In this document: piece after piece, positions 1 to 64,000 of the stretch
How the letters are laid out: every line of letters starts with the position of its first letter
How positions within the stretch are numbered: the first letter of the stretch is position 1
Origin: Eremomyces bilateralis CBS 781.70
Taxonomy: Eukaryota > Ascomycota > Dothideomycetes > Eremomycetales > Eremomycetaceae
Assembly: GCF_010015585.1 (NCBI RefSeq)
Contig: NW_022985070.1
Location: 124,001-188,000, forward strand
Direction: 5' to 3'
DNA length: 64,000 nt
The notes under the pieces: generated by a model
What the model saw: only the letters and a program-made list of their open reading frames with translations
Databases searched by the model: none
What the model was told of the DNA's origin: nothing
Made by a program: the position numbers and the translations under genes

Positions 1-324
1 ACGTAGTCTAGATGTATCGGCTCACGATTCGGGCAACAGACGAGGGTGTTCCGCCGGTTCTGATGAAGATACTGGAGCAACGCTTGTCGCAGGGGTCATG
101 ATAGGATGGAAACTGTCATATCATATTTGGGCAGCATTGCCTACATATCAAGAACGTTGTTTACTAGCCTTTTTGGTGCGACATAATTGCGAGGGGTCGT
201 ACCCCGGGACTGGTGGAAAATGACTTGAGCGACGTGATAGGTACTCAGGAAACATTGTGGTGATTAATCTCCTTCTTTGTTCATAGTTTTCATATTCATC
301 TCACTCATGAGAAGAGCTATGCGG
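1..324. other. left-edge intergenic DNA
   Basis: No coding sequence, RNA gene or repeat is visible. It is the 3' flank of the minus-strand PLP-protein gene that ends at 325. Confidence 0.5.
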
Positions 325-1232
325 TCATGACGGCTGGGATTCCGAAGCATCCTCTCGAACCTTGGCCTCCTTTCTCGGTGGCCTTTCCCCGAATATCGTA
401 CTCCCTACCCTCACTTCGCTACTGCCCATTGCAATTGCACCTTCATAATCGGAGCTCATTCCCATGGACAAATCTAGGTCCTCGGGCTTCAGCCCTAGCT
501 TGGAAGCAACTTCGTCCCGCGTGCTCCGCAATGTGATGAAATCTTCGTTTTCATTCTCCAGCGTGGTAGCAACTGACCGTGCAATCGAGCCGATCGTCAT
601 TAGCCCGGATAGACGCAGATGCGGACATGAAGAGATGATATGTTGGCATAGAGCCGGTGTCTCGCTCGGCTCGCAGCCACTCTTATTCCTCTCCCCAGAT
701 GTGTTGACCTGGACAAGCACGCGTAGCTTTTCATCCAATTCCTCCGGCTTGCTCTCATTCTCCGTTTTCTGAGCATTAGGTGAGTTGGCCAACGCGGCCC
801 GTCCCTTCTCGAGAGCATCCGCCTTCTTTACCTCATCTACGCTAGAGACACACCATAGGTTCGGGATGCGCTCGGCAAGCGGCTTGCACTTGTTCGTCTG
901 TAGTCCTCCGATGAAGTGCCATTTTATCGATCGGGGAAGGATCGCCGCCTTCTCCTGCAACTCCTGCACATAGTTCTCGCCGAAATGCGATTGCGGGTTG
1001 GACGATGCAGTATGTAATGCGAGGATGTCATTTGCTGGCTTGAGTTTTGAAACAGCCACGAGGCGCACCTGAATTTACACATGTCAGCCAATTTCCATGT
1101 GTTGAAGAATGCTATTCGTGATTCAAATACCTGCTTACCCTTGCTGGCACGGTTTATGCTCTTGAGCACTTGGGCTATGTTCTCGCTCAACTGAGCGGTT
1201 CGTTGCGGATTGATCTGCATGTCGGATGCCAT
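325..1232 (-). CDS. YggS/PROSC-family pyridoxal phosphate homeostasis protein
   Basis: Two exons, 1131-1232 and 325-1068, give 281 aa. The 62-nt intron has donor CAG/GTATTT and an acceptor that places VRLVAVSKLKP directly after ASKGKQ, in frame. Seen: the family start LVAVSKLKP with the PLP-lysine region, FGENYVQELQEK, WHFIGGLQTNK, the SVDEVKKA stretch, LSGLMTIG and the phosphate-binding end LSMGMSSDYEGAI..GSSEVRVGSTIFG. These are the hallmarks of the fold-III, alanine-racemase-like proteins represented by yeast YBL036C and human PLPBP. Members bind PLP and buffer its supply; no catalytic reaction is established. A hydrophilic insertion of about 30 residues (KTENESKPEELDEK region) is typical of fungal forms. 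The nearest downstream neighbour on the other side is a transposon relic, so no operon-like context exists. Confidence 0.93.
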
Positions 1233-2571
1233 TGTTCTGGGGAAATCTCACATCAGGGTAGCCCTGCAACAGATCCTTTGAGCGCTAAGATAATTGTCGC
1301 ATGAGACTGTTTAATGCATGGGCTGTAGTAGATGTAGATACTTCAATTGTTGATCCGCTGATGAACTCCACTGTCTATGATATGGTACTTGGACGCACGT
1401 GACTAGATCTTTCCTCATTCCGGTTTTGATATTGCTTTGAAATTCAACTTTTATAAAAGGTTTTTTTCGTAAATAGGCTTTGGTGTAAACACTAGACACC
1501 CACTCGTCTATCGTCGACAGTTATCTGACTCCTGATGCGCCTTATTCCAGAAAGCTGGTGGAGTCGTGATCCGTACCACAAGCATTTACCTGGAGCATAT
1601 CATTAACTATTATTACCATATGGTTAACTACCCCTATTTGCCTTGAACAGTTCAACTTTAGACAACGACAAACGTCATCAAGCTGTGCGCTATCTATCCA
1701 AGCCGGCGAACCTATCATCCCCATCCCCACTCTCCTAAACTTCTTTGAACCCTGCTCCGCAGGTTCCAATATGGATAGCAATATCCAATGCATCGTAGCG
1801 CCCCGTCCATTATACTCAGGCGTGAAGCCTCCTTTCTCCTTCTTGCATAAGATTTAGGATAAACTATCTCTGACGACCATGACTCTACTCCTAAGTCTCT
1901 AGGGTCTCTTAGTCCTCTCACTTCCCGGCCCTTTATCTCTGATTCCGAAGGATGAATTCGATACCTGTCTGGCTCGTCACGAAGTGATGCGTTGACGCAA
2001 AGATAATCAAGCCTGCTGCGCTGCTCTTCTGGTTGCAAGTCTATTACCCAAATATGCACATCATCGCTTGTATCCATGCTGGGTTTTCCAGTGACATTCT
2101 GTTTGGGACCCAGAGTGGATCGAATTCCAGGCGTGGTATTGCCAGCAGAGCTAAGCCATACAGATTGGTTGGTAGATTTCGGTTCTCTCATCATCGAAGA
2201 GCACAAAGCCAATCGCCTCATCGAATGCTTCACTTCCGACCAGATGTACGTGGTGAAGCGATCAATTTTTCATATAGCATTCCCACAGAAGCCTCGACTC
2301 AGGCGAAAATCTCGCATCTTGACGCAGCCATTTTCACCGCCATCGCTTCCCTCCCTTCCCCTATGGAATAGCAGAGGCCTTTACACGCCGGAGTGGTGCT
2401 CGGCAGCTCAACTCGCCACACTCGGATATCTCGACATCTCCTTCTACGACGCTCACCCCTCTGAAAGAAGAGATATTGCGTCTTCCAGAAAAACTTGCCC
2501 ACTGCCCGGGAGGCGTCCTCCTCAGGGGCTTGCTTTCCGGCAAACCCCTGAACTCCTCCGCAGCCGAATGA
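1233..2571. other. intergenic, possible decayed coding sequence
   Basis: No convincing gene. Open frames on both strands between 1715 and 2570 are moderately long but overlap one another in several frames, show no motif I recognise and lack clear splice-joined continuity. They may be the remains of a gene next to the pogo relic that starts at about 2572. Confidence 0.35.
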
Positions 2572-3403
2572 CGCCTTTCAGTATGTGATGGGCATGGTTC
2601 TTATGCCACAATGGAGGTTATGAAGTTGGAGACGGAAAATCGTGTTTTTGTCTTGTTTTTTCCTACTCACGCTTCCTACCTCCTCCAGCCCTTTGATGTT
2701 GCATGTTTTTCACCCCTGAAGTCAAGATATTATAAGGAACCCAGCCAACTAATCTTTCTTGATGGTTTAGCACCTGTTAAAAAGTATAAATTTATATCTA
2801 TATATCACGAATCATGAACCTAAGCTCTTAATATATATAATATCCGTGCAGAATTCCGTAGAACCGGAATGGTCCCATATAACCCTTAAAAAGTTATTGA
2901 ATAGCACCCAATTGAATCAGAATCATAAAATACTACGTCCTGTAATCCCCGAACCCAGTTTCTCTATACCATTCAACACACCGAAGGGGCCGAGAGACGT
3001 ATATCGTCAAAAATTCTATGGGATGAGACCGAGAGATTTCAGGCAGTTTCAGGGGAAAGTCGCGAAGGCGATTTCGGACAAGAACACGGAAATCGCACAG
3101 CTCAAAGCGGAGGTTCTAAGACTACAGAACACAGTGACAGCTCTAGGCGGGCCTACGGGTTAAAAACGGAAAAGGGTAATACCCAATCCGAATGAAAGAT
3201 TTGTCCAACTTGAACAAATTTTTGCGGCAGAGGAGGCGGCCAGGGAGGCGGAGGAAAAGGCGACAAAACGTGCAGAACAGGTCACGGCAACTACAAGATT
3301 CTACGTTCGAGCCCATGTATTTAGAATTTCAAGTATATTAATAGAAAATTATATGGTGGCTGTTGAATTACGCAGATTCTATATTACTGCTCCGTGCCAT
3401 TAG
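2572..3403 (+). mobile_element. pogo/Fot1-type DDE transposase relic (C-terminal part)
   Basis: Broken DNA-transposon transposase. The first piece (about 2572-2817) reads DGHGSYAT, then THASYLLQPFDVACFSPLKS, which is the catalytic-domain end of pogo/Fot1-like transposases (DGHGSH...PPHTSHLLQPLDVGCFSPLK). The second piece (about 2846-3403, another frame) carries TPKGPRDVYRQ, a Lys/Glu-rich coil and, after an in-frame TAA at 3161, KRKRVIPNPNERFVQLEQ and a Glu/Ala-rich helix, the usual C-terminus of the family. The N-terminal DNA-binding region and first catalytic Asp were not found, and terminal inverted repeats could not be placed. AT-rich stretches such as 2780-2850 fit mutation by RIP. Confidence 0.85.
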
Positions 3404-5250
3404 ACTTTTGAGGGGGTGCACGGAAACCGAAGGTGTTGACTTAACGCTGAGAATGGTGACGGGAGCAGTTGCTGCTTAAGAGTAACGTCTTCCAAACGAA
3501 CGATATTATCACAAGGCAAACAATGGCAATATTGTGGCCACGATTTCACCGCGGACTTTTGAGCTCTAGTGAGATCCTAACTAGGTAAGAAGATATAAAG
3601 TTGCTATCATGTCGGGTGCCGATATCGCTGGAATTGGCGGATTGCCTAGTTTACCCACACTTCTCCAGGTATTAATACCATATCTCCAGGTGTACTGAGT
3701 ACTCAACCGAAGGTTCCTAAGTTACCATACGTCCATACCATATGGAAGTGGGACATGGGGGACCATTTTTATTTCTCCCCATGGGCCGACCGAAGTTGAC
3801 CCGAACGGGCGCAGGAATCAATCAATCAATCATTTTTATTTTGGAGAACATCGTCACTTTGCAATGCTGAATGGTGCTGGAACCTCGTATCGTGAGTTGA
3901 TTTCTGCTGAATTGTTTATCCCAACAATACCACCCCAGAAACTGACCCTATAGCCCCCCAGCACGCTTGAATGGGACAGACTCTGCTCTGTGCTAATTAG
4001 GAAATACAGGATTGCGCGTGCTAGAGCGGAGTATCGTACTCTAGCGTAGATACCGTGATACGTACCGTTAGCGGATTACCAACGAGAATTTCCCCTCACC
4101 ACTCATCAGGATCCAATCGTTCCGATTTAGCTTGAGGTTTAAGTGAGCTATTGCTAGGATGTGAACGCCGGGCGAAGACGTCGCAGCTGTCAACGGAGCA
4201 AGCGACCAATTACCTCCCCCCATCATTACTAGTACACTGTGTATATGGATTGACTGTAGTACAGAATGCAGAGGCAAGGTCTCAAGAGGGAATGATTCGG
4301 CATACCGATCATGACTCGTTCATGCCTTGGATCTCGTGGTCCTAGCCTTTTGGTCGTTCCTCGTTTTGCTCGGCATGTGTTTTCGTCTTACTCCCATTTC
4401 TGGAATGTCTATAGAATAAGGTACCTTATGGAAACCTCTGAAGCACTCTGGGCATCACGACTTACATGCCCCAAAGCTTAGGCGAACGCCAGCAGATCTC
4501 AGCTAGCAGAAAATATCGCGAAGAGCATGGGATACTTCAGGAATCGGGATGTCGCCACTTACCAGACAGCACATCTTCGTTTTCAACAAGCTGCTGATGA
4601 TATTACATACCTCATCGAAAATAATCGGTCTGAGCAGTGAGCAGCACTTTTCATCGGCTGGGGCTACTGGAACAGACCCAGACCACGAGGTCTCAAAAAT
4701 TACCTAGCGAATCCGGGCTGCAGGTTGTTCCCTTATTTCCGGGTTTAAATCTTCCAGTTCAAGCCCACTATTTGAGCTTCAATTCGCTAGCCCTACAACA
4801 GGGAGCATGAATCGTTCCCGGCCAACATCGTGGGCCCCCCAGCAGTTCGCGGGGAATTGGGGATACGCTACCACCCGCTTTCCCTCTTTCACCTAGTCAC
4901 TCTCTACATCATGAATCACTATCCTGCCTGATGGAACTGAATATGTGCTTCATAAATGCACGCAATTCGTTGCCGACTTCGTGATGCTCAGGGGAGCTCC
5001 CCGCACAATCTAGACTTGGCATATCTGTAGACCTCCATACCCTCGGGTTTAAGATAGGTATCCAGACTTGCCTGGTGTCTGAGAAGCCATTCCCCGCTTA
5101 TGCTTATCGTATAAGTAACGACTTGACCTTTCCGGTGCCGCATTGAAGTCATTTTGGTTAACGCTTCATTCTTCCGTCCTTTCTAGTCAGTCCCAGTAAC
5201 TCTCTCTTGGTTTGACTTGGGATATTTTATTTGCTTCGTCGATCGCCATC
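3404..5250. other. intergenic region with small AATC microsatellite
   Basis: No gene was recognised in 1.85 kb. A short (AATC)4 tract lies at 3816-3831. The right end is the presumed promoter of the MFS gene starting at 5251. Confidence 0.5.
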
Positions 5251-7078
5251 ATGTCACAGGAGAACAAAGTCGACACTGATGTTAAGGATGATAAGGAAGC
5301 TCCACGGGTGATCGTGGAGGACCACGTGAAGGCGGCGACTGTGGACACGATCCATGGTGATGAGGCCATGAAGGTCCTGGCGAACTACCGCGGTGAGGAG
5401 ACTTGGACCGAAGAGGAGGAAAAGAAACTCAGGCGCAGAATCGATTTTAAGCTGATGCCCATCCTATGTATAACCTATGGCCTTCAGTTCTATGATAAAG
5501 CTATGCTATCTCAAGCCGTAAGACAATCGCGCTTTGGGTCCTTGTTAACCCACGAACCATCATGGCTGACAGATCCTTTAGGCGCTCTTTGGATTGCGAT
5601 CCGATTTGGATCTCAATGTTGGGGATCGATACTCCTTTTCCTCCGCCATCTTCTACTTGGGATTCATTGCCGGCTCCTATCCAGCCATTGTTATGGCGCA
5701 ACGATGGCCGATTGAGCGAGTTGCTGCTGCCATTGTCATCATCTGGGGCGGTTGTTTGCTGGCAACAATTGGCTGCACGACATGGAAACATCTCTACGTA
5801 CAGCGCTTCTTCCTAGGATTTCTCGAGTCAGGCATTTCTCCAATGTTCATGATGGTAGTTGGCGGTTCGTGAAATACCTAGAACTGATAAAAATCTCGGC
5901 AAAAGCTAACGGTAAGGATAGGATGGTATAAGAAGGATGAACAGGCATTGCGAATGGGTAAGTGCAGTCTATATAAAAGAAATATCTCCGTCTGATTGAC
6001 GGGCAAAGGTATGTGGTACTGCTGTACCGGTTACATCTCTATGGTGTCCCCTCTGATTAACTACGGACTGGGCCATATTAAGGGGGGTCGTTTGAGCTCA
6101 TGGCAGTACATGTACCTCGTTGCTGGTCTACTGACGGTGCAAGTTCAATCTTATTCCTTTAACATACATTGGGATGCCTGGCTAATGAGAATACTAGTAT
6201 CTGGGGAGTCTGCATCTTTTTCTTCCTGCCTCCGGATCCAGTTCGTGCTAAGGGCTTTAATGATCGCGAGCGATATATTGCCGTTGCGCGCATACGATCC
6301 AACAATACCGGCGTCCGAAACACCCATTATAAGTTCGACCAGGTCGTTGATGCGCTCACAGACATTAAATTTTGGATCATGTTCGCCATGGCTTTCTTGA
6401 TTATGATCGCGAACGGACCTGTGGCCACCTTCAGTCCTATCATAATCGCTGGTTTTGGCTATAGCACCCTTAACTCGTTACTCCTTACCATGCCAGCGGG
6501 AGCCATTATCGGTACGATCGAGTGGGTGGCTCCGTATATTGCTTATAAGGTCCCTAATACTCGAAGCTACATTGTTGTTGTATGCCAGGTCGGTACCATT
6601 ATTGCCAGCTTGTTGCTTTGGCTCCTGCCGCGCTCTCAAAAGGGCGGCCTCCTTTTCGGCGTTTTCATCCTGGCATCATTTGGAGGTGGCTATGCCGTCC
6701 AGATGGGTCAACAGATTGCCAACACCGCTGGGTATACCAAGCGAAGTGTCACTAGCTCAGGAATCTTCATAGGATATTGCTTAGGTAAGTTGGCTTCAAG
6801 ATACAGCTTCCGAGAACTTTGAATGTGCTAACAATGCCATTGCAGGCAACATTGTCGGACCTCTAGTTTTCAAGCCAAAGGATGCCCCAGCCTATGCCCC
6901 CGGATTCGTCGTTGTGCTGGTCACTTCCATCATCGCAGCAGTTCTGGCGATTCTCTATCGGTTTCTCTGCGTGTGGGAGAACAAGCGCCGGGACGCGGAA
7001 GGTGCCGAAGGATTTGAGCATGCTTATGACGATGACCTCACAGACCGGAAGAATCCGCAATTCCGGTACCAATTGTAG
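5251..7078 (+). CDS. MFS transporter, allantoate permease (Dal5/anion:cation symporter) family
   Basis: Six exons: 5251-5517, 5582-5864, 5922-5957, 6009-6138, 6198-6784, 6846-7078; 511 aa. The start MSQENKVD was chosen because the upstream in-frame codons lack an ATG. Seen: an acidic cytosolic N-terminus, then FKLMPILCITYGLQFYDKA, GLRSDLDL, YLGFIAGSYPAIVMAQR, RFFLGFLESGISPMFMMVVG, WYKKDEQALRMGMWY, FFFLPPDPV and a C-terminal YRFLCVWENKRRD, a classic Dal5/Tna1-like order with about 12 membrane spans. Such proteins import carboxylate-like or ureide nutrients with protons; the substrate here is unknown. Intron 4 (6139-6197) begins GCAAGT and ends TAG: only a GC-AG splice gives the family reading LLTVIWGVCIFFF, whereas GT choices insert extra residues or shift frame. 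No partner gene is adjacent. Confidence 0.92.
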
Positions 7079-8132
7079 AAGATATGGGAAGAGAATTCGA
7101 TTGTCCGACTATATATTCTATGATAAATCGTTTTCTAGTGTTAGTAACTTGAAAGGTTTCACTCATGGGATCGTGGTTCAAGGATCCTCATACCTACCTC
7201 AACGAGTCTCTATTACATGATATCATTTAGTGAATCCTGGTATGTAAAATTTGCCAGGTCCAATACAATCAGGAAAAAGAGATCCGCCATTTTTATGGAT
7301 TGACGGATCGAGGGTAAGGAAAGAAACAGAGAGCGGTCCGCCATTGCGGACTGGGAATAAGTATCAGCACCAGATATACAACTGAACGGATAATGTTAGG
7401 AATAGAGAAACTGAGGAACGCCTCTCTTGGGACTTCTAGACTTCACCAGAGTACCAGTACGTAGTGCGATCGTGGTGTGCTCCAGACCTGCGAGCTTGTA
7501 GCTTCTCCTTCAGTGAGTATTCCTGTCTGGCGCTTAGAAGTGGTATTTATTGAAACTTATGCTGTACGTTTCCACTGCCTGTCTGCATTACATAGTTTGT
7601 TACTTTATCGGGCACAGCGATATATCGATTTGGTAAAGGAGAACCAATAGCCGCCACAACACCACAATAAGGATTAAGGACCCTTGAGCCTCTACCCCTG
7701 ACAGCTGAGCACAAAGTTCAAAGCTTCGCATTGGCTTTGCAGGCCAGGCAACTTGAAAGTCTAGAACATCTGCCACGAGATCTTTGCAATTCGCATATTC
7801 AGGAGATTGACAGAGATCTTGCTTAAGAAGACGTGGTTTGCGTCATAAGACAGGATAGACGACTTCAAAGACATCCGCGCTCATATAGTATCAATTGCTA
7901 AAAACATCTGAGCCATTGCCCTCGATATATCTACAGCTAGTATGCCTTTCCTGCAAATATTTGAAATCGGCGACCATTTAGTCCCCATGACTTCGAACGC
8001 TGACCGAACGCCACCCACGGTCGAGACGCATGAGTATATTAACGAACAGTACCGTCGACATTTGCGCCGCTCATTTTCAAGTTCTGTAGCACAACCCGTC
8101 AGTCATTTCTTGTCTCGATTTTTTCCAACATC
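7079..8132. other. intergenic
   Basis: About 1.05 kb between the MFS gene and the WSC pseudogene; no gene, RNA or repeat recognised. Confidence 0.5.
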
Positions 8133-9541
8133 ATGGTCAGCAAGATGATGGCGACTGCTCTGGCAGTCAGCACTCTCTTGTCTACAACATCTGCTCGTTG
8201 AAGAAGCGAAATCAAGACCTCTCCCCCCCATGTGCATACCCTTATACTGCATTTGTCTACTCAGGGTGCTATGTCGACAGCGTTGATAGCAGATCCCTTC
8301 CGTTGATCGCTCCACTGGAATTCGACAATATGACCGTCGAAGCATGCACCTCTTTCTGCAAGGTAACTTAGCACTCTTCAACCATAGCCCACGGAAGTTC
8401 ATCAGATGTAGGGCAATAACTATCGATATGCTGGCCTCAAGTACTTCGGGCAATGCTTCTGCGGCGGCACTGTCCACAGTGCTGCTACACCAGAGTCAGA
8501 TTGCAATTTTCCTTGCAGAGGGGACGAGACTCAAGTATGCGGTGATACCGATCGTCTGTCCATCTACCAAGATCCAACTTTCCCTGATGCAGACGGGGTC
8601 GCTGAATCTACGGACTATATGTCCCTTGGGTGCTATACGGAAGGATCGCCGGGCCGTGCTCTTGCTGTATTCTAAGATCAGTTGGACAGTAGCCAAATGA
8701 CCACTGATCTCTGTTTATCCACCTGCGGCTATAAAGGATATCCGTTCGCCGGCACCGAGTGGTCTGGGGAGAGTTACTGCGGGACCGCGTTGGGGAATGG
8801 AACGAACCCAGTCGATGCGTCCCAATGTAACATGCCCTGCAATGGCAATCCTTCCGAAACGTGCGGAGGCAGTCGTCTGCTGAACGTATTGTGGCAAAGG
8901 GTATAGAATCAACTGACCCTTGCGAGGCTCCAGAGCCATCATCATCTACATCATCTACTACTATGAGAGTAAATAATCCAGCATTTTGAGTCGTCTTACT
9001 GACAGCTTTTGTTGGATGTCAACCACCGACATCCCCTCTGCTACTTATACTCCACCCCCTCCGCCGAGTAGCACGAAGACTACTACTCACATCCCAGCTC
9101 CTACGCCCTCGTGTCTTTGCGCCACTCCAGCCCCTTACGCTGGTACCAATGCCGTTGGCGGCTATCAGCTTCCTTGTGTCGGCTGCAATGACATGGGACC
9201 TAACCGCCACCAAAAGCCATTCAAGCTTTCAACGATAAGGACTTCGGAAGGTGTCCAAGTTATAAGAAAGATCGGCTCGAGGATGCATGCCAAGATGCCT
9301 GTACAACTCAGTACAAGTGGTGTATGAGCTACGCTTTCAGCTGCCTCGACCGCCGCAACCGGGACGCTCCTGAGAGCTTCACTATCGCCCAGAAGAGGTG
9401 TGGTGATCAGTACAAGGCATGCTGGTCGGCGAACAAAAATGTGAAATATGATGGTCGCTGTGATACGGACAAAGATGACAAGCCCTACACCAGGAGGGAG
9501 TGGTATGACTGGTGTAGGAATTGGTTGAATCTGTGGTTTTG
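8133..9541 (+). pseudogene. secreted two-WSC-domain protein, decayed
   Basis: The protein can be followed but the frame is broken. An ATG at 8133 starts a good signal peptide (MVSKMMATALAVSTLLSTTSA), after which the frame shifts near 8200 into PPCAYPYTAFVYSGCYVDS. A first WSC domain follows (YSGCYVD..EACTSFCK, an intron near 8361, then KYFGQCFCGG..CNFPCRGDETQVCGDTDRLSIY). A second WSC domain reads LGCYTEGSPGRAL, then an in-frame TAA near 8673, then MTTDLCLSTCGYKGYPFAG and NMPCNGNPSETCGG. The frame shifts again near 8890 into VAKGIESTDPCEAPEPSSS, a Ser/Thr/Pro linker, and once more near 9215 before a Cys-rich C-terminus ending NWLNLWF. WSC proteins are carbohydrate-binding cell-wall or secreted proteins. 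At least four disruptions make a functional product unlikely. Confidence 0.85.
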
Positions 9542-9756
9542 AACGGATGCCTGTATAACCCGATGCCAATACCACAAATACTTCTTACCTTAATCGTATT
9601 ACCATCTAATGCTTCAACACTAGAATTACGTGACTACTACTCATGCTGATGAGTGACTGTCTGGTGAACCGCTTGGAGAGGTGTTGGTGCCTATATTGAG
9701 CTCCCTTCAATTCGCTTTCTCTGACACCTTCCATTACTGTTTTTCTGCCACGTTGA

Positions 9757-9773
9757 TAGAGCTCGGCACGGAT
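9757..9773 (+). repeat. hAT left terminal inverted repeat
   Basis: The sequence tagagctcggcacggat is the exact reverse complement of 11621-11637. Confidence 0.9.
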
Positions 9774-9814
9774 ATACGGATACCGCGGATCATCCGCGAA
9801 TATGGCCTATCCGG

Positions 9815-11376
9815 ATAGAAGAGGCTATCGAATCTCGTTAGAACTTTTTGCAAGTCCCTAAGCCAGGTCCATTCGTTTGAGGCTATTTCTAGGGATTGGA
9901 TCTCTGGGTGACCTTGACAAACTCTATTAGCTGCTTTTGAGAGCGAATAGCGTCGTCGATCATTCGGAATGTCGAGTTCCATCGAGTTGCAACATCATAT
10001 CGAATAAGGTTACTCGGGAGCTCGCATAGAGAGCAGAAGCGCTTCCAGTTCTGAATACGTTGTGGAGATCCTTGGATCCACAACGATAGGATCCGGATCT
10101 TCTCGATTGCTGAGTGTTCTACCGGCGGTCCAAGTCCGAATCGCAGTCGGTCGACATACTCTGCAGCCGCTTGGCGAGATCCACTGCGGAGATCCCCCAG
10201 TATATCCTTGACAATCAGATTCAGAATATGAGCAAGGCAGCGAACGAAGCTCTGAGAGCCGCGAAACCGAAAGGGGAGGTTGTCGCCGAGTGAAGGATCA
10301 GTTAGATCGGTAGAGGATGAACTGGGGCCGTATTCCGCAAGCAAGTGGCCATACAACTCGCTCACCATCACGTCGTTGCTTGAAGCGTTGTCCGCTGTTA
10401 CCGCTAGGAGCTTGCTGCTAATCTAAAGTTCTTGGAGAATCTCATATAGGATCTTTGCAAGATTCCCCCCGCTGTGCGTTCCTACAACGAACTTAGCACT
10501 AAATAAACTGATAACTATCAGTAAATAGACTTACCTTCAATCTCTGTAAACTTTAATACTCTCTCTTTAAACTCAAAGGTAGGGGTTAACCATGAACCGA
10601 TGATCGCCACTATCGAGATGCTGTTCGTGTTCGTCCAAGCGTCCGTAGACAGCGAGACAGTACTGCATGTGCTGGCCAACTCTGCAATAAGGGCTTCCCG
10701 GGATTCTAGGAACTACCTCTCAAGACTTCGCTTTACGCTTCTCGCGGAGCTCGTAGGATCTCGTGATGTTGCTGCTGCTCTTAGCATATTTCGGAAGGCC
10801 GGACTCTCTACGGAAGAGAATGCAATCTTATCAACAACGACCCATTTAAGGAGAGCTTCTTCGAAGGAATCCGCTACCGGATCTAAAGCCGAAGTCGAAG
10901 AGACCCAGCTAGCGAGGGAATTTGGTGGAACGAGCGAGGGTGTTGTTGAGCGCGAGTGATTGCGTGCGTTGTCGATAAATGGCGGGTAAGATTGCTCGTA
11001 GAACCCTACAAGAGGCCTTCGTTCGATGACCAGCGACATCCTGGCTTTATACAACAAACCAGTTTTGATCTGTTATCGGTTGAAAAGAAGGCCAGACCCA
11101 GCACTTATGCTTCTTCCTATTCCTGCCACCACGATTGATAGGCAACACGCTCCCTAGTGGTTGTTCTAGAGAATTATGAGAAATAGAATCTGCAGAATAC
11201 ATTAAACTATCCTGTGACACCGATGACGCCGTGATACTAAGATCTACCGGTTCTAGAACACTACCGTTGTACTCTGAGTTCTCCTCGTCTGTTCCGTCGT
11301 TTAGGTCATGATAGTTGAGTCGTAGGGCCCGAGGCTCTCGCTGGGAGAAGCTTAGAAAGGAACCTGGCGAAGACAT
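9815..11376 (-). pseudogene. hAT transposase, broken, lacking the C-terminus
   Basis: Read from right to left: an acidic N-terminal leader (11376 down to about 11060), a BED-type zinc finger in a shifted frame near 11000 (C-x4-C, then TSNLTRHLSTTH), EEALLKWVVVDKIAFSSVES, then LIAELASTCSTVSLSTDAWT with the first catalytic Asp, IVAIIGSWFTPTFEFKERVL, an apparent intron at about 10495-10543 (GTAAGT...TAG), LLAVTADNASSND, FVRCLAHILNLIVKD, DVATRWNSTFRMIDDAIRSQ and WTWLRDLQKVLTRFDSL. These are hAT motifs in order. In-frame TAG codons occur at about 10715 and 10425, and there are further frame changes. The third catalytic acid and hATC dimerisation domain are deleted. Confidence 0.9.
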
Positions 11377-11620
11377 TGGCGATATGTCCCTATATGTTGA
11401 TGCTTAAAGAGGCTGCAGGGCAATTAAAGAGATTTTTTACGGATAGCCTCAAGGGTTTCACGGAAATATTGGCGGATATATTTGCGGGTACGGATAATTA
11501 TCCGGATAGGAATTCTCTATCCGTGACCGGTGTATTTCACGGATCGAATACGGATACAAAGTTTCGCGGATCGGATATTATCCTAGTATGGCTGGTTGGG
11601 CTGGTGTATCCGTGAACTCG

Positions 11621-11637
11621 ATCCGTGCCGAGCTCTA
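11621..11637 (-). repeat. hAT right terminal inverted repeat
   Basis: Exact reverse complement of 9757-9773. Confidence 0.9.
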
Positions 11638-12293
11638 ACTGTCTGTGACGTTGAGTTATATTGTAGTATCTACTTGCGCCCCACGCTCATTAGGAACAAT
11701 GGTAGCTAATGGGTGCAAATAATTCCTTTATTGGTTGCAGTTAGCAAGGGTGTGCGTCTGCTGTTACGAATTGATTAATAAGGTAATTCTGAGTGGAGAC
11801 CTTGACTAAATTTAATTAGCGCATTATATAATACAAATAATATTCAAGTAGGTCAGTGATGAGTGATAACTGATGACGAAATATTCCCAAAGAAGCGAAA
11901 TTGTGTAGTTACCAGTACCGTATGGTATCCATCCCAGTTTCGGTCACACTGCATCCAAATGCAATAATGCAGGCGGTTGGAAAACGTCCTGTATACCGTT
12001 CCTAGCCGACCTCATCTTCAGTCTGGGGTTGAAATTGGCATATCACCGTAATTAAGTCGGACAAAGGTAACGTTATTGATAGTCTGATAGGCTTTGGTTC
12101 AACCCCTCATGTTGAATTCTTCCACTCGACCCAATGACGCGGGTGGTACGACAGCAAAGTCCGGAGCCTCGACGTTAGGTATGATGAGATGATTTCCCAT
12201 TTCCCCCACGAACTGGCTTAAAATCCAGCTTCCACTCCTCAATCCTAAAGAATGTGAGTAATTGTTTGATGTTTGGAGAGAACATACAGCGAT
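11638..12293. other. intergenic, presumed P450 promoter
   Basis: About 650 bp between the hAT element and the P450 start codon; nothing else recognised. Confidence 0.5.
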
Positions 12294-13800
12294 ATGGCTT
12301 CTCAACCAATTCCGCAACCACCCGGTGTGCCCATTCTTGGGAACATCTTTGACATAGACCCGAATAACACTTGGGTCTCGCTCAAGACTCTGGCGGACAA
12401 GTATGGTGAGTTGATTTCCAAGATCAATCAACCATCTGCTGACACATCTAAGGCGAGATATTCAAGATCAAAGCTCTTGGACATCAGATCGTCTTCATCT
12501 GCTCCGCTTCTCTCCTCGAAGAGGTCTGCGATGAGACACGTTTTCGGAAATGCGTCACCGGTCCTATTGTGGAAATTCGATATTCCGTCAATGATTCCCT
12601 CTTCACCGCGTACGACCATGAACCCAGCTGGGGTATCGCGCATAGAATCATGGCGCCGGGGCTTTCCACATCGGCGATCCGAGGACAGGTTCCAATCATG
12701 CAAGAGGTTGCGGAACAGCTAACGGCGAAATGGGCGGGCTCTGAGGAAATGCCGGAAGGCGGTCGTCAGTTCAGCGTCGTGGATGGCCTCCGGCGATTGA
12801 ATATTCAGTCCACCGTCAAGTGCCTCTTCAGTCAAGATATCTCCTGCTTAGAGGGAGTAGAGCCTCCCGTCATCGGCGCGATGGAAGGGTAAGTGGCTAA
12901 ATCCGCCAACCAAAGGGAGATACCTTACTAGCATATTATAGTGCGACTCAAGAGGCGGTAAAGCGTCCCACAAGGCCGAAACTACTAAACTCTTTGCTGT
13001 ATCAGCGAAAGTTCGAGGCGTACACGAAAACAATGCGAGATTTTGCGGCCGAGATTGTGCTTAAGCGGCAGTCCCAACATACCACTGGGGACATGCTCGA
13101 CGCTTTGCTGCATAGAAAGGACCCAGAAACGGGCAAAGGCCTTACTGAACGGGAGATCATTGACGAGATTGTGTCCTTACTAATCGGCAGCGTCACCGCT
13201 CCTAACTTTCTCGCATTCGCCCTCTACTACCTCCTAAGGAACCCGCGAGAGCTCAAAATTGCACAGGAGGAAATCGACTCGGTCTTTCCCAACGGCGAGC
13301 GGATGACCCATGAGCATTTCGCACGGTTGCCGTACTGCGAAGCCATCCTTCGAGAATCGATGCGTCTGTCGACGCCAGCTCCGGGGTTCAACATCGAGCC
13401 TCTGCCGTCCGAACACAACAGAGGCCCAATCCAGCTGGCAGGCGGAAAGTACGAGATCCCGGCGAACCAGCCGATGATCTCGGTTCTCGCCGCTGTCAAC
13501 CGGGATCCAGTCGTGTTTGCTGACCCCGAGGTATTCCGACCCGAGCGAATGCTCGGGGTCGCGTACGGAAGGATCCCTGAAGGGGTGAAGAAAGGATTCG
13601 GGAACGGGAAGCGGCAATGCATCGGGAAGTCGTACGCTTGGCAGTGGTCGGTCGTGACGTTGGTCACCATTCTGAGAGACGTCGATCTGAATATCGCGGA
13701 TCCTGGCTACCAACTGAAGATGGATGGTGCGTTTAGTTTGAAACCAGTGGGCTTCTTTGCAGTGGCTTCCCACAGAGCGAGGGCGCCTCGATTGACCTAA
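12294..13800 (+). CDS. cytochrome P450, CYP505-like heme domain
   Basis: Three exons, 12294-12405, 12453-12888 and 12942-13800; 468 aa. The N-terminus IPQPPGVPILGNIFDIDP lacks a membrane anchor and resembles the soluble P450BM3/CYP505 group, as do DHEPSWGIAHRIMAP and the C-terminal SLKPVGFF. Seen: ExxR in LRESMRLS, FRPERML, and the heme loop FGNGKRQCIGKSYAWQ with the thiolate Cys at about residue 409. The protein ends after the heme domain: no FMN/FAD reductase is fused, unlike true CYP505 enzymes, so an external reductase would be needed. The I-helix at about residues 262-271 reads LIGSVTAPN where AGHETTSG is usual, so the acid of the acid-alcohol pair is replaced by Val. The substrate is unknown; an oxygenase in a fatty-acid or secondary-metabolite route is plausible. 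Introns have normal GT-AG ends. Confidence 0.92.
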
Positions 13801-14191
13801 CTGCGCTGTACCTGGTTTCAAAAGGTAATCACTGGTGGCTGAATCAGTGCGATCAAATGCTTGGAAGTCTAAATTGTATCGATGACCCCTGCTTTCAGCA
13901 ATACCTAGGCAAGCGAATTTCTTCGGTTCATAATGCAAAGGCTGAAGGGAACTTAATCTAAGGACAGTTGATGGGAACGACACAAAATACGCCGTGCTTA
14001 TGAGAACTGTACACGCAACAGAAGATATCATTGGAAACAACTTCCCAAGGCCGAAAGCGCCACGTTTCCACTCGCTGCAACTGTCTATAAAGGCAGTGGA
14101 CTAGACAGTTTTGATGTGATGCTCGACTTCATTAGAAAAGATGAACAAGAACTGGATAGACAGAACGAGCGAGGAGTGAGTGTATTATTTA
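13801..14191. other. convergent intergenic region
   Basis: 390 bp holding the 3' ends of the P450 gene (plus strand) and the DUF3237 gene (minus strand). An AATAAATAATA motif just beyond the latter (minus-strand sense) could serve polyadenylation. Confidence 0.5.
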
Positions 14192-14821
14192 TTAAACAAG
14201 AGTGCTCTTTTCAGGTTCGTCGGCAAACTATTTCATCCATGTCAGAGACGACCGTCTTTGTTTGCAGGGGAGGGAAAAGAACGCATCTCAATCACTTACA
14301 TGCCAGGTATCAATCCTCAGTGTGGATCCTTCCGCAGTGATGGCGACTGGTGTCAAAACTCCAATGGCAATGATATTGTTCAACCAGTAATATTTCTTCG
14401 ACCCGGTCTCGAGTTGGACCCGCAAGTGCAATTTGCCCGATATTTGAGGCCCGCTGGTCCGGAGGAAAATGACCGCACCGTCGTCCGTGATAACATTGTA
14501 TCTTGTGTCTGCGCTGAAGACGCCGGTCTGAGGATCCGTCGTGCCCCAGTCCGCGCCCACGTCTGCGATCTTTCCTTTGATGAGGGGTCCGGTTACATTG
14601 CCGCCGACGATGGGGATGGTCGACCGAACGCCAGCGGGGCCCTTTTCCCCGGCGATATTGGCGGTACACTCGACGAAAGCCGTATATAGGAACTTCAATC
14701 TTGGTGCTGGAGGTGTCGCTCCCGGACGTGAAGCAAGAGCAGCAGGATCGGCATCCTGTGCGGATACGAGCTGGTTGGAAAGGAGTGAAAGCGCCGAAAC
14801 GACGAGAGTGAGTGGGCGCAT
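14192..14821 (-). CDS. secreted DUF3237 family protein
   Basis: An ATG at 14821 starts a signal peptide (MRPLTLVVSALSLLSNQLVSA), followed by one DUF3237 domain: PRLKFLYTAFVECTANIAGE, GPAGVRSTIPIVGGNVTGPL, GADWGTTDPQTGVFSADTRY, ITDDGAVIFLRTSGP and YYWLNNIIAIG. The function of the family is unknown; it forms a small beta-barrel. Preferred model: exon 14300-14821, a 72-nt intron with perfect GTAAGT donor and TAG acceptor, and a short last exon 14192-14227 ending FADEPEKSTLV; 185 aa. If the intron is retained, translation ends three codons later (WHVSD, stop at 14288-14290) and gives 177 aa. Divergent from the next plus-strand gene by 3 kb and convergent with the P450, with which it may share a pathway, though only position suggests this. 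Confidence 0.8.
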
Positions 14822-17800
14822 GGTGAGTGATCAACGGCCTGGAAAAGACTCGAATTTGAGAACGGTAGCGGTTGCTGACTTTGAAGATTGGGAGAGAGTG
14901 AAGCGTGAGCGGCTTATACTTATACAGAGACGACTCATCGTTGCCCTCAAATTTCCTGGTTAGACCCTGCCGAAAGCTTTCCCGGAACCGGGAATTCGGA
15001 TCCATATAGTGCCATCATTTCACTGTCATCTATCTCCAATATCGCCTTGGGCCCTTGGCAGACTCAAGTTGGACGCATACTTGGGCTCGAGTCTCGACCA
15101 TTGACCTCGCTTTGGGCGGTTGGCTGCTCTATGGGTCGGATTTAGTAGCAGTTCAGCGAATCGGAAGAGAAGCGAGAATGATCCACGCTCTCTGTAGGCT
15201 GCCAGCTCACGCGTCTGATGGGTATCGACTATCGACTATCGAGATGTGGCTCGTGCCGAGAATGGAAAAGAAATAGAACATTCTCTAGCATCCAGCGAGG
15301 CAGTAGCACTACTATTGGCCAAGCAGTCCGCAGATAATTGCACTGTTCGAGTGGAGATCGGAGTCGGTGACTACCGTTAGCGAGGGTGAGTACTTACCTA
15401 CTTTCGTGGATCACAAGGATGTGCCTGTTGACTGTTGAGACTTGAGATGGTTTAGAGCCGAATTATTGCAGGCCGTCCCGGAAACAGCCCTTTGGACACT
15501 CTTCCCTGCTATTTCAAAGCAATCATCGGTTTATGCCAATTGCCATTGGTGCTGTTCTTCTCGGAGAAGATTGATTCTGTGACGTCTATATCCTATTGAC
15601 GGTTAGAACTGAAGCATAAGGCCGAAGAGGAATGACCTTCGCCAGTCGTGATCGAAACAGATCCGTCGTTGGCTTCCTAAAAAGGAAGCCATGGGGGAAG
15701 CTGGGGTTGAAAAGAAAAGCATGAGCCCATGATAATGGGGTCAGAGCTAATAATATACTATCCACTAAGTACTATCTATGGTGTGATGAGCAGATGAGGC
15801 CATGAGGCCTGAGGGTATTGCAAGTCTGGATTGCCGATTGCGAATCGCGAATCAGTGGGGCTAACCTTCATCCTCGAGATATTCAGCAGTTCAGCACAAT
15901 AGAGATTCCAGCTTCACTCTTCCTTTAGATCTTCAAGCATCTCTCCCTTTTCAATTTAGTGCGCCCACCAGACCTACAAAAAATGCAGTGGTCTAGAATC
16001 CGGGATGTCGAAGACTCGATTTTGTGAGTTGCGGAGTTCAAGCCTGAAGGAGACCATCCAGTCGGTCCTTCACGATTCAGGGGCAATAACGCCACAGTGG
16101 AAATGAAACACGCTTCGAGCAGGGACGGCACCGGGCGTCTGGGCCAAAATGGCTCGCTTATGAGATCCATGAACATTGGCCATCAAGACTGGAGACATTA
16201 TTGATCATTAATCGATCACGCCAGCGAAGAATTCATTTGAGGTCCAAGCAGTCGATTAGGGAATTCACTCTTTCTCAATCGTTGAGATACACGTGAATGC
16301 TCAGTGAAGCGGAATTACGTGCCGATGAGCGTTGTATTAAATAGCAAGAAAAAAAACTTATTGCGTTAGTATCGGGTATTGGCAATGCTATTTACACTAC
16401 TAACACCTCTCCAAAGCAGCAGCTTGTCTACCTCTTGGGTTTTGAGTTTTCGACTTAACTTGTCTATATTCGTCCTCCCTTGGTACGTTCGTATCATCCA
16501 TGCACCCAGACTCCTCCCCCGTCTTCCAGTTTTCTCAATCTTCTCGCTAAAAGTACAGTAGATCAATACTTGTCAATCGAACACCACTTATTATTGTCCG
16601 TTTGGATTTTGGAGCCAGATGACTGGTAAGTTGTTACTGCTATCCAAAAATTCAAATATCCAGAATAATTGCAGGAGCTCTCTGACCTCTGTGCTTCTTT
16701 GATTATCAATCCGGTCTGGGATACGCTCCTCCGTTCCTAATCTAGCATCGGCTATGAAACTATTCCCTCATCCCTGAGACCCTGACTCGATCTTCACAAC
16801 AGTTGGGACTTCCCACTCTCCGAGAGAGCTCTTTTCCATCAATCTCTTCATTCAGAGTGCTGGGTCGTTCGTTGAATCGTTGATGTCGGGCTGTCAGTAG
16901 GCTTCGTCGTCGGAACAGCCACCTCCACATTTCAACCTGGTTCAAATCTTAATACGATATACTAATGGTGTCGGCGTACTCCGTAGACACTAGCGGCTAA
17001 CAAACTTGCCATCTTCACTCTTCAGAGTTCAAACTTCAAGAGCCTGGAACCATGAACCCTGGAATCCTGGAGGCATCATGCAGACCTCAAGCACATTCTC
17101 CCGTTCTCCAACTCCTCACGAACCTGAGATCGGTAGGTAAAGATGGGATGGCCTGACAAATGTTAACTTCCGCCAACCTTGTTGTCCATAAATTCCCATC
17201 GAACTCGTCTATGATTGGTCTCGCTAAAGCGGGACAGAAAGAAGCACTGGGATTGACAAAATACACCTCCAGTTCGTTTACAGTCATTCTGCAAGCTCAG
17301 CTCAGTATGAATGGTGTTTCGCCCATTCGTAACGCCATTTGCATCCACAATGCAGCCAGCATTCGAACTTTACCATAGTAAGGTTACGTTGTGTAGGGGG
17401 CCGGAGATCAGGCCAACTTTAGGACTAACTTTAGGATTAACTTTAGGACTAACGTTCCGTCTCCTCTTCTTTCGTTGGATCCGCTCCTGATGGGGTTCGG
17501 TTCTGGACTTCTGGTGAGGGATGAGTCGCCACTGCGATTGCTGTTTCTTCACCCTTGAGTTCTTGATCATACCTCCTCCGTACATCAAGCCGTCAGCGAA
17601 ACCGTTGTGCGCTTCATCTCGACTATCTCATGGGCCAGACTTCGTAATTTGCGTAGGGCAGACTGTTGCAGGCTTACATCTTTCCCGTCTTTTGTGGGGT
17701 TTGGATGGCTCTTGATCATTGTGACCCGGAACAGACATGTGGTGCTCAGCATTCAGGAAATGATCGGAGAGTTAGTTCGAACTATTGATAGTTATAGACC

Positions 17801-17932
17801 CTCTTTCCAAACTCTAAGCGGTCCGATCTTCCAACCTTCGTGCGTTTTTCTCTAATATGTTGCATGGTCAATTGATCATTGACCGTCCACTATCAAGAGT
17901 CCGAGACTCCCAAGTCACCGTCAAATGTCAAT
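14822..17932. other. long intergenic region
   Basis: 3.1 kb without a gene I can support. Short open frames have no recognisable motif. The only structure noted is a 12-bp tandem repeat at 17415-17450. Confidence 0.5.
17415..17450. repeat. 12-bp tandem repeat, three units
   Basis: Units aactttaggact, aactttaggatt and aactttaggact follow one another without a gap; they differ at a single base. Confidence 0.85.
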
Positions 17933-19116
17933 ATGTCAGATGACTTCTTTAACTCTTTTGATCCGCGAGCGACGAATCGAAAAGACGAGACAAAGGTTCC
18001 CCTGCTATTAGGAGTCCAGACGACCCTACTGGTTATCGCTCTTATTTTGTATATTTGCCGCATGGTCTCCAGGTTGCGACCAACTTTCAACCTCCACTGG
18101 GATGATTATCTGATCACCATCGCGGTGGTAAGCTTCAGTTTAGACACAACATTTTGCAGAAATGGGACTAACGATGCCTGAAGGCCCTGGTTATATCAAG
18201 CTATGGAATTACCGTCCACAACATCACCCTTGGATATGGACGACATATCGAAATCCTCAAGCCCACTGATGCGTCCCTATACACCAAGATGGTGTTCGTC
18301 AATCAGATCCTTTGGCAATGGGGAGTGACGTTCATCAAGCTCTCCGTTGCAGCAATGCTGCTTAGGATCCAAAGGGATACTCTATGGAGAGTCGGCATGG
18401 GTGCGTGCATTGTGTACCTCCTCGTCTCTGCCGTCGTCACGATGACCTTACAGGTGACTGAGTGCAAACCAATTGAGTTCTATTGGAACAAAAAGACCAT
18501 CCAAGGAACTTGCCGGCCTCAACACGTCGTCTGGAACTCGGTCTTGGCGACGTCGATTACCTTTATATTCTCTGACGTCCTATTTGCGCTTCTCCCTCTC
18601 ACCTTCATCTTCTCACTTACCCGCCCTCTACGAGAAAAGTTAGTCCTCGCCTTTCTCATGGGACTAGGGCTACTCTGCACGGTTGCTGGTATCCGGAAGC
18701 TGTTCTACGTCTCGCAGGTCCACAAACAGAATGATGCGACATGGGATACGGTCGAGATGGGACTGTGGGGTTTTACCGAATCATATATCGGCATCATGGC
18801 CGCGTGTATCCCCTGCCTTCGTGCGATGTTCGAGAAGGGACTCAAGAGGATGGGCGTATCCCTGACATCAAACCGAACGACCCCGCGAAGCAACATCCGT
18901 GGAACAGGACCGTCGGGACGGTTCACACATGGAGATTTCGAGATGATCTCGAGCACGGCGCATGCGGCGAGGGACAATGGCGGGCATTCTATCGATAAGC
19001 CTGGAAAGGACTGGGACAGGGCATCGGTCCCCGAGAGCGAGGAGGCGATTGTGCCGCAGTATGGTATTATCAGGAAGACTAGTTTCATAGTCAAGACAGA
19101 GGATCGGGGGCAGTAG
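17933..19116 (+). CDS. Pth11-like integral membrane protein (fungal rhodopsin/SAT4-type domain)
   Basis: Two exons, 17933-18127 and 18184-19116; 375 aa. The ATG at 17933 has A at -3 and opens MSDDFFNSFDPR. Seven hydrophobic segments are apparent. Family motifs: RMVSRLRPTFNLHWDDYLIT after TM1, YGRHIE, NQILWQWGVTFIKLSVAAML, CKPIEFYWN, TFIFSDVLFALLPL, KLVLAFLMGLGLLCTVAGI, and LWGFTESYIGIMAACIPCLR ahead of a long Ser/Thr-rich cytosolic tail. Pth11-related proteins are proposed receptors or sensors of surfaces and lipids, but most, including those lacking a CFEM domain as here, have no assigned ligand. The neighbour downstream is an ion exchanger on the same strand with its own 550-bp promoter. 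Confidence 0.9.
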
Positions 19117-19670
19117 TAAATGGTAATGAAATATTGCTCGGGTCCCTATGTATTAACGTTTGATGAACCCTCAGGTGCTTGTTCATCCTGTTCCCTGATA
19201 GTTTATATAGACCACCGTATCTACTCCGTATGATTATTATCCCTCGCCACCTGAAAATGCACCAAGCCGCTGTGATAATGAGATGACCATGTGGGAATTC
19301 TATATTGTTAAATGTAATTATTCTTTGTTGAACTCTTGCCCTCGAAAGGATGGGACAATGTGACAAGGACCCAGGCGATAACGGTAAAAGACACTAAGAC
19401 CCTTTCGTCAGGTGGTACGGAATCCCCGTGTTTGATGGAAATCAGCTGCTTAACATCGCCAGCCAATCTCCGCAATCCGTATCCTACAACGTCATCCGTC
19501 TCCGTGATCACGCTCCGGACTATGTCTTTAACTTTGCATTTTTCTTCGAGGAGCTGACCGTCGTTGTGTCCCGGCGAAGCTCTCATATAGCCCAACGAGC
19601 GGAGACAGGGTGAAAGACACGAAAGACACGGTGAAAGACACGCGATTCCCCGTCGCGTTTAGGGATTAGT
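19117..19670. other. intergenic, promoter of exchanger gene with short repeat
   Basis: The right end carries three near-tandem gaaagacac units (19612-19620, 19621-19629, 19633-19641), about 30 bp upstream of the exchanger start codon. Nothing else recognised. Confidence 0.5.
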
Positions 19671-22600
19671 ATGGCGGACAGGAGCCAGCCCGATGATTCG
19701 GCCTCGAAGGCTACAGCGTCTCATCCATCGACCAGGCGGTCTTCCAATGCCTCCGGTGCGGATCTGGCTGCTTCGCAGCAGTTTGGAACCGACAGCCAAA
19801 GTTCCGGTGAACTGTCCCGGAAGAAGCCTCCGCGCTCGCAGCCTAGGATGGAGGGATACGGTGAGTGACTGTGTACCGTATGTTTATAAAGTTTGTGCCA
19901 TGCAAGAATCTAATTGATGTCGTGCCTAGGGTCGATTACATCCCCAGCGAGTGGAGGACCTTCACGCTATGCCGCAGGCTCACCCGACACGAAGGGCCTG
20001 AAGCCTTCTTTGAAACGCCGATCAACATCGCATGGCCCACACCGAGGGCAAGAGTTCTCGGTAGATGATACGCTGGAAGAAGCGGATAAGGATCAGGCCT
20101 TACATAGACATCAACCAAAGGCCGGTACCCATCCGAAGAGCAAAACGTCCACCATTCGAAAACGCCCAACCCCCCAAATGCCCGCTCTGGCAAAAGTTGA
20201 TTCGCAGTTGGAAGACGTTTACATCGAACAAGAATCTGCAAGCGCACAGACAAACCAAGAGCCAGAATCGGCCACTCCAGAAGACACGGCAGTGCTGACG
20301 GAGGACGAAGAGGACGAACCCCCAGCTGAAGACGAGGGAGATGTAAGTGACGCCGAGAGCTTCACTTTGAAGGACCGTCAGCAGGCAATAAACGAGACTC
20401 ATCCCTTCGGTATTCGTATATGGAAGCCGGCACTCTACAAGAAGAACCGCTCGGTCCAGAAGACAGCAGAACAGGATGTTCATTCAATCCCAGGAGGCTT
20501 CGTGAGCAAATGGCTGCTTCTCTTCAACCTGCTATGGACTCTCCTTTTTGGCTGGTGGCTGGCTCTCATTGCATTCACTGGAGCTTTAACCTGCATGTTT
20601 CTTGGGATCTTCAACGGCTGCGCTGATTATGGCCGGGTTCTGCTTGGTCTTTCATCCTACCTCTTCTACCCGTTTGGAAAGTATATCAAGCTGGTCCAGG
20701 ACGACGCATACATAGACGAAGATGAGGGCGAAGGCCGAAGCATTAGCGAGTACGAGCGATGGCAAAGTGGCGATCTGGAAGAAGGACGTCTATTCTTCGG
20801 TCCCATCATGAACCGATCGCTCATCGGACGAAGAAGACCTAGCGCAGATTCCACTGCTGAAACCGAGAGTCTCCTTGGAAGGGCAGCTAGGGGCACAATG
20901 TCGGACCGTTCTAATAGCCAGCCGAAGAGAAGACTCTTCGGCAGAGGCAAATGGACGGTCGGTCGGGTGGTCTTCTTCATTTTCTTCTATGGCCTACTAA
21001 CTCCTTGTTTGTTTTTGGTTTCAGGGATTTGCTGGTTCCTTGTCTTCACGATACCCATGGGAAAAGTTACTATGCTTCTCCTAAGCCATTTGCGTCGCCA
21101 TCCTCTAGCGCTCTCGTTCCATTCGGATACCTCGGACACCCGCCAACCGGGCACGATCCTAGTCTGCACTTATCGTGCTATTGGCCCCAAGTATTGGAAA
21201 TATACGATAGATGGGACCAACATTTTTCTCTTCAACTTCCTTGCGCTCGTTGCATTCGTCATTATCGATTTCTTCCTTCTTCGGGAGGCTCTTGGCCTAG
21301 ATATCCTCATTACGAACCCGTTCATAATTTTTGCAATTTCCTTACTTTCCACGATTCCCCTGGCCTATTTCATCGGTCAAGCAGTTGCATCCATATCCGC
21401 ACAGTCTTCCATGGGTGTTGGCGCTACTATCAATGCGTTCTTTTCTACCGTTGTGGAAGTCTACCTCTATTGCGTTGCACTCCAAGAAGGAAAATCACAG
21501 CTCGTAGAAGGCAGCATCATCGGTAGCATTTTTGCAGGCGTTTTGTTTTTACCCGGCCTGTCCATGTGTTTCGGAGCGCTGAAGAGAAAGACGCAACGGT
21601 TCAATGTCCAGTCGGCTGGTGTAACCTCGACCATGCTTCTTTTCGCCGTCATTGGGGCATTTGCGCCGACATTGTTCTACCAGATCTATGGAAGCGTAAG
21701 TTATCCTACCTTTTCCAGTCGACAATTCTAACATGTGGTCTAGCATGAGCTACAATGCCACCAGTGCGTGGACCAACTGCCGGGCGACCGTGACTGTCGT
21801 CGATGTTTCTTCTCTCAAGTACCCGCTGTGGGAGACCACTTTTACCGAGAGGCTATACAACCTTACACATGGTTCTCAGCTGTCATGTTGTTCTTGTCAT
21901 ATGTTACCGGGCTGCTATTCACCCTTCGCACCCATGCAGCGGTTATTTGGAGCAATGAACCGGACGAAAAGCGTGCCCACCTAGAAAGTAGCATGATCCA
22001 CCAGGGTGTCGACCATGCGGGGTTCTCTACTGGGAATACGTTGAATACACGGACCAATACCGGATTTGCGACGGGAACTGTCTCAAAGTCAGACGTCCGC
22101 GACTCACAGTTGTATAAACGGATCTTCGGCCAGACAGAACGACAGCTCCTAGGTCCGGGCGAGTCAGAGCACCAGCAGAGACCAGCCAGTCCTGTGGAAT
22201 CTCCAACGCCTCATATTGTTCCTCCCCCAGGCCGTGACAATGCTCGGTTCCGGATCGAGAGCCTCTCTGAAGAAGATAACCGGAACCTAGTACGACAAGT
22301 CACCGAGATTGCCACCACTGCTGCCACGATTGCAACTCGAGATGCGGTTCGAAAGCCTTCTGCCAACACCACACCCGCAGCAAAAATGCAGCAACAGGAA
22401 CGAGAACGTCTGGCGTTGACTCGCTTACCTACGACAACGACAGAGCCGGAAGGCCACCCTGCCACCGACGAACATGGGGGCGGCGGACATGATGCGCCGA
22501 ACTGGAGCAGGACCAAGAGCGCTATGATCCTTCTGAGCGCGACTGTTGCGTACGCCTTAGTTGCGGAGATATTGGTCAACACGGTTGACTCTGTGCTCAA

Positions 22601-23204
22601 CAACTTTGAGGTTGATGAGAAGTTCTTGGGAATAACCTTGTTCGCACTAGTGCCAAATGCGACGGAATTCTTGGTAGGTTGAACAGGCTGCACTTGGCTG
22701 ATACCTCCGCTGACTGCTCTCCTAGAACGCCATATCATTCGCCATGAACGGTAACATTGCCCTGTCCATGGAAATTGGTTCGGCGTATGCCCTGCAAGTC
22801 TGCCTCCTACAAATACCATGCCTCGTACTCTTTTCTGCGATTTACGCCGCTCAATACCTTGACCCTGAAAGCATCCCCGGTCATACCTTCTGTAAGTAGT
22901 ACACCGATCGCTGAGTCATAGAATACGGACAACTAACGTGTCCCAAGCCCTCATCTTCCCGCAGTGGGACATGGTTACCGTCATCCTCTGCGTCTTCCTC
23001 CTATCCTATATGTACGGCGAAGGCAAGAGCAACTATTTCAAGGGCAGCATCCTCGTGTTTTCGTACTTTGTCGTTATTTTCGGGTTCTACTTGAGCGGCT
23101 TTAATAGCGACGCGTTGCTGGAGATCAATCCCACTGATACACTCGCAATCAACGGGCGTCTAAAACCTTTTACAGTCTACCGAGACAAGCCAACGGAGTT
23201 GTGA
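19671..23204 (+). CDS. vnx1: vacuolar-type Ca2+/monovalent cation:H+ exchanger (VNX1-like)
   Basis: Five exons, 19671-19860, 19930-21695, 21744-22673, 22726-22891 and 22948-23204; 1,102 aa. A long Ser/Pro-rich N-terminus with acidic stretches (TEDEEDEPPAEDEGD) precedes the membrane part. The first exchanger half contains GVGATINAFFSTVVEVYLY and EGSIIGSIFAGVLFLPGLSM. A cytosolic loop carries HELQCHQCVDQLPGDRDC, a Cys pair cluster typical of fungal YNL321W/Vnx1 orthologues. The second half contains ITLFALVPNATEFLNAISFA, GNIALSMEIGSAYALQVCLL, LIFPQWDMVTVILCVFLLSY and KSNYFKGSILVFSYFVVIFG. In yeast, Vnx1 exchanges Na+ and K+ for vacuolar protons; the cation specificity here is inferred by similarity only. 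Unlike its small VCX-type relatives it has the long N-terminal extension. Confidence 0.92.
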
Positions 23205-24370
23205 GTGGCATTCAGGCCACGTGGGAGAGTTTGCATCGGCATCACCTGACTTGAGCGTCTTCGATACTTATTTCTGTTGCATAGCGGGCGTCCTGAAAGT
23301 TGTTTATTATTCACTTCTACCTTGCGCGTACAGGCACTACGTAGTAGTACCGCTCTAATGTTAAATCAAAGAATGTCATCAGATTAGTGGCTTCGAGATT
23401 GAAATGGAGCCTGAGGCACCAAGGCAATTTTGCTACTTGACCCCTGGCCTCACTCTCCGGTTCGCAAAGTTTCCATATGTTCCGTGTCGCACGGCGATCT
23501 TTGAGTCGATGCCATTTATATCTTCCGGTCTCTTCTTTGGGATTATTCCTCGGCATTCCCGACTGATCAATTGATCCAATTTCGTAGGATCATACAATGA
23601 CAATCCGCCACTCCGCAATTGCGGTCATTTTGTGGGGTAATCTATCCCTGACAGCTACAGCTTTGGGTGAGACCTTTAATTCGGTTCAACACAATATCAA
23701 TTCAATTATAGCTGATATTGATCTGTCGCGACGGCCGAAGAATTTCCAGAAACAGAAAAATGACATGCAATAGCTTCAATAGGTTCCACAATGATGGTTC
23801 GTCTCCACACCTCGTGCCAGACGTCTAGTCGAGGGACTGAAAGATTCGTTTATTCTCCGAACCTGCAACCTTGCGTTCCGCAATATATATTTCGGTTTTG
23901 GCTTACTTGGTCTTCTCCAACACTCTATCTGGCAACGACTTCATATTGTTTTACGTCCAACCATCCCTAGTCAACGAGGGCTACCGCGTTTGGATGCAGG
24001 CGTATTACTGAATCCCCTCTTCGTATCGGTTTATACCTTCAAACATTGTTAATGAATCTCCACTCAAGCTTTCTATTACCCTGAGCTTCTCCGCAATCCA
24101 TGCTATCCGGCTTGCCGTTCCATTATTGCCAATGAAAAAGCTTTCTACGTTTCTTTACAGAACCATGCTGCCGGTTGTAAGAGGTTGCCGTCCATGTAAT
24201 TGGAAGGGTCATCCACGAGACCGAACCGTCTGGGGCTGCGGTCCAAGAGCCAAGGGTTTCCGATCCATTGTTTTTTCTGGAATATGTAATAGGGTTGAAC
24301 CGCTCAGCGACAGTAAATAAACGAACTTCAAGCACTTCGTCTTTAAGTTACTCCACTGCTTGCCGACAGC
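23205..24370. other. intergenic, presumed tyrosinase promoter
   Basis: 1.17 kb without recognisable genes or repeats. Confidence 0.5.
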
Positions 24371-25820
24371 ATGGCGTTTGCGCCGCTCATTCAGCGATAT
24401 GGACTTGGTATCCTCGCGATCCTAAGTGTCATTAATCTATCAACGGCAGCGCCGTTTAACGCGGCATTAAACGTTGCCGATGCGCCATGTACGGAACCAA
24501 GAGTACGGCGAGAATGGTACGTGTGAGACGTTGTCATGAAGCGACGGACAAAGGGATGACACCGTGCAGTACCTCGTAGCTTACACAGATCTATAGGAGA
24601 AGTTTGAACGACGCGGAAAAGGGAGAGTACATCGGTGCAATAAAATGCCTGATGGCAGCGGCACCTACGGGAAAGCAATACTTCGAGCCCATCACAAGTC
24701 GATATGAGGATTTCGTTGCTATGCACGTCAATGCCACTGGTGGCGGTAGGGACTTATCAGCTGACTCAAACACCTCGTACTGACCTCACTGCAGGCGTCC
24801 TTAACACCGAAAGGGGTTTCCCAATGGGAGGTACAACAGGCATTCACGGTGTTGGGATCTTCTACCCCTGGCATCGATACACGGTCTGGCAGTTTGAAGA
24901 GACATTGCGCAACGAATGCAATTATACCGGGGCGCAACCATACTGGGATTGGCACTTGGACACTCCGGAGGCAGGAGGCTCATTTGTCACATCACCTCTA
25001 TTCGATCCAGTCACTGGGTTTGGAGGAAATGGAGCGGAGGATGAGGAGGATGATGATGAAGGGAGTAGGGGATGGGGAAGTGCGTTTGGTGGGTTCTTTG
25101 GAGGGGGGTCCGGAGGCGGGTGCATCCAAGATGGGCCGTTCAAGGACATCAAGCTGCATCTAGGTCCTATGTCGACTGTAAAAGTCGGCAATGAACGGTG
25201 TCTAACGAGGGATTTCCAAGGGGCATCGGTGAGCGCGCATGCCAATTATAGATTTCAGTGATAAGAACGAGGACTGATCTGATGTGTTTTAGGCTGAGCG
25301 TTCCGCAACCAAAGCAAATATCGCAAAAACGCTGGCAATCGACACATATGCATCCTTCCGATCATCCACTGAAGGGTCAAGCGGATTGCACAATGCTGGA
25401 CACGGCGGCGTGAGTGGAGAGGTACACAACCACACTCCCTTCTTTTTAACCACTATCCTCATCCCATCCACCACGTTTTTTTATACCCACCAACTGTTAC
25501 CAAAGTAACATTCACCCATGTGGCTCTTACTGACTGGTCTGTAGATGATGGATGTATTCTCTTCGCCCAACGACCCTCTTTTCTGGATGCATCACACCCA
25601 GATAGACCGTATTTGGGCCATCTGGCAGTCTCAAAGTGAGTCAAGGCTTGCAGAAATGGCCGGGACTACCCGGGCACCGGTGACACTGGACTCAATGTTG
25701 TGGATGGGGTTCAATGCTCCAGACCAACCTGTTCGAACGGTGATGGATACCCTCAATAGGAACGGCGAGGGCTTTTTGTGCTACAAATACGATGTTGGCA
25801 TAGAGGAGTTTGTAGATTGA
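24371..25820 (+). CDS. tyrosinase (short secreted type-3 copper oxidase)
   Basis: Five exons, 24371-24516, 24597-24745, 24795-25228, 25293-25421 and 25545-25820; 377 aa. An N-terminal signal peptide (LGILAILSVINLSTAAPF) is present. CuA ligands lie in VAMHVNATGG, GIHGVGIFYPWHRYTVWQFE; CuB ligands lie in GLHNAGHGGVSG and SSPNDPLFWMHHTQIDRIWA. The protein stops soon after CuB with no C-terminal plug domain, as in the short fungal tyrosinases that are secreted and sometimes act in metabolite pathways. Expected chemistry is o-hydroxylation of phenols and oxidation of o-diphenols; the true substrate is unknown. An unusual acidic and glycine-rich insertion (AEDEEDDDEGSRGWGS, then a GGFFGGGSGGG run) sits between the two copper sites. 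It is tail-to-tail with a broken Zn2Cys6 regulator gene. Confidence 0.92.
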
Positions 25821-26400
25821 TGGAAGGTGTATGTGGACATCTCTATAAACTTGTGCCTTTGCACTGCGAATCAGCAAACTATGGACAGATCCTAGGATAC
25901 CAAAGGGCAGCGAATTTTTCTCATGTTAAATTCGCTAAATATGGATCGTTTCACCGGAGCTGTGACGATACGAAAATTGACTGCCATAAACTATCCATAC
26001 ACATGAGAAAGGTAAAACACAGTTGCATTGTAGTCCGATGTATCGAAGCGTCTTATTACACATTAAAAGCGGTAGAAACCATAGTCACTATTGTGGTAAT
26101 CTGTGACACAATGTTTACCTATGAATTCTTGGAGGAGGCGATGGCATGCCGGTTCATATCCAGCTGTTTTTGACAGACAGACTGCCTGCACTGATTTCAA
26201 GATTTGATTCCAACATCCAGGAACATGGCTGCATAGGCTGGGCAGTAGAGCGGAGCCAATCAGAATATAACGAGGCCTGCATCACGTTCCCACGACAGGT
26301 GATCTAGTTTGGTATAAACCAGTAACGCAGTCAATTCCATGCAGCATCTCTTATGTTGAGACACATTCAGGCCCCTGTTCAGCAACACAACCCTAGCGAC
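25821..26400. other. convergent intergenic region
   Basis: 580 bp between the tyrosinase stop and the end of the regulator pseudogene; nothing recognised. Confidence 0.5.
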
Positions 26401-29179
26401 CTACACACAAATCGGACCACTAGAAGAAGACGTGATGGCGAAGATAGCGGGGCCCACGTCTGATGGCGCTTTTTTCCAGAACTGCTGCTCCTGAAACTTT
26501 AGCACAGCCGAGTAGATATTCGTTGGCGGCATTGTCACTTCTTCTGCCTGTTCCGTGATTAGTAGAGCATCTGACAGGGTTGTCGGAAGTGATGACTCTG
26601 GAGTGAAGCTCCGCTTATGAATCAGTACTATTGAGTCATTCAATAGGGAATGGTAGAAGGGAACAACGGCATCGCGTTCGGCGAGGACTTCGAGGGCGCG
26701 CAAGTAGACGGCAAGTTTGTGGATTGGCGTGCCTGATAGTCGAAGAGAGCATCGGAGGAAGATATAGTTGATCGTCATAGGAACAAAGACACAGACAATT
26801 CTAGCCAGAGCATGTTAGCATCGCTCACGGAAGGGTATTTTCTTGGGTTGTACGCAGATTGGTATAAGGAAAACGCGGGGACGTACACTGAGACAGGGAG
26901 GTACTGCAGAGCATCCTTATCGAGCAGATCGGAGAGAATCGCCACTGTCAAAGTAGAGGACCCTTGGAGGGCTAGGTGAGAAGCGTCTCGCATTCTCGCA
27001 GCCCATATCGTAGAGCTAAGGCCTCTCTGAGCAGAGGCTGATTTGGTGAAGGGTGGAAGTGAGGTATCTGCAAGGATTTGTTAGAGTCGGATGGACGGAA
27101 GGGGTAGATGCGAAGGACATACTCGTAGGTCAGTCTCAAGTTGGCGAAGATGGCAAGGAGAGAATAGTAACTAGGGTCAGACTTTGGCGGATCGCTGCTG
27201 GTAAGCAATAATTGCGTATGGTTGGTCTGCCACTGTGCCAACAGCCCCTCACATTCCTCCAATTCACCCATGATTGATAACTTGCGGGGTTCGCCAAGCC
27301 ATCCAAGATACAATTTGGGCCCCATTAGAATGTGGCACAACGGATATGTAATGAGGGACAGATCAACCAGGGCCAGAAATATTTCGGAAAGCCTGCGTTT
27401 GACTTCAACGCTCAGGAACCATGGAAAGCGAGTATCTTCCTCGAGGTCCGAAGGTTGAAACGGCACCATTTTCACCAGCATTGCGGGATACAAATGCGCC
27501 CTGCGCAGACCCAGAATTTCCCACCGGACGCGCATGGAATAGCACGCTCGTAGGATATTCCATTGAGAGACCATACTTTTAGACTCGGCTGGTGATGAAT
27601 CGACGGGTGGCAGTCTGGCTTGCTGAAGCTGGTTGTGGGCTTCGAGCAGCCATTTCTCATCGTCAAACTCAGCTCGCGGATATATGCGCCCCTTGCTAAG
27701 TAAGAGGCAGATTCGAGCTTTATTCATAGGGTCTCGCTCGCATCCAGCCTCCAAAAGGGCCTATGAAGCGTCGGGGATCAGTACTTGGGTTTACACAGTG
27801 CGATCAGTGGCAAGAATCGGGAGCGTCCAAGGGTGCGGGGGGAAGATTGAACTGGGCGGCTTACAATAGTGTGGGTGTGAGGAGTTCTACGCATTACTAC
27901 AATGCTTGGGAATCCGGCGGCTTTCACGAGATCTTTTCTGCAACCTGCGTATACGATGATTAGCATATTGATATCGACTGCCAGTATTTTCCCGACATAC
28001 CGCACTAGCGGAAAACATAATAGCGTTGACCATGGCTAGACTCATTAGGCTAGTCGTTTCGCCGCCATTAGAGAGCAAAGGTTTTAACAGACTGTAAGTG
28101 TTCCATTCACTTATGACAGGGAAAATGGGATGAACATAGACAAAGTATAGGTTGATCAGTTCGCGCATGACGTCCTCCGTAGGAACTGAAAGGGCCTGTG
28201 AATTTACAACATCATGGTATGTAGGGCCACAGAGTGATGCCTTGCAGCAGAGAGCAATCCAGGAAACGGTGAAGGTAGTACAGGGATGTGTACAGGAGCA
28301 ATGATTATCCACCATGGCCACCGAGGGGTCTAGCTCAGTGGGTAATATGTTGACTAGAGAGCTCGAGTCAACTAGAGGGTTGGCTATAGGATTGGTGTCC
28401 ATCAAATCAAAATAGTTGTGGAAGTTGTAATCTGTGAATCCAGGAAAGTCATTAAAGAGTGTGGAATGATCTCCGAGATCAAGAAGAGGGGTATTTGGGT
28501 TCCTCCCCGGATCAGGCTTGCTTTGATCGTGCTGGAGCATGGTTGCGCCTGTGAGAGTGGTCATAGCTGTCCTACCCGACATACGTGCAGAGTAAGATGA
28601 GGCTGAAGGTGAGCATGGTGACGACTCTTCATCTGGCAATTCCTGGGAGGAGTTGAGACTTGGGTTGGACGGCGCAACCAGGTTCGGATAAGATGCAAAA
28701 AAGGCTTCCGCTAACCCAGACGAGGCGACTGGAGGCGGTAATCTAGTTGGTGAAGTACTATCGGCAAGCGAAACGTCAGGTAATAATGGAAACCTGTCCT
28801 GTCCGTTTGTGGGAGAGTTTTCATCTGCTATGGCCGAAGTGCGGCGGTTGTGATCCCTAGTCTTATTTCGTCTATGTGGATGGCTTAATATCGCTACGTG
28901 GACTGAGGAAGATGTACAAGGAACGGAATGAACCGACCTGCTGTAGGGAACACTACACTCAAACATCGTCCATTTGGCAGTTGGTGCAACTATCCGGATG
29001 TCGCAAGAGGACGTCGCAGCGCACCTTGCGGTTTCGGCACGACAGGCATGCTACACTATTAAGTCAGTCAAGTCCAAGTAGAATTTAGATTGCACGCTAG
29101 GAAATTCGCAGAATGATGCACTTTTGGCAGCGCGCCTTGAGCGACCTGGTTTTCGAGAGGAAATAGTTGATAACGCCAT
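26401..29179 (-). pseudogene. Zn2Cys6 transcription factor, frame-broken
   Basis: Starts at 29179 (MALSTISSRKPGRSRRAAK), intron 29051-29121, then CLSCRNRKVRCDVLLRHPD and CTNCQMDDV. At 28961-28963 a run of three T (coding strand) puts one extra base before the sixth cysteine: without it the reading would be DVECSVPY, a normal C-x6-C. Downstream come a Ser/Pro-rich linker, ELINLYFVYVHPIFPVISEW and SLLKPLLSN with MSLAMVNAIMFSASA, which open the fungal-specific regulatory domain. After introns near 28010 and 27900, WNILRACYSMRVRWEILGLR and the remaining helices follow. A second frame change lies near 26985 (RECETLL versus RDASHLALQG). Intron 26801-26886 leads into VCVFVPMTINYIFLRCSLRL and the end at 26401. 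With two frame changes in otherwise well-kept sequence the loss is probably recent; a sequencing error at the T run cannot be excluded. Confidence 0.8.
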
Positions 29180-29277
29180 AACGGGGTGTTTGGGTGCACG
29201 CGCCCCCGACATCGAAAGTTGAATCTATATTGTCCAGTCTTGAGGCGTCTTTGGTGAGTTGTCCCAGAGATTGTAAA

Positions 29278-29768
29278 TAGGGCTGGACACGAATAAGGAT
29301 TTTGGCTATTCGTATTCGACTTTTCCTCTTGAACGATTATTCGTATTCGACTAAGTTTTGAGACGTTTTATTCGTATTATTCGCGAATATTCGTAAATAA
29401 TGCCAAGACTTATTCGGCAAAAGCTGAGCCAATGAATGAATGCCCAGCAGTCGCGACTTTTGTTTACCCGAACACGATCTGGAGGATTTGAGCTCTAAGA
29501 GATACAAAGTATATCAATAGCGTCGAATTGATCACTCCTGACGATTCAGCAAGCCAAGTGACCCCAGCTCAAAGCTCTTTGTCGACCATCTCTCCGATGC
29601 GAGATACATGGAAATAGCTTCAGAGATAGACGAATAATTACGAATAATTACGAATAATGCGAATATTATTCGTACGAATATTAGTAAGCGGAAATTCTAA
29701 ATTTTATTCGTATTCGACTACGAATATTCGTACGAATACGAATAGTCGAATATTCGTGTCCAGCCCTA
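29278..29768. mobile_element. hAT-type MITE with intact 8-bp target duplication
   Basis: A 491-bp non-coding element. Ends are inverted repeats tagggctggacacgaat (29278-29294) and its exact complement (29752-29768). The octamer attgtaaa flanks it on both sides (29270-29277 and 29769-29776), the 8-bp target duplication expected of hAT. The interior is AT-rich and made of many short palindromes of the form cgaatattcg and attcgtattcg near both ends, so the strand could fold extensively. Perfect ends and duplication suggest a recent insertion. It lies just upstream of the broken Zn2Cys6 gene start. Confidence 0.93.
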
Positions 29769-30177
29769 ATTGTAAAGTCCTAGTTGTTGGGATTCAAATT
29801 GCGGATTATTTTAGATGTAGATTTTATAGTTAGATACAGAGACTTGTTCTTGAGGTTGGTTGGCATGGTTCTGTGTGGCTAACAAACGATATAACTATCG
29901 CTCGGATATACCATATCCCCTTGATGGCCGTCGCTGCAGGGCTCAACTTCCTCATCAAAACCTGTTTTCACCACCAAATTCGACTAACTTGCCCACACAA
30001 CCACTTAATTGCCTGGAATTTTTGGTCGGAAATGAAAGAAATTCATAAATAAAATGTAAAAGATCGTATTAAAAAAATAGTATGCTAGGGCGACGTTCTC
30101 CCGGCGGTCGAAGTATCGGCCACGGGGGTTAAAGCCCCTGGTAAGACACCCTGGTCTTTGAGCACTGCAGCCATCAA

Positions 30178-30198
30178 GGGGCTCGGGCGCGGAGCCCC
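30178..30198. repeat. GC-rich hairpin
   Basis: Stem ggggctc (30178-30184) pairs with gagcccc (30192-30198) around a 7-nt loop. It could be the terminal hairpin of a Helitron-like element, but neither the 5' TC end nor a convincing CTRR 3' end was located. Confidence 0.5.
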
Positions 30199-30531
30199 GC
30201 AACATAACCCCCTCGCTATCACTTCCTAGCGACTCCGGGAAATGGTACACTGTAAATACCCCACGGCGGCCTGGGCATGCGACATACCTGTTCCTCGAGC
30301 AGTCAAGCGGAAGCCTTTCCCATTCCACAGCTCCAAGGTTATATAAATCCTCATTGGCATAGATATGGATTGTGCAAGTAGATCTGAAAGATTGTTCAGT
30401 AGCTACGTGCTAACTAGTGTTAGTTAGGAATAGTTTAGGAATAGTTACAACTTTTCAACAGGCGATTTGGACTTCCGAACAGGCGGATGGTGAACATAAC
30501 TAATATCCCGAAGCCGCTGCAAAGGTTCTGA

Positions 30532-30574
30532 CTGCAGTGGAGGGTTTCTGCCAGGAATTATGGGCACCTGGAAA
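30532..30574 (+). repeat. inverted copy of isomerase 3' coding segment
   Basis: Matches the reverse complement of 30866-30906 with an uninterrupted 21-nt core (the part coding for EGFCQE on the minus strand) and similar flanks. The two copies face each other about 290 bp apart. Confidence 0.75.
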
Positions 30575-30682
30575 TTGCGTTTTGTGTAATATTCGACAGC
30601 GTAGCGCGTTTTATTTGCCCATACCCAGTTAGCCAACCTAACCGCTAGATATTAGTTCATAAGCCGGCTAAATGCAGAGAGT

Positions 30683-30707
30683 TGACCTGAAAATCGTTTT
30701 CAGGTCA
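30683..30707. repeat. near-perfect palindrome
   Basis: Arms tgacctgaaaa and ttttcaggtca, 11 bp each, with a 3-nt centre. Confidence 0.85.
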
Positions 30708-30850
30708 GGTTCGCCCGATTTCCAGCTCGTTAATTGGCTGATCTGTTAGCGTACCGTATAATTACAGAAACAAAATCACGTGTGCTTATCACGTGCCTTA
30801 AATTTGAAAATAAAAGAGGTATAGCGGCACCGCTTAATCAGCGGATTACA

Positions 30851-31144
30851 GCTGTCGAGCCTGATTTTCAGGTGTTCCACATATTCCTGGCAGAAACCCT
30901 CCAGTTCTCCTCGAAGCAGCCCATATACATCTGCTGCCGCCTTCTGCTTCCACTTCTCTGCCCACTCCCGTGCGACGTCACGCATCTTATCTGGTGGCGC
31001 AATCGCATCGACAATCCCATCTTTAAGTGCCTCTTTCCCAGTATAACGATGCCCCTCGAGCAGGACCTTGCGCGCCACTTGTGGAGCCAGCTTTGATTTC
31101 ATAAGCGACCCAATGCCCGCTGGCGGTTGCAAAATGTGAGAGAA
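30851..31144 (-). pseudogene. enoyl-CoA hydratase/isomerase family, C-terminal fragment
   Basis: About 98 residues of the crotonase-fold C-terminal half: PPAGIGSLMKSKLAPQ, ARKVLLEGHRYTGKEALKDG, IVDAIAPPDKM and VYGLLRGELEGFCQEYVEHL. This corresponds to the part after the CoA-binding and catalytic loops of fungal peroxisomal ECI1-like proteins. The first half of the enzyme is absent. The fragment follows a piece of acyl-CoA ligase almost without gap, so two gene relics are joined. Not functional. Confidence 0.8.
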
Positions 31145-31170
31145 CGCTTGGCGTTTTTTTGAGTGTGTGT

Positions 31171-31350
31171 GTCGCCGTCCAGGCTTTCGAGCAGATTGTT
31201 CCGGCATGTCAAGATGTCGCTTAAAAACTGCTGGTGGTTGACCTCATGTCCGGATTTTTTGTCACGGATGACAGACGTATTCTGGCGGACAGCAAGATTG
31301 TAAAGGGTTTGAGAAATGAGATCGAATGCCAGCACATTCGGGCCTTCCAC
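31171..31350 (-). pseudogene. AMP-dependent acyl-CoA ligase, N-terminal fragment
   Basis: About 60 residues, GPNVLAFDLISQTLYNLAVR, QNTSVIRDKKSGHEVNHQQF, LSDILTCRNNLLESLD, resemble the start of fungal acyl-CoA ligases of the malonyl-CoA-synthetase-like group (substrate-side helix preceding the first adenylate-forming motif). None of the AMP-binding motifs is present. The similarity is moderate. Its position against the isomerase relic and beside an alpha/beta hydrolase supports the call. Confidence 0.5.
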
Positions 31351-31894
31351 TGGTGCAAAGAAATCGGAACAATCAAAATGCTCCTCGAAAGGGACTCTTA
31401 AACAAAGAGTCCATGGTGAAATATTTTGGAAATCGTCAATTCGCGAAACTGGTTGTTATTGACTTACTCAAATACAGTAACTATCCGGATTCCAGAAGCT
31501 TCAGAGTCGTTTGTCCGAGGGTCAGTGACTGGTGTCGCAACCGTTGGGCAGAGTGGTCAAAAATAACTCTATCATGTTTTGGTATGGCAATACGTATGCC
31601 TCGGGTAGAGTATAGAAATAGTATTGGTAATGTACAATTTCGCCGCAATGAGGGAATAGTACGAAGATAACGCGCTGTGACGCTTTAAGGGCATATTTTT
31701 ATATCGTTAAGGTGCTCTTGCTGTAAAGATGGCTAGCGCCTATTAATACTAACTATAATGGGCGTGGGATGTGAGTACTGCTAGTAGTATTGAATATACA
31801 CCACATTCAGACCATATCATTGATGACTTACTCATCCAGCTTTCGACAGCAAGACTTTGTTCAAGAGGTCAACGTGCTTCATTTGTTATCATAA
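31351..31894. other. intergenic
   Basis: About 540 bp, no gene recognised; 3' flank of the hydrolase. Confidence 0.45.
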
Positions 31895-32677
31895 CTATAG
31901 GCTGCCCCTAGCAGGTTCGATGTTGGCTAGGAAGTTCAAAAGACCTACGTTGAACGCTTGAGGTTGGTCAATGTTTGCCGCATGACCAGCGTCAGCTATA
32001 ACCAGCGTTTTGCACCCAGGAATTGTCCTACTCATATAGTCTGACCCCGCCAGAAATGGGGTATCATTGGCACCAACAACAACCAGTGACGGTACCTTGA
32101 TGTTGGGCAGGGACTTGATAACCGCAGGACTCTTTTGTATCAACATCCCTCTCCCCGCCAATGCCAATCCCTTTGCGTCTCGGTGCGTCGAAGTTTTCAT
32201 TTCTACGCTCATTTTCTCGAGACGGCGCAGCCCATGCTGTTCAAACCGCTCCGCCGTTTGAAGAGCATACTTATTCCATCCATCACGCGCTGCGTCATTC
32301 TTGAAGCCCGGGCCGGTGTCGATGATCAACAACGCCTTAACACGCTCAGGGTGAGCAAGGTAGAAAGCAAGCGACATGTATCCACCTAGTGACAAACCCC
32401 CGACGATGGCTCTCTTCGTTCCGCAGACTTCGGCCAGGATGGCTTCCATATCAGCCACCGTGTGCTGTTCGCTGTACATCGCCGGATCTTCCGGGTAGTC
32501 AGACTTGCCATGGCCGCGCATATCCCATAGGATAAGCTTGAATCTTGCCGAAAGCAGAGCTATCTGGCCAGACCACATTTCGGAGGTCGCGGAAAAGCCA
32601 TGGGAGAGGAGGAGCGGGGTTCCGCTACCGTACGTTGCGTAGTAAAGCGATACACCTGAACGGTTGATATATGGCAT
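31895..32677 (-). CDS. alpha/beta hydrolase
   Basis: Single exon, 260 aa, ATG at 32677. Seen: PLLLSHGFSATSEMW (oxyanion-hole HG), WDMRGHGKSDYP, the nucleophile elbow VGGLSLGGYMS with Ser96, the acid in VGANDTPF (Asp205) and the His in ADAGHAANIDQP (His232). Length and motif order match the soluble esterase/3-oxoadipate-enol-lactonase-like group. No signal peptide is seen. The substrate is unknown. Intact, although its neighbours on both sides (ligase and isomerase fragments, acyl-CoA oxidase relic) are dead; it could be the last working member of an acyl-modifying cluster or may have a separate role. Confidence 0.9.
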   Translation of the reverse strand: MPYINRSGVSLYYATYGSGTPLLLSHGFSATSEMWSGQIALLSARFKLILWDMRGHGKSDYPEDPAMYSEQHTVADMEAILAEVCGTKRAIVGGLSLGGYMSLAFYLAHPERVKALLIIDTGPGFKNDAARDGWNKYALQTAERFEQHGLRRLEKMSVEMKTSTHRDAKGLALAGRGMLIQKSPAVIKSLPNIKVPSLVVVGANDTPFLAGSDYMSRTIPGCKTLVIADAGHAANIDQPQAFNVGLLNFLANIEPARGSL

Positions 32678-33562
32678 ATTTGATGCATCAAATGGCTGGA
32701 TATTTCAAATCGTGGAGTGAGAAGTGGAGTTGGACAGTTTCTTGCGTTTGGTAGTCAAAAGTGGTATCCATAAGGCACTGGGTGAGCGATGCGTGCCAGG
32801 ATTTGATGGGATAACTAACGTATACAAATCACGGGGTTGTTCAATTGCCCCCGAGGCAATGCACCAATTGATAGGGAAGAATATTTGCAAGGCCAGAAGT
32901 CCTCGGGACAACTGGCTATCGGCTCAAGGACGACACGGACAGGCAGAGGCTTCCCAGCGCCTGTTGTGTCCAGAGTTCTGTCTCAAGACGTCATGGCGCT
33001 TCAAAGGGCGCTTGGATGATTACCTCTTTCACTCATATTTATGCACGGTTCCTCTGTAGAATTACTCGGATTCAGGCACAATGACTGATTTTGTTGGAAA
33101 TCTCAAGCCCGCGCCAGCGCGCCCATGCTGACGGAGTGAAAGCCGTGGCCCGGGAGCGCCAACAAAAGTTCCAATGTCCCATTTTGGCAGATGAGCTAGC
33201 GGAGCGCTTTCGTGCGATATCCACATTGTAAAATATGCACGTTGTTCTCTCCCATCTTCTATGCAATATTTAAATCTCCTAAATCCCGATCATGAGCAAT
33301 TGAGCTATTATATGAATTGTGAATCGACTACTCTTCTCCTAGTAATTATGGAATGATGGTCTGCATTATCACAAGTCTGTTTGCGCTACCGTACTGGATG
33401 GAAATTTTAACATTTTAACCCATATGTTCACTATGGATACAATACACAACACGAACAAATATGAATTAAAAGTTCATGCTACTGTCTCCGACTACGCCTT
33501 GCCTCTGTAAACTTCCTGTTCTGGAATTTGACCACCATTGCGACCTACATTTTGCTTGAAAC
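32678..33562. other. intergenic
   Basis: 885 bp including the presumed hydrolase promoter; nothing else recognised. Confidence 0.45.
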
Positions 33563-35191
33563 CTACGGGCTTTCCGGGTAGTTTTTCCAGAGCTGACGAA
33601 CTCCGCGAAGAGTAGGTAGAATGAAGTTTATATCATTCATATCATTCTTGTAAACACGTTCCATGATTGCCTCGTATGGTATCTTGTCCTTTTTCGTGAA
33701 TGTGCTGTCAAGTTCGAATTCGGTGAATGAGTATGCATCCAGGATAGTATCGAGATAGCTATCAAAACCATAAATGACGTTTTCGAGTTCAAGGTGTAGG
33801 GCATCCACATCCCTTTTTGTGAGAAAGTTGGTACCGGCAAATGTGGAAAGGCCTTCTCGAATTGTACTCAGTGCGAACTAAATGGGAGAAATACCAACTA
33901 TCCGAGTAGTATAAGCATGAAGTCACTGATGCTTACCACTTGGAAAAGGGCTACGAGTGCCTCTTTCCCCTGTTCCGGTGCAAGTGAAAGCTGTGATTTG
34001 AATCTTCTCCAATAGCTGAGATCACTGTGAGCCATCGTAAACTCAAGACACTCGTAACTGGTATCTTTGCCTCTTGCAGCCTCTTCAAGGTGCCTTTCTG
34101 CAAGAAATGCAGCACGAAACTGGAGAACGACCTCTTGAACTTCGGGCTGAAGCCAGGATACAAACGATATTTCATACTTGCATACTCGATTACTCTCGTC
34201 TCTGGGCCATTTGGGGTGGTGTTTCCGAATTGGCGTCTGAACTGTACGCACTTGGCCGCGGCATATAGCGGCTTCATTACGTCAAGGTCTAGTTCATCAG
34301 CGAGCGTGCCCCGAATGATCACCATGGAAGCGGACGAATGCTTGTTTGACTTGGCTGCAGTGTAAGTTCCGTCATTTGACACAGAACTGGAGCCGGCAAA
34401 CATGTGAGACCTTGGAATCCTGGAGGTGTAAAACCCCATGATACCATTGTCAATGCCGCCCAGTGCTCCCAGTGCTCCCAGTGTCTTCTCGTCTTGGTCA
34501 TAGATTGTGATATTGGGCATGATCTCGTGAGTGTCGAGATCGTGAACTTGGACCATGATGAGATGGTTGCCATGCTCCTCCCCGTTAATGATGAGCCGTG
34601 CCACGACAATGGCGTGTGTTGACCAACACCGGAGAGCTCCAATCCAGAATTTGCTGCTCGAAATTGTAGGCGAGCGGAGGACAAATTCATCAGTGGTGGG
34701 GTGAAAGGTGGCGGTTGTTTCTATCCGGTGCAAGTTACTTCCATGGCCATCTCCGTTTGAGCGTAGGCTCCGATGATTTCAAAGCGATTGGCCTTAGGAA
34801 TCTAGTATGCTTGCTGTTGCGGACTTATCTGGGCTTCGAGATTCTTGATGAAAACTGTCATCTCCATCAATATAGACTCACAACCACGAAAGAATGGAAA
34901 CTGTATACTTCTAAACTGGCCATAGCAAGGAACATCACCAACCATGCGTCCTGCTTCCAAAAAATTCTCCCTGCTCCACCTCTTTTGAAACCATACATTG
35001 ATCAACTCTTTTGCTTGTTGGGCTCTATAGCCGAAGTAATCTTTCCTTGCCAGGGCATGGAGATTGACGTTCTTGCGGAAAGTTGGGTGGTCGGCCAAAC
35101 TCTCCAAGATTTCGCATCGCCGCTTAAGCCGGTCTTCGCCCCAAATAAACTTGGCCAAAGGTCCAGTATTTGGCATATCAACGTTGGCCAT
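33563..35191 (-). pseudogene. peroxisomal acyl-CoA oxidase, decayed and internally shortened
   Basis: Read from 35191: WGEDRLKRRCEILESLADHP and the N-terminal helices (AQQAKELINVWF, FRSIQFPFF), then EIIGAYAQTE and GSNLHRIETTATF, the flavin-binding signature of acyl-CoA oxidases, then FWIGALRCWSTHAIVVARLI, NGIMGFYTSRIPRSHMFAGS and FRRQFGNTTPNGPETRVIEY. The sequence then jumps to C-terminal helices (FRAAFLAERHLEEAARGKD, YECLEFTMAHSDL), an intron at 33878-33936 and the tail FALSTIREGLSTFAG to the stop. The second alpha-helical segment with the catalytic-loop region appears to be missing and the frame is broken in several places. Acyl-CoA oxidases carry out the first step of peroxisomal beta-oxidation. 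No PTS1 tripeptide is seen at the end (YPESP). Confidence 0.85.
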
Positions 35192-35819
35192 GTCGAGTTG
35201 ATGGAGATAAAGACCTCCAGAATAGATTCAAGGACGCCCCTGGAGAGGATTCCAATTCCAATGCAGCGGCGATTGTTATCCTGTGTTGAGGTCTTAGGTC
35301 ATCTTGACTTAAATGACTAGTGCCATTTCGTGGATCCTCTTCCATCCTAATTATGCTATTATTAATAATCCGCAACATGGTGATTGCGGTAGCAGAATTG
35401 TAGCCGATAACCAGGCCCGTGGAAGTGTCGGTTCGGTGCGGACGACCGAACAATTGTCCCGGGGCTACCATGGGCACCCCACTCGGGCACTCTTCGGGTG
35501 GTCGTAGCGCTGTGGTGCCCTAAACGTTACCCCATGGGGATCGTCTTCTCCGATGACGATCGAAAACAAATCAGCCTTTGTCCGGAAAGCCCGCCGTGAA
35601 TTCAGTGACAGCGGCGATGATAACGTCGGACTATCCTACTATTAATACCGCTGCCGGCCACGTGTTCCCATTGTCCTTATCGCTGTAAGGGTATGGAGAG
35701 TGGAGGACCTCGCCGCCAAGGCACTGTTCCAGCGAAGAGAGTAATGTTCAAGGAAAATAGAACGTCTGGCGCGATCTTGACGCAACAGTGATAAAACCCA
35801 AAAATTGGGTAGTATGGAT
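35192..35819. other. intergenic
   Basis: About 630 bp; no gene recognised. Confidence 0.4.
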
Positions 35820-36263
35820 CGACTAGCCGCTCCCCCCTTTCCCTTTCCACAGGAAGGGAGGCTCCGTTCCACCAAATTCTCCAAGCCCAAATATCAAAAA
35901 TCCCTGCAACTGGCTGTCGCAGAGCTCGGCTATCATCCAGTCCCCGCCAGGGTGAATAAAAGCAGACTTGCACTGGACTCCTCCAATAAGTGAGGGCTCC
36001 CAAGAACTTATAGACCTGTACATAAGACTAACCTCGAATCCTGACTAGCATCTGTCGAATAGGACAATGCCGTCGAAGATCTAGAACTCTATCCAGTAAC
36101 CGACACGTTCGGCGACGCCTTCTGGATACGTTTCGTCATATTTATACTCGCCGTACGAGAAGGCTGTCGGGGGCAGAACTTCCGAGAGAACTATATCAGC
36201 AGGGAGATCTGAAGCGAGAGGCATTAGAGTAAGTTCAAGTGGTCGAAGGCCGCCCTTGGCCAC
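35820..36263 (-). pseudogene. relic of an unidentified fungal gene
   Basis: A protein-like trace runs down the minus strand: ASDLPADIVLSEVLPP, AFSYGEYKYDETYPEGVAER, VGYWIEF, stop, IFDGIVLFDR, stop, SGFE, a plausible 60-nt intron (GTTAGT...CAG) and CKSAFIHPGGDWMIAELCDS. The pattern of conserved-looking aromatic and acidic residues, a well-placed intron and two in-frame TAG codons suggests a dead gene. I cannot name the family with confidence. Confidence 0.4.
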
Positions 36264-37077
36264 CTTGATTAGGAAGATATCAAATCATGGCATGCGATCA
36301 TGACCAGTTCGAGAAAGCGGAGGACGAACTCCGGGCTCTTGAACGTCGCGTTTTGATAAGCTTGGATGACCTAACAAAATAAGCTGCTGCCGAGATAACG
36401 AGAGTCCCCTTTTCATGTACCATTGAATTAAAGCTCAATATCTCCAAAGAGAACTGGCCGTGAAATGTATCCCAGGCGCGGAATGCATCATCACAAAGTC
36501 TCTTCGTGAACACTCTGCCACCCAACAGTGTAGTGAGAGGTGCTAGAGTTTGAGGCTCCGTCCATGATTAGTGCATAAGCTTGCCTAGCTTTGTTTGTAT
36601 TGACCACCCGAGTTACGCAATCTTCGAGTGTCTAGAAACGTTTGGGAGATAGTACATGCGCAGGAATCTTTGTGGCGCTCATTGTTGGTCTTCTGCTACA
36701 AACATTTCTCTCTGTTGGAAGTACAACGAAGAATGAAAATTCTAAGTGGTACTATCGTAAGTAGATACAAATTCAAATGGCAGAAGTGAAGTGGGGGTGG
36801 GAAGAAACAATGAAGGGGGGGTATGGAGACACTAGAACGGGGCTGAGGAAGGGGACGGAGACACTAAAAGGGGGAAGCAGGGTCCGAAGTATAGCTGCAA
36901 AGGGCACATCCGCAACATTTAACATAAAGCCTAGGACATCCTATGTATACTCGTTTCTTCTTCTTAATCACCTGCATTTGACTGCGCGGATGGTTGGCAG
37001 TTTACGAGTCCTACATCCCGTCCAAGCTTTTCGTAACTACAAGACCCGAGGATGCATTTTTATGCTATACCTCGCCG
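36264..37077. other. intergenic
   Basis: About 810 bp. The stretch 36800-36880 is purine-rich (ggggg and gaaga runs). No gene recognised. Confidence 0.45.
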
Positions 37078-38399
37078 TTAGAACGCGCCGTTAGCCCCAA
37101 GACCTTCCGACTTGCCATTCTCATGCCCGTTCGCAGTACCGATAGCATGGCCATTCGCCCCCAGTCGTTCCAGTCTCTGGCTCAAACTCTCACTCCTTTC
37201 TGGGTCCCAGAACGGACGCTCTCCATAGACCGCAGTTCGCTTCCCTTCCCGTAGCGTGACGTCGTAGCCACCAGGAATGGCGCGATGGACCACCGAGCGG
37301 TTGTCCCAGAACGCGACGGATCCTGGAGTCCACTTCCATCGCACCGTGAGATCATTAGCTTGAAGGAGGTGTTCGCGGAGGAAGGCGAGAATGTGGTGTG
37401 ACTCTTGGCCGTTTAGCTCCTCAATCCGCTCGATAAAGGTAGGGTTATAGTTTAACACTTTGAGTAGAGTTACTGGGTGCGTTCGGACCTATCATCATCA
37501 TTAATCTGGTCCTAAACGAAAGTTGAAGTTCGTACCAGGGGATGTGCAGTTGCAATTGGAGCTCTGTGAGGTGAGCCACCACCATTGATAGATGCAACAT
37601 ATGCCCGCTGCACACAGTCAACGCTGTAATGCCACTGCTAGGGTCGACTCAAGTCAAATGCTTACATCCGAAGAATGAATACCATGTAGGCCCTCGAACG
37701 CCTTTTGAAATGTTGGGCTGAGTTTGTCAAACAGAGCAGTTTGGCTAGTAAAAATGGTGTCGCCTCCATATGGCGGAGTCTTAACCAAGCGCAATAACGT
37801 GTAGGATGGCGGATTGACCTCAAAAGAATGGTCCGCATGATACTCGCCCCCGGAGTGGCCATGGGCGCGGATATTTCTAGATAGAGTCAGTCGAGGCATT
37901 TCGCTGGCCTTGAAATTGGACGTACCCTCCGCGTCCAATAATGGTCACATGGTTTGGATCTTGCTGATTTGGGTCTCTATCTTGCTATAAGATATCAGCC
38001 ATGGCACTCGGCATGGAAAGGCACGTATCCTACAATGCCATAATGGGCCGCCAGCGCATGTTGCTGCTCCAGAGTAATATCTTGATCCCGGAGTAAGACC
38101 ACACCCCGCTGTTCACTATTAGCATGATATCCGGATACCAAAAGGGATACAAAGAATACCTCAGCAACGAGTAGAGCTAGCTCATCCTTCTGCTGGTCGG
38201 TCAACTGGCTCAATTGGATTCCTTTCAGCTCTGTTCCGATGTATGGAGTAAGGTCCTCGGCTGCTGATGCTGCAGAGAGAAGCGACCTCTTCTCCGTGTC
38301 AGCGAAAAAGGCCCTATCCTTGGCAGGAGTGAACTCTTTGAGAGGAGGGTCAGGTGGCGAATACGCCAATAGAGCTGGAGTGATGGTGTTCTGAACCAT
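37078..38399 (-). CDS. TauD/TfdA-type alpha-ketoglutarate-dependent dioxygenase
   Basis: Six exons: 38160-38399, 38034-38108, 37926-37984, 37666-37876, 37536-37607 and 37078-37488; 355 aa, all junctions in frame. Seen: AFFADTEKRSLLSAASAAED, PYIGTELKGIQLSQLT, RGVVLLRDQDIT, DPNHVTIIGR, the iron site GGEYHADHSFEVNPPSY with His138 and Asp140, TPPYGGDTIFTS, the distal His in DNRSVVHRAIPG (His287) and the 2-oxoglutarate Arg in GKRTAVYGERP (Arg303). All catalytic residues are present. Fungal members degrade sulfonates (yeast Jlp1) or other small acids; the substrate is not predictable here. A short C-terminal tail is Gly/Asn-rich with a repeated GANGH/GTANGH pattern. Divergent from the DUF427 gene across an 820-bp spacer, so co-regulation is possible. 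Confidence 0.92.
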
Positions 38400-39221
38400 G
38401 GTAGCAGTGGAATGTGCTCAAACAGTGGGTGTATAGTGTATACTGAACAGTTTTGGATTTTTGACGGGAAATGGAACACCTTTGACAAAGAAAATAGATG
38501 CCGAGACTCCTCGGGAGTGCTATAGATCATAGATAGTAACCTCGTATTTGTCATTTCTGCGTTGTCAATTCATCAAGGGCGGCCAAATCGTAGAGGAGCT
38601 ATCAGTCATCCAGGAAATATTTCCCTTAAGGCCTCCTAACGCCTTGGTTTGATTCGCCATTACAGAGTCATATCATGTCATCACTTGATATGTACGATGA
38701 TCACGACATCACGTCGTAAAACAAGTAAAACAAGGCACTTATCCCATCTGAAGAAGCTAAAATTGTTGCTTAGAATTGAAAGCAATGAATCGTGAGTAAC
38801 GAGTGAGGTGAGAGGCAAGAATCTACTACGTAAACCCCTGTTGGAGTATTGAACTATTCCTATTCCGGATGCCCACATCTCGGGCCGACACATGTCTGAT
38901 TACTACTCTAGATAAGGAATCCATCTCTACTCTTTAGCTGAGCATCTTGCGACATATCACGCCTAAGCTCCCATGACTAATTGAACAGTCAAGAGTGCCA
39001 TGTGGTTGCATATCGGATAGCTAATAGGATTATGGATTGGATGAGGGATCAGAGGAGTTACCCCACCTCGTAAACACCCTGGCAGTGGTCGGCCGTCCGA
39101 ACTCTGGCCATATTTGAATTACTCACTCACGAGAAACAATAACAATGTCCCCTTAGGAGTGAACATCAAGAATCAAACGAAGCGTATCAAACAAGAACCG
39201 TCCAAATTCGAATCCTTCACA
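38400..39221. promoter_or_regulatory. divergent promoter region, TauD / DUF427
   Basis: 822 bp between two start codons facing away from each other; no open frame with support. Specific operator sites were not identified. Confidence 0.5.
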
Positions 39222-40123
39222 ATGTCTCCGCCAGATGTAGTAGCGGTCACCGAGCTTCTCAACCAGACACCCTTCCGGATCCTAACGGGTGGAAAGCAGT
39301 TAACATTAGCATTTGGAGGACTTTATATCGCATCAACAACCTTGGCGGCAAAGCCGTTATTAATCTGGGAGACTGAGAAAGGCTACCCTCGCTATTATAT
39401 TCCAATCGAGTCTTTGCATGCCGATATCCAGTCTCACCTCGCAAGCTCATCGCCTGGAACATCCGTTTCGCTTGCAACTGTGGACACAGTGAATTGCAAT
39501 GGATCACAAGCAGTTATTGAACGTCTTACTGTGGGATCAAAGACGACGCCCTGGGTACGATTTCTTGAGGGGCCTCTGAAAGGACACATCAGGTTTGAAC
39601 GCAGTGAAATTGGTCAGTTTGCACTTTCGACGCTCAATCTATCCACTAACATTGGTTTTGCATAGACGATTGGTTTGAGAATGGCTCTATATTTGCAGGC
39701 ATCAAGAACCCGTACAAAAGGATTGACACTGACGCTGTTGCTCATCACATTGTTGTCAAAGTCGATGGCGAAGTGGTTGCGGAGACCAATGTGGCTGTCT
39801 TACTCACTGAAACCAACGCAGGAGAGACATACTACCTCCCAGCCACAAGCATCAAGAATTGGGGAGCTATTGAAAAGAGTGACCTGAAAACCGCATGTCC
39901 TTACAAAGGAGAATCGTGGTAAGTACGGGGCGGAGTTCTTCGCCGTATACGGCTCAGTCTGACATACCCCAGGTATTTCTCTCTCACAGTCAAAGGCCAG
40001 AAGCACGAGAACCTGATCTGGTATTATCAATACCCAACTCATGAGAGTTCTGCAATTCAGGGTCTGATCAGCTTTTACAAGAAGGATTTCGTCGAGTTAT
40101 TGGTCGACGGAGTAAGAACTTGA
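39222..40123 (+). CDS. DUF427 domain protein
   Basis: Three exons, 39222-39612, 39666-39918 and 39973-40123; 264 aa. The ATG at 39222 follows cttcaca and opens MSPPDVVAVTELL. Two DUF427-like beta-folds are apparent: an N-terminal one with ETEKGYPRYYIPIESLHADI and a C-terminal one with HIVVKVDGEVVAETNVAVLL, TYYLPATSIKNW, the conserved TACPYKGESWYFSLTVKG and a terminal KKDFVELLVDG. The function of the family is unknown. The C-terminal CPYKG signature is intact. The gene could share its promoter region with the TauD gene and is followed on the same strand by a transporter gene 364 bp away. Confidence 0.88.
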
Positions 40124-40486
40124 AATCCACAGCATAAACAGCTCAGAATCTAAATCCTCAATATCAATGCAATTGTCAGCCATAAGCGAGAATGCCTTGA
40201 ATACGAACGATCTTCGGATCACTAATTGCTGCGAGTTAACCCCATCCACTTTGAGGTTGGCATTTCTAACCAGCATGGCAGAGATAAGGCGTTAAACGTG
40301 CTTTTGGGGCTGTTTTGCGTCTTCCTAGCCACCATGCTAGCCGTTGTTGCAACATTCTAGGTCTATGACGTGACTGCACCAAAATTGGCAATATGATTGT
40401 TATTATCGGGAAGTCATACAGACTATTGTAATGGAGCATTAAATCATTGTTTTCATATGGCTTCTCCATCCTAATCTACGACTGCC
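40124..40486. other. short intergenic region
   Basis: 363 bp between same-strand genes; presumed promoter of the transporter gene. Confidence 0.5.
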
Positions 40487-42335
40487 ATGGCTCATATTTC
40501 GGATGCCAGCTGGTCGGGGTACGACCTTAAAACCGACAATAAACATCACGACGATCGGGAGACTGACAGTAAAAGATTGGAGACACAGCTAGAAAGCAAG
40601 AAAGCAGCTCAAGCGCAGGATCGGGCACTTGACGATAGCTCCTCGGACTCTGTCCAGGAAGTTTTCGATGTCAAAGCATTTGACCCTGTACTTGGTCGGA
40701 AGATGGCACTTGCCAACAAAGCCATCGATGACATCGGGATGACCAGATTTCAGTGGAAGTTGTTCTTCCTCAATGGATTTGGATATGCTGTCGACTCGGT
40801 AAGTCATCAACTACTGCCCTCCTCATGGAAGCAAGTTAACTAACCCCATTCCACTGTAACAGCTCCTGGTCGTGAATCAATCAATTGCGAACCCAGCCGT
40901 TAAGCGCGAATATGGGCAGCCCGACAAACATATTTCGGGCATTCCACTTGCATCACAGGTTGGTCTTCTTGTCGGTGCTGGTCTTTGGGGGTTTACCGCA
41001 GATATCATCGGAAGAAAGCTCGCGTTCAATACCAGTCTTTACTCTTGCGCCATCTTCGTCCTGATTGCCGGAGCCATGCCCAACTACATCTCATTCGCGA
41101 CGCTGTAAGTGCTCCATCCAAAGATAGGAGAGCTCATACTCAAGCCGTGTCCAGTGTGGCCCTCTACTCAGCAGGTGCCGGTGGGAACTATATCCTTGAT
41201 GCCACCAATTTCCTGGAATTCCTGCCGACCTCACATCACTGGCTGGTCACCTTCATGGCTGTCTGGTGGGCAGTTGGCTACATGATCACAGGTTTCTTCG
41301 CCTGGGGCTTCATGAGCAACTTCTCCTGCTCCCCGAAGGCAACGTCTGAAAGCTGCCACCGCGCGGACAATATGGGGTGGCGATACCTCCATTTCACCAG
41401 TGGTGCACTGGTCATCGTTCTGGCATTTATCCGAGTCTTCGCCATTAAGATGGTGCAAACCCCACGTTGGTTGGTCAGCCAGAACCGAGATGAAGAGCTG
41501 ATCCAGATCCTCGACGATTTGGCAAGGAAGCACGGTCGATCACATTCTCTGACGCTGGAGGAGCTTTCAGGCCAAGGCACAGTTGCGCATACCGAGAAGT
41601 CGGTCTGGTCTTCATTTCGACTGAAGAAGCATGTCACGGGTTTGTTCCAGACAAAAAAGCTGGCGTGGTCGACGACACTGATCCTGTCCAATTGGTTTGT
41701 CATTGGAATGGTCAGCCCGCTCTACTCAGTGTTCTTGCCATTCTATCTTCAATCTCGCGGTGCCGAGTTTGGTGACGGTTCGAATTATCAGACTTGGAGA
41801 GGTGAGTTCTTCCGATACAGTCTGATTCTGTTCGCCCTAACTCTTCGTCAGACTATGCTATTAATCATGTGGTGGGTATCCTGGGTCCAATCATTGCCGC
41901 AGTGTTGGTTGAAACGCAGTACATCGGTCGTCGGGGCACATTAGCCATTGGCGCAGCTACGACCATGGCGCTACAGTTCGGCTACACCCAGATCACGAAC
42001 GAAGCCGGGAATGTGGGATTGTCTTCTGCGATCAGCGCTGCGTCGTAAGTTCTCATTTCTTCAAACCGAACTAGTACTAACTAATATGCAGCAACATCTA
42101 TTACGGCACAATCTATGCCTATACTCCGGAGATTCTTCCATCCGCTCATCGTGCTACCGGATATGGCCTTTGTGTTGTGGTTAATCGCATTGGTGGTATT
42201 CTGGGGGTTCTTGTCGGAAGCTATGCTAATGTCGAGACTACGGCGCCGCTGTTTGTCTGCGCAGCTTTGTTTGGCTTGCTCATTATTCTCAGCTTGCTGT
42301 TACCGTTTGAATCCAGGGGCAAGAGAGCGCAGTAG
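40487..42335 (+). CDS. MFS transporter, SV2/metabolite:H+ symporter-like
   Basis: Five exons, 40487-40798, 40863-41104, 41155-41801, 41852-42044 and 42092-42335; 545 aa. A hydrophilic N-terminus of about 75 residues precedes KAIDDIGMTRFQWKLFFLNG, the family opening, then GYAVDSLLVVNQSIANPAV, the loop-2 signature GLWGFTADIIGRKLAF, AGGNYILDATNFLEFLP, PRWLVSQNRDEELIQIL and a C-half with YAYTPEILPSAHRATGYGLC and VNRIGGILGVLVGSYA. This arrangement is shared by fungal proteins related to animal SV2 and bacterial aromatic-acid carriers. Substrate unknown. Adjacent to a dioxygenase and DUF427 gene, it may move the dioxygenase substrate, which is inference from position only. Confidence 0.92.
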
Positions 42336-45300
42336 ATAGCAATAATATAGTTACTGTAGTCAGTCCCAATCCATAGGTTGAATGTCCACCATATTCCTCT
42401 TCTACTGGCGTGCTTTGTATGGTAACTACCTATACTTACCATAACTAATTAGGTAGGATCTGAGCGAAACTCGTATGCCAGAGAGGCGCAATGCTCAGCT
42501 GTAAACACTAAAATGGCTGTGTACAATATGGTAATATTGTCCTCGAATCTACTATGGGCCTGCAAGAAGTGATACTACTCGACGATTATCACTGCTGACT
42601 CGAAATAAAGTGCATCCTCCTAATCCCACGCGGAAAGATCTGCGATATGAAAGCACTATCCAAGATAAGCACCGGTAGATACTTAAGGTGTCTGTTTCAT
42701 TCTAGACTCGAGAGGATGAAGCTGATATTACCTGCGGCCTGGAGATTAGCGCCTGGGAGCATCCCTGTTCGTGTTCGGGACGATAACTGAAAGTGATACC
42801 AACTTTCAGCTCTGGTTCCGGGTGCTATGTTTGCATAACCTGCTAATCCAGAGGAATGGGTTGTTGAGACGGAATTTCTGGGCAAGGCGGCTAGCAATCT
42901 CGCGAAATGCGAAGGGACGATTGTGACGTCCGAGAATCTCAATTGCTGCAGACGCGAATACGCGATGCTGCCCACGAGTTGATGCCACGAGGCACTGCGT
43001 CGAGTTTGATGCTACGAGTGCTGTCGATCATTGTGCGCAAGTATTCTCAATTCTCATAGATTGCTAGAATGCTCGGCAAGCCGCTGTCGTCGGCTAAGAG
43101 ATCTCATTGCTTCGGTCGAACGGATACCAAGCCTGGTAACGAGAGGATGCTCAGCTATTCGGCGCCTTCAAAGCCTCACGAGATATTAAGACGATCAGCA
43201 AGCTTTTTCGTGGCGTTTCAATGCAAGCCATGACGGGTCCAGGGGGAAATAATACTCAGGATTTGGGCTGCCTTGCATCGTTACATTATAACACCTGATC
43301 CTTGCCTGAGAAGCAGGCAATATGCCGACATGCGAGGAAGATGGGAAATGGAGGTCATCAAGGGGAGGGTTGGTTCTAGACTTCTAGATGACCGCCTAGA
43401 ACTGCCAAGTCCGCCGGCTTGTAGCGGGGCAGGCTACCCCAGGAATTGCAGCTCGGCGGTCCTAGTGAGATTTGTTCCATGGCCATTTCAATTCTCATCA
43501 GTCGATCGTGGGGTCTCAGGCAGTCGATCGTGGGCATTGCTCCGCAGCTCCGCTGGTCCGCTCAATTTCTATCTGACCTGCCGCTAGCTAGTTACGGGGT
43601 AGAAACCTTGGAATTGGAAAGTGGAAGCTAAGTGCCGCTGTAAATTAGATCTGAGTCCTTCATAGATTCCCCGTGTCCACCGCCGAATTTAGATTCCACC
43701 TAGTACCATGACCGGACGGCGCAAAAAACGGGACAGGCGATATATCAAGGGTCTGAGAATGACGCCGTGACAGGCTCGGATGCTAAAACTACGACAAAAC
43801 ATCGGGATTGCCTCATCTTTCGACTAGTAGTCGACTTGCACAATGTGAAACTAGATATCACATGCGCAGCAAGGACGACGGCGAATCCTGCATGTCCAAA
43901 GCAGGGGGGCATTGGGGGCTGGGGGAGACCCAAATAAGGCCAAGACCCTCAAGAAGCGTAGAAGGATGCGTGGAACTGCATAACTGCAGGTCAGAGTCGG
44001 ATCATAGACTGCCAAAGTGCCAACCCGTCATAGGGCCACTACTCACCACTCAGTAGGCGGTGGACGGAGGCGGTATCCACCCTTCACGGGTTCAAGCCTT
44101 CAACAAATATTGTCTTCCGAATGCCCTGGACCAACGCCATCCGTAGCACCGAATCCAAGCGAGCAAAAAAGTAATGTCTACAATAAGCAATAGTTATCAG
44201 ATGTCCGAGCGTAGAATCTTGGTGTTGGATGTAACGGCCCGAACATAGTTCGGCTCTTGGGGAGTTGGCGTCGAATTAGGCTTGTAGAAAGGTGGATTGC
44301 CAAGGCGCATATCATGGCCTTCATGGGCTCATCGCTCATGATTGATGATACGTATGGAATAATACAGTAGATAGCTTCGCAGTCTGACATGGGATACGTA
44401 CTGGCCTACTGGGAAGTGAGAAGGGTCCCATGGAATCGATGATGTCCTTGCCCTTTCGTGTGCGGAGGAGAAAGTCCGTCAACATGAGATCCCGTCTCGG
44501 TGCAGCGTCGTCTGGACTCTTGCAGATGTACAATTCCCAGCTTCCTGACCATTGGATAGCTGTCAATTGGTATGTGATTCCGAACCGAGGTGTGGACTAT
44601 GGAACATGGACGTGTGAGATGTTCCAAGCCTACTATCTTTGATCATCCTTTGATCACCCTGTTGGAATCTGTTCCGCAGGTTTGGTAAGGGACAGCCTAG
44701 AGAGATGAGCCAGATACATTCACCTGAAGCGGTTAGCGTGGAAGATTACCTTTCATTGCCCTGTGTGACCCCTGCCTCCTTTTTCCTCCCGCGCCATCCC
44801 AACCTCAGACGTCTATGTTTTGTTTGCCATCATGCCATATCAATGATGCAGATCCTCAACCCGCGGTCCGCCATAGTCACACGCGGGTTCGATAATCATT
44901 CCCTTGGGCCGGCGTGGCGTTCGCTCCTGTTTACTCTGTACCACTCATCCGAGTCCACTCACCATGTCTTGCTTCAGTCGCTTGAAAGGAGATTTGTTGA
45001 AACCACACTTGTGCGGCTACTCGGTCTCGGTCCGTCTGTGTTTTTCTCACATCACGATGGATCGGCCAGCGTCAGATGTGCCAAATACGGCATGAACCCC
45101 GAACGAGATACACGCGAAGACAGTCCGGGGAACACGCCAAGTAGTGCTACCGGGTAGCCTCCATATTGTGAGTCCCATTATTGCGGCCTTATCCACGTAT
45201 CAACAATCGACATGCAAGGGCACCCAGTGCTCGTGCTTTGGGGCCTTGCATCATGCTATGTCGTTCGAAGCGGTTGAATTTGGGACCTCGCACAGCCGGG

Positions 45301-45674
45301 TAGTAAGTGGGTTCATCCGAAATACCGAGTGGTAGTCTTCAGCTTGTAAGCGAGGAGGATGGGGAGAAGGGTCAAGACAATTTAGTATCATCTGGGTCAT
45401 ATTCCGGTCTTTCCCCGGATCGCCAAGTTTGTATTTCTATAAAACGGACATCTGTCCCATAGGAGGATCGACCGGGAAGACTCCTATCGCACAGAACTGC
45501 TAACTTCAGCACCTGGTCTAAGATTCGATCTCTTGCTGATTGAACCTTCTATCAGATACTTATTTGCGCCTGCTCCTTCATCATAGTTGTTCTCTCTATT
45601 CAGTCATCTTATTTCAAGACCCGTCCCTAGGCGACTTGTGCGAACTCCCCTGCGAGAGTCGCTGCTTGCCCACT
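42336..45674. other. long intergenic region
   Basis: 3.3 kb with only weak open frames. A minus-strand stretch near 42806-42988 (GQHRVFASAAIEILGRHNRP) and another near 44336-44566 (WSGSWELYICKSPDDAAPRR) look vaguely protein-like, but neither has a recognisable motif or splice-joined continuation. They could be gene relics. Confidence 0.4.
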
Positions 45675-47522
45675 ATGACAATTTCGAAGCATGAGTCTGG
45701 GGTTTCTACTCCTGTAGAACATGGTCACGACGAGAAAGTTATTCAAGAGGACAAAGTTCTCGAGCTTCAAGTCGAATCCGTCGCTTTTGGAGATGTGGAG
45801 TCGGCCGGCTTTGACAAACAGCAGACGAAGAAACTGCTCAGAAAGATTGACTGGGCGCTCATACCCTTCCTTGCGCTCCTCTACTTGTAAGTGCGAAGGC
45901 TCTGGAAAGTCGCCTCCACATCTACTGACTGAGCTTTGTAGACTAAGTTTCCTCGATCGCACCAATATTGGTAATGCGCGTCTCGCCAATCTCGAGGCGG
46001 ACCTTGGAATGAAAGGACTGGACTACAATGTACGCATCCATCACCGGTTACGGATGAGGAGCCAATGCTGATGCTCTATGACAGGTTGCTCTAGCCATCT
46101 TCTTTCCCTTTTATGTTGCAGCAGGTATCTCAAGATCAACATCCGACGCGAGGACTCGACACTAATGGTGCGCAACAGAGATTCCATCAAATATGATGCT
46201 CAAGAAAACGAAACCGAGCATCTGGATTCCCTCCATTATGGTTTTTTGGGGCTTCCTCTGCTGTATGATGGGCCTCGTCACGAACAAAGCAGGCCTCCTG
46301 GCCACTCGAGCACTTCTGGGTATTTCAGAAGGTGGACTGTTCCCTGGCGTTACTTTCCTGTACGAGCTACGATTGACGCTGAAATGACAAGCACTAACTT
46401 ATCGGCAGCATCACTATGTGGTATAAGCGCAATGAGTGTGGTCTTCGAATGGCCATCTTCTTCTCGGCAGCTACCGCAGCGGGTGCTTTCGGAGGTCTCC
46501 TGGCACGCGGCATTGTGGAGATGGATGGAATTGGAGGAAGGGCCGGTTGGGCCTGGGTACTTCTCTCTTGGTTAGGACAAAAAAGCGTTGACTGACAACT
46601 CTCTCCAGATATTCATCATCGAAGGTATCGCGACGCTTATCATTGCCATCGCCGCGTACTTCGTCATGCAGGACTATCCCGATACCGCCAAATTCCTCAG
46701 TGTTGCCGAAAAGAAAGAAGTTGTCCGTCGTCTGCAAGAGGATCGATCCTCCCTCGCCGATGAATTCAACATGAAATTCTTCTGGGATGGTCTGAAGGAC
46801 TGGAAGATCTGGGTGCACATGTTCATCACCATCGGAATTTACACTCCGCTATACTCATTCAGTCTCTTCCTTCCTACCATCGTGAAGACTCTGAACTACA
46901 CCAATAATACGGCGCAGCTCATGACCGTTCCACCATACATCGTCGCCTGCTTCTGCTGCATCGCTGGCGGTCACTTTGCTGATCGCCACGGACAACGTGG
47001 AATATACATGATCGGCTTCTGCATCGTTGCGTAAGAGATTTCCTTCCTTCCAAAATATGCACCAGTTCTGTCACTAACTTCCACTTCAGCATGATCGGCT
47101 TCGTCATGCAGATCGCAACGCAAAACCCCAGTGTCAAATACGCAGGCACCTTCTTCGTCGCCTCAGGCATCTACCCCAATGTCCCTCAGGGTGTCGCATG
47201 GAACGGCAACAACATCGGCGGTTCCCTCAAGCGCGGCGTCGGCATTGCGATGCACGTCGGCTTCGGCAACCTCGGCGGCGCCATTGCCGGCTTCATCTAC
47301 CTGACCGTCGACTCTCCCAAGTTCTACAAGGGACACGGAATCCTGCTGGCCACCACGACGATGAGCATGATTCTCTCCGTCTTCATGACGATCCATCTCC
47401 GGAGAGAGAACGCACGGAGGGATCGGGAGTATAGTAAGAAGCCCGAGGAGTACACGGAAGCGGAGAAGGAAGCCGAGCGGGAGATGGGTGATAATGCGAG
47501 TTTCTTCAGGTACACGGTATAA
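45675..47522 (+). CDS. MFS transporter, Dal5/Tna1-like (anion:cation symporter)
   Basis: Seven exons, 45675-45886, 45942-46029, 46085-46124, 46179-46359, 46409-46556, 46609-47030 and 47090-47522; 507 aa. Seen: KIDWALIPFLALLYL LSFLDRTNIGNARL, the typical first span, FFPFYVAAEIPSNMMLKKTK, ARALLGISEGGLFPGVTFLI, TMWYKRNECGLRMAIFFSA, GWAWIFIIEGIATL, DYPDTAKFLS after span 6, LFLPTIVKTLNYTN, and the C-half GIYPNVPQGVAWNGNNIGG. The acidic tail has two EA/EE-rich turns. This subgroup carries nicotinate, pantothenate, allantoate and similar acids. One 40-nt exon (46085-46124) is among the shortest in the window. The start was set at 45675 because upstream in-frame codons lack ATG. Confidence 0.93.
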
Positions 47523-48371
47523 GGCATATCAGCATACTAGCACGCCGGATACCTGGCGTTTCGGGTCGTATCGCTATACCTTGGGAAATGCTTGTATATC
47601 TTGGCAGTGTTTCGGTTACTATAGCGTATATTATTGGACATGTGTCGCTACCAGAAGAGCGATGCTTAAAGAGACGCAGCGCTTAGACATTACTAATTTC
47701 ATAGTTGATACTTTAATCATGTCCTTAAGATTCAAGTGTTTCGACCTGTCATTAGCCCTTTCTATTAGAGCAAGTCCTCTTCACATGACCAAGCTCGCCT
47801 CGTTCCTCTTCCAACCGTCAGCCATCACCTGAGCCCATACTCGGATATTAAGTACAAGGGATCAGTGGTTTTAGTGCCATATAATGTGTGGTGGTCACCC
47901 TACTGACAACTATAGTTGTCTCCCTGCCCATAATGAGCTGTGTACTAACTAGTTAAATTTATTAGACTAACATCTAAAGGTATGCAGTACAGCCGTTGTG
48001 GGCATCGAATCTGGCAGGGGTTTTGTGGTTAGGAAGTACTTAAACAACCTTGTGTGGTTTCTTCGCATTTCAGTCAGTTCGCATATCTTATATGTGGCAG
48101 GTAGGAACACACCTATCTCCAAAGGGTTCAGCGTGGAAACAGCGCTCTTAAATATACCTCCTAGACATGTTAACATTAACACGCAAGATTTCCACAATAT
48201 CAGATGGGGCTCCTGTTGGCCAATCTTGTTATGGCTGCCACAACTCATAGGAGTGCTGCGGTTTTGATGGATATTCAATCTCGCCTGAATTTGCCGTCAC
48301 ACTATGCTATCGTACACCCGTGAATCCACACTGTTTCTATGCCGGCTTTTGCTTGCATTAAAAAAACCCCT
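47523..48371. other. convergent intergenic region
   Basis: About 850 bp between the transporter and SDR stop codons; no gene recognised. Confidence 0.5.
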
Positions 48372-49457
48372 TTACAGCCCAGAAGCAAGGGTATAGCCAC
48401 CATCCACGACGATGTTCTGCCCATTCAGATACTGATTGCACGCAGCGAACAGAACCGCACCGGCCATGTCTCGGTCGTTCCCCGGCCGGGCGGCGGGTAC
48501 TTTCGATTCATACTTCTCCTTCGGTATTGCGCTCTTCTGGTTCTCCCCGCTGCTGCCCGCTGTCATCTCGCTTGGAAACACACCAGGTGCAATGGCATTG
48601 ACCCGGATCTTTAGGCCGTTCCTAGCGACCTCATTGGCGATCATGCGGGTCAGGTGGACGGCAGCGGCCTTGGATGCGTTGTAAGAGAAGTGGTGCTGTG
48701 CCGTCTTGACGATTCCGGAGATACTGGTGATGTTGACGACTGTGGCGGAGTAGCCGTGCTCCATCTGCGAGGCGTTTTGGAGTAGAGGAAGAAGGGCAAA
48801 CGTGGTGAAATAGAGCGGCGGGACGTTGGTCTGATAGACGGACATCCAGTCATCGACAGTGGCAGAATCGTGGTCAAAAAGATTCTTCTTCATCTCCTCG
48901 GCAGAGGTTGCTTCGGTCTGGAAAGTTGCTCCATCGATTCCAGCATTATTCACTAGAATGTCAAGGCGCTTCTCACGGGAAGCCAGCTCCTTTGCCATGG
49001 CCGCAATAGCCTCCTTTTTCGATACATCGGCGTTGAAAGGGATGATCTGCCCCGAAATATTCTTTCCATATATCTCTGCAACGCGCTCGAGTTTCTCTTC
49101 GGTCCGGCCGACAATATAGACTTTCGCACCATTGACAGCTAGGGCTTGAGTGACCATTAAACCAATGCCGGAGCCACCGCCAGTGACAAGGGCGATCTTG
49201 CCTCTGACGTTGAAGACGTTTTGAAGGGTAAAGTCCTCATTGTTGAGTTTGGGTGGATCGTTTGAGGCCATGTTGAATTGATGACTTGCTGTACGAGTAG
49301 ACTTTGCGTATGTTTGTGTAGTTGGCTTGACGGGGCGAGTGTAGGTAGTTTGGAGTGGTATGGAGAGGGCTGAAGTTGAAAATGTTCGCGGGACAGGATG
49401 ACGATGAAACAAGTTAACAGAGGCGAACTTATAAACTGAACTCGCTTTTGATCTCAT
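48372..49457 (-). CDS. short-chain dehydrogenase/reductase, 3-oxoacyl reductase-like
   Basis: Single exon, up to 361 aa. Seen: cofactor motif VTGGGSGIG at residues 91-99, ADVS, LDILVNNAGIDG, TSISG with the catalytic Ser, YNASKAAAVH with Tyr and Lys, VNAIAPGVFPSEMT and the C-terminal NIVVDGGYTLAS. The fold and the ENQKSAIPKEK insert resemble the RhlG-like NADP reductases. The first 62 residues are rich in Arg, Ser and Thr with no acids (MRSKASSVYKFASVNLFHRH) and look like a mitochondrial presequence. A second ATG at 49271 (MASNDPPKL) would give a 299-aa cytosolic form. Both starts are open, so dual localisation is possible. Substrate unknown. Confidence 0.92.
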   Translation of the reverse strand: MRSKASSVYKFASVNLFHRHPVPRTFSTSALSIPLQTTYTRPVKPTTQTYAKSTRTASHQFNMASNDPPKLNNEDFTLQNVFNVRGKIALVTGGGSGIGLMVTQALAVNGAKVYIVGRTEEKLERVAEIYGKNISGQIIPFNADVSKKEAIAAMAKELASREKRLDILVNNAGIDGATFQTEATSAEEMKKNLFDHDSATVDDWMSVYQTNVPPLYFTTFALLPLLQNASQMEHGYSATVVNITSISGIVKTAQHHFSYNASKAAAVHLTRMIANEVARNGLKIRVNAIAPGVFPSEMTAGSSGENQKSAIPKEKYESKVPAARPGNDRDMAGAVLFAACNQYLNGQNIVVDGGYTLASGL

Positions 49458-50218
49458 ATTGACACAGAAATTTCACAGTCGGAGTGATGTTAGCGTATTG
49501 AAAGAATGTTTTCTATTGGATTCTGGCTTGGATATAAGAATGTCCAACATTTATGTCGTCATCATGTTGTAACGCTCATCAATCCATCGAATAGGACCGT
49601 CGTTGAAGATCTAGAGGTGATGCCATGGTTTGAGAAATAGTCATTTTTTAGACAACCATGCCCGCTTTGAAAAAGAGTCGGTTGGTAGAGAAAGTGATAG
49701 TAGGAGCCAGTAATGACCCTGCTTTCGCATATAATATGGCGTCAGCTGCCATTTCAGGAGGTGTAATAGTAGCACCTTAGCTGTAGCGTGGCTCGCAGCA
49801 AAATAACGGTAATTATAACCTTTGGGACAATAAGGACTACTCTAAATGATTCGTAACTCCATCAGACGGCTCCTTTATCTTCATACTGTGGGTCGTTCTG
49901 ATTAGGTACTACAGAAAAACTGGACGCGATGTTGAATGTTGAATGTTGGAACTTGGACTGGAATCTGGGTCGTGTTGAGATTGTAGTGAAAGCACGAAGC
50001 AGACGTGTGCCTAAGGCTCCAAGGCCGCCAATTAGCCAAATATGACCCACAATTTGTGATCGTCAACCTCCGTTGCCTCAGACTGGAACGTGAACATTCC
50101 CAAGCAGCAACATCTCTCAAAGCCTCAACCAACCATTTCCGACCATCAAACCCTCTCAAATCCTATCAAACCTTTCTTCCCATTATCCACCCACCTTTCC
50201 TGTCGCCGCGTCGTCACC
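49458..50218. promoter_or_regulatory. divergent promoter region, SDR / rpt6
   Basis: 760 bp between two start codons facing away from each other; the right 120 bp before rpt6 is pyrimidine-rich, as is common for fungal 5' leaders. It also marks the passage from accessory to core genes. Confidence 0.5.
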
Positions 50219-51441
50219 ATGGCGCTTGACACGTTCTTCCACAACAAGATCGAGAGCATGAAGCTCGAGATCATCCAAGGCCAATCCAAGCTGCGGCGAT
50301 TAGAAGCACAACGGAACGACTACAACTCAAGAGTGCGGTTATTGCGGGAAGAACTTGGCCTCCTTCAGCAGCCGGGTTCGTATGTCGGAGAGGTTGTCAA
50401 GGTCATGGGGACGAAGAAGGTGCTCGTCAAAGTGCATCCAGAAGGCAAATATGGTATGAAGCGTCGGGGAACCCTATCGCCATTGCAAATGCTAAGTTCA
50501 GCCTAGTCGTCGATATTGCTGATTCGGTCGACATCTCGAAGTTAACCGCGGGCAAACGAGTCACGCTGTTGAGCGACTCCTACAAGCTCGAGAAGATGCT
50601 GCCTTCGTCGGTCGATCCTCTTGTTTCCCTCATGATGGTCGAAAAGGTCCCTGACAGCACATACGACATGATCGGAGGATTGGATCAACAGATCAAGGAG
50701 ATCAAGGAGGTGATTGAGCTGGGTCTGAAACATCCCGAACTGTTCGAATCCCTGGGTATCGCTCAACCGAAGGGTGTGCTGTTGTACGGACCTCCCGGAA
50801 CCGGCAAAACCCTCCTCGCTCGTGCCGTTGCGCATCACACCGACTGCAAGTTCATCCGAGTGAGTGGCTCAGAGTTGGTTCAGAAGTACATCGGTGAAGG
50901 AAGCCGTATGGTTCGAGAGCTATTTATCATGGCACGAGAGCATGCACCTAGCATCATCTTCATGGACGAAATCGACTCAATAGGATCCTCACGAGTAGAA
51001 GGATCATCGGGTGGCGACTCGGAAGTTCAACGGACGATGTTGGAGCTACTGAACCAACTGGATGGATTCGAGCCGACCAAAAACATCAAGATCATCATGG
51101 CGACGAATCGTCTCGACATCCTTGACCCAGCATTGTTGCGTCCGGGACGGATAGACCGCAAGATTGAATTCCCTCCACCAAGCGTCGAAGCGCGAGCAGA
51201 CATCCTTCGAATCCACTCGCGGAAGATGAACCTGACCCGTGGCATCGATCTCAAGAAGATCGCGGACAAGATGAACGGCTGCTCGGGGGCGGAGCTGAAG
51301 GGCGTGTGCACGGAAGCAGGCATGTATGCACTGAGGGAACGGAGGGTGCACGTTACGCAGGAAGATTTCGATTTGGCTACCGCGAAGATTCTCAACAAGC
51401 ACGACGACAAGGATACCTCGCTCAAGAAGCTCTGGAAGTAG
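50219..51441 (+). CDS. rpt6: 26S proteasome regulatory subunit Rpt6 (Sug1)
   Basis: Two exons, 50219-50453 and 50507-51441; 389 aa, the usual length. The acceptor is the TAG at 50504-50506, because the earlier CAG would put a stop in frame. The N-terminal coiled coil reads [20 protein letters not shown], then the OB-fold part ([20 protein letters not shown]), Walker A GPPGTGKT at about residues 173-180, Walker B IIFMDEID, sensor [20 protein letters not shown] and the end SLKKLWK. It is one of six AAA+ ATPases of the 19S base that unfold substrates and open the 20S gate; it acts in nucleus and cytosol and is essential in yeast. Confidence 0.97.
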
Positions 51442-52148
51442 TCTCCTGCCGGACATATTTGGGTGCGGTCAACGTTATGAGCGTTGTGGCAGCCAGTCTC
51501 TGTATGTGTAGTTACCGGTTCATTGCATGGCGAATGGGCGCTTGGTCAATTCTGATAGAGCACTGCTTCTGGGTATAATGGCACGGTAAAACTAAGTAGT
51601 AATTACCATATCTTATATGCTCATAACGTCGTAATCTATGACTCTACGCTAGTAATAAATCTATAGGTATCATTATATCTGCCATTTCTCTTGTTTATGT
51701 GGTAGGATATTCTTCCTGATGAAAACACCACAGTCAAAGTGTCATTCGATCCGAAGTGGCGAAGCTCACGAAACCACCACAGTTTGATATCAACCTAACC
51801 CGTCACACATCAGCTTTGATATCGATCAAGATTTAATGGGGTACATTTTCTTATTAGGGACGTGCTTTTAACCATTTATACAGACAGGCAGTCGCTCCGC
51901 AAGGACATTTGCACTCGCCCTCGGGGTTTTCCACACTTCCGTGCGCAGTAGAGAAATCGAATATTTAAAGAGCTGGGAATCAGGAATACATCTTGCAAAC
52001 TTGTATCAACGAACTTCCCAAATTTGTCAAGGCCACCGTACGTCCTAGGAATCTGAGAAGCCATAATCTTTTCATCCTCTTTTAAAATTTCCTCCGCTCC
52101 CCACTTCTGGTCTAACACGAAGACATTTCCCTGCGGGTTTCACCCGAA
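51442..52148. other. intergenic, presumed aar2 promoter
   Basis: About 700 bp, AT-rich near 51590-51690; no gene recognised. Confidence 0.5.
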
Positions 52149-53447
52149 ATGGACGACATAGGGGGCGGATCAATCCTCCTCATCCTCAACGTGCCCGAAG
52201 GCTCCCTAATCGGTATCAACCTCCTCTCCTTCACCACCACCCCCCGCTTCCACGGCATCAAGCACCTCCCCCCCGGTTTCCACTTCGTCTTCACCAGCGT
52301 CTCCAACACGCAGTCGATCCGCCAGGGCGTGTGGGTCGAAGTCCCCCGATCCGGATCCCGCGCCATCTCGCAATACGGCCCGCACATAATCTTGAAAAAA
52401 TGGGACCCTACCACCGAAAGCCTTGTGGACGAAACCTCCGACTCTGAACGCCTTCGCCACCGCGCGAACCTCGGCGCCATCTGGCGCGAGGGGCTGGTGC
52501 CGTATCTGCAGAGCGCGGACACCGCGGACGAGGAGGCGCAGGAGCAGGGGAAGGAGGAGTGGGCACAGATGACAACGCATGTGTCCGCGAGGCTGCTGGA
52601 CCGGGTGTTGGGGGAAAGGACGTGGGCGCTCAACTCGGCGAGCACGGCGCCGACGGACGCGGAGAAAATTCCCGGGATATCAGCGGAAGAGCATCAGGAG
52701 AAGGAGTTGGGGTTTTTGGTCGTTGATTTGCGGAGGACGTGGAAGGAGGATGCGACGGGGCGGGAGAGGACGGAGGCGGCGAGGGATCGGAGTTGGGCGT
52801 TGGGGGAGGCGGTGGAGAAGCATTGTTGGGGGAGTTGGGACGAGGTGGTGGGGGAGATGGAGGTGGCGTTTCTTATGGTGATGACGCTGAATAACTACTC
52901 GTGCTTGGAACAGTGGAAGAGACTCTTGGAGCTGGCGATGACGAGCAAGGCGGCGGTGAAGGATCACCCGGGGTTCTTTGTGGATGTGATGGAGATGCTT
53001 AGGTTGCAACTCGAGAAGAGCAGGAATGTTGAAGGCGGTGGGCTGTTCGATTTGTCGGATGATGGAGCGCCATTCCTTAAAGATTTGCTAAAGAAGTTCA
53101 GGAGGGGGTTGGATGATCTGGATGGGAAGGCGAAGGCGGACGTCTTGGATGAGCTGGATGAGCTGGAGCACTACCTCAAGGAAGTCCACAAATGGGAGAT
53201 CGATGCACCGTTTCTCCGGACGGGCATTTTGGAGCTCGAAGACGGCGAGACGGTCGAGATGGATGCAATGGGCAGGGATGACGAGGACGAAGAAGGCGAA
53301 TATGCCCCTCAAATAGTCGAGCTTACAGCAGAGCAAGCCAATGCTCTCGGTCACGATCACCAAGCCAAGAAATCGGAGGACGAGCTAGCACTCGCCGAGG
53401 AAGAAGAGGAAGAGCAAGACCTTGAAGAAATGGATGCGAGGTTTTGA
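52149..53447 (+). CDS. aar2: AAR2 family U5 snRNP assembly factor
   Basis: Single exon, 432 aa. The N-terminal beta-rich domain reads GGSILLILNVPEGSLIGINL, FHGIKHLPPGFHFVFTSVSN and ISQYGPHIILKKWDPTTESL, the AAR2 signature. The helical C-terminal domain includes DEVVGEMEVAFLMVMTLNNY and SCLEQWKRLLELAM. The tail is strongly acidic (DEDEEGEY, EEEEEEQDLEEMD). In yeast, Aar2 binds Prp8 in a cytoplasmic U5 precursor and is exchanged for Brr2, so this gene serves splicing. The reading frame is GC-rich in the middle and produces long shadow frames on the other strand. Convergent with rps14, with 146 bp between the stops. Confidence 0.93.
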   Translation: MDDIGGGSILLILNVPEGSLIGINLLSFTTTPRFHGIKHLPPGFHFVFTSVSNTQSIRQGVWVEVPRSGSRAISQYGPHIILKKWDPTTESLVDETSDSERLRHRANLGAIWREGLVPYLQSADTADEEAQEQGKEEWAQMTTHVSARLLDRVLGERTWALNSASTAPTDAEKIPGISAEEHQEKELGFLVVDLRRTWKEDATGRERTEAARDRSWALGEAVEKHCWGSWDEVVGEMEVAFLMVMTLNNYSCLEQWKRLLELAMTSKAAVKDHPGFFVDVMEMLRLQLEKSRNVEGGGLFDLSDDGAPFLKDLLKKFRRGLDDLDGKAKADVLDELDELEHYLKEVHKWEIDAPFLRTGILELEDGETVEMDAMGRDDEDEEGEYAPQIVELTAEQANALGHDHQAKKSEDELALAEEEEEEQDLEEMDARF

Positions 53448-53593
53448 TGAACAGCTTTTACACCTGCTTAAAATGCTATTCTACTGTGACAGGATGTAGA
53501 GGACCAGGCAAAACGGCCGTTCCTCGCGTATTTGGGCGGTTACAAAAGCCACCAGTGCACCACAACCATCGCAAAATCCACCACGATCTCCAT

Positions 53594-54226
53594 CTAGAGA
53601 CGACGACCACGGCGACCTCCCTTCCTGCGCGTGGAATCGGAGGGAGTGGGGGTGACGTCCTCGATACGGCCGATCTTCATGCCTGAGCGAGCAAGAGCTC
53701 GGAGGGCAGATTGAGCACCTGGGCCAGGGGTCTTGGTGCCGTTACCTAGATTGATGTGAGTGAACTATTCGGATTGCTCGAGTGTTATGCGCCACATACC
53801 TCCAGTAGCCCGGATCTTGACGTGCAGAGCGGTGATACCCAGCTCCTTGCAGCGGATGGCGACATCCTGAGCAGCCAACATGGCAGCGTAGGGAGAAGAC
53901 TCGTCACGATCGGCCTTGACCTTCATGCCGCCGGTGACACGAGCGATGGTTTCGCGACCACTGAAATCCGATGTTAGTCTGGTCTCCTGATCCCTGGGAA
54001 TGTCATGTTGTATTCGTCCTACGAACCTGAGATCGGTGACATGGACGAAGGTGTCGTTGAAGGAAGCGAAGATTCGGGCAATACCGAAAACGAGTTCGCC
54101 TGGAGGTGGTATGTTAGCAGTCGATCCCTATACACAGGGAGCGTGATGGAATCGCATACCCTCGCGGACTTGAGGTCCAAGCTGGACATTCTCTTGGGGC
54201 TGAGCGACCCTCTTCTTAGGAGCCAT
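53594..54226 (-). CDS. rps14: 40S ribosomal protein S14 (uS11)
   Basis: Four exons, 54160-54226, 54027-54099, 53800-53960 and 53594-53745; 150 aa, all joints in frame. The protein reads [20 protein letters not shown], then [80 protein letters not shown] and ends [11 protein letters not shown], the universal S11/S14 sequence that sits on the platform of the small subunit. Three introns in the first two thirds are typical of fungal ribosomal protein genes. Divergent from tyr1 across 438 bp. Confidence 0.97.
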
Positions 54227-54664
54227 CTTTATTCGAGATTCTGGTAATGAACTCCTCGTGTGATGGGATGGATGGATGTGTATCAGAATTTCGTGAAGTT
54301 GTGGTCGCGAAAAGTTCGGGGAGGTTTTGGTGGTGGGCGAGGAAGCGAACCGAATGTGGCTAGTGTCTTAATCACGTGCTGTTGGCGCTTGAGCCTCAAC
54401 ACATCTACATTTTCTCGCGTTCACAGAAATTCCGGATTTCTTTAACTTCACATTCCATTCAAGCTTGTTTTCGTTTGTGTTGCGAGGCACCCTTTACTTC
54501 TACCTTTGGTTCTCTGGGTCAATCATCTTCTTGCTTGCGTTCATGTCATCTCAGACATAAACTTTGCCAGTATAGGCGCCTGGAAGTTCGATTTCATGCC
54601 TGTAATGGTGAAGATGACTCGCTCGTAAATTTTCCACCAAGACCCAACCGCATGACCAGTCAAC
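54227..54664. promoter_or_regulatory. divergent promoter region, rps14 / tyr1
   Basis: 438 bp between start codons facing away from each other, with pyrimidine-rich stretches in the tyr1 direction (54390-54540). No specific operator assigned. Confidence 0.5.
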
Positions 54665-56605
54665 ATGTCAGACATCGCGGTGGGGATCATCGGGATGGGG
54701 GATATGGGGAAGATGTACGCTCGAAGGATAGGCGAAGCCGGATGGACGTAAGTTACTATTGACGAAGAATTCAGGACTGTGTGTCCCGAGCGAAGGTATG
54801 TTTCACTTCTCCTTCTATCTTTCGTCCATTGTATGATGACTTGAGCGCATTTGGCTCGAGTATGGCATTGTCTTTCGACCCGTGTCCGTTTTGGCCATGG
54901 GTTTGATCGACTTCGCTGTCTTTGATGAAAATTCTCAGCTACCTTAACAATTATTTTGTCTGACCCTTCACTTCACCCTACATCGTATCATCGCTAGTCA
55001 GGTCGAAACGATCGCTAACGGTCATGTATAGGCTCTCCAAGTAGTTGTGATCAGTGAAGCTGATTCGAAGGCTACCTTAGTGTCTATGCTTGTGATGTCC
55101 CAGAGAAGTACGAGGAATTACGCGAGGAATTCCAGACACATGTATGATTATCTAGTAGCCCGCCAAGGAAGAAATCAATTTATTCACATATCCTGTAGAA
55201 AAATGTCCATATCATGGAGAGCGGTCATCTCGTCTCGCGGTGTAGCGATTGGATCATGTACAGCGTCGAAGCCAAGAGCATCGGCGCGGTTGTTGCGCAA
55301 TTTGGTCCTTGTAAGGAGCGCCATCTATCACGACGTGTGATACAGGCTGACGTTGATGAAGCTACCAAAGTCGGAGCGATTGTTGGCGGGCAAACGTCAT
55401 GCAAAGCTCCCGAAATCGAAGCGTTCGAGACGTATCTGCCCAAAGATGTCGATATTGTCTCCTGCCACTCGCTCCATGGGCCCGCTGTTGACCCAAAGGG
55501 CCAGCCTCTGGTAAGTGTCCGTGGTATTCCATGATGGCAGCAATTGATTAGCATTTCCTAGGTCATAATCAAACACCGGGCGTCAGAAAAGAGCGCCCAG
55601 CTGGTCGAGAACATCCTATCCTGCTTCGAGTCGAAGACGGTCCATCTGACCGCCGAACAACACGACCGCATCACAGCGGATACGCAAGCCGTGACCCACG
55701 CTGCATTCCTCAGGTACGTCCTCGACTTGATAGTTCAATTCTATATGAAGCACTGACGTATGGGGTCACAGCATGGGCGCCGCCTGGCAAGCCAACCAAC
55801 AATTCCCCTGGGAGATCGCCCGCTACATCGGCGGGATCGAAAACGTCAAGATCAACGTCGCCCTGCGGATCTACTCCAACAAATGGCACGTATACGCCGG
55901 GCTCGCAATGCTCAACCCGTCCGCGAAGATCCAGATCCAGCAATACGCGACGTCGGTGACGGAGCTGTTCAAGCTAATGCTCAGCGGAAGACGAGCGGAA
56001 CTGACCGACCGGATCAAGGCGGCGGGGGCGGCAGTGTTCAAGGAGAGAGGGAACGACCCGGACTTGTTGCTGAAGGACGAGGTGCTGGATCGGTTCTCGT
56101 TGGGGGAGCTGCCGCCGGAGAAGGTGCCGAATAACCATCTGTCGCTGTTGGCGATGGTGGATTGTTGGTGGAAGTTGGGGATCGTGCCGTATGATCATAT
56201 GATTTGCTCGACGCCGGTGAGTTGGAGATGAGATCGTTAAATTCGTTCAATAACTAATTAGCGCGCAGCTCTTTCGCCTCTGGTTGGGGATCACCGAATA
56301 TGTGTTCCGAAATCCAGAGCTGCTTCAGGAGTGCATTGACACCTCCATTGAGGACAACACGTTCCGTATGGACGACCTTGAGTTCACATTTGCTGCCCGC
56401 GTAAGTTTCTCAGCACCGAATCTGTGTCAAGTCGCTCACCGCTTTTCAGGACTGGAGCCAACGAGTGCTCCTCGGAAACATGGATGTGTATCGGGAGAAG
56501 TTCGAGACGATACAGGCGTACTTCTCCCCACGATTCCCCGAAGCGACGAAGTTGGGAAATGAAATGATCAAGACAATACTTGAGAAGACGAAGGAGAAGG
56601 AGTGA
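54665..56605 (+). CDS. tyr1: prephenate dehydrogenase (NADP+)
   Basis: Eight exons: 54665-54747, 55081-55141, 55199-55310, 55362-55510, 55562-55713, 55772-56216, 56269-56400 and 56450-56605; 429 aa, all joints in frame. The Rossmann motif GIIGMGDMG lies at residues 7-15; then ACDVPEKYEELREEFQTH, KSIGAVVAQFGPSTKVGAIV, GGQTSCKAPE, the catalytic-region CHSLHGPAVDPKGQPL, THAAFLSMGAAWQANQQFPW and IENVKINVALRIYSNKWHVY. It oxidatively decarboxylates prephenate to 4-hydroxyphenylpyruvate in tyrosine synthesis, in the cytosol. Intron 1 is 333 nt, five times longer than the others; the split codon AC/T joins it to VYACDV. The last residues KTKEKE are charged. The gene is complete and has no ACT regulatory domain. 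Confidence 0.95.
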
Positions 56606-57412
56606 TACTTATAGCTATGCTTACCGTACGACCGTAACTTGTCATGAGTTCAACACCGATGAATAAGATAGATCAATGATATGATATGCTTTGAAGCATA
56701 TCGTCTTCGCTATCAACAATAGCAATTGCATTGATTTTAACATGGCAAATTGATAGTGTTCGGGCGTCGGAGTTGGCTGAATACGGCAACCTAAACGATT
56801 AATATGACCATTTGAAATCAAATCGTCACATCTGATTCGCTATAGCACATGGAATTTTTGGATTGTCATGCAGCCCCACTGCCATGCTGCAACAACCATC
56901 AGATCTCATGTGGCCTGAACATCCTTCATGTCCTGCCCATTGTAGGCTGTAGTTGTATGCGGCACGGCCTGTTTCGGCAAAACGGCACATTTTTGCAGGA
57001 AAATCCGGGGATGTCGCCTCGATACCCTGCCCAGTGCCCAACACTGCACGTACCGTACTACCGTGCCAGTATGGGGTCGCAACCCTCCTGCTGCAACGAT
57101 TTCGGCAAACATACGCGGGGTTAATGAGGCAGGATGGGATATCATCTGGCGTCGGTCCACTCCTTACTTATGGTTGCATAAACGAAATTCGATTCTCTAC
57201 TGTCTTTACCGTCTACCTGTGGCAGCACACGCTTAGTTTTGCCAAGCACAGTTGGGTGAGCGAGACGAGATTTGTTCCAGACAAGTGACTGAACGGTCAA
57301 CATTTCCCCACATTCTTGCCAAGCGCGCTATCTCCGTCTTCCGTCCGAAGTCTTCCAAATTCCAATCCATTTCCCCTTCAGGGCATTCGAGAATTTCGAA
57401 CTGGCGGTGGCG
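56606..57412. other. intergenic
   Basis: About 800 bp; presumed promoter of the following MFS gene, nothing else recognised. Confidence 0.5.
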
Positions 57413-58919
57413 ATGAGTGAAAAGTCGCAGTACGCTGCAAAATCGAGCTCGGCGGATGTGACGCTCAATGGGAACGGCCTCCCCGTGGGGCGGGCCATCG
57501 ACGAAGAAAAGCAATTGGGCCGGTCGAAAGAGCAAGGGAAGCAGGAGGACTATGAACAGGTGGTGCATGCCGAATATGAGGAGTCCACCGGACCGGAAGA
57601 CGTGACGGGTGAGCCGGCGGTGCGGATTGACTCCGTCAACAACCTCGATACGATCCCGAACGGGGGACTTCGCGCGTGGTGCCAGGTTGCGGGGAGCTTC
57701 TTCCTGTTTTTTAATACCTGGGGCATCATCAATTCGTTCGGCGTCTTCCAGGCGTTCTACACCACCGATTTCCTAAAGAGTATGACGCCGTCGACCATCG
57801 CGTGGATCGGGTCGATACAGGCGTTCCTGCTGCTGATGGTGGGGGCGCTGACGGGGCCGCTGTACGATGCCGGCTACTTTAGGTGGCTGCTCCGGATTGG
57901 GAGCGTGTTGATCGTGTTCGGGATGATGATGCTGAGCTTGGCCACGACGTATTGGCAGGCGTTGCTCGCTCAGGCGATTTGCGTGGGGCTGGGGATGGGG
58001 TGTCTGTTCGTTCCGTCCGTGGCGATATTGTCCACATACTTCACCACCAAGCTGGCATTTGCCATGGGGCTTGCTGCGTCAGGGAGTAGTTTCGGTACGT
58101 TCATCTTCCCTCTCTTTATGCCGGTCGACAGAGTCAATGTGGTTCGGCAAGAACTAACAATCATCAGGTGGCATCATTTATCCGATCCTCTTGAACAAGC
58201 TCATTCCCAAGTTGGGATTCGGATGGTCAGTACGAATATTCGCATTCATCGCCATGGCGACATTAATCGTGCCGAATACCTTTATGAGAGTTCGCGTGCT
58301 TCCAGACGAAAAGAGAAAGCTGTACGACATGACTGCGTGGAGGGAGCGGCCCTTCGTCTATTATGTGATCGGAGGCTTTTTCGGTTTCATGGGTCTCTAC
58401 TGCCCATTCTATTACATGCAGTCCTTCTCTCTCTACCACGGCATTGCGGACAAGGAACTGGCCTTCTATTTCCTGGCCATTATCAACGCCGCGTCGACCT
58501 TCGGCCGGATTCTTCCGAACTTCGTCGCGGACAAAGCCGGGCCGCTGAACATTCTCATGCCGTGTGCGGTTCTCACGGGCGTAGTGGAGCTCGGCCTGAT
58601 CGGTTGCCGAGATCTGGCCAGCCTCATTGTCATCTGCGTGCTCTTCGGGTTCTTCTCGGGGACGTTTGTGTCGTTGTCCCCCGCGGCTCTGGTCCAAATT
58701 ACACGGAATCGTGGAATGATAGGTACGAGAATGGGCATGTGCTTCACTGTTACCTCCTTCGGAACGCTCGTCGGCATGCCCATTGCCGGTGCGATCCTGA
58801 CCGCGTCCTCGTATACTTACATCTGGGTATTCGGCGGTGTCCTTACCATTGTTGGCGCTTCCTTTATGGCTACGGCCCGAGTAGCCCACGTTGGGTGGGG
58901 CCTCACCACCAAAGCATGA
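57413..58919 (+). CDS. MFS transporter, monocarboxylate porter (MCT/Mch) family
   Basis: Two exons, 57413-58094 and 58168-58919; 477 aa. A hydrophilic N-terminus of about 80 residues precedes the family start signature DTIPNGGLRAWCQVAGSFFL, then FFNTWGIINSFGVFQAFY, SIQAFLLLMVGALTGPLYDA, GLGMGCLFVPSVAILSTYF, GSSFGGIIYPILLNKLIPKL across the intron, INAASTFGRILPNFVADKAG and VQITRNRGMIGTRMGMCFTV. The 12-span plan is complete. Yeast relatives are Mch1-5 (Mch5 imports riboflavin); substrate here unknown. If the 73-nt intron is retained, the frame stays open to 59125 (see findings). Confidence 0.94.
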
Positions 58920-60307
58920 GAACCAAATCCAGAATCCAAGAAGGATGTGAAGCTCGGATATTGGTCAACGATGAAGCTCCTCCGCTGCAACCGGATGTGT
59001 CGGTCACCGAGTCGACACGGTTGAAGGGCATGGCCTGCTCAAGAGGGAGTTCGGCATTCGCGACGGTCGCCGAGGATGGCGATTCCAGCGCGCTGCAGGA
59101 ATGGAAGAAGAAGTGGGAGGAATAGAAAAGCGCGGTTATATGCTACTGTCAGCTGACGAGACGAGCTCTTCAAGTGAGTGAGCATCGGTAATCGTTGTGT
59201 GTGTAATCATGGAGCGTGGATGCGCCCTTGTCAGACCAGGGATATACCGATCTGTAGGTGTTTGAAATGAAATGACGACGAAGGTTTGATGCGACAATGA
59301 CTTGGACATAGACATACAATACAGGTAAATAATTACGGTTACATACTGGTATGAGGGTGACTTGATTTCCGAGTATATAGATGGAACCAGTGATTTTGTA
59401 TCCGACCATCGTGTGCCGTGAAGATGGGATGGGATGTGGTTACAGGCAAGATAGCCGAAAATATGCGACTCCTGAAATCTGGATAGTTGATACGTGTACC
59501 TCTATCCATCCTGCATCATGCAAGGTGATTTCTTGAGGAGTTGGGGCCAGAATGTCGAGCTGAAAGGGCTGAGGTAGATGGAAGGGTGGAAGTTGGGAAC
59601 AGAATCAATGGAACGCGGGGCGATGGACGGATCGGGCGAAGTTGGTCTTCTACGTCTTCCACTCATGTCTCATTCCCACTCTTCGACCAGCGCTCCAACG
59701 TGAGCAAACACATGAAGTACCAGCTACGGTACGTATCAAAGTATGATCCCTACCAATTACTTCGTTGAATGAACAGCATACCGTACACTGGATTCCGTGC
59801 TCCCTCTGTCACCCTGTCCCCTCATCCATACCTCCCTTACCACCTTCATCTAATACCGCAAATACATCATCATCAAACCCATTTCCGACCCCGGATTCCT
59901 CGCATGCGATTTACTACTCCTCAATCCCGTCCACCGACACTCGCTACTAAAGATTCCACTCTTCCATCCTAGTCACCGTCACCGTCACCGTATCAGCGGT
60001 ATCAGCGGTATCAGCGGTATCACTCCTCGTCATACCTGTCGCAAAACCTGCCCAACCGCCGTCTCCGTTGCTCCTACATGAGCCTATCCCTGTGACACCC
60101 TCTCACACGACACCCCATTTCAACATATTCTTCTGATATCTACCATCTTATCATCCACCTGGTTTTCCTATCTGCCGATCACGCTCCGCCTGGGGCTCAT
60201 CCTGGACCTCACGAGATAGATTACATCCTTCTCCTCCGCACTCTGGTCCTCGCGCCATCCACCCTGTTCCCACGGTCGCTGATCGAAGCTAACCCATCCA
60301 CATCACA
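58920..60307. other. intergenic, long sip5 leader region with minisatellite
   Basis: About 1.4 kb. The right third is pyrimidine-rich with many short C/T runs, as in long 5' untranslated leaders of regulatory genes. It includes a compound short repeat at 59972-60022. No gene recognised. Confidence 0.5.
59972..60022. repeat. compound tandem repeat
   Basis: Three gtcacc units (59972-59989) are followed by three tatcagcgg units (59991-59999, 60000-60008, 60009-60017) and a partial fourth. Confidence 0.9.
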
Positions 60308-62705
60308 ATGGGTAATAGCAACACGAAAGAAGCACGGCCGCCGGGATCAAGTAGACACAATCCTTCCGGTCATTCTCACTCTCCGACCGCATCCGGCGCA
60401 CCGGCGAGCTCATCCCAAGTATCCTCCTCGGGCGGGGTCTACACACATACATCGAGCGGCGGGCGACGGAGTCGGCATGATTTGTTCCTAGGACTACGCG
60501 GCAATGCCGATGTGGACCCGTCGGCGCCGGAGGCTCGACGGGAGACGAAGGCGGAGAGAGAGGCACGGAAGTTGGAGAAGGAGCGGGCCGCGAGGTTGAA
60601 GGAGCGTGAACGGAGCATGAGGGAAGAAGGGGTTGACGGTGGGTATTTGGTAACGGTGGGCGTGTATACAGGTCCCGAGGATTTCAGTAAACCGATTGTG
60701 CGGCAGTTGATGGTGAGTATGGGCTATGCGTGGTGACGAGACACAAACTGACAGGATGTTGTAGATCGAACGACGGATTGCACCTTTCTGGCGAGGGCTC
60801 AACAATCATGAAGACTCATGGACCGAACATCAACTGGTCGCTGCAGCAAAGGGACTACCCATACCTGCTGCCGATGAGATTCCTGAGGAAGATGGTTCGC
60901 GACGGACGTCAGTACATGACACTAGCCCACGACAATCCGACACCAACATCAATAGCCTCACCATTCCCATCACCGGACGATCCCCATCCCACAGCTCAGA
61001 GACAAACCTTGCTCCCTCACATCCCGCCTTCTCCTTGCCCTCCCCTCCCTCACCCTTCGGATCGCCACCAGCGTCAACAAACTCACCATTCTTTAGGGGC
61101 AGAGCCAAGACTCTCGCGGTTCTAACCACCTCCCGAAATAGCTCGCAGTCCGAGATGGTGCAACAGGAGATCCAATTACCGAAAGAACCTTACGTGAACG
61201 GGCAACGGGTCGAGGCCTTCCTCTACAAGGATGCTGCCGAATGCCCCATCTGCTTCCTATACTATCCTCCATGGCTGAACAAGACCCGATGTTGCGACCA
61301 ACCGATCTGCTCCGAGTGTTTTGTCCAGATCAAACGGCCTGACCCTCACCCTCCCGAACACCACGATGACGACCCGAGCAATACGACCCAGCAAGCGGAA
61401 AGCAGCGCCGCCGCCGCCGCAAACGAAGACTATCAGCTCGTTTCCGAACCGTCAACCTGCCCGTTCTGCAAAATGCCGGAATTCGGTGTAACCTTCGACC
61501 CGCCACCTTTCCGACGAGGCCTAGCGTATGCCAATCCTGGTGCCCCTGGGAACCCGCTCGCCTCCGCCGCCTCTGCCATGTCTTCGTCCAGTTCCTTGAA
61601 CTCGCAAGGTCTGACGTCACCGGGAGGATCCAGTTCACAGAACCGGCGACGAACCACTTCGCTTTCTGCGTCGGCGCCTCAGGTCATCACGACGGACCGC
61701 GTGCGACCCGACTGGGCGAAAAAGCTGTCCGATGCCCGTGCGCAAGCGTTACGACGCGCTGCTGCGGCTACTGCTCTTCACAATGCTGCTTACGTTCTGG
61801 GAAATGTTGGTGGCAGTGATGGTCGGGGCACATTTGGCCGGCGTAGTAGAAGGCCCTTGTTCGGTGGCAATGGACAGGGACTTGGCGATCAAAGTCCTGG
61901 GAGTGGAACTGGGGGAAGCGGCTCTGGGACACCGAGACATGGTGATGGTAAGTCTTCACGCTGTCACACCGCTTCTATTCTGACCGTACCTAACGTACCA
62001 ATGGCCCAATCAAACACCCCAGGCGGCGCGTCTGATCTCCCCCCGCCGCGAAACACCTCCCGCCGCGCTCGCATCGAAGACATTGAAGAGCTCATGATGA
62101 TGGAAGCCATCCGCCTCTCACTTCAAGCCGAAGAAGAGCGCAAGAAGAAAGAAGAGAAAGAGCGCGAGAAAGACGCCAAGAAAGAAGAGAAGCGACGCAA
62201 GAAGGAGGAGAAGAAATCCCGCAAATCCTCCGGCGGTTCCTCCTCCTCTGTGAACCTATATGCCACCCCCGTCCACAACGCCAGCACCGCCTCCGACCTC
62301 GCCTCGGCCCCCTCCGCCCCCTCCGCCTCGGGAACCACCATCCCCAGCGCCACGCTTCCCGGCAAGGGAAAGGCGCCCGTCGGAGGCGATCCATCGCGAA
62401 GCATCAGCGTCGAGAGCGCCACGTCCTCTTCGGCCCACGACCTCGCCGCGTTGTCCAGCGGCCCGCAAGCGCATCTAGAGCAGTCGCGCGCGACGCTTGC
62501 TGCGCACAACCACCTCGGCGACGTCCATATCCCGCAGCCGAGCTTGCTAGCGTCGCATCAGGGGATGTTAGAGGGTGCAGAGGCGGATGCGCGTGGTGAG
62601 GAGGTGGGAGATGAGGCGGAGGGAAGGGTGGAAGGGGAGGGGAGGGGAGAAGATGGTGCTGTGGGAGAGGGGAATGGGGAGGAGGTGAAGACATCGATGG
62701 TGTAG
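60308..62705 (+). CDS. sip5: SIP5-like RING-type protein
   Basis: Three exons, 60308-60712, 60765-61947 and 62023-62705; 756 aa. The start MGNSNTKEA has Gly2 and a Ser/Asn context suited to N-myristoylation. Then a charged helix (RETKAEREARKLEKERAARL), VGVYTGPEDFSKPIVRQLMI, IAPFWRGLNNHEDSWTEHQL and the conserved core VEAFLYKDAAECPICFLYYP, with paired cysteines CPIC, RCCDQPICSEC and STCPFCKMPEFG forming an atypical RING-like zinc site. The second intron (75 nt, GTAAGT...CAG) is a multiple of three and open, so retention would add 25 residues. After it, EELMMMEAIRLSLQAEE fits a ubiquitin-interacting motif and leads into a long Lys/Glu helix. Yeast Sip5 links Snf1 kinase with the Glc7 phosphatase regulator Reg1; the role here is by similarity. 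Confidence 0.93.
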
Positions 62706-63104
62706 GGTTTGGATGCAAGGCGATCCTTCGTAGTCGCCAAGGGACATGTCAGGCCGACTTTCCAATTAGGCTGCATTGCTGGGTGGGTTCGTTTTTAGAT
62801 GTGTTATATGATCGGAGTCGGGCATTCTCATTGCCGCGAAGGAGGCTTCATTATGTGTTACGGAGCATACGAAATCAACGGTATAGACCAGGTGTCTCAT
62901 CACTAAATCAGATATAGACAAGGCGTTTATTTCCCATGGGCGAAAACCCGGTCGCCGATCTTGTCGTCCCCGAGTGATCGATGGATCTATACCGTCCAAA
63001 TCCACAATGATACTAACTAGACTCCCATTCTCAGACTCCGAAACCCGCCAAATCCCTCAACGCCCGGCTTTCCAAGACATAGGATACTTGCATTCAGAAG
63101 GCCA
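62706..63104. other. convergent intergenic region
   Basis: About 400 bp between the stops of sip5 and the coiled-coil gene; nothing recognised. Confidence 0.5.
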
Positions 63105-64000
63105 TTACCGCTCCCCCATCCTCCCACTCCCCATCCTCTCCAACTGACTCATCATCCGACTCTTCCCGCCACTCACACTCCTCACCAACCCAGGCGCCGC
63201 CGTCGCCACCGGCGCTGCGGGCACCCCAATCCTCCCAATCCTCGATTTTTCCCCTCCCTGCCCCTTGGCCCCAAATCCAGGTCCCCTCAACCCACTCGGC
63301 CGCGCAATACTCTTCCGAAAATCCTCCACGGCCTCGACGGGCCCGACCTCGGTCTGCAGCGCCAACAACTCGTCGACGGCGGCAACCAGCTCGCCTTTCT
63401 CAATGCGTTCCTGCTCGAGGTCCGCATGCAGCGCGTCCTGCGCGGTGCGCAAGGTGCGCAGCTCCTGGGTGAGGCCTGCGAGGCTGGCGCGGGTGGCTTC
63501 GAGTTCAGTTTGCTGGGACTCGAGACGGGAGAGGTCGGCAGCGCGGAGGGAGGCGAGCTCGGAGGCGGGGATGGCGCCGGAGGGTAGGGCGATGGGGCCG
63601 GAGAGGGTGGCGTCTTTGGAGGATTGGAGGTCTTCGACTTGGTGGGTGAGGTGGGCGACTTGCTGGTGGAGGTCGTCGGTGAGCTTCTTGGATTTTTCCT
63701 CGAAGCCTTTCTTAAGGCCAGCGACTTTGGTAATGTGTTTCTTTTTGTAAATCGCGTGTAGCTCGGCGGAGAGCGCGTGGACCTTCTCGTCGATCTGCCG
63801 CTGCACCTGCTCTGCGGTAAACAGGCCTTTTTCTCCTCCCTCCTTATTCCCTTCTACCGGCGCCACGACCGTCACTTTCTTCGCCGCCTCCACCGCACGC
63901 TGCTCTGCCTCCGTTGCTCGTGTCTCTGCTTCCTCCACTCGCTTCTCTATCTCTTCCCGCTCCTTCTCCGCTTTCATCACCTCATCCCGCACGCTCCGCA
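63105..64000 (-). CDS. coiled-coil protein, 3' part only
   Basis: Open from the right window edge to the TAA at 63105; the 5' part lies outside, and the GTG at 63992 is not a proper start. Seen: a heptad-rich helix (EKEREEIEKRVEEAETRATE), LFTAEQVQRQIDEKVHALSA, ELHAIYKKKHITKVAGLKKG, two further helices (LSRLESQQTELEATRASLAG, QDALHADLEQERIEKGELVA), then a basic Gly/Ser/Pro-rich tail with KSRIGRIG and KSRMMSQLERMGSGRMGER. Such tails on coiled coils are common in septation and cytoskeleton proteins of filamentous fungi, but I cannot assign a name from this part. The middle of the frame is GC-rich, which opens a long shadow frame on the other strand. Confidence 0.8.
   Translation of the reverse strand, partial: RSVRDEVMKAEKEREEIEKRVEEAETRATEAEQRAVEAAKKVTVVAPVEGNKEGGEKGLFTAEQVQRQIDEKVHALSAELHAIYKKKHITKVAGLKKGFEEKSKKLTDDLHQQVAHLTHQVEDLQSSKDATLSGPIALPSGAIPASELASLRAADLSRLESQQTELEATRASLAGLTQELRTLRTAQDALHADLEQERIEKGELVAAVDELLALQTEVGPVEAVEDFRKSIARPSGLRGPGFGAKGQGGEKSRIGRIGVPAAPVATAAPGLVRSVSGGKSRMMSQLERMGSGRMGER

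Follow-up and report, generated by a model that had tools for sequence, protein, structure and literature searches.

The window analysed here is a 64,000-nucleotide stretch of the Eremomyces bilateralis CBS 781.70 genome, and within 9 kb of it lie, all on the minus strand, an acyl-CoA ligase, an enoyl-CoA hydratase/isomerase, an alpha/beta hydrolase, an acyl-CoA oxidase and a TauD dioxygenase (Table 1). The earlier note had named these five in one region, and all were recovered, with corrections of detail. It had also described broken relics beside whole genes, which translations, Pfam matches and the gene model bore out: ligase, hydratase and oxidase are damaged, and hydrolase and TauD are whole. 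The extent it had given, 29777-38399, does contain relics but falls short on the left, where the dead stretch reaches 26975.

Table 1. Features of the locus, with window coordinates, strand and basis of assignment
Feature	Position	Strand	Basis
Decayed Zn2Cys6-type transcription factor	26975..29057	-	Three-frame translation: cysteine motif followed by stops and shifts of frame
Hydratase/isomerase C-terminal tail, beyond the MITE	30445..30537	-	One-to-one comparison, read as a separate piece
MITE in hydratase, 364 bp	30539..30902	.	Inverted ends starting GGAGGGTTTCTGCCAGGAAT
Enoyl-CoA hydratase/isomerase, C-terminal half	30906..31119	-	Pfam ECH_1; similarity to C25 hydratase
Transposable element terminus, 53-60 bp, joining ligase and hydratase pieces	about 31120..31177	.	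Genome repeat search
Acyl-CoA ligase N-terminal fragment, about 80 residues	about 31177..31413	-	Similarity to C25 ligase N-terminus
Alpha/beta hydrolase, intact, intronless, bacterial type, 260 codons	31895..32677	-	Pfam; prokaryote relatives
Acyl-CoA oxidase pseudogene	33563..35191	-	In-frame stop, frame change, middle not recognisable
Stretch with short interrupted ORFs, possibly another relic	35230..36600	-	Read by eye
TauD/TfdA-type dioxygenase, intact, 6 exons, 355 aa	37078..38399	-	Pfam; gene model; PDB relatives

Pfam was searched across the region (122 of the 159 ORFs of at least 38 aa at 29.05-39.12 kb; E 0.01), giving 10 families, and window-wide (74 of 125 ORFs, those outside 29-39 kb being of at least 110 aa; E 1e-5), giving 22. 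At the left end, a Zn2Cys6-type motif recognised by eye at 29054-28950 is followed downstream by stops and frame changes to 26975, and the two long ORFs of this regulator relic had no Pfam match at E 0.01. No Pfam family could be assigned from the ORFs scanned to the interrupted stretch between oxidase and TauD. RIP was considered as the cause of decay and set aside: in their dinucleotide indices the relics (oxidase, ligase/hydratase, regulator) resemble the rest of the window. By the index thresholds usual in the field, the values closest to RIP-like (0.87 and 1.04) came from 29.2-30.4 kb, which consists partly of simple repeats.

The hydratase/isomerase was identified by Pfam ECH_1 in ORF 30779-31243 (E 1.4e-9, profile positions 131-197 of 251) and is 53-55% identical to a hydratase on contig C25 of the same genome. 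Its at least 16 genome matches comprised itself, the C25 hydratase, four MITE copies and ten copies of a transposon tip, so that, apart from itself and the repeats, the C25 gene was the sole match among the matches listed. The isomerase fragment claimed earlier is thus present, but it is cut twice: beyond the MITE the tail picks up again at 30537-30445, with 62.5% identity to the C25 hydratase tail over 16 residues (E 4.5e-5, one-to-one comparison). The MITE is flanked by a 3-bp target-site duplication (AGT at 30536-30538 and 30903-30905); near full-length copies lie on C30 and C32 (94%), partial ones elsewhere in the genome, and three other copies inspected had flanking duplications of ATT, ACT and ATT. 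On its other side, the hydratase piece ends at the transposon tip, found at 16 genome places including this one. Nine tip loci were inspected, representing eight places since L008 and L021 coincide; in these, the repeat continues past the ligase-side boundary and stops at the hydratase-side boundary.

Beyond the tip lies the ligase piece, which matched the N-terminus of the C25 ligase with 41% identity over 46 residues (E 1.2e-5; 17 loci searched). When the first 80 residues of the 83-residue piece were shuffled 500 times, no shuffle reached the real score (best 27.7 versus 33.9 bits). The other 16 loci gave no match at E below 0.9, in a comparison where the piece is short and where the N-terminal exon may be missing from several of the 15 remaining ligase loci. 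C25 was chosen for this comparison because the hydratase and oxidase had already been found there; an untargeted search missed the C25 ligase. No Pfam or NCBIfam profile matched the piece, and its three PDB matches (E 0.5-0.6) were all unrelated proteins. A ligase fragment therefore exists as the earlier note had proposed, but not where it was placed: none is recognisable at 29777-30440, since none of the 122 regional ORFs scanned (29.05-39.12 kb, E 0.01) had an AMP-binding match.

The oxidase relic retains Pfam matches to the N domain (ORF 34805-35227, E 3.8e-11), the C-alpha1 domain (ORF 33954-34778, E 4e-7) and the C-terminal domain (ORF 33566-33877, E 6.5e-6), and one GT-AG intron is still visible at 33878-33936. 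On the intact oxidase ORF of C1, the pieces correspond to residues 54-136, to 178 through about 380, and to 598-688, with the stop and frame change between the first and second. The relic scored 140.6 bits against tomato ACX1A, versus 94.5 against the C1 and 91.5 against the C25 oxidase.

At the right end, the claim of a whole TauD dioxygenase held, a 355-codon frame running open across six exons. Two ORFs matched Pfam TauD (PF02668) above the curated cut-off (37081-37488, 4.7e-16; 37657-37944, 4.9e-14), and a third (37998-38417, E 5.7e-5) fell under Pfam's own cut-off. An interruption between two ORFs near 37.93 kb suggested a frameshift, but a 49-base GT-AG intron lies there and, with four others (all five GT-AG, 47-58 bases), yields the single reading frame, so the frameshift was discarded. 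PDB relatives include taurine and phenoxypropionate dioxygenases, and the spliced product contains HAD and VVHRAIP, which we take to be the HxD motif and the distal histidine of TauD/TfdA dioxygenases.

The hydrolase (Pfam Abhydrolase_1 in ORF 31898-32704, E 3.5e-26) was 61-66% identical over about 255 aa to proteobacterial proteins (Bradyrhizobium/Caulobacteraceae) among the matches listed, and only 31% identical to paralogues in its own genome. A pattern search of prokaryote genomes gave 244 matches, of which 221 were relatives. It keeps 94 of 98 near-invariant positions (leave-one-out controls: 98/98, 98/100 and 98/104). Judged by sequence, it is of bacterial type with alphaproteobacterial affinity and in a conserved state, and it would remain in use. 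The best NCBIfam profile, TIGR02427 (PcaD), gave 107.1 bits, well short of the curated cut-off (255.85), so the hydrolase is not a 3-oxoadipate enol-lactonase PcaD by this profile test. Transfer together with a bacterial ligase/dehydrogenase operon is not supported either, such neighbours being nearly absent from 80 bacterial loci, some of them short: an acyl-CoA dehydrogenase like that of L060 occurred in just 2, and with C25 queries (E 1e-8) the C-terminal part of the ligase was found in 1 and the other three queries in none. In the hydrolase tree, built from the best 80 of 221 relatives and rooted at the midpoint, the fungal branch is long (about 1.0) and other fungi are absent; such a tree does not give the direction of transfer.

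On C25, a ligase, an oxidase, a Zn2Cys6-type regulator (recognised by eye) and a hydratase adjoin within about 9.5 kb in open frames. By the PTS1 consensus rule, the C25 termini are PTS1-like (ligase AKL, oxidase AKL, hydratase AKI), and none of the relic termini is canonical (hydratase tail EKL, oxidase ESP). In the window, ligase, oxidase and hydratase likewise lie close together, with the hydrolase between the ligase/hydratase pieces and the oxidase. The earlier note would have abandoned its cluster if the pieces were nowhere found together; that ligase, oxidase and hydratase adjoin on C25 goes against this, although in the same species and not in a relative. Because C25 carries the matching families side by side, the window pieces plausibly belong together.

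The grouping could instead be a chance graveyard, in which unrelated single-gene pseudogenes and live genes share a transposon-hit stretch and never formed one pathway. The distance between the window and C25 oxidases would fit such a history, as would the rarity of ligase or dehydrogenase genes near the bacterial hydrolases and the lack of a TauD or hydrolase counterpart in 60 kb around the C25 set (148058-149532 masked). We nevertheless consider it unlikely, since matching ligase, oxidase and hydratase families are grouped at another place in this genome as well and two of its at least three oxidase loci adjoin hydratases that match each other. Debris of a segmental duplication of C25 would account for the three shared families; it is hardly credible and largely refuted by the low identities (hydratase 53-55%, ligase 41%, oxidase about 29-32%), by differing gene order and orientation, by a window oxidase that resembles plant ACX1 more closely than it does the C25 enzyme, and by unmatched regulators (the relic had no match to the C25 regulator, the best hits anywhere in the C25 60 kb being E 0.15 and 0.28).

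Taken together, the locus is probably a ruined small fungal cluster of the beta-oxidation type, for the CoA-linked shortening of an organic acid, in which a bacterial-type hydrolase survives. We infer that it was once one working unit and peroxisomal. The ligase would have converted an acid to its CoA ester, the oxidase desaturated the ester, and the hydratase/isomerase hydrated or shifted the double bond; the hydrolase would have opened an ester, enol-lactone or thioester, and the Zn2Cys6 factor would have turned the genes on. A transposon insertion in the hydratase with a deletion may then have fused the hydratase remainder to the ligase start, with the MITE in the hydratase tail as a further break and smaller lesions in oxidase and regulator, an order of events that we propose from the junctions. 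Transposon insertions would thus have contributed to the death of the cluster and left the hydrolase and neighbouring TauD whole. More tentatively, the hydrolase may have been captured from alphaproteobacteria into a peroxisomal acid-degrading cluster, kept alone after transposons destroyed it, and now serve a separate task on lactones or esters. The locus offers a readable case of fungal metabolic cluster death, in which transposon insertion and deletion combined with small scattered lesions and whole genes can be distinguished from broken ones; if the hydrolase is indeed a retained import, a captured gene can outlast its cluster.

The earlier note had tied the locus to decatrienoate-type metabolites of Alternaria, a reading that is not supported. 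AKT1, AKT2 and AKT3 of Alternaria alternata are described as of the ligase, alpha/beta hydrolase and enoyl-CoA hydratase families (PMC9134587), so the relic shares all three with the AK-toxin cluster at family level, the ligase piece being weak. AKT1-3 are reported to be peroxisomal, and a polyketide synthase, an HMG-CoA synthase and a P450 are described with them on small chromosomes (PMC9134587, PMC8878860) of under 2.0 Mb (PMC8878860); the gene lists consulted there name no acyl-CoA oxidase, and the window has one. Polyketide synthase and HMG-CoA synthase were absent from the 22 window-wide and 10 regional families, the sole KR-profile hit being a short-chain dehydrogenase ORF; the genes of a dispersed cluster could escape these scans. 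The hydrolase, of alphaproteobacterial type, ends in GSL without a canonical PTS1, and the contig carries the housekeeping genes AAR2 and ribosomal S11. Contig size is uninformative, C4 being at least 1.5 Mb. Remains of a host-selective toxin cluster of the AK/AF/ACT kind are therefore very improbable.

The Bradyrhizobium/Caulobacteraceae hydrolases resemble that of the window in sequence but are bacterial, and a dienelactone hydrolase commonly neighbours them (72 of the 80 loci), whereas the scan of window ORFs (122 regional, 74 window-wide) gave no member of that family. A literature search for an oxidase-ligase-hydratase gene cluster returned nothing on point, as judged by titles and the start of abstracts. 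The C25 set matches the locus in its three enzyme families and in having a Zn2Cys6-type regulator. It differs in being apparently intact, in order and orientation, in its regulator and in its surroundings, and because its oxidase is not close to that of the window, the two sets do not simply descend as copies from a single ancestral cluster. For the wreck of an acid-shortening cluster proposed here, the C25 set would be an intact parallel for testing.

This region reads best as a CoA-linked cluster of beta-oxidation type that has died, leaving a hydrolase of bacterial type as survivor; the TauD dioxygenase is an intact neighbour that may or may not have been a member. The assembly comprises 62 contigs and 26,628,646 bases, with the window at positions 124001-188000 of contig C4, and gene content is of fungal type (Fungal_TACC and Fung_rhodopsin in window ORFs, short introns); a search of all contigs for 5.8S rRNA gave no match. 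The genes named in the earlier note were present, but the span given there (29777-38399) was too short, as a decayed regulator lies outside it.

Features of the relic and its flanks (window positions), and the related gene set on contig C25
Feature	Position	Strand	Basis or remark
Tyrosinase-domain gene	24653-25258		flank of dead stretch
Zn2Cys6-type regulator, decayed	29057-26975	minus	translation
Enoyl-CoA hydratase/isomerase, C-terminal half	31119-30906; tail 30537-30445	minus	Pfam and C25 comparison
Acyl-CoA ligase, N-terminal piece	about 31413-31177	minus	C25 ligase comparison
Alpha/beta hydrolase, intact, intronless	32677-31895	minus	Pfam
Acyl-CoA oxidase, in pieces	35191-33563	minus	Pfam and alignments
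Short, interrupted ORFs	36.6-35.2 kb	minus	ORF scan
TauD-type dioxygenase, intact	38399-37078	minus	Pfam and gene model (6 exons, 5 GT-AG introns, 355 aa)
ORF without Pfam match	39045-39662		flank of dead stretch
Sugar-type transporter gene	40904-41941		flank of dead stretch
C25 set: acyl-CoA ligase, acyl-CoA oxidase, Zn2Cys6-type regulator, enoyl-CoA hydratase	G000 C25:117594-127042 (loci L034, L035)		open frames

Searches within the same genome ran exon by exon, so that the counts are lower bounds. Of the 16 matches to the hydratase piece, one is the piece itself, ten are copies of a transposon tip and four copies of a MITE, which leaves a single real relative, on C25 (53%). The oxidase middle piece matched itself and two further loci, one on C1 (94.5 bits) and one on C25 (91.5 bits). 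The two C25 relatives lie about 5 kb apart, and the same stretch carries a ligase and a Zn2Cys6-type regulator, the latter recognised by eye and without a match to NCBIfam profiles; by their open frames, the C25 genes appear intact. All three C25 enzymes have termini that resemble peroxisomal PTS1 signals: AKL in the ligase and the oxidase, AKI in the hydratase. The ligase piece matched the C25 ligase N-terminus at 41% over 46 aa (E = 9.3e-6 in 60 kb of C25; 1.2e-5 in 17 loci), and shuffling the first 80 residues of the piece 500 times never gave a score as high. An untargeted own-genome search with this piece missed the C25 ligase, its 12 matches being itself and 11 transposon-tip copies, and the C25 ligase was also absent from the listing of the AMP-binding search, in which 14 of 75 candidates were scored. 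Two more AMP-binding genes, one with a 1223-aa frame, lie 8-21 kb past the window's right end (G000:C4:196050-209151). The evidence speaks against the relic being a simple copy of the C25 set: the window oxidase scored 140.6 bits against tomato ACX1A, clearly above either own-genome oxidase, and the window and C25 regulators did not match each other.

A single junction (31120-31177) costs both hydratase and ligase most of their length and retains 53-60 bp of transposable element. This tip sequence occurs at 16 places in the genome, the junction included; at nine inspected loci (eight places, since L008 overlaps L021) the repeat extends past the ligase-side boundary and ends at the hydratase side. 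The junction is explained if a transposon inserted in the hydratase and a deletion then took away part of the element and ran across the ligase, an order of events that we infer. The hydratase tail holds a 364-bp element (the MITE, 30539-30902) that has inverted ends and a 3-bp duplication reading AGT here; three other inspected copies have ATT, ACT and ATT, and C30 and C32 carry near full-length copies, 94% identical. Against an intact 725-residue ORF on C1, the oxidase pieces aligned at residues 54-136, 178 to about 380, and 598-688, with about 150-200 residues in the middle giving no confident match. As read in the assembly, an in-frame stop and a frame change separate the first and second pieces, and the translated regulator relic shows a cysteine motif followed by stops and frame changes. 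Dinucleotide indices gave no signs of RIP in the gene relics, the nearest to RIP being a partly repetitive stretch at 29.2-30.4 kb. Adjoining the relic, 29300-29780 abounds in TATTCGTACGAATATTCG-type repeats and contains a short self-inverted repeat (29705-29744).

The two paralogues that match the hydrolase best in its own genome are 31% identical to it over about 105 residues. Relatives were encoded by 221 of the 244 pattern matches from the prokaryote collection, and the best 80 were retained; these 80 were 61-66% identical to the hydrolase, and 71 were titled Bradyrhizobium. Horizontal transfer of the gene, in one direction or the other, is likely. The 80 relatives share 98 columns with conservation of 99% or more, and the hydrolase keeps 94 of them (bacterial leave-one-out controls: 98/98, 98/100, 98/104), which would hardly be expected had it decayed like its neighbours, so selection probably acted on it until recently. 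Its nearest NCBIfam family was 3-oxoadipate enol-lactonase, with a score far under cut-off. Around the 80 bacterial genes (loci L059-L138), a dienelactone hydrolase gene lay nearby in 72 and an HD-domain gene in 59, while an acyl-CoA dehydrogenase was rare (2/80); the dienelactone hydrolase neighbourhood may hint at lactone chemistry.

The earlier note had likened the relic to Alternaria decatrienoate loci. In the AK-toxin gene list excerpted from a review (PMC9134587), AKT1 is carboxyl-activating, AKT2 a hydrolase, AKT3 a hydratase, AKT4 an HMG-CoA synthase and AKT7 a P450; a regulator and a polyketide synthase are also named, and AKT1-3 are given as peroxisomal. Among the regional and window-wide ORFs scanned there was neither a polyketide synthase nor an HMG-CoA synthase, and the acyl-CoA oxidase is extra relative to the list in that excerpt. 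P450 profiles matched 2 of 74 window-wide ORFs, and the only heme-binding motif to turn up, at 13.6 kb, is far from the relic. AK-toxin genes sit on chromosomes under 2.0 Mb, according to an excerpt of PMC8878860; contig size is no argument against a toxin cluster, the case against which rests on the missing synthases and on housekeeping genes on the contig. What stands of the likeness is the enzyme families that the relic and the AK-toxin genes share, the sole basis of the comparison.
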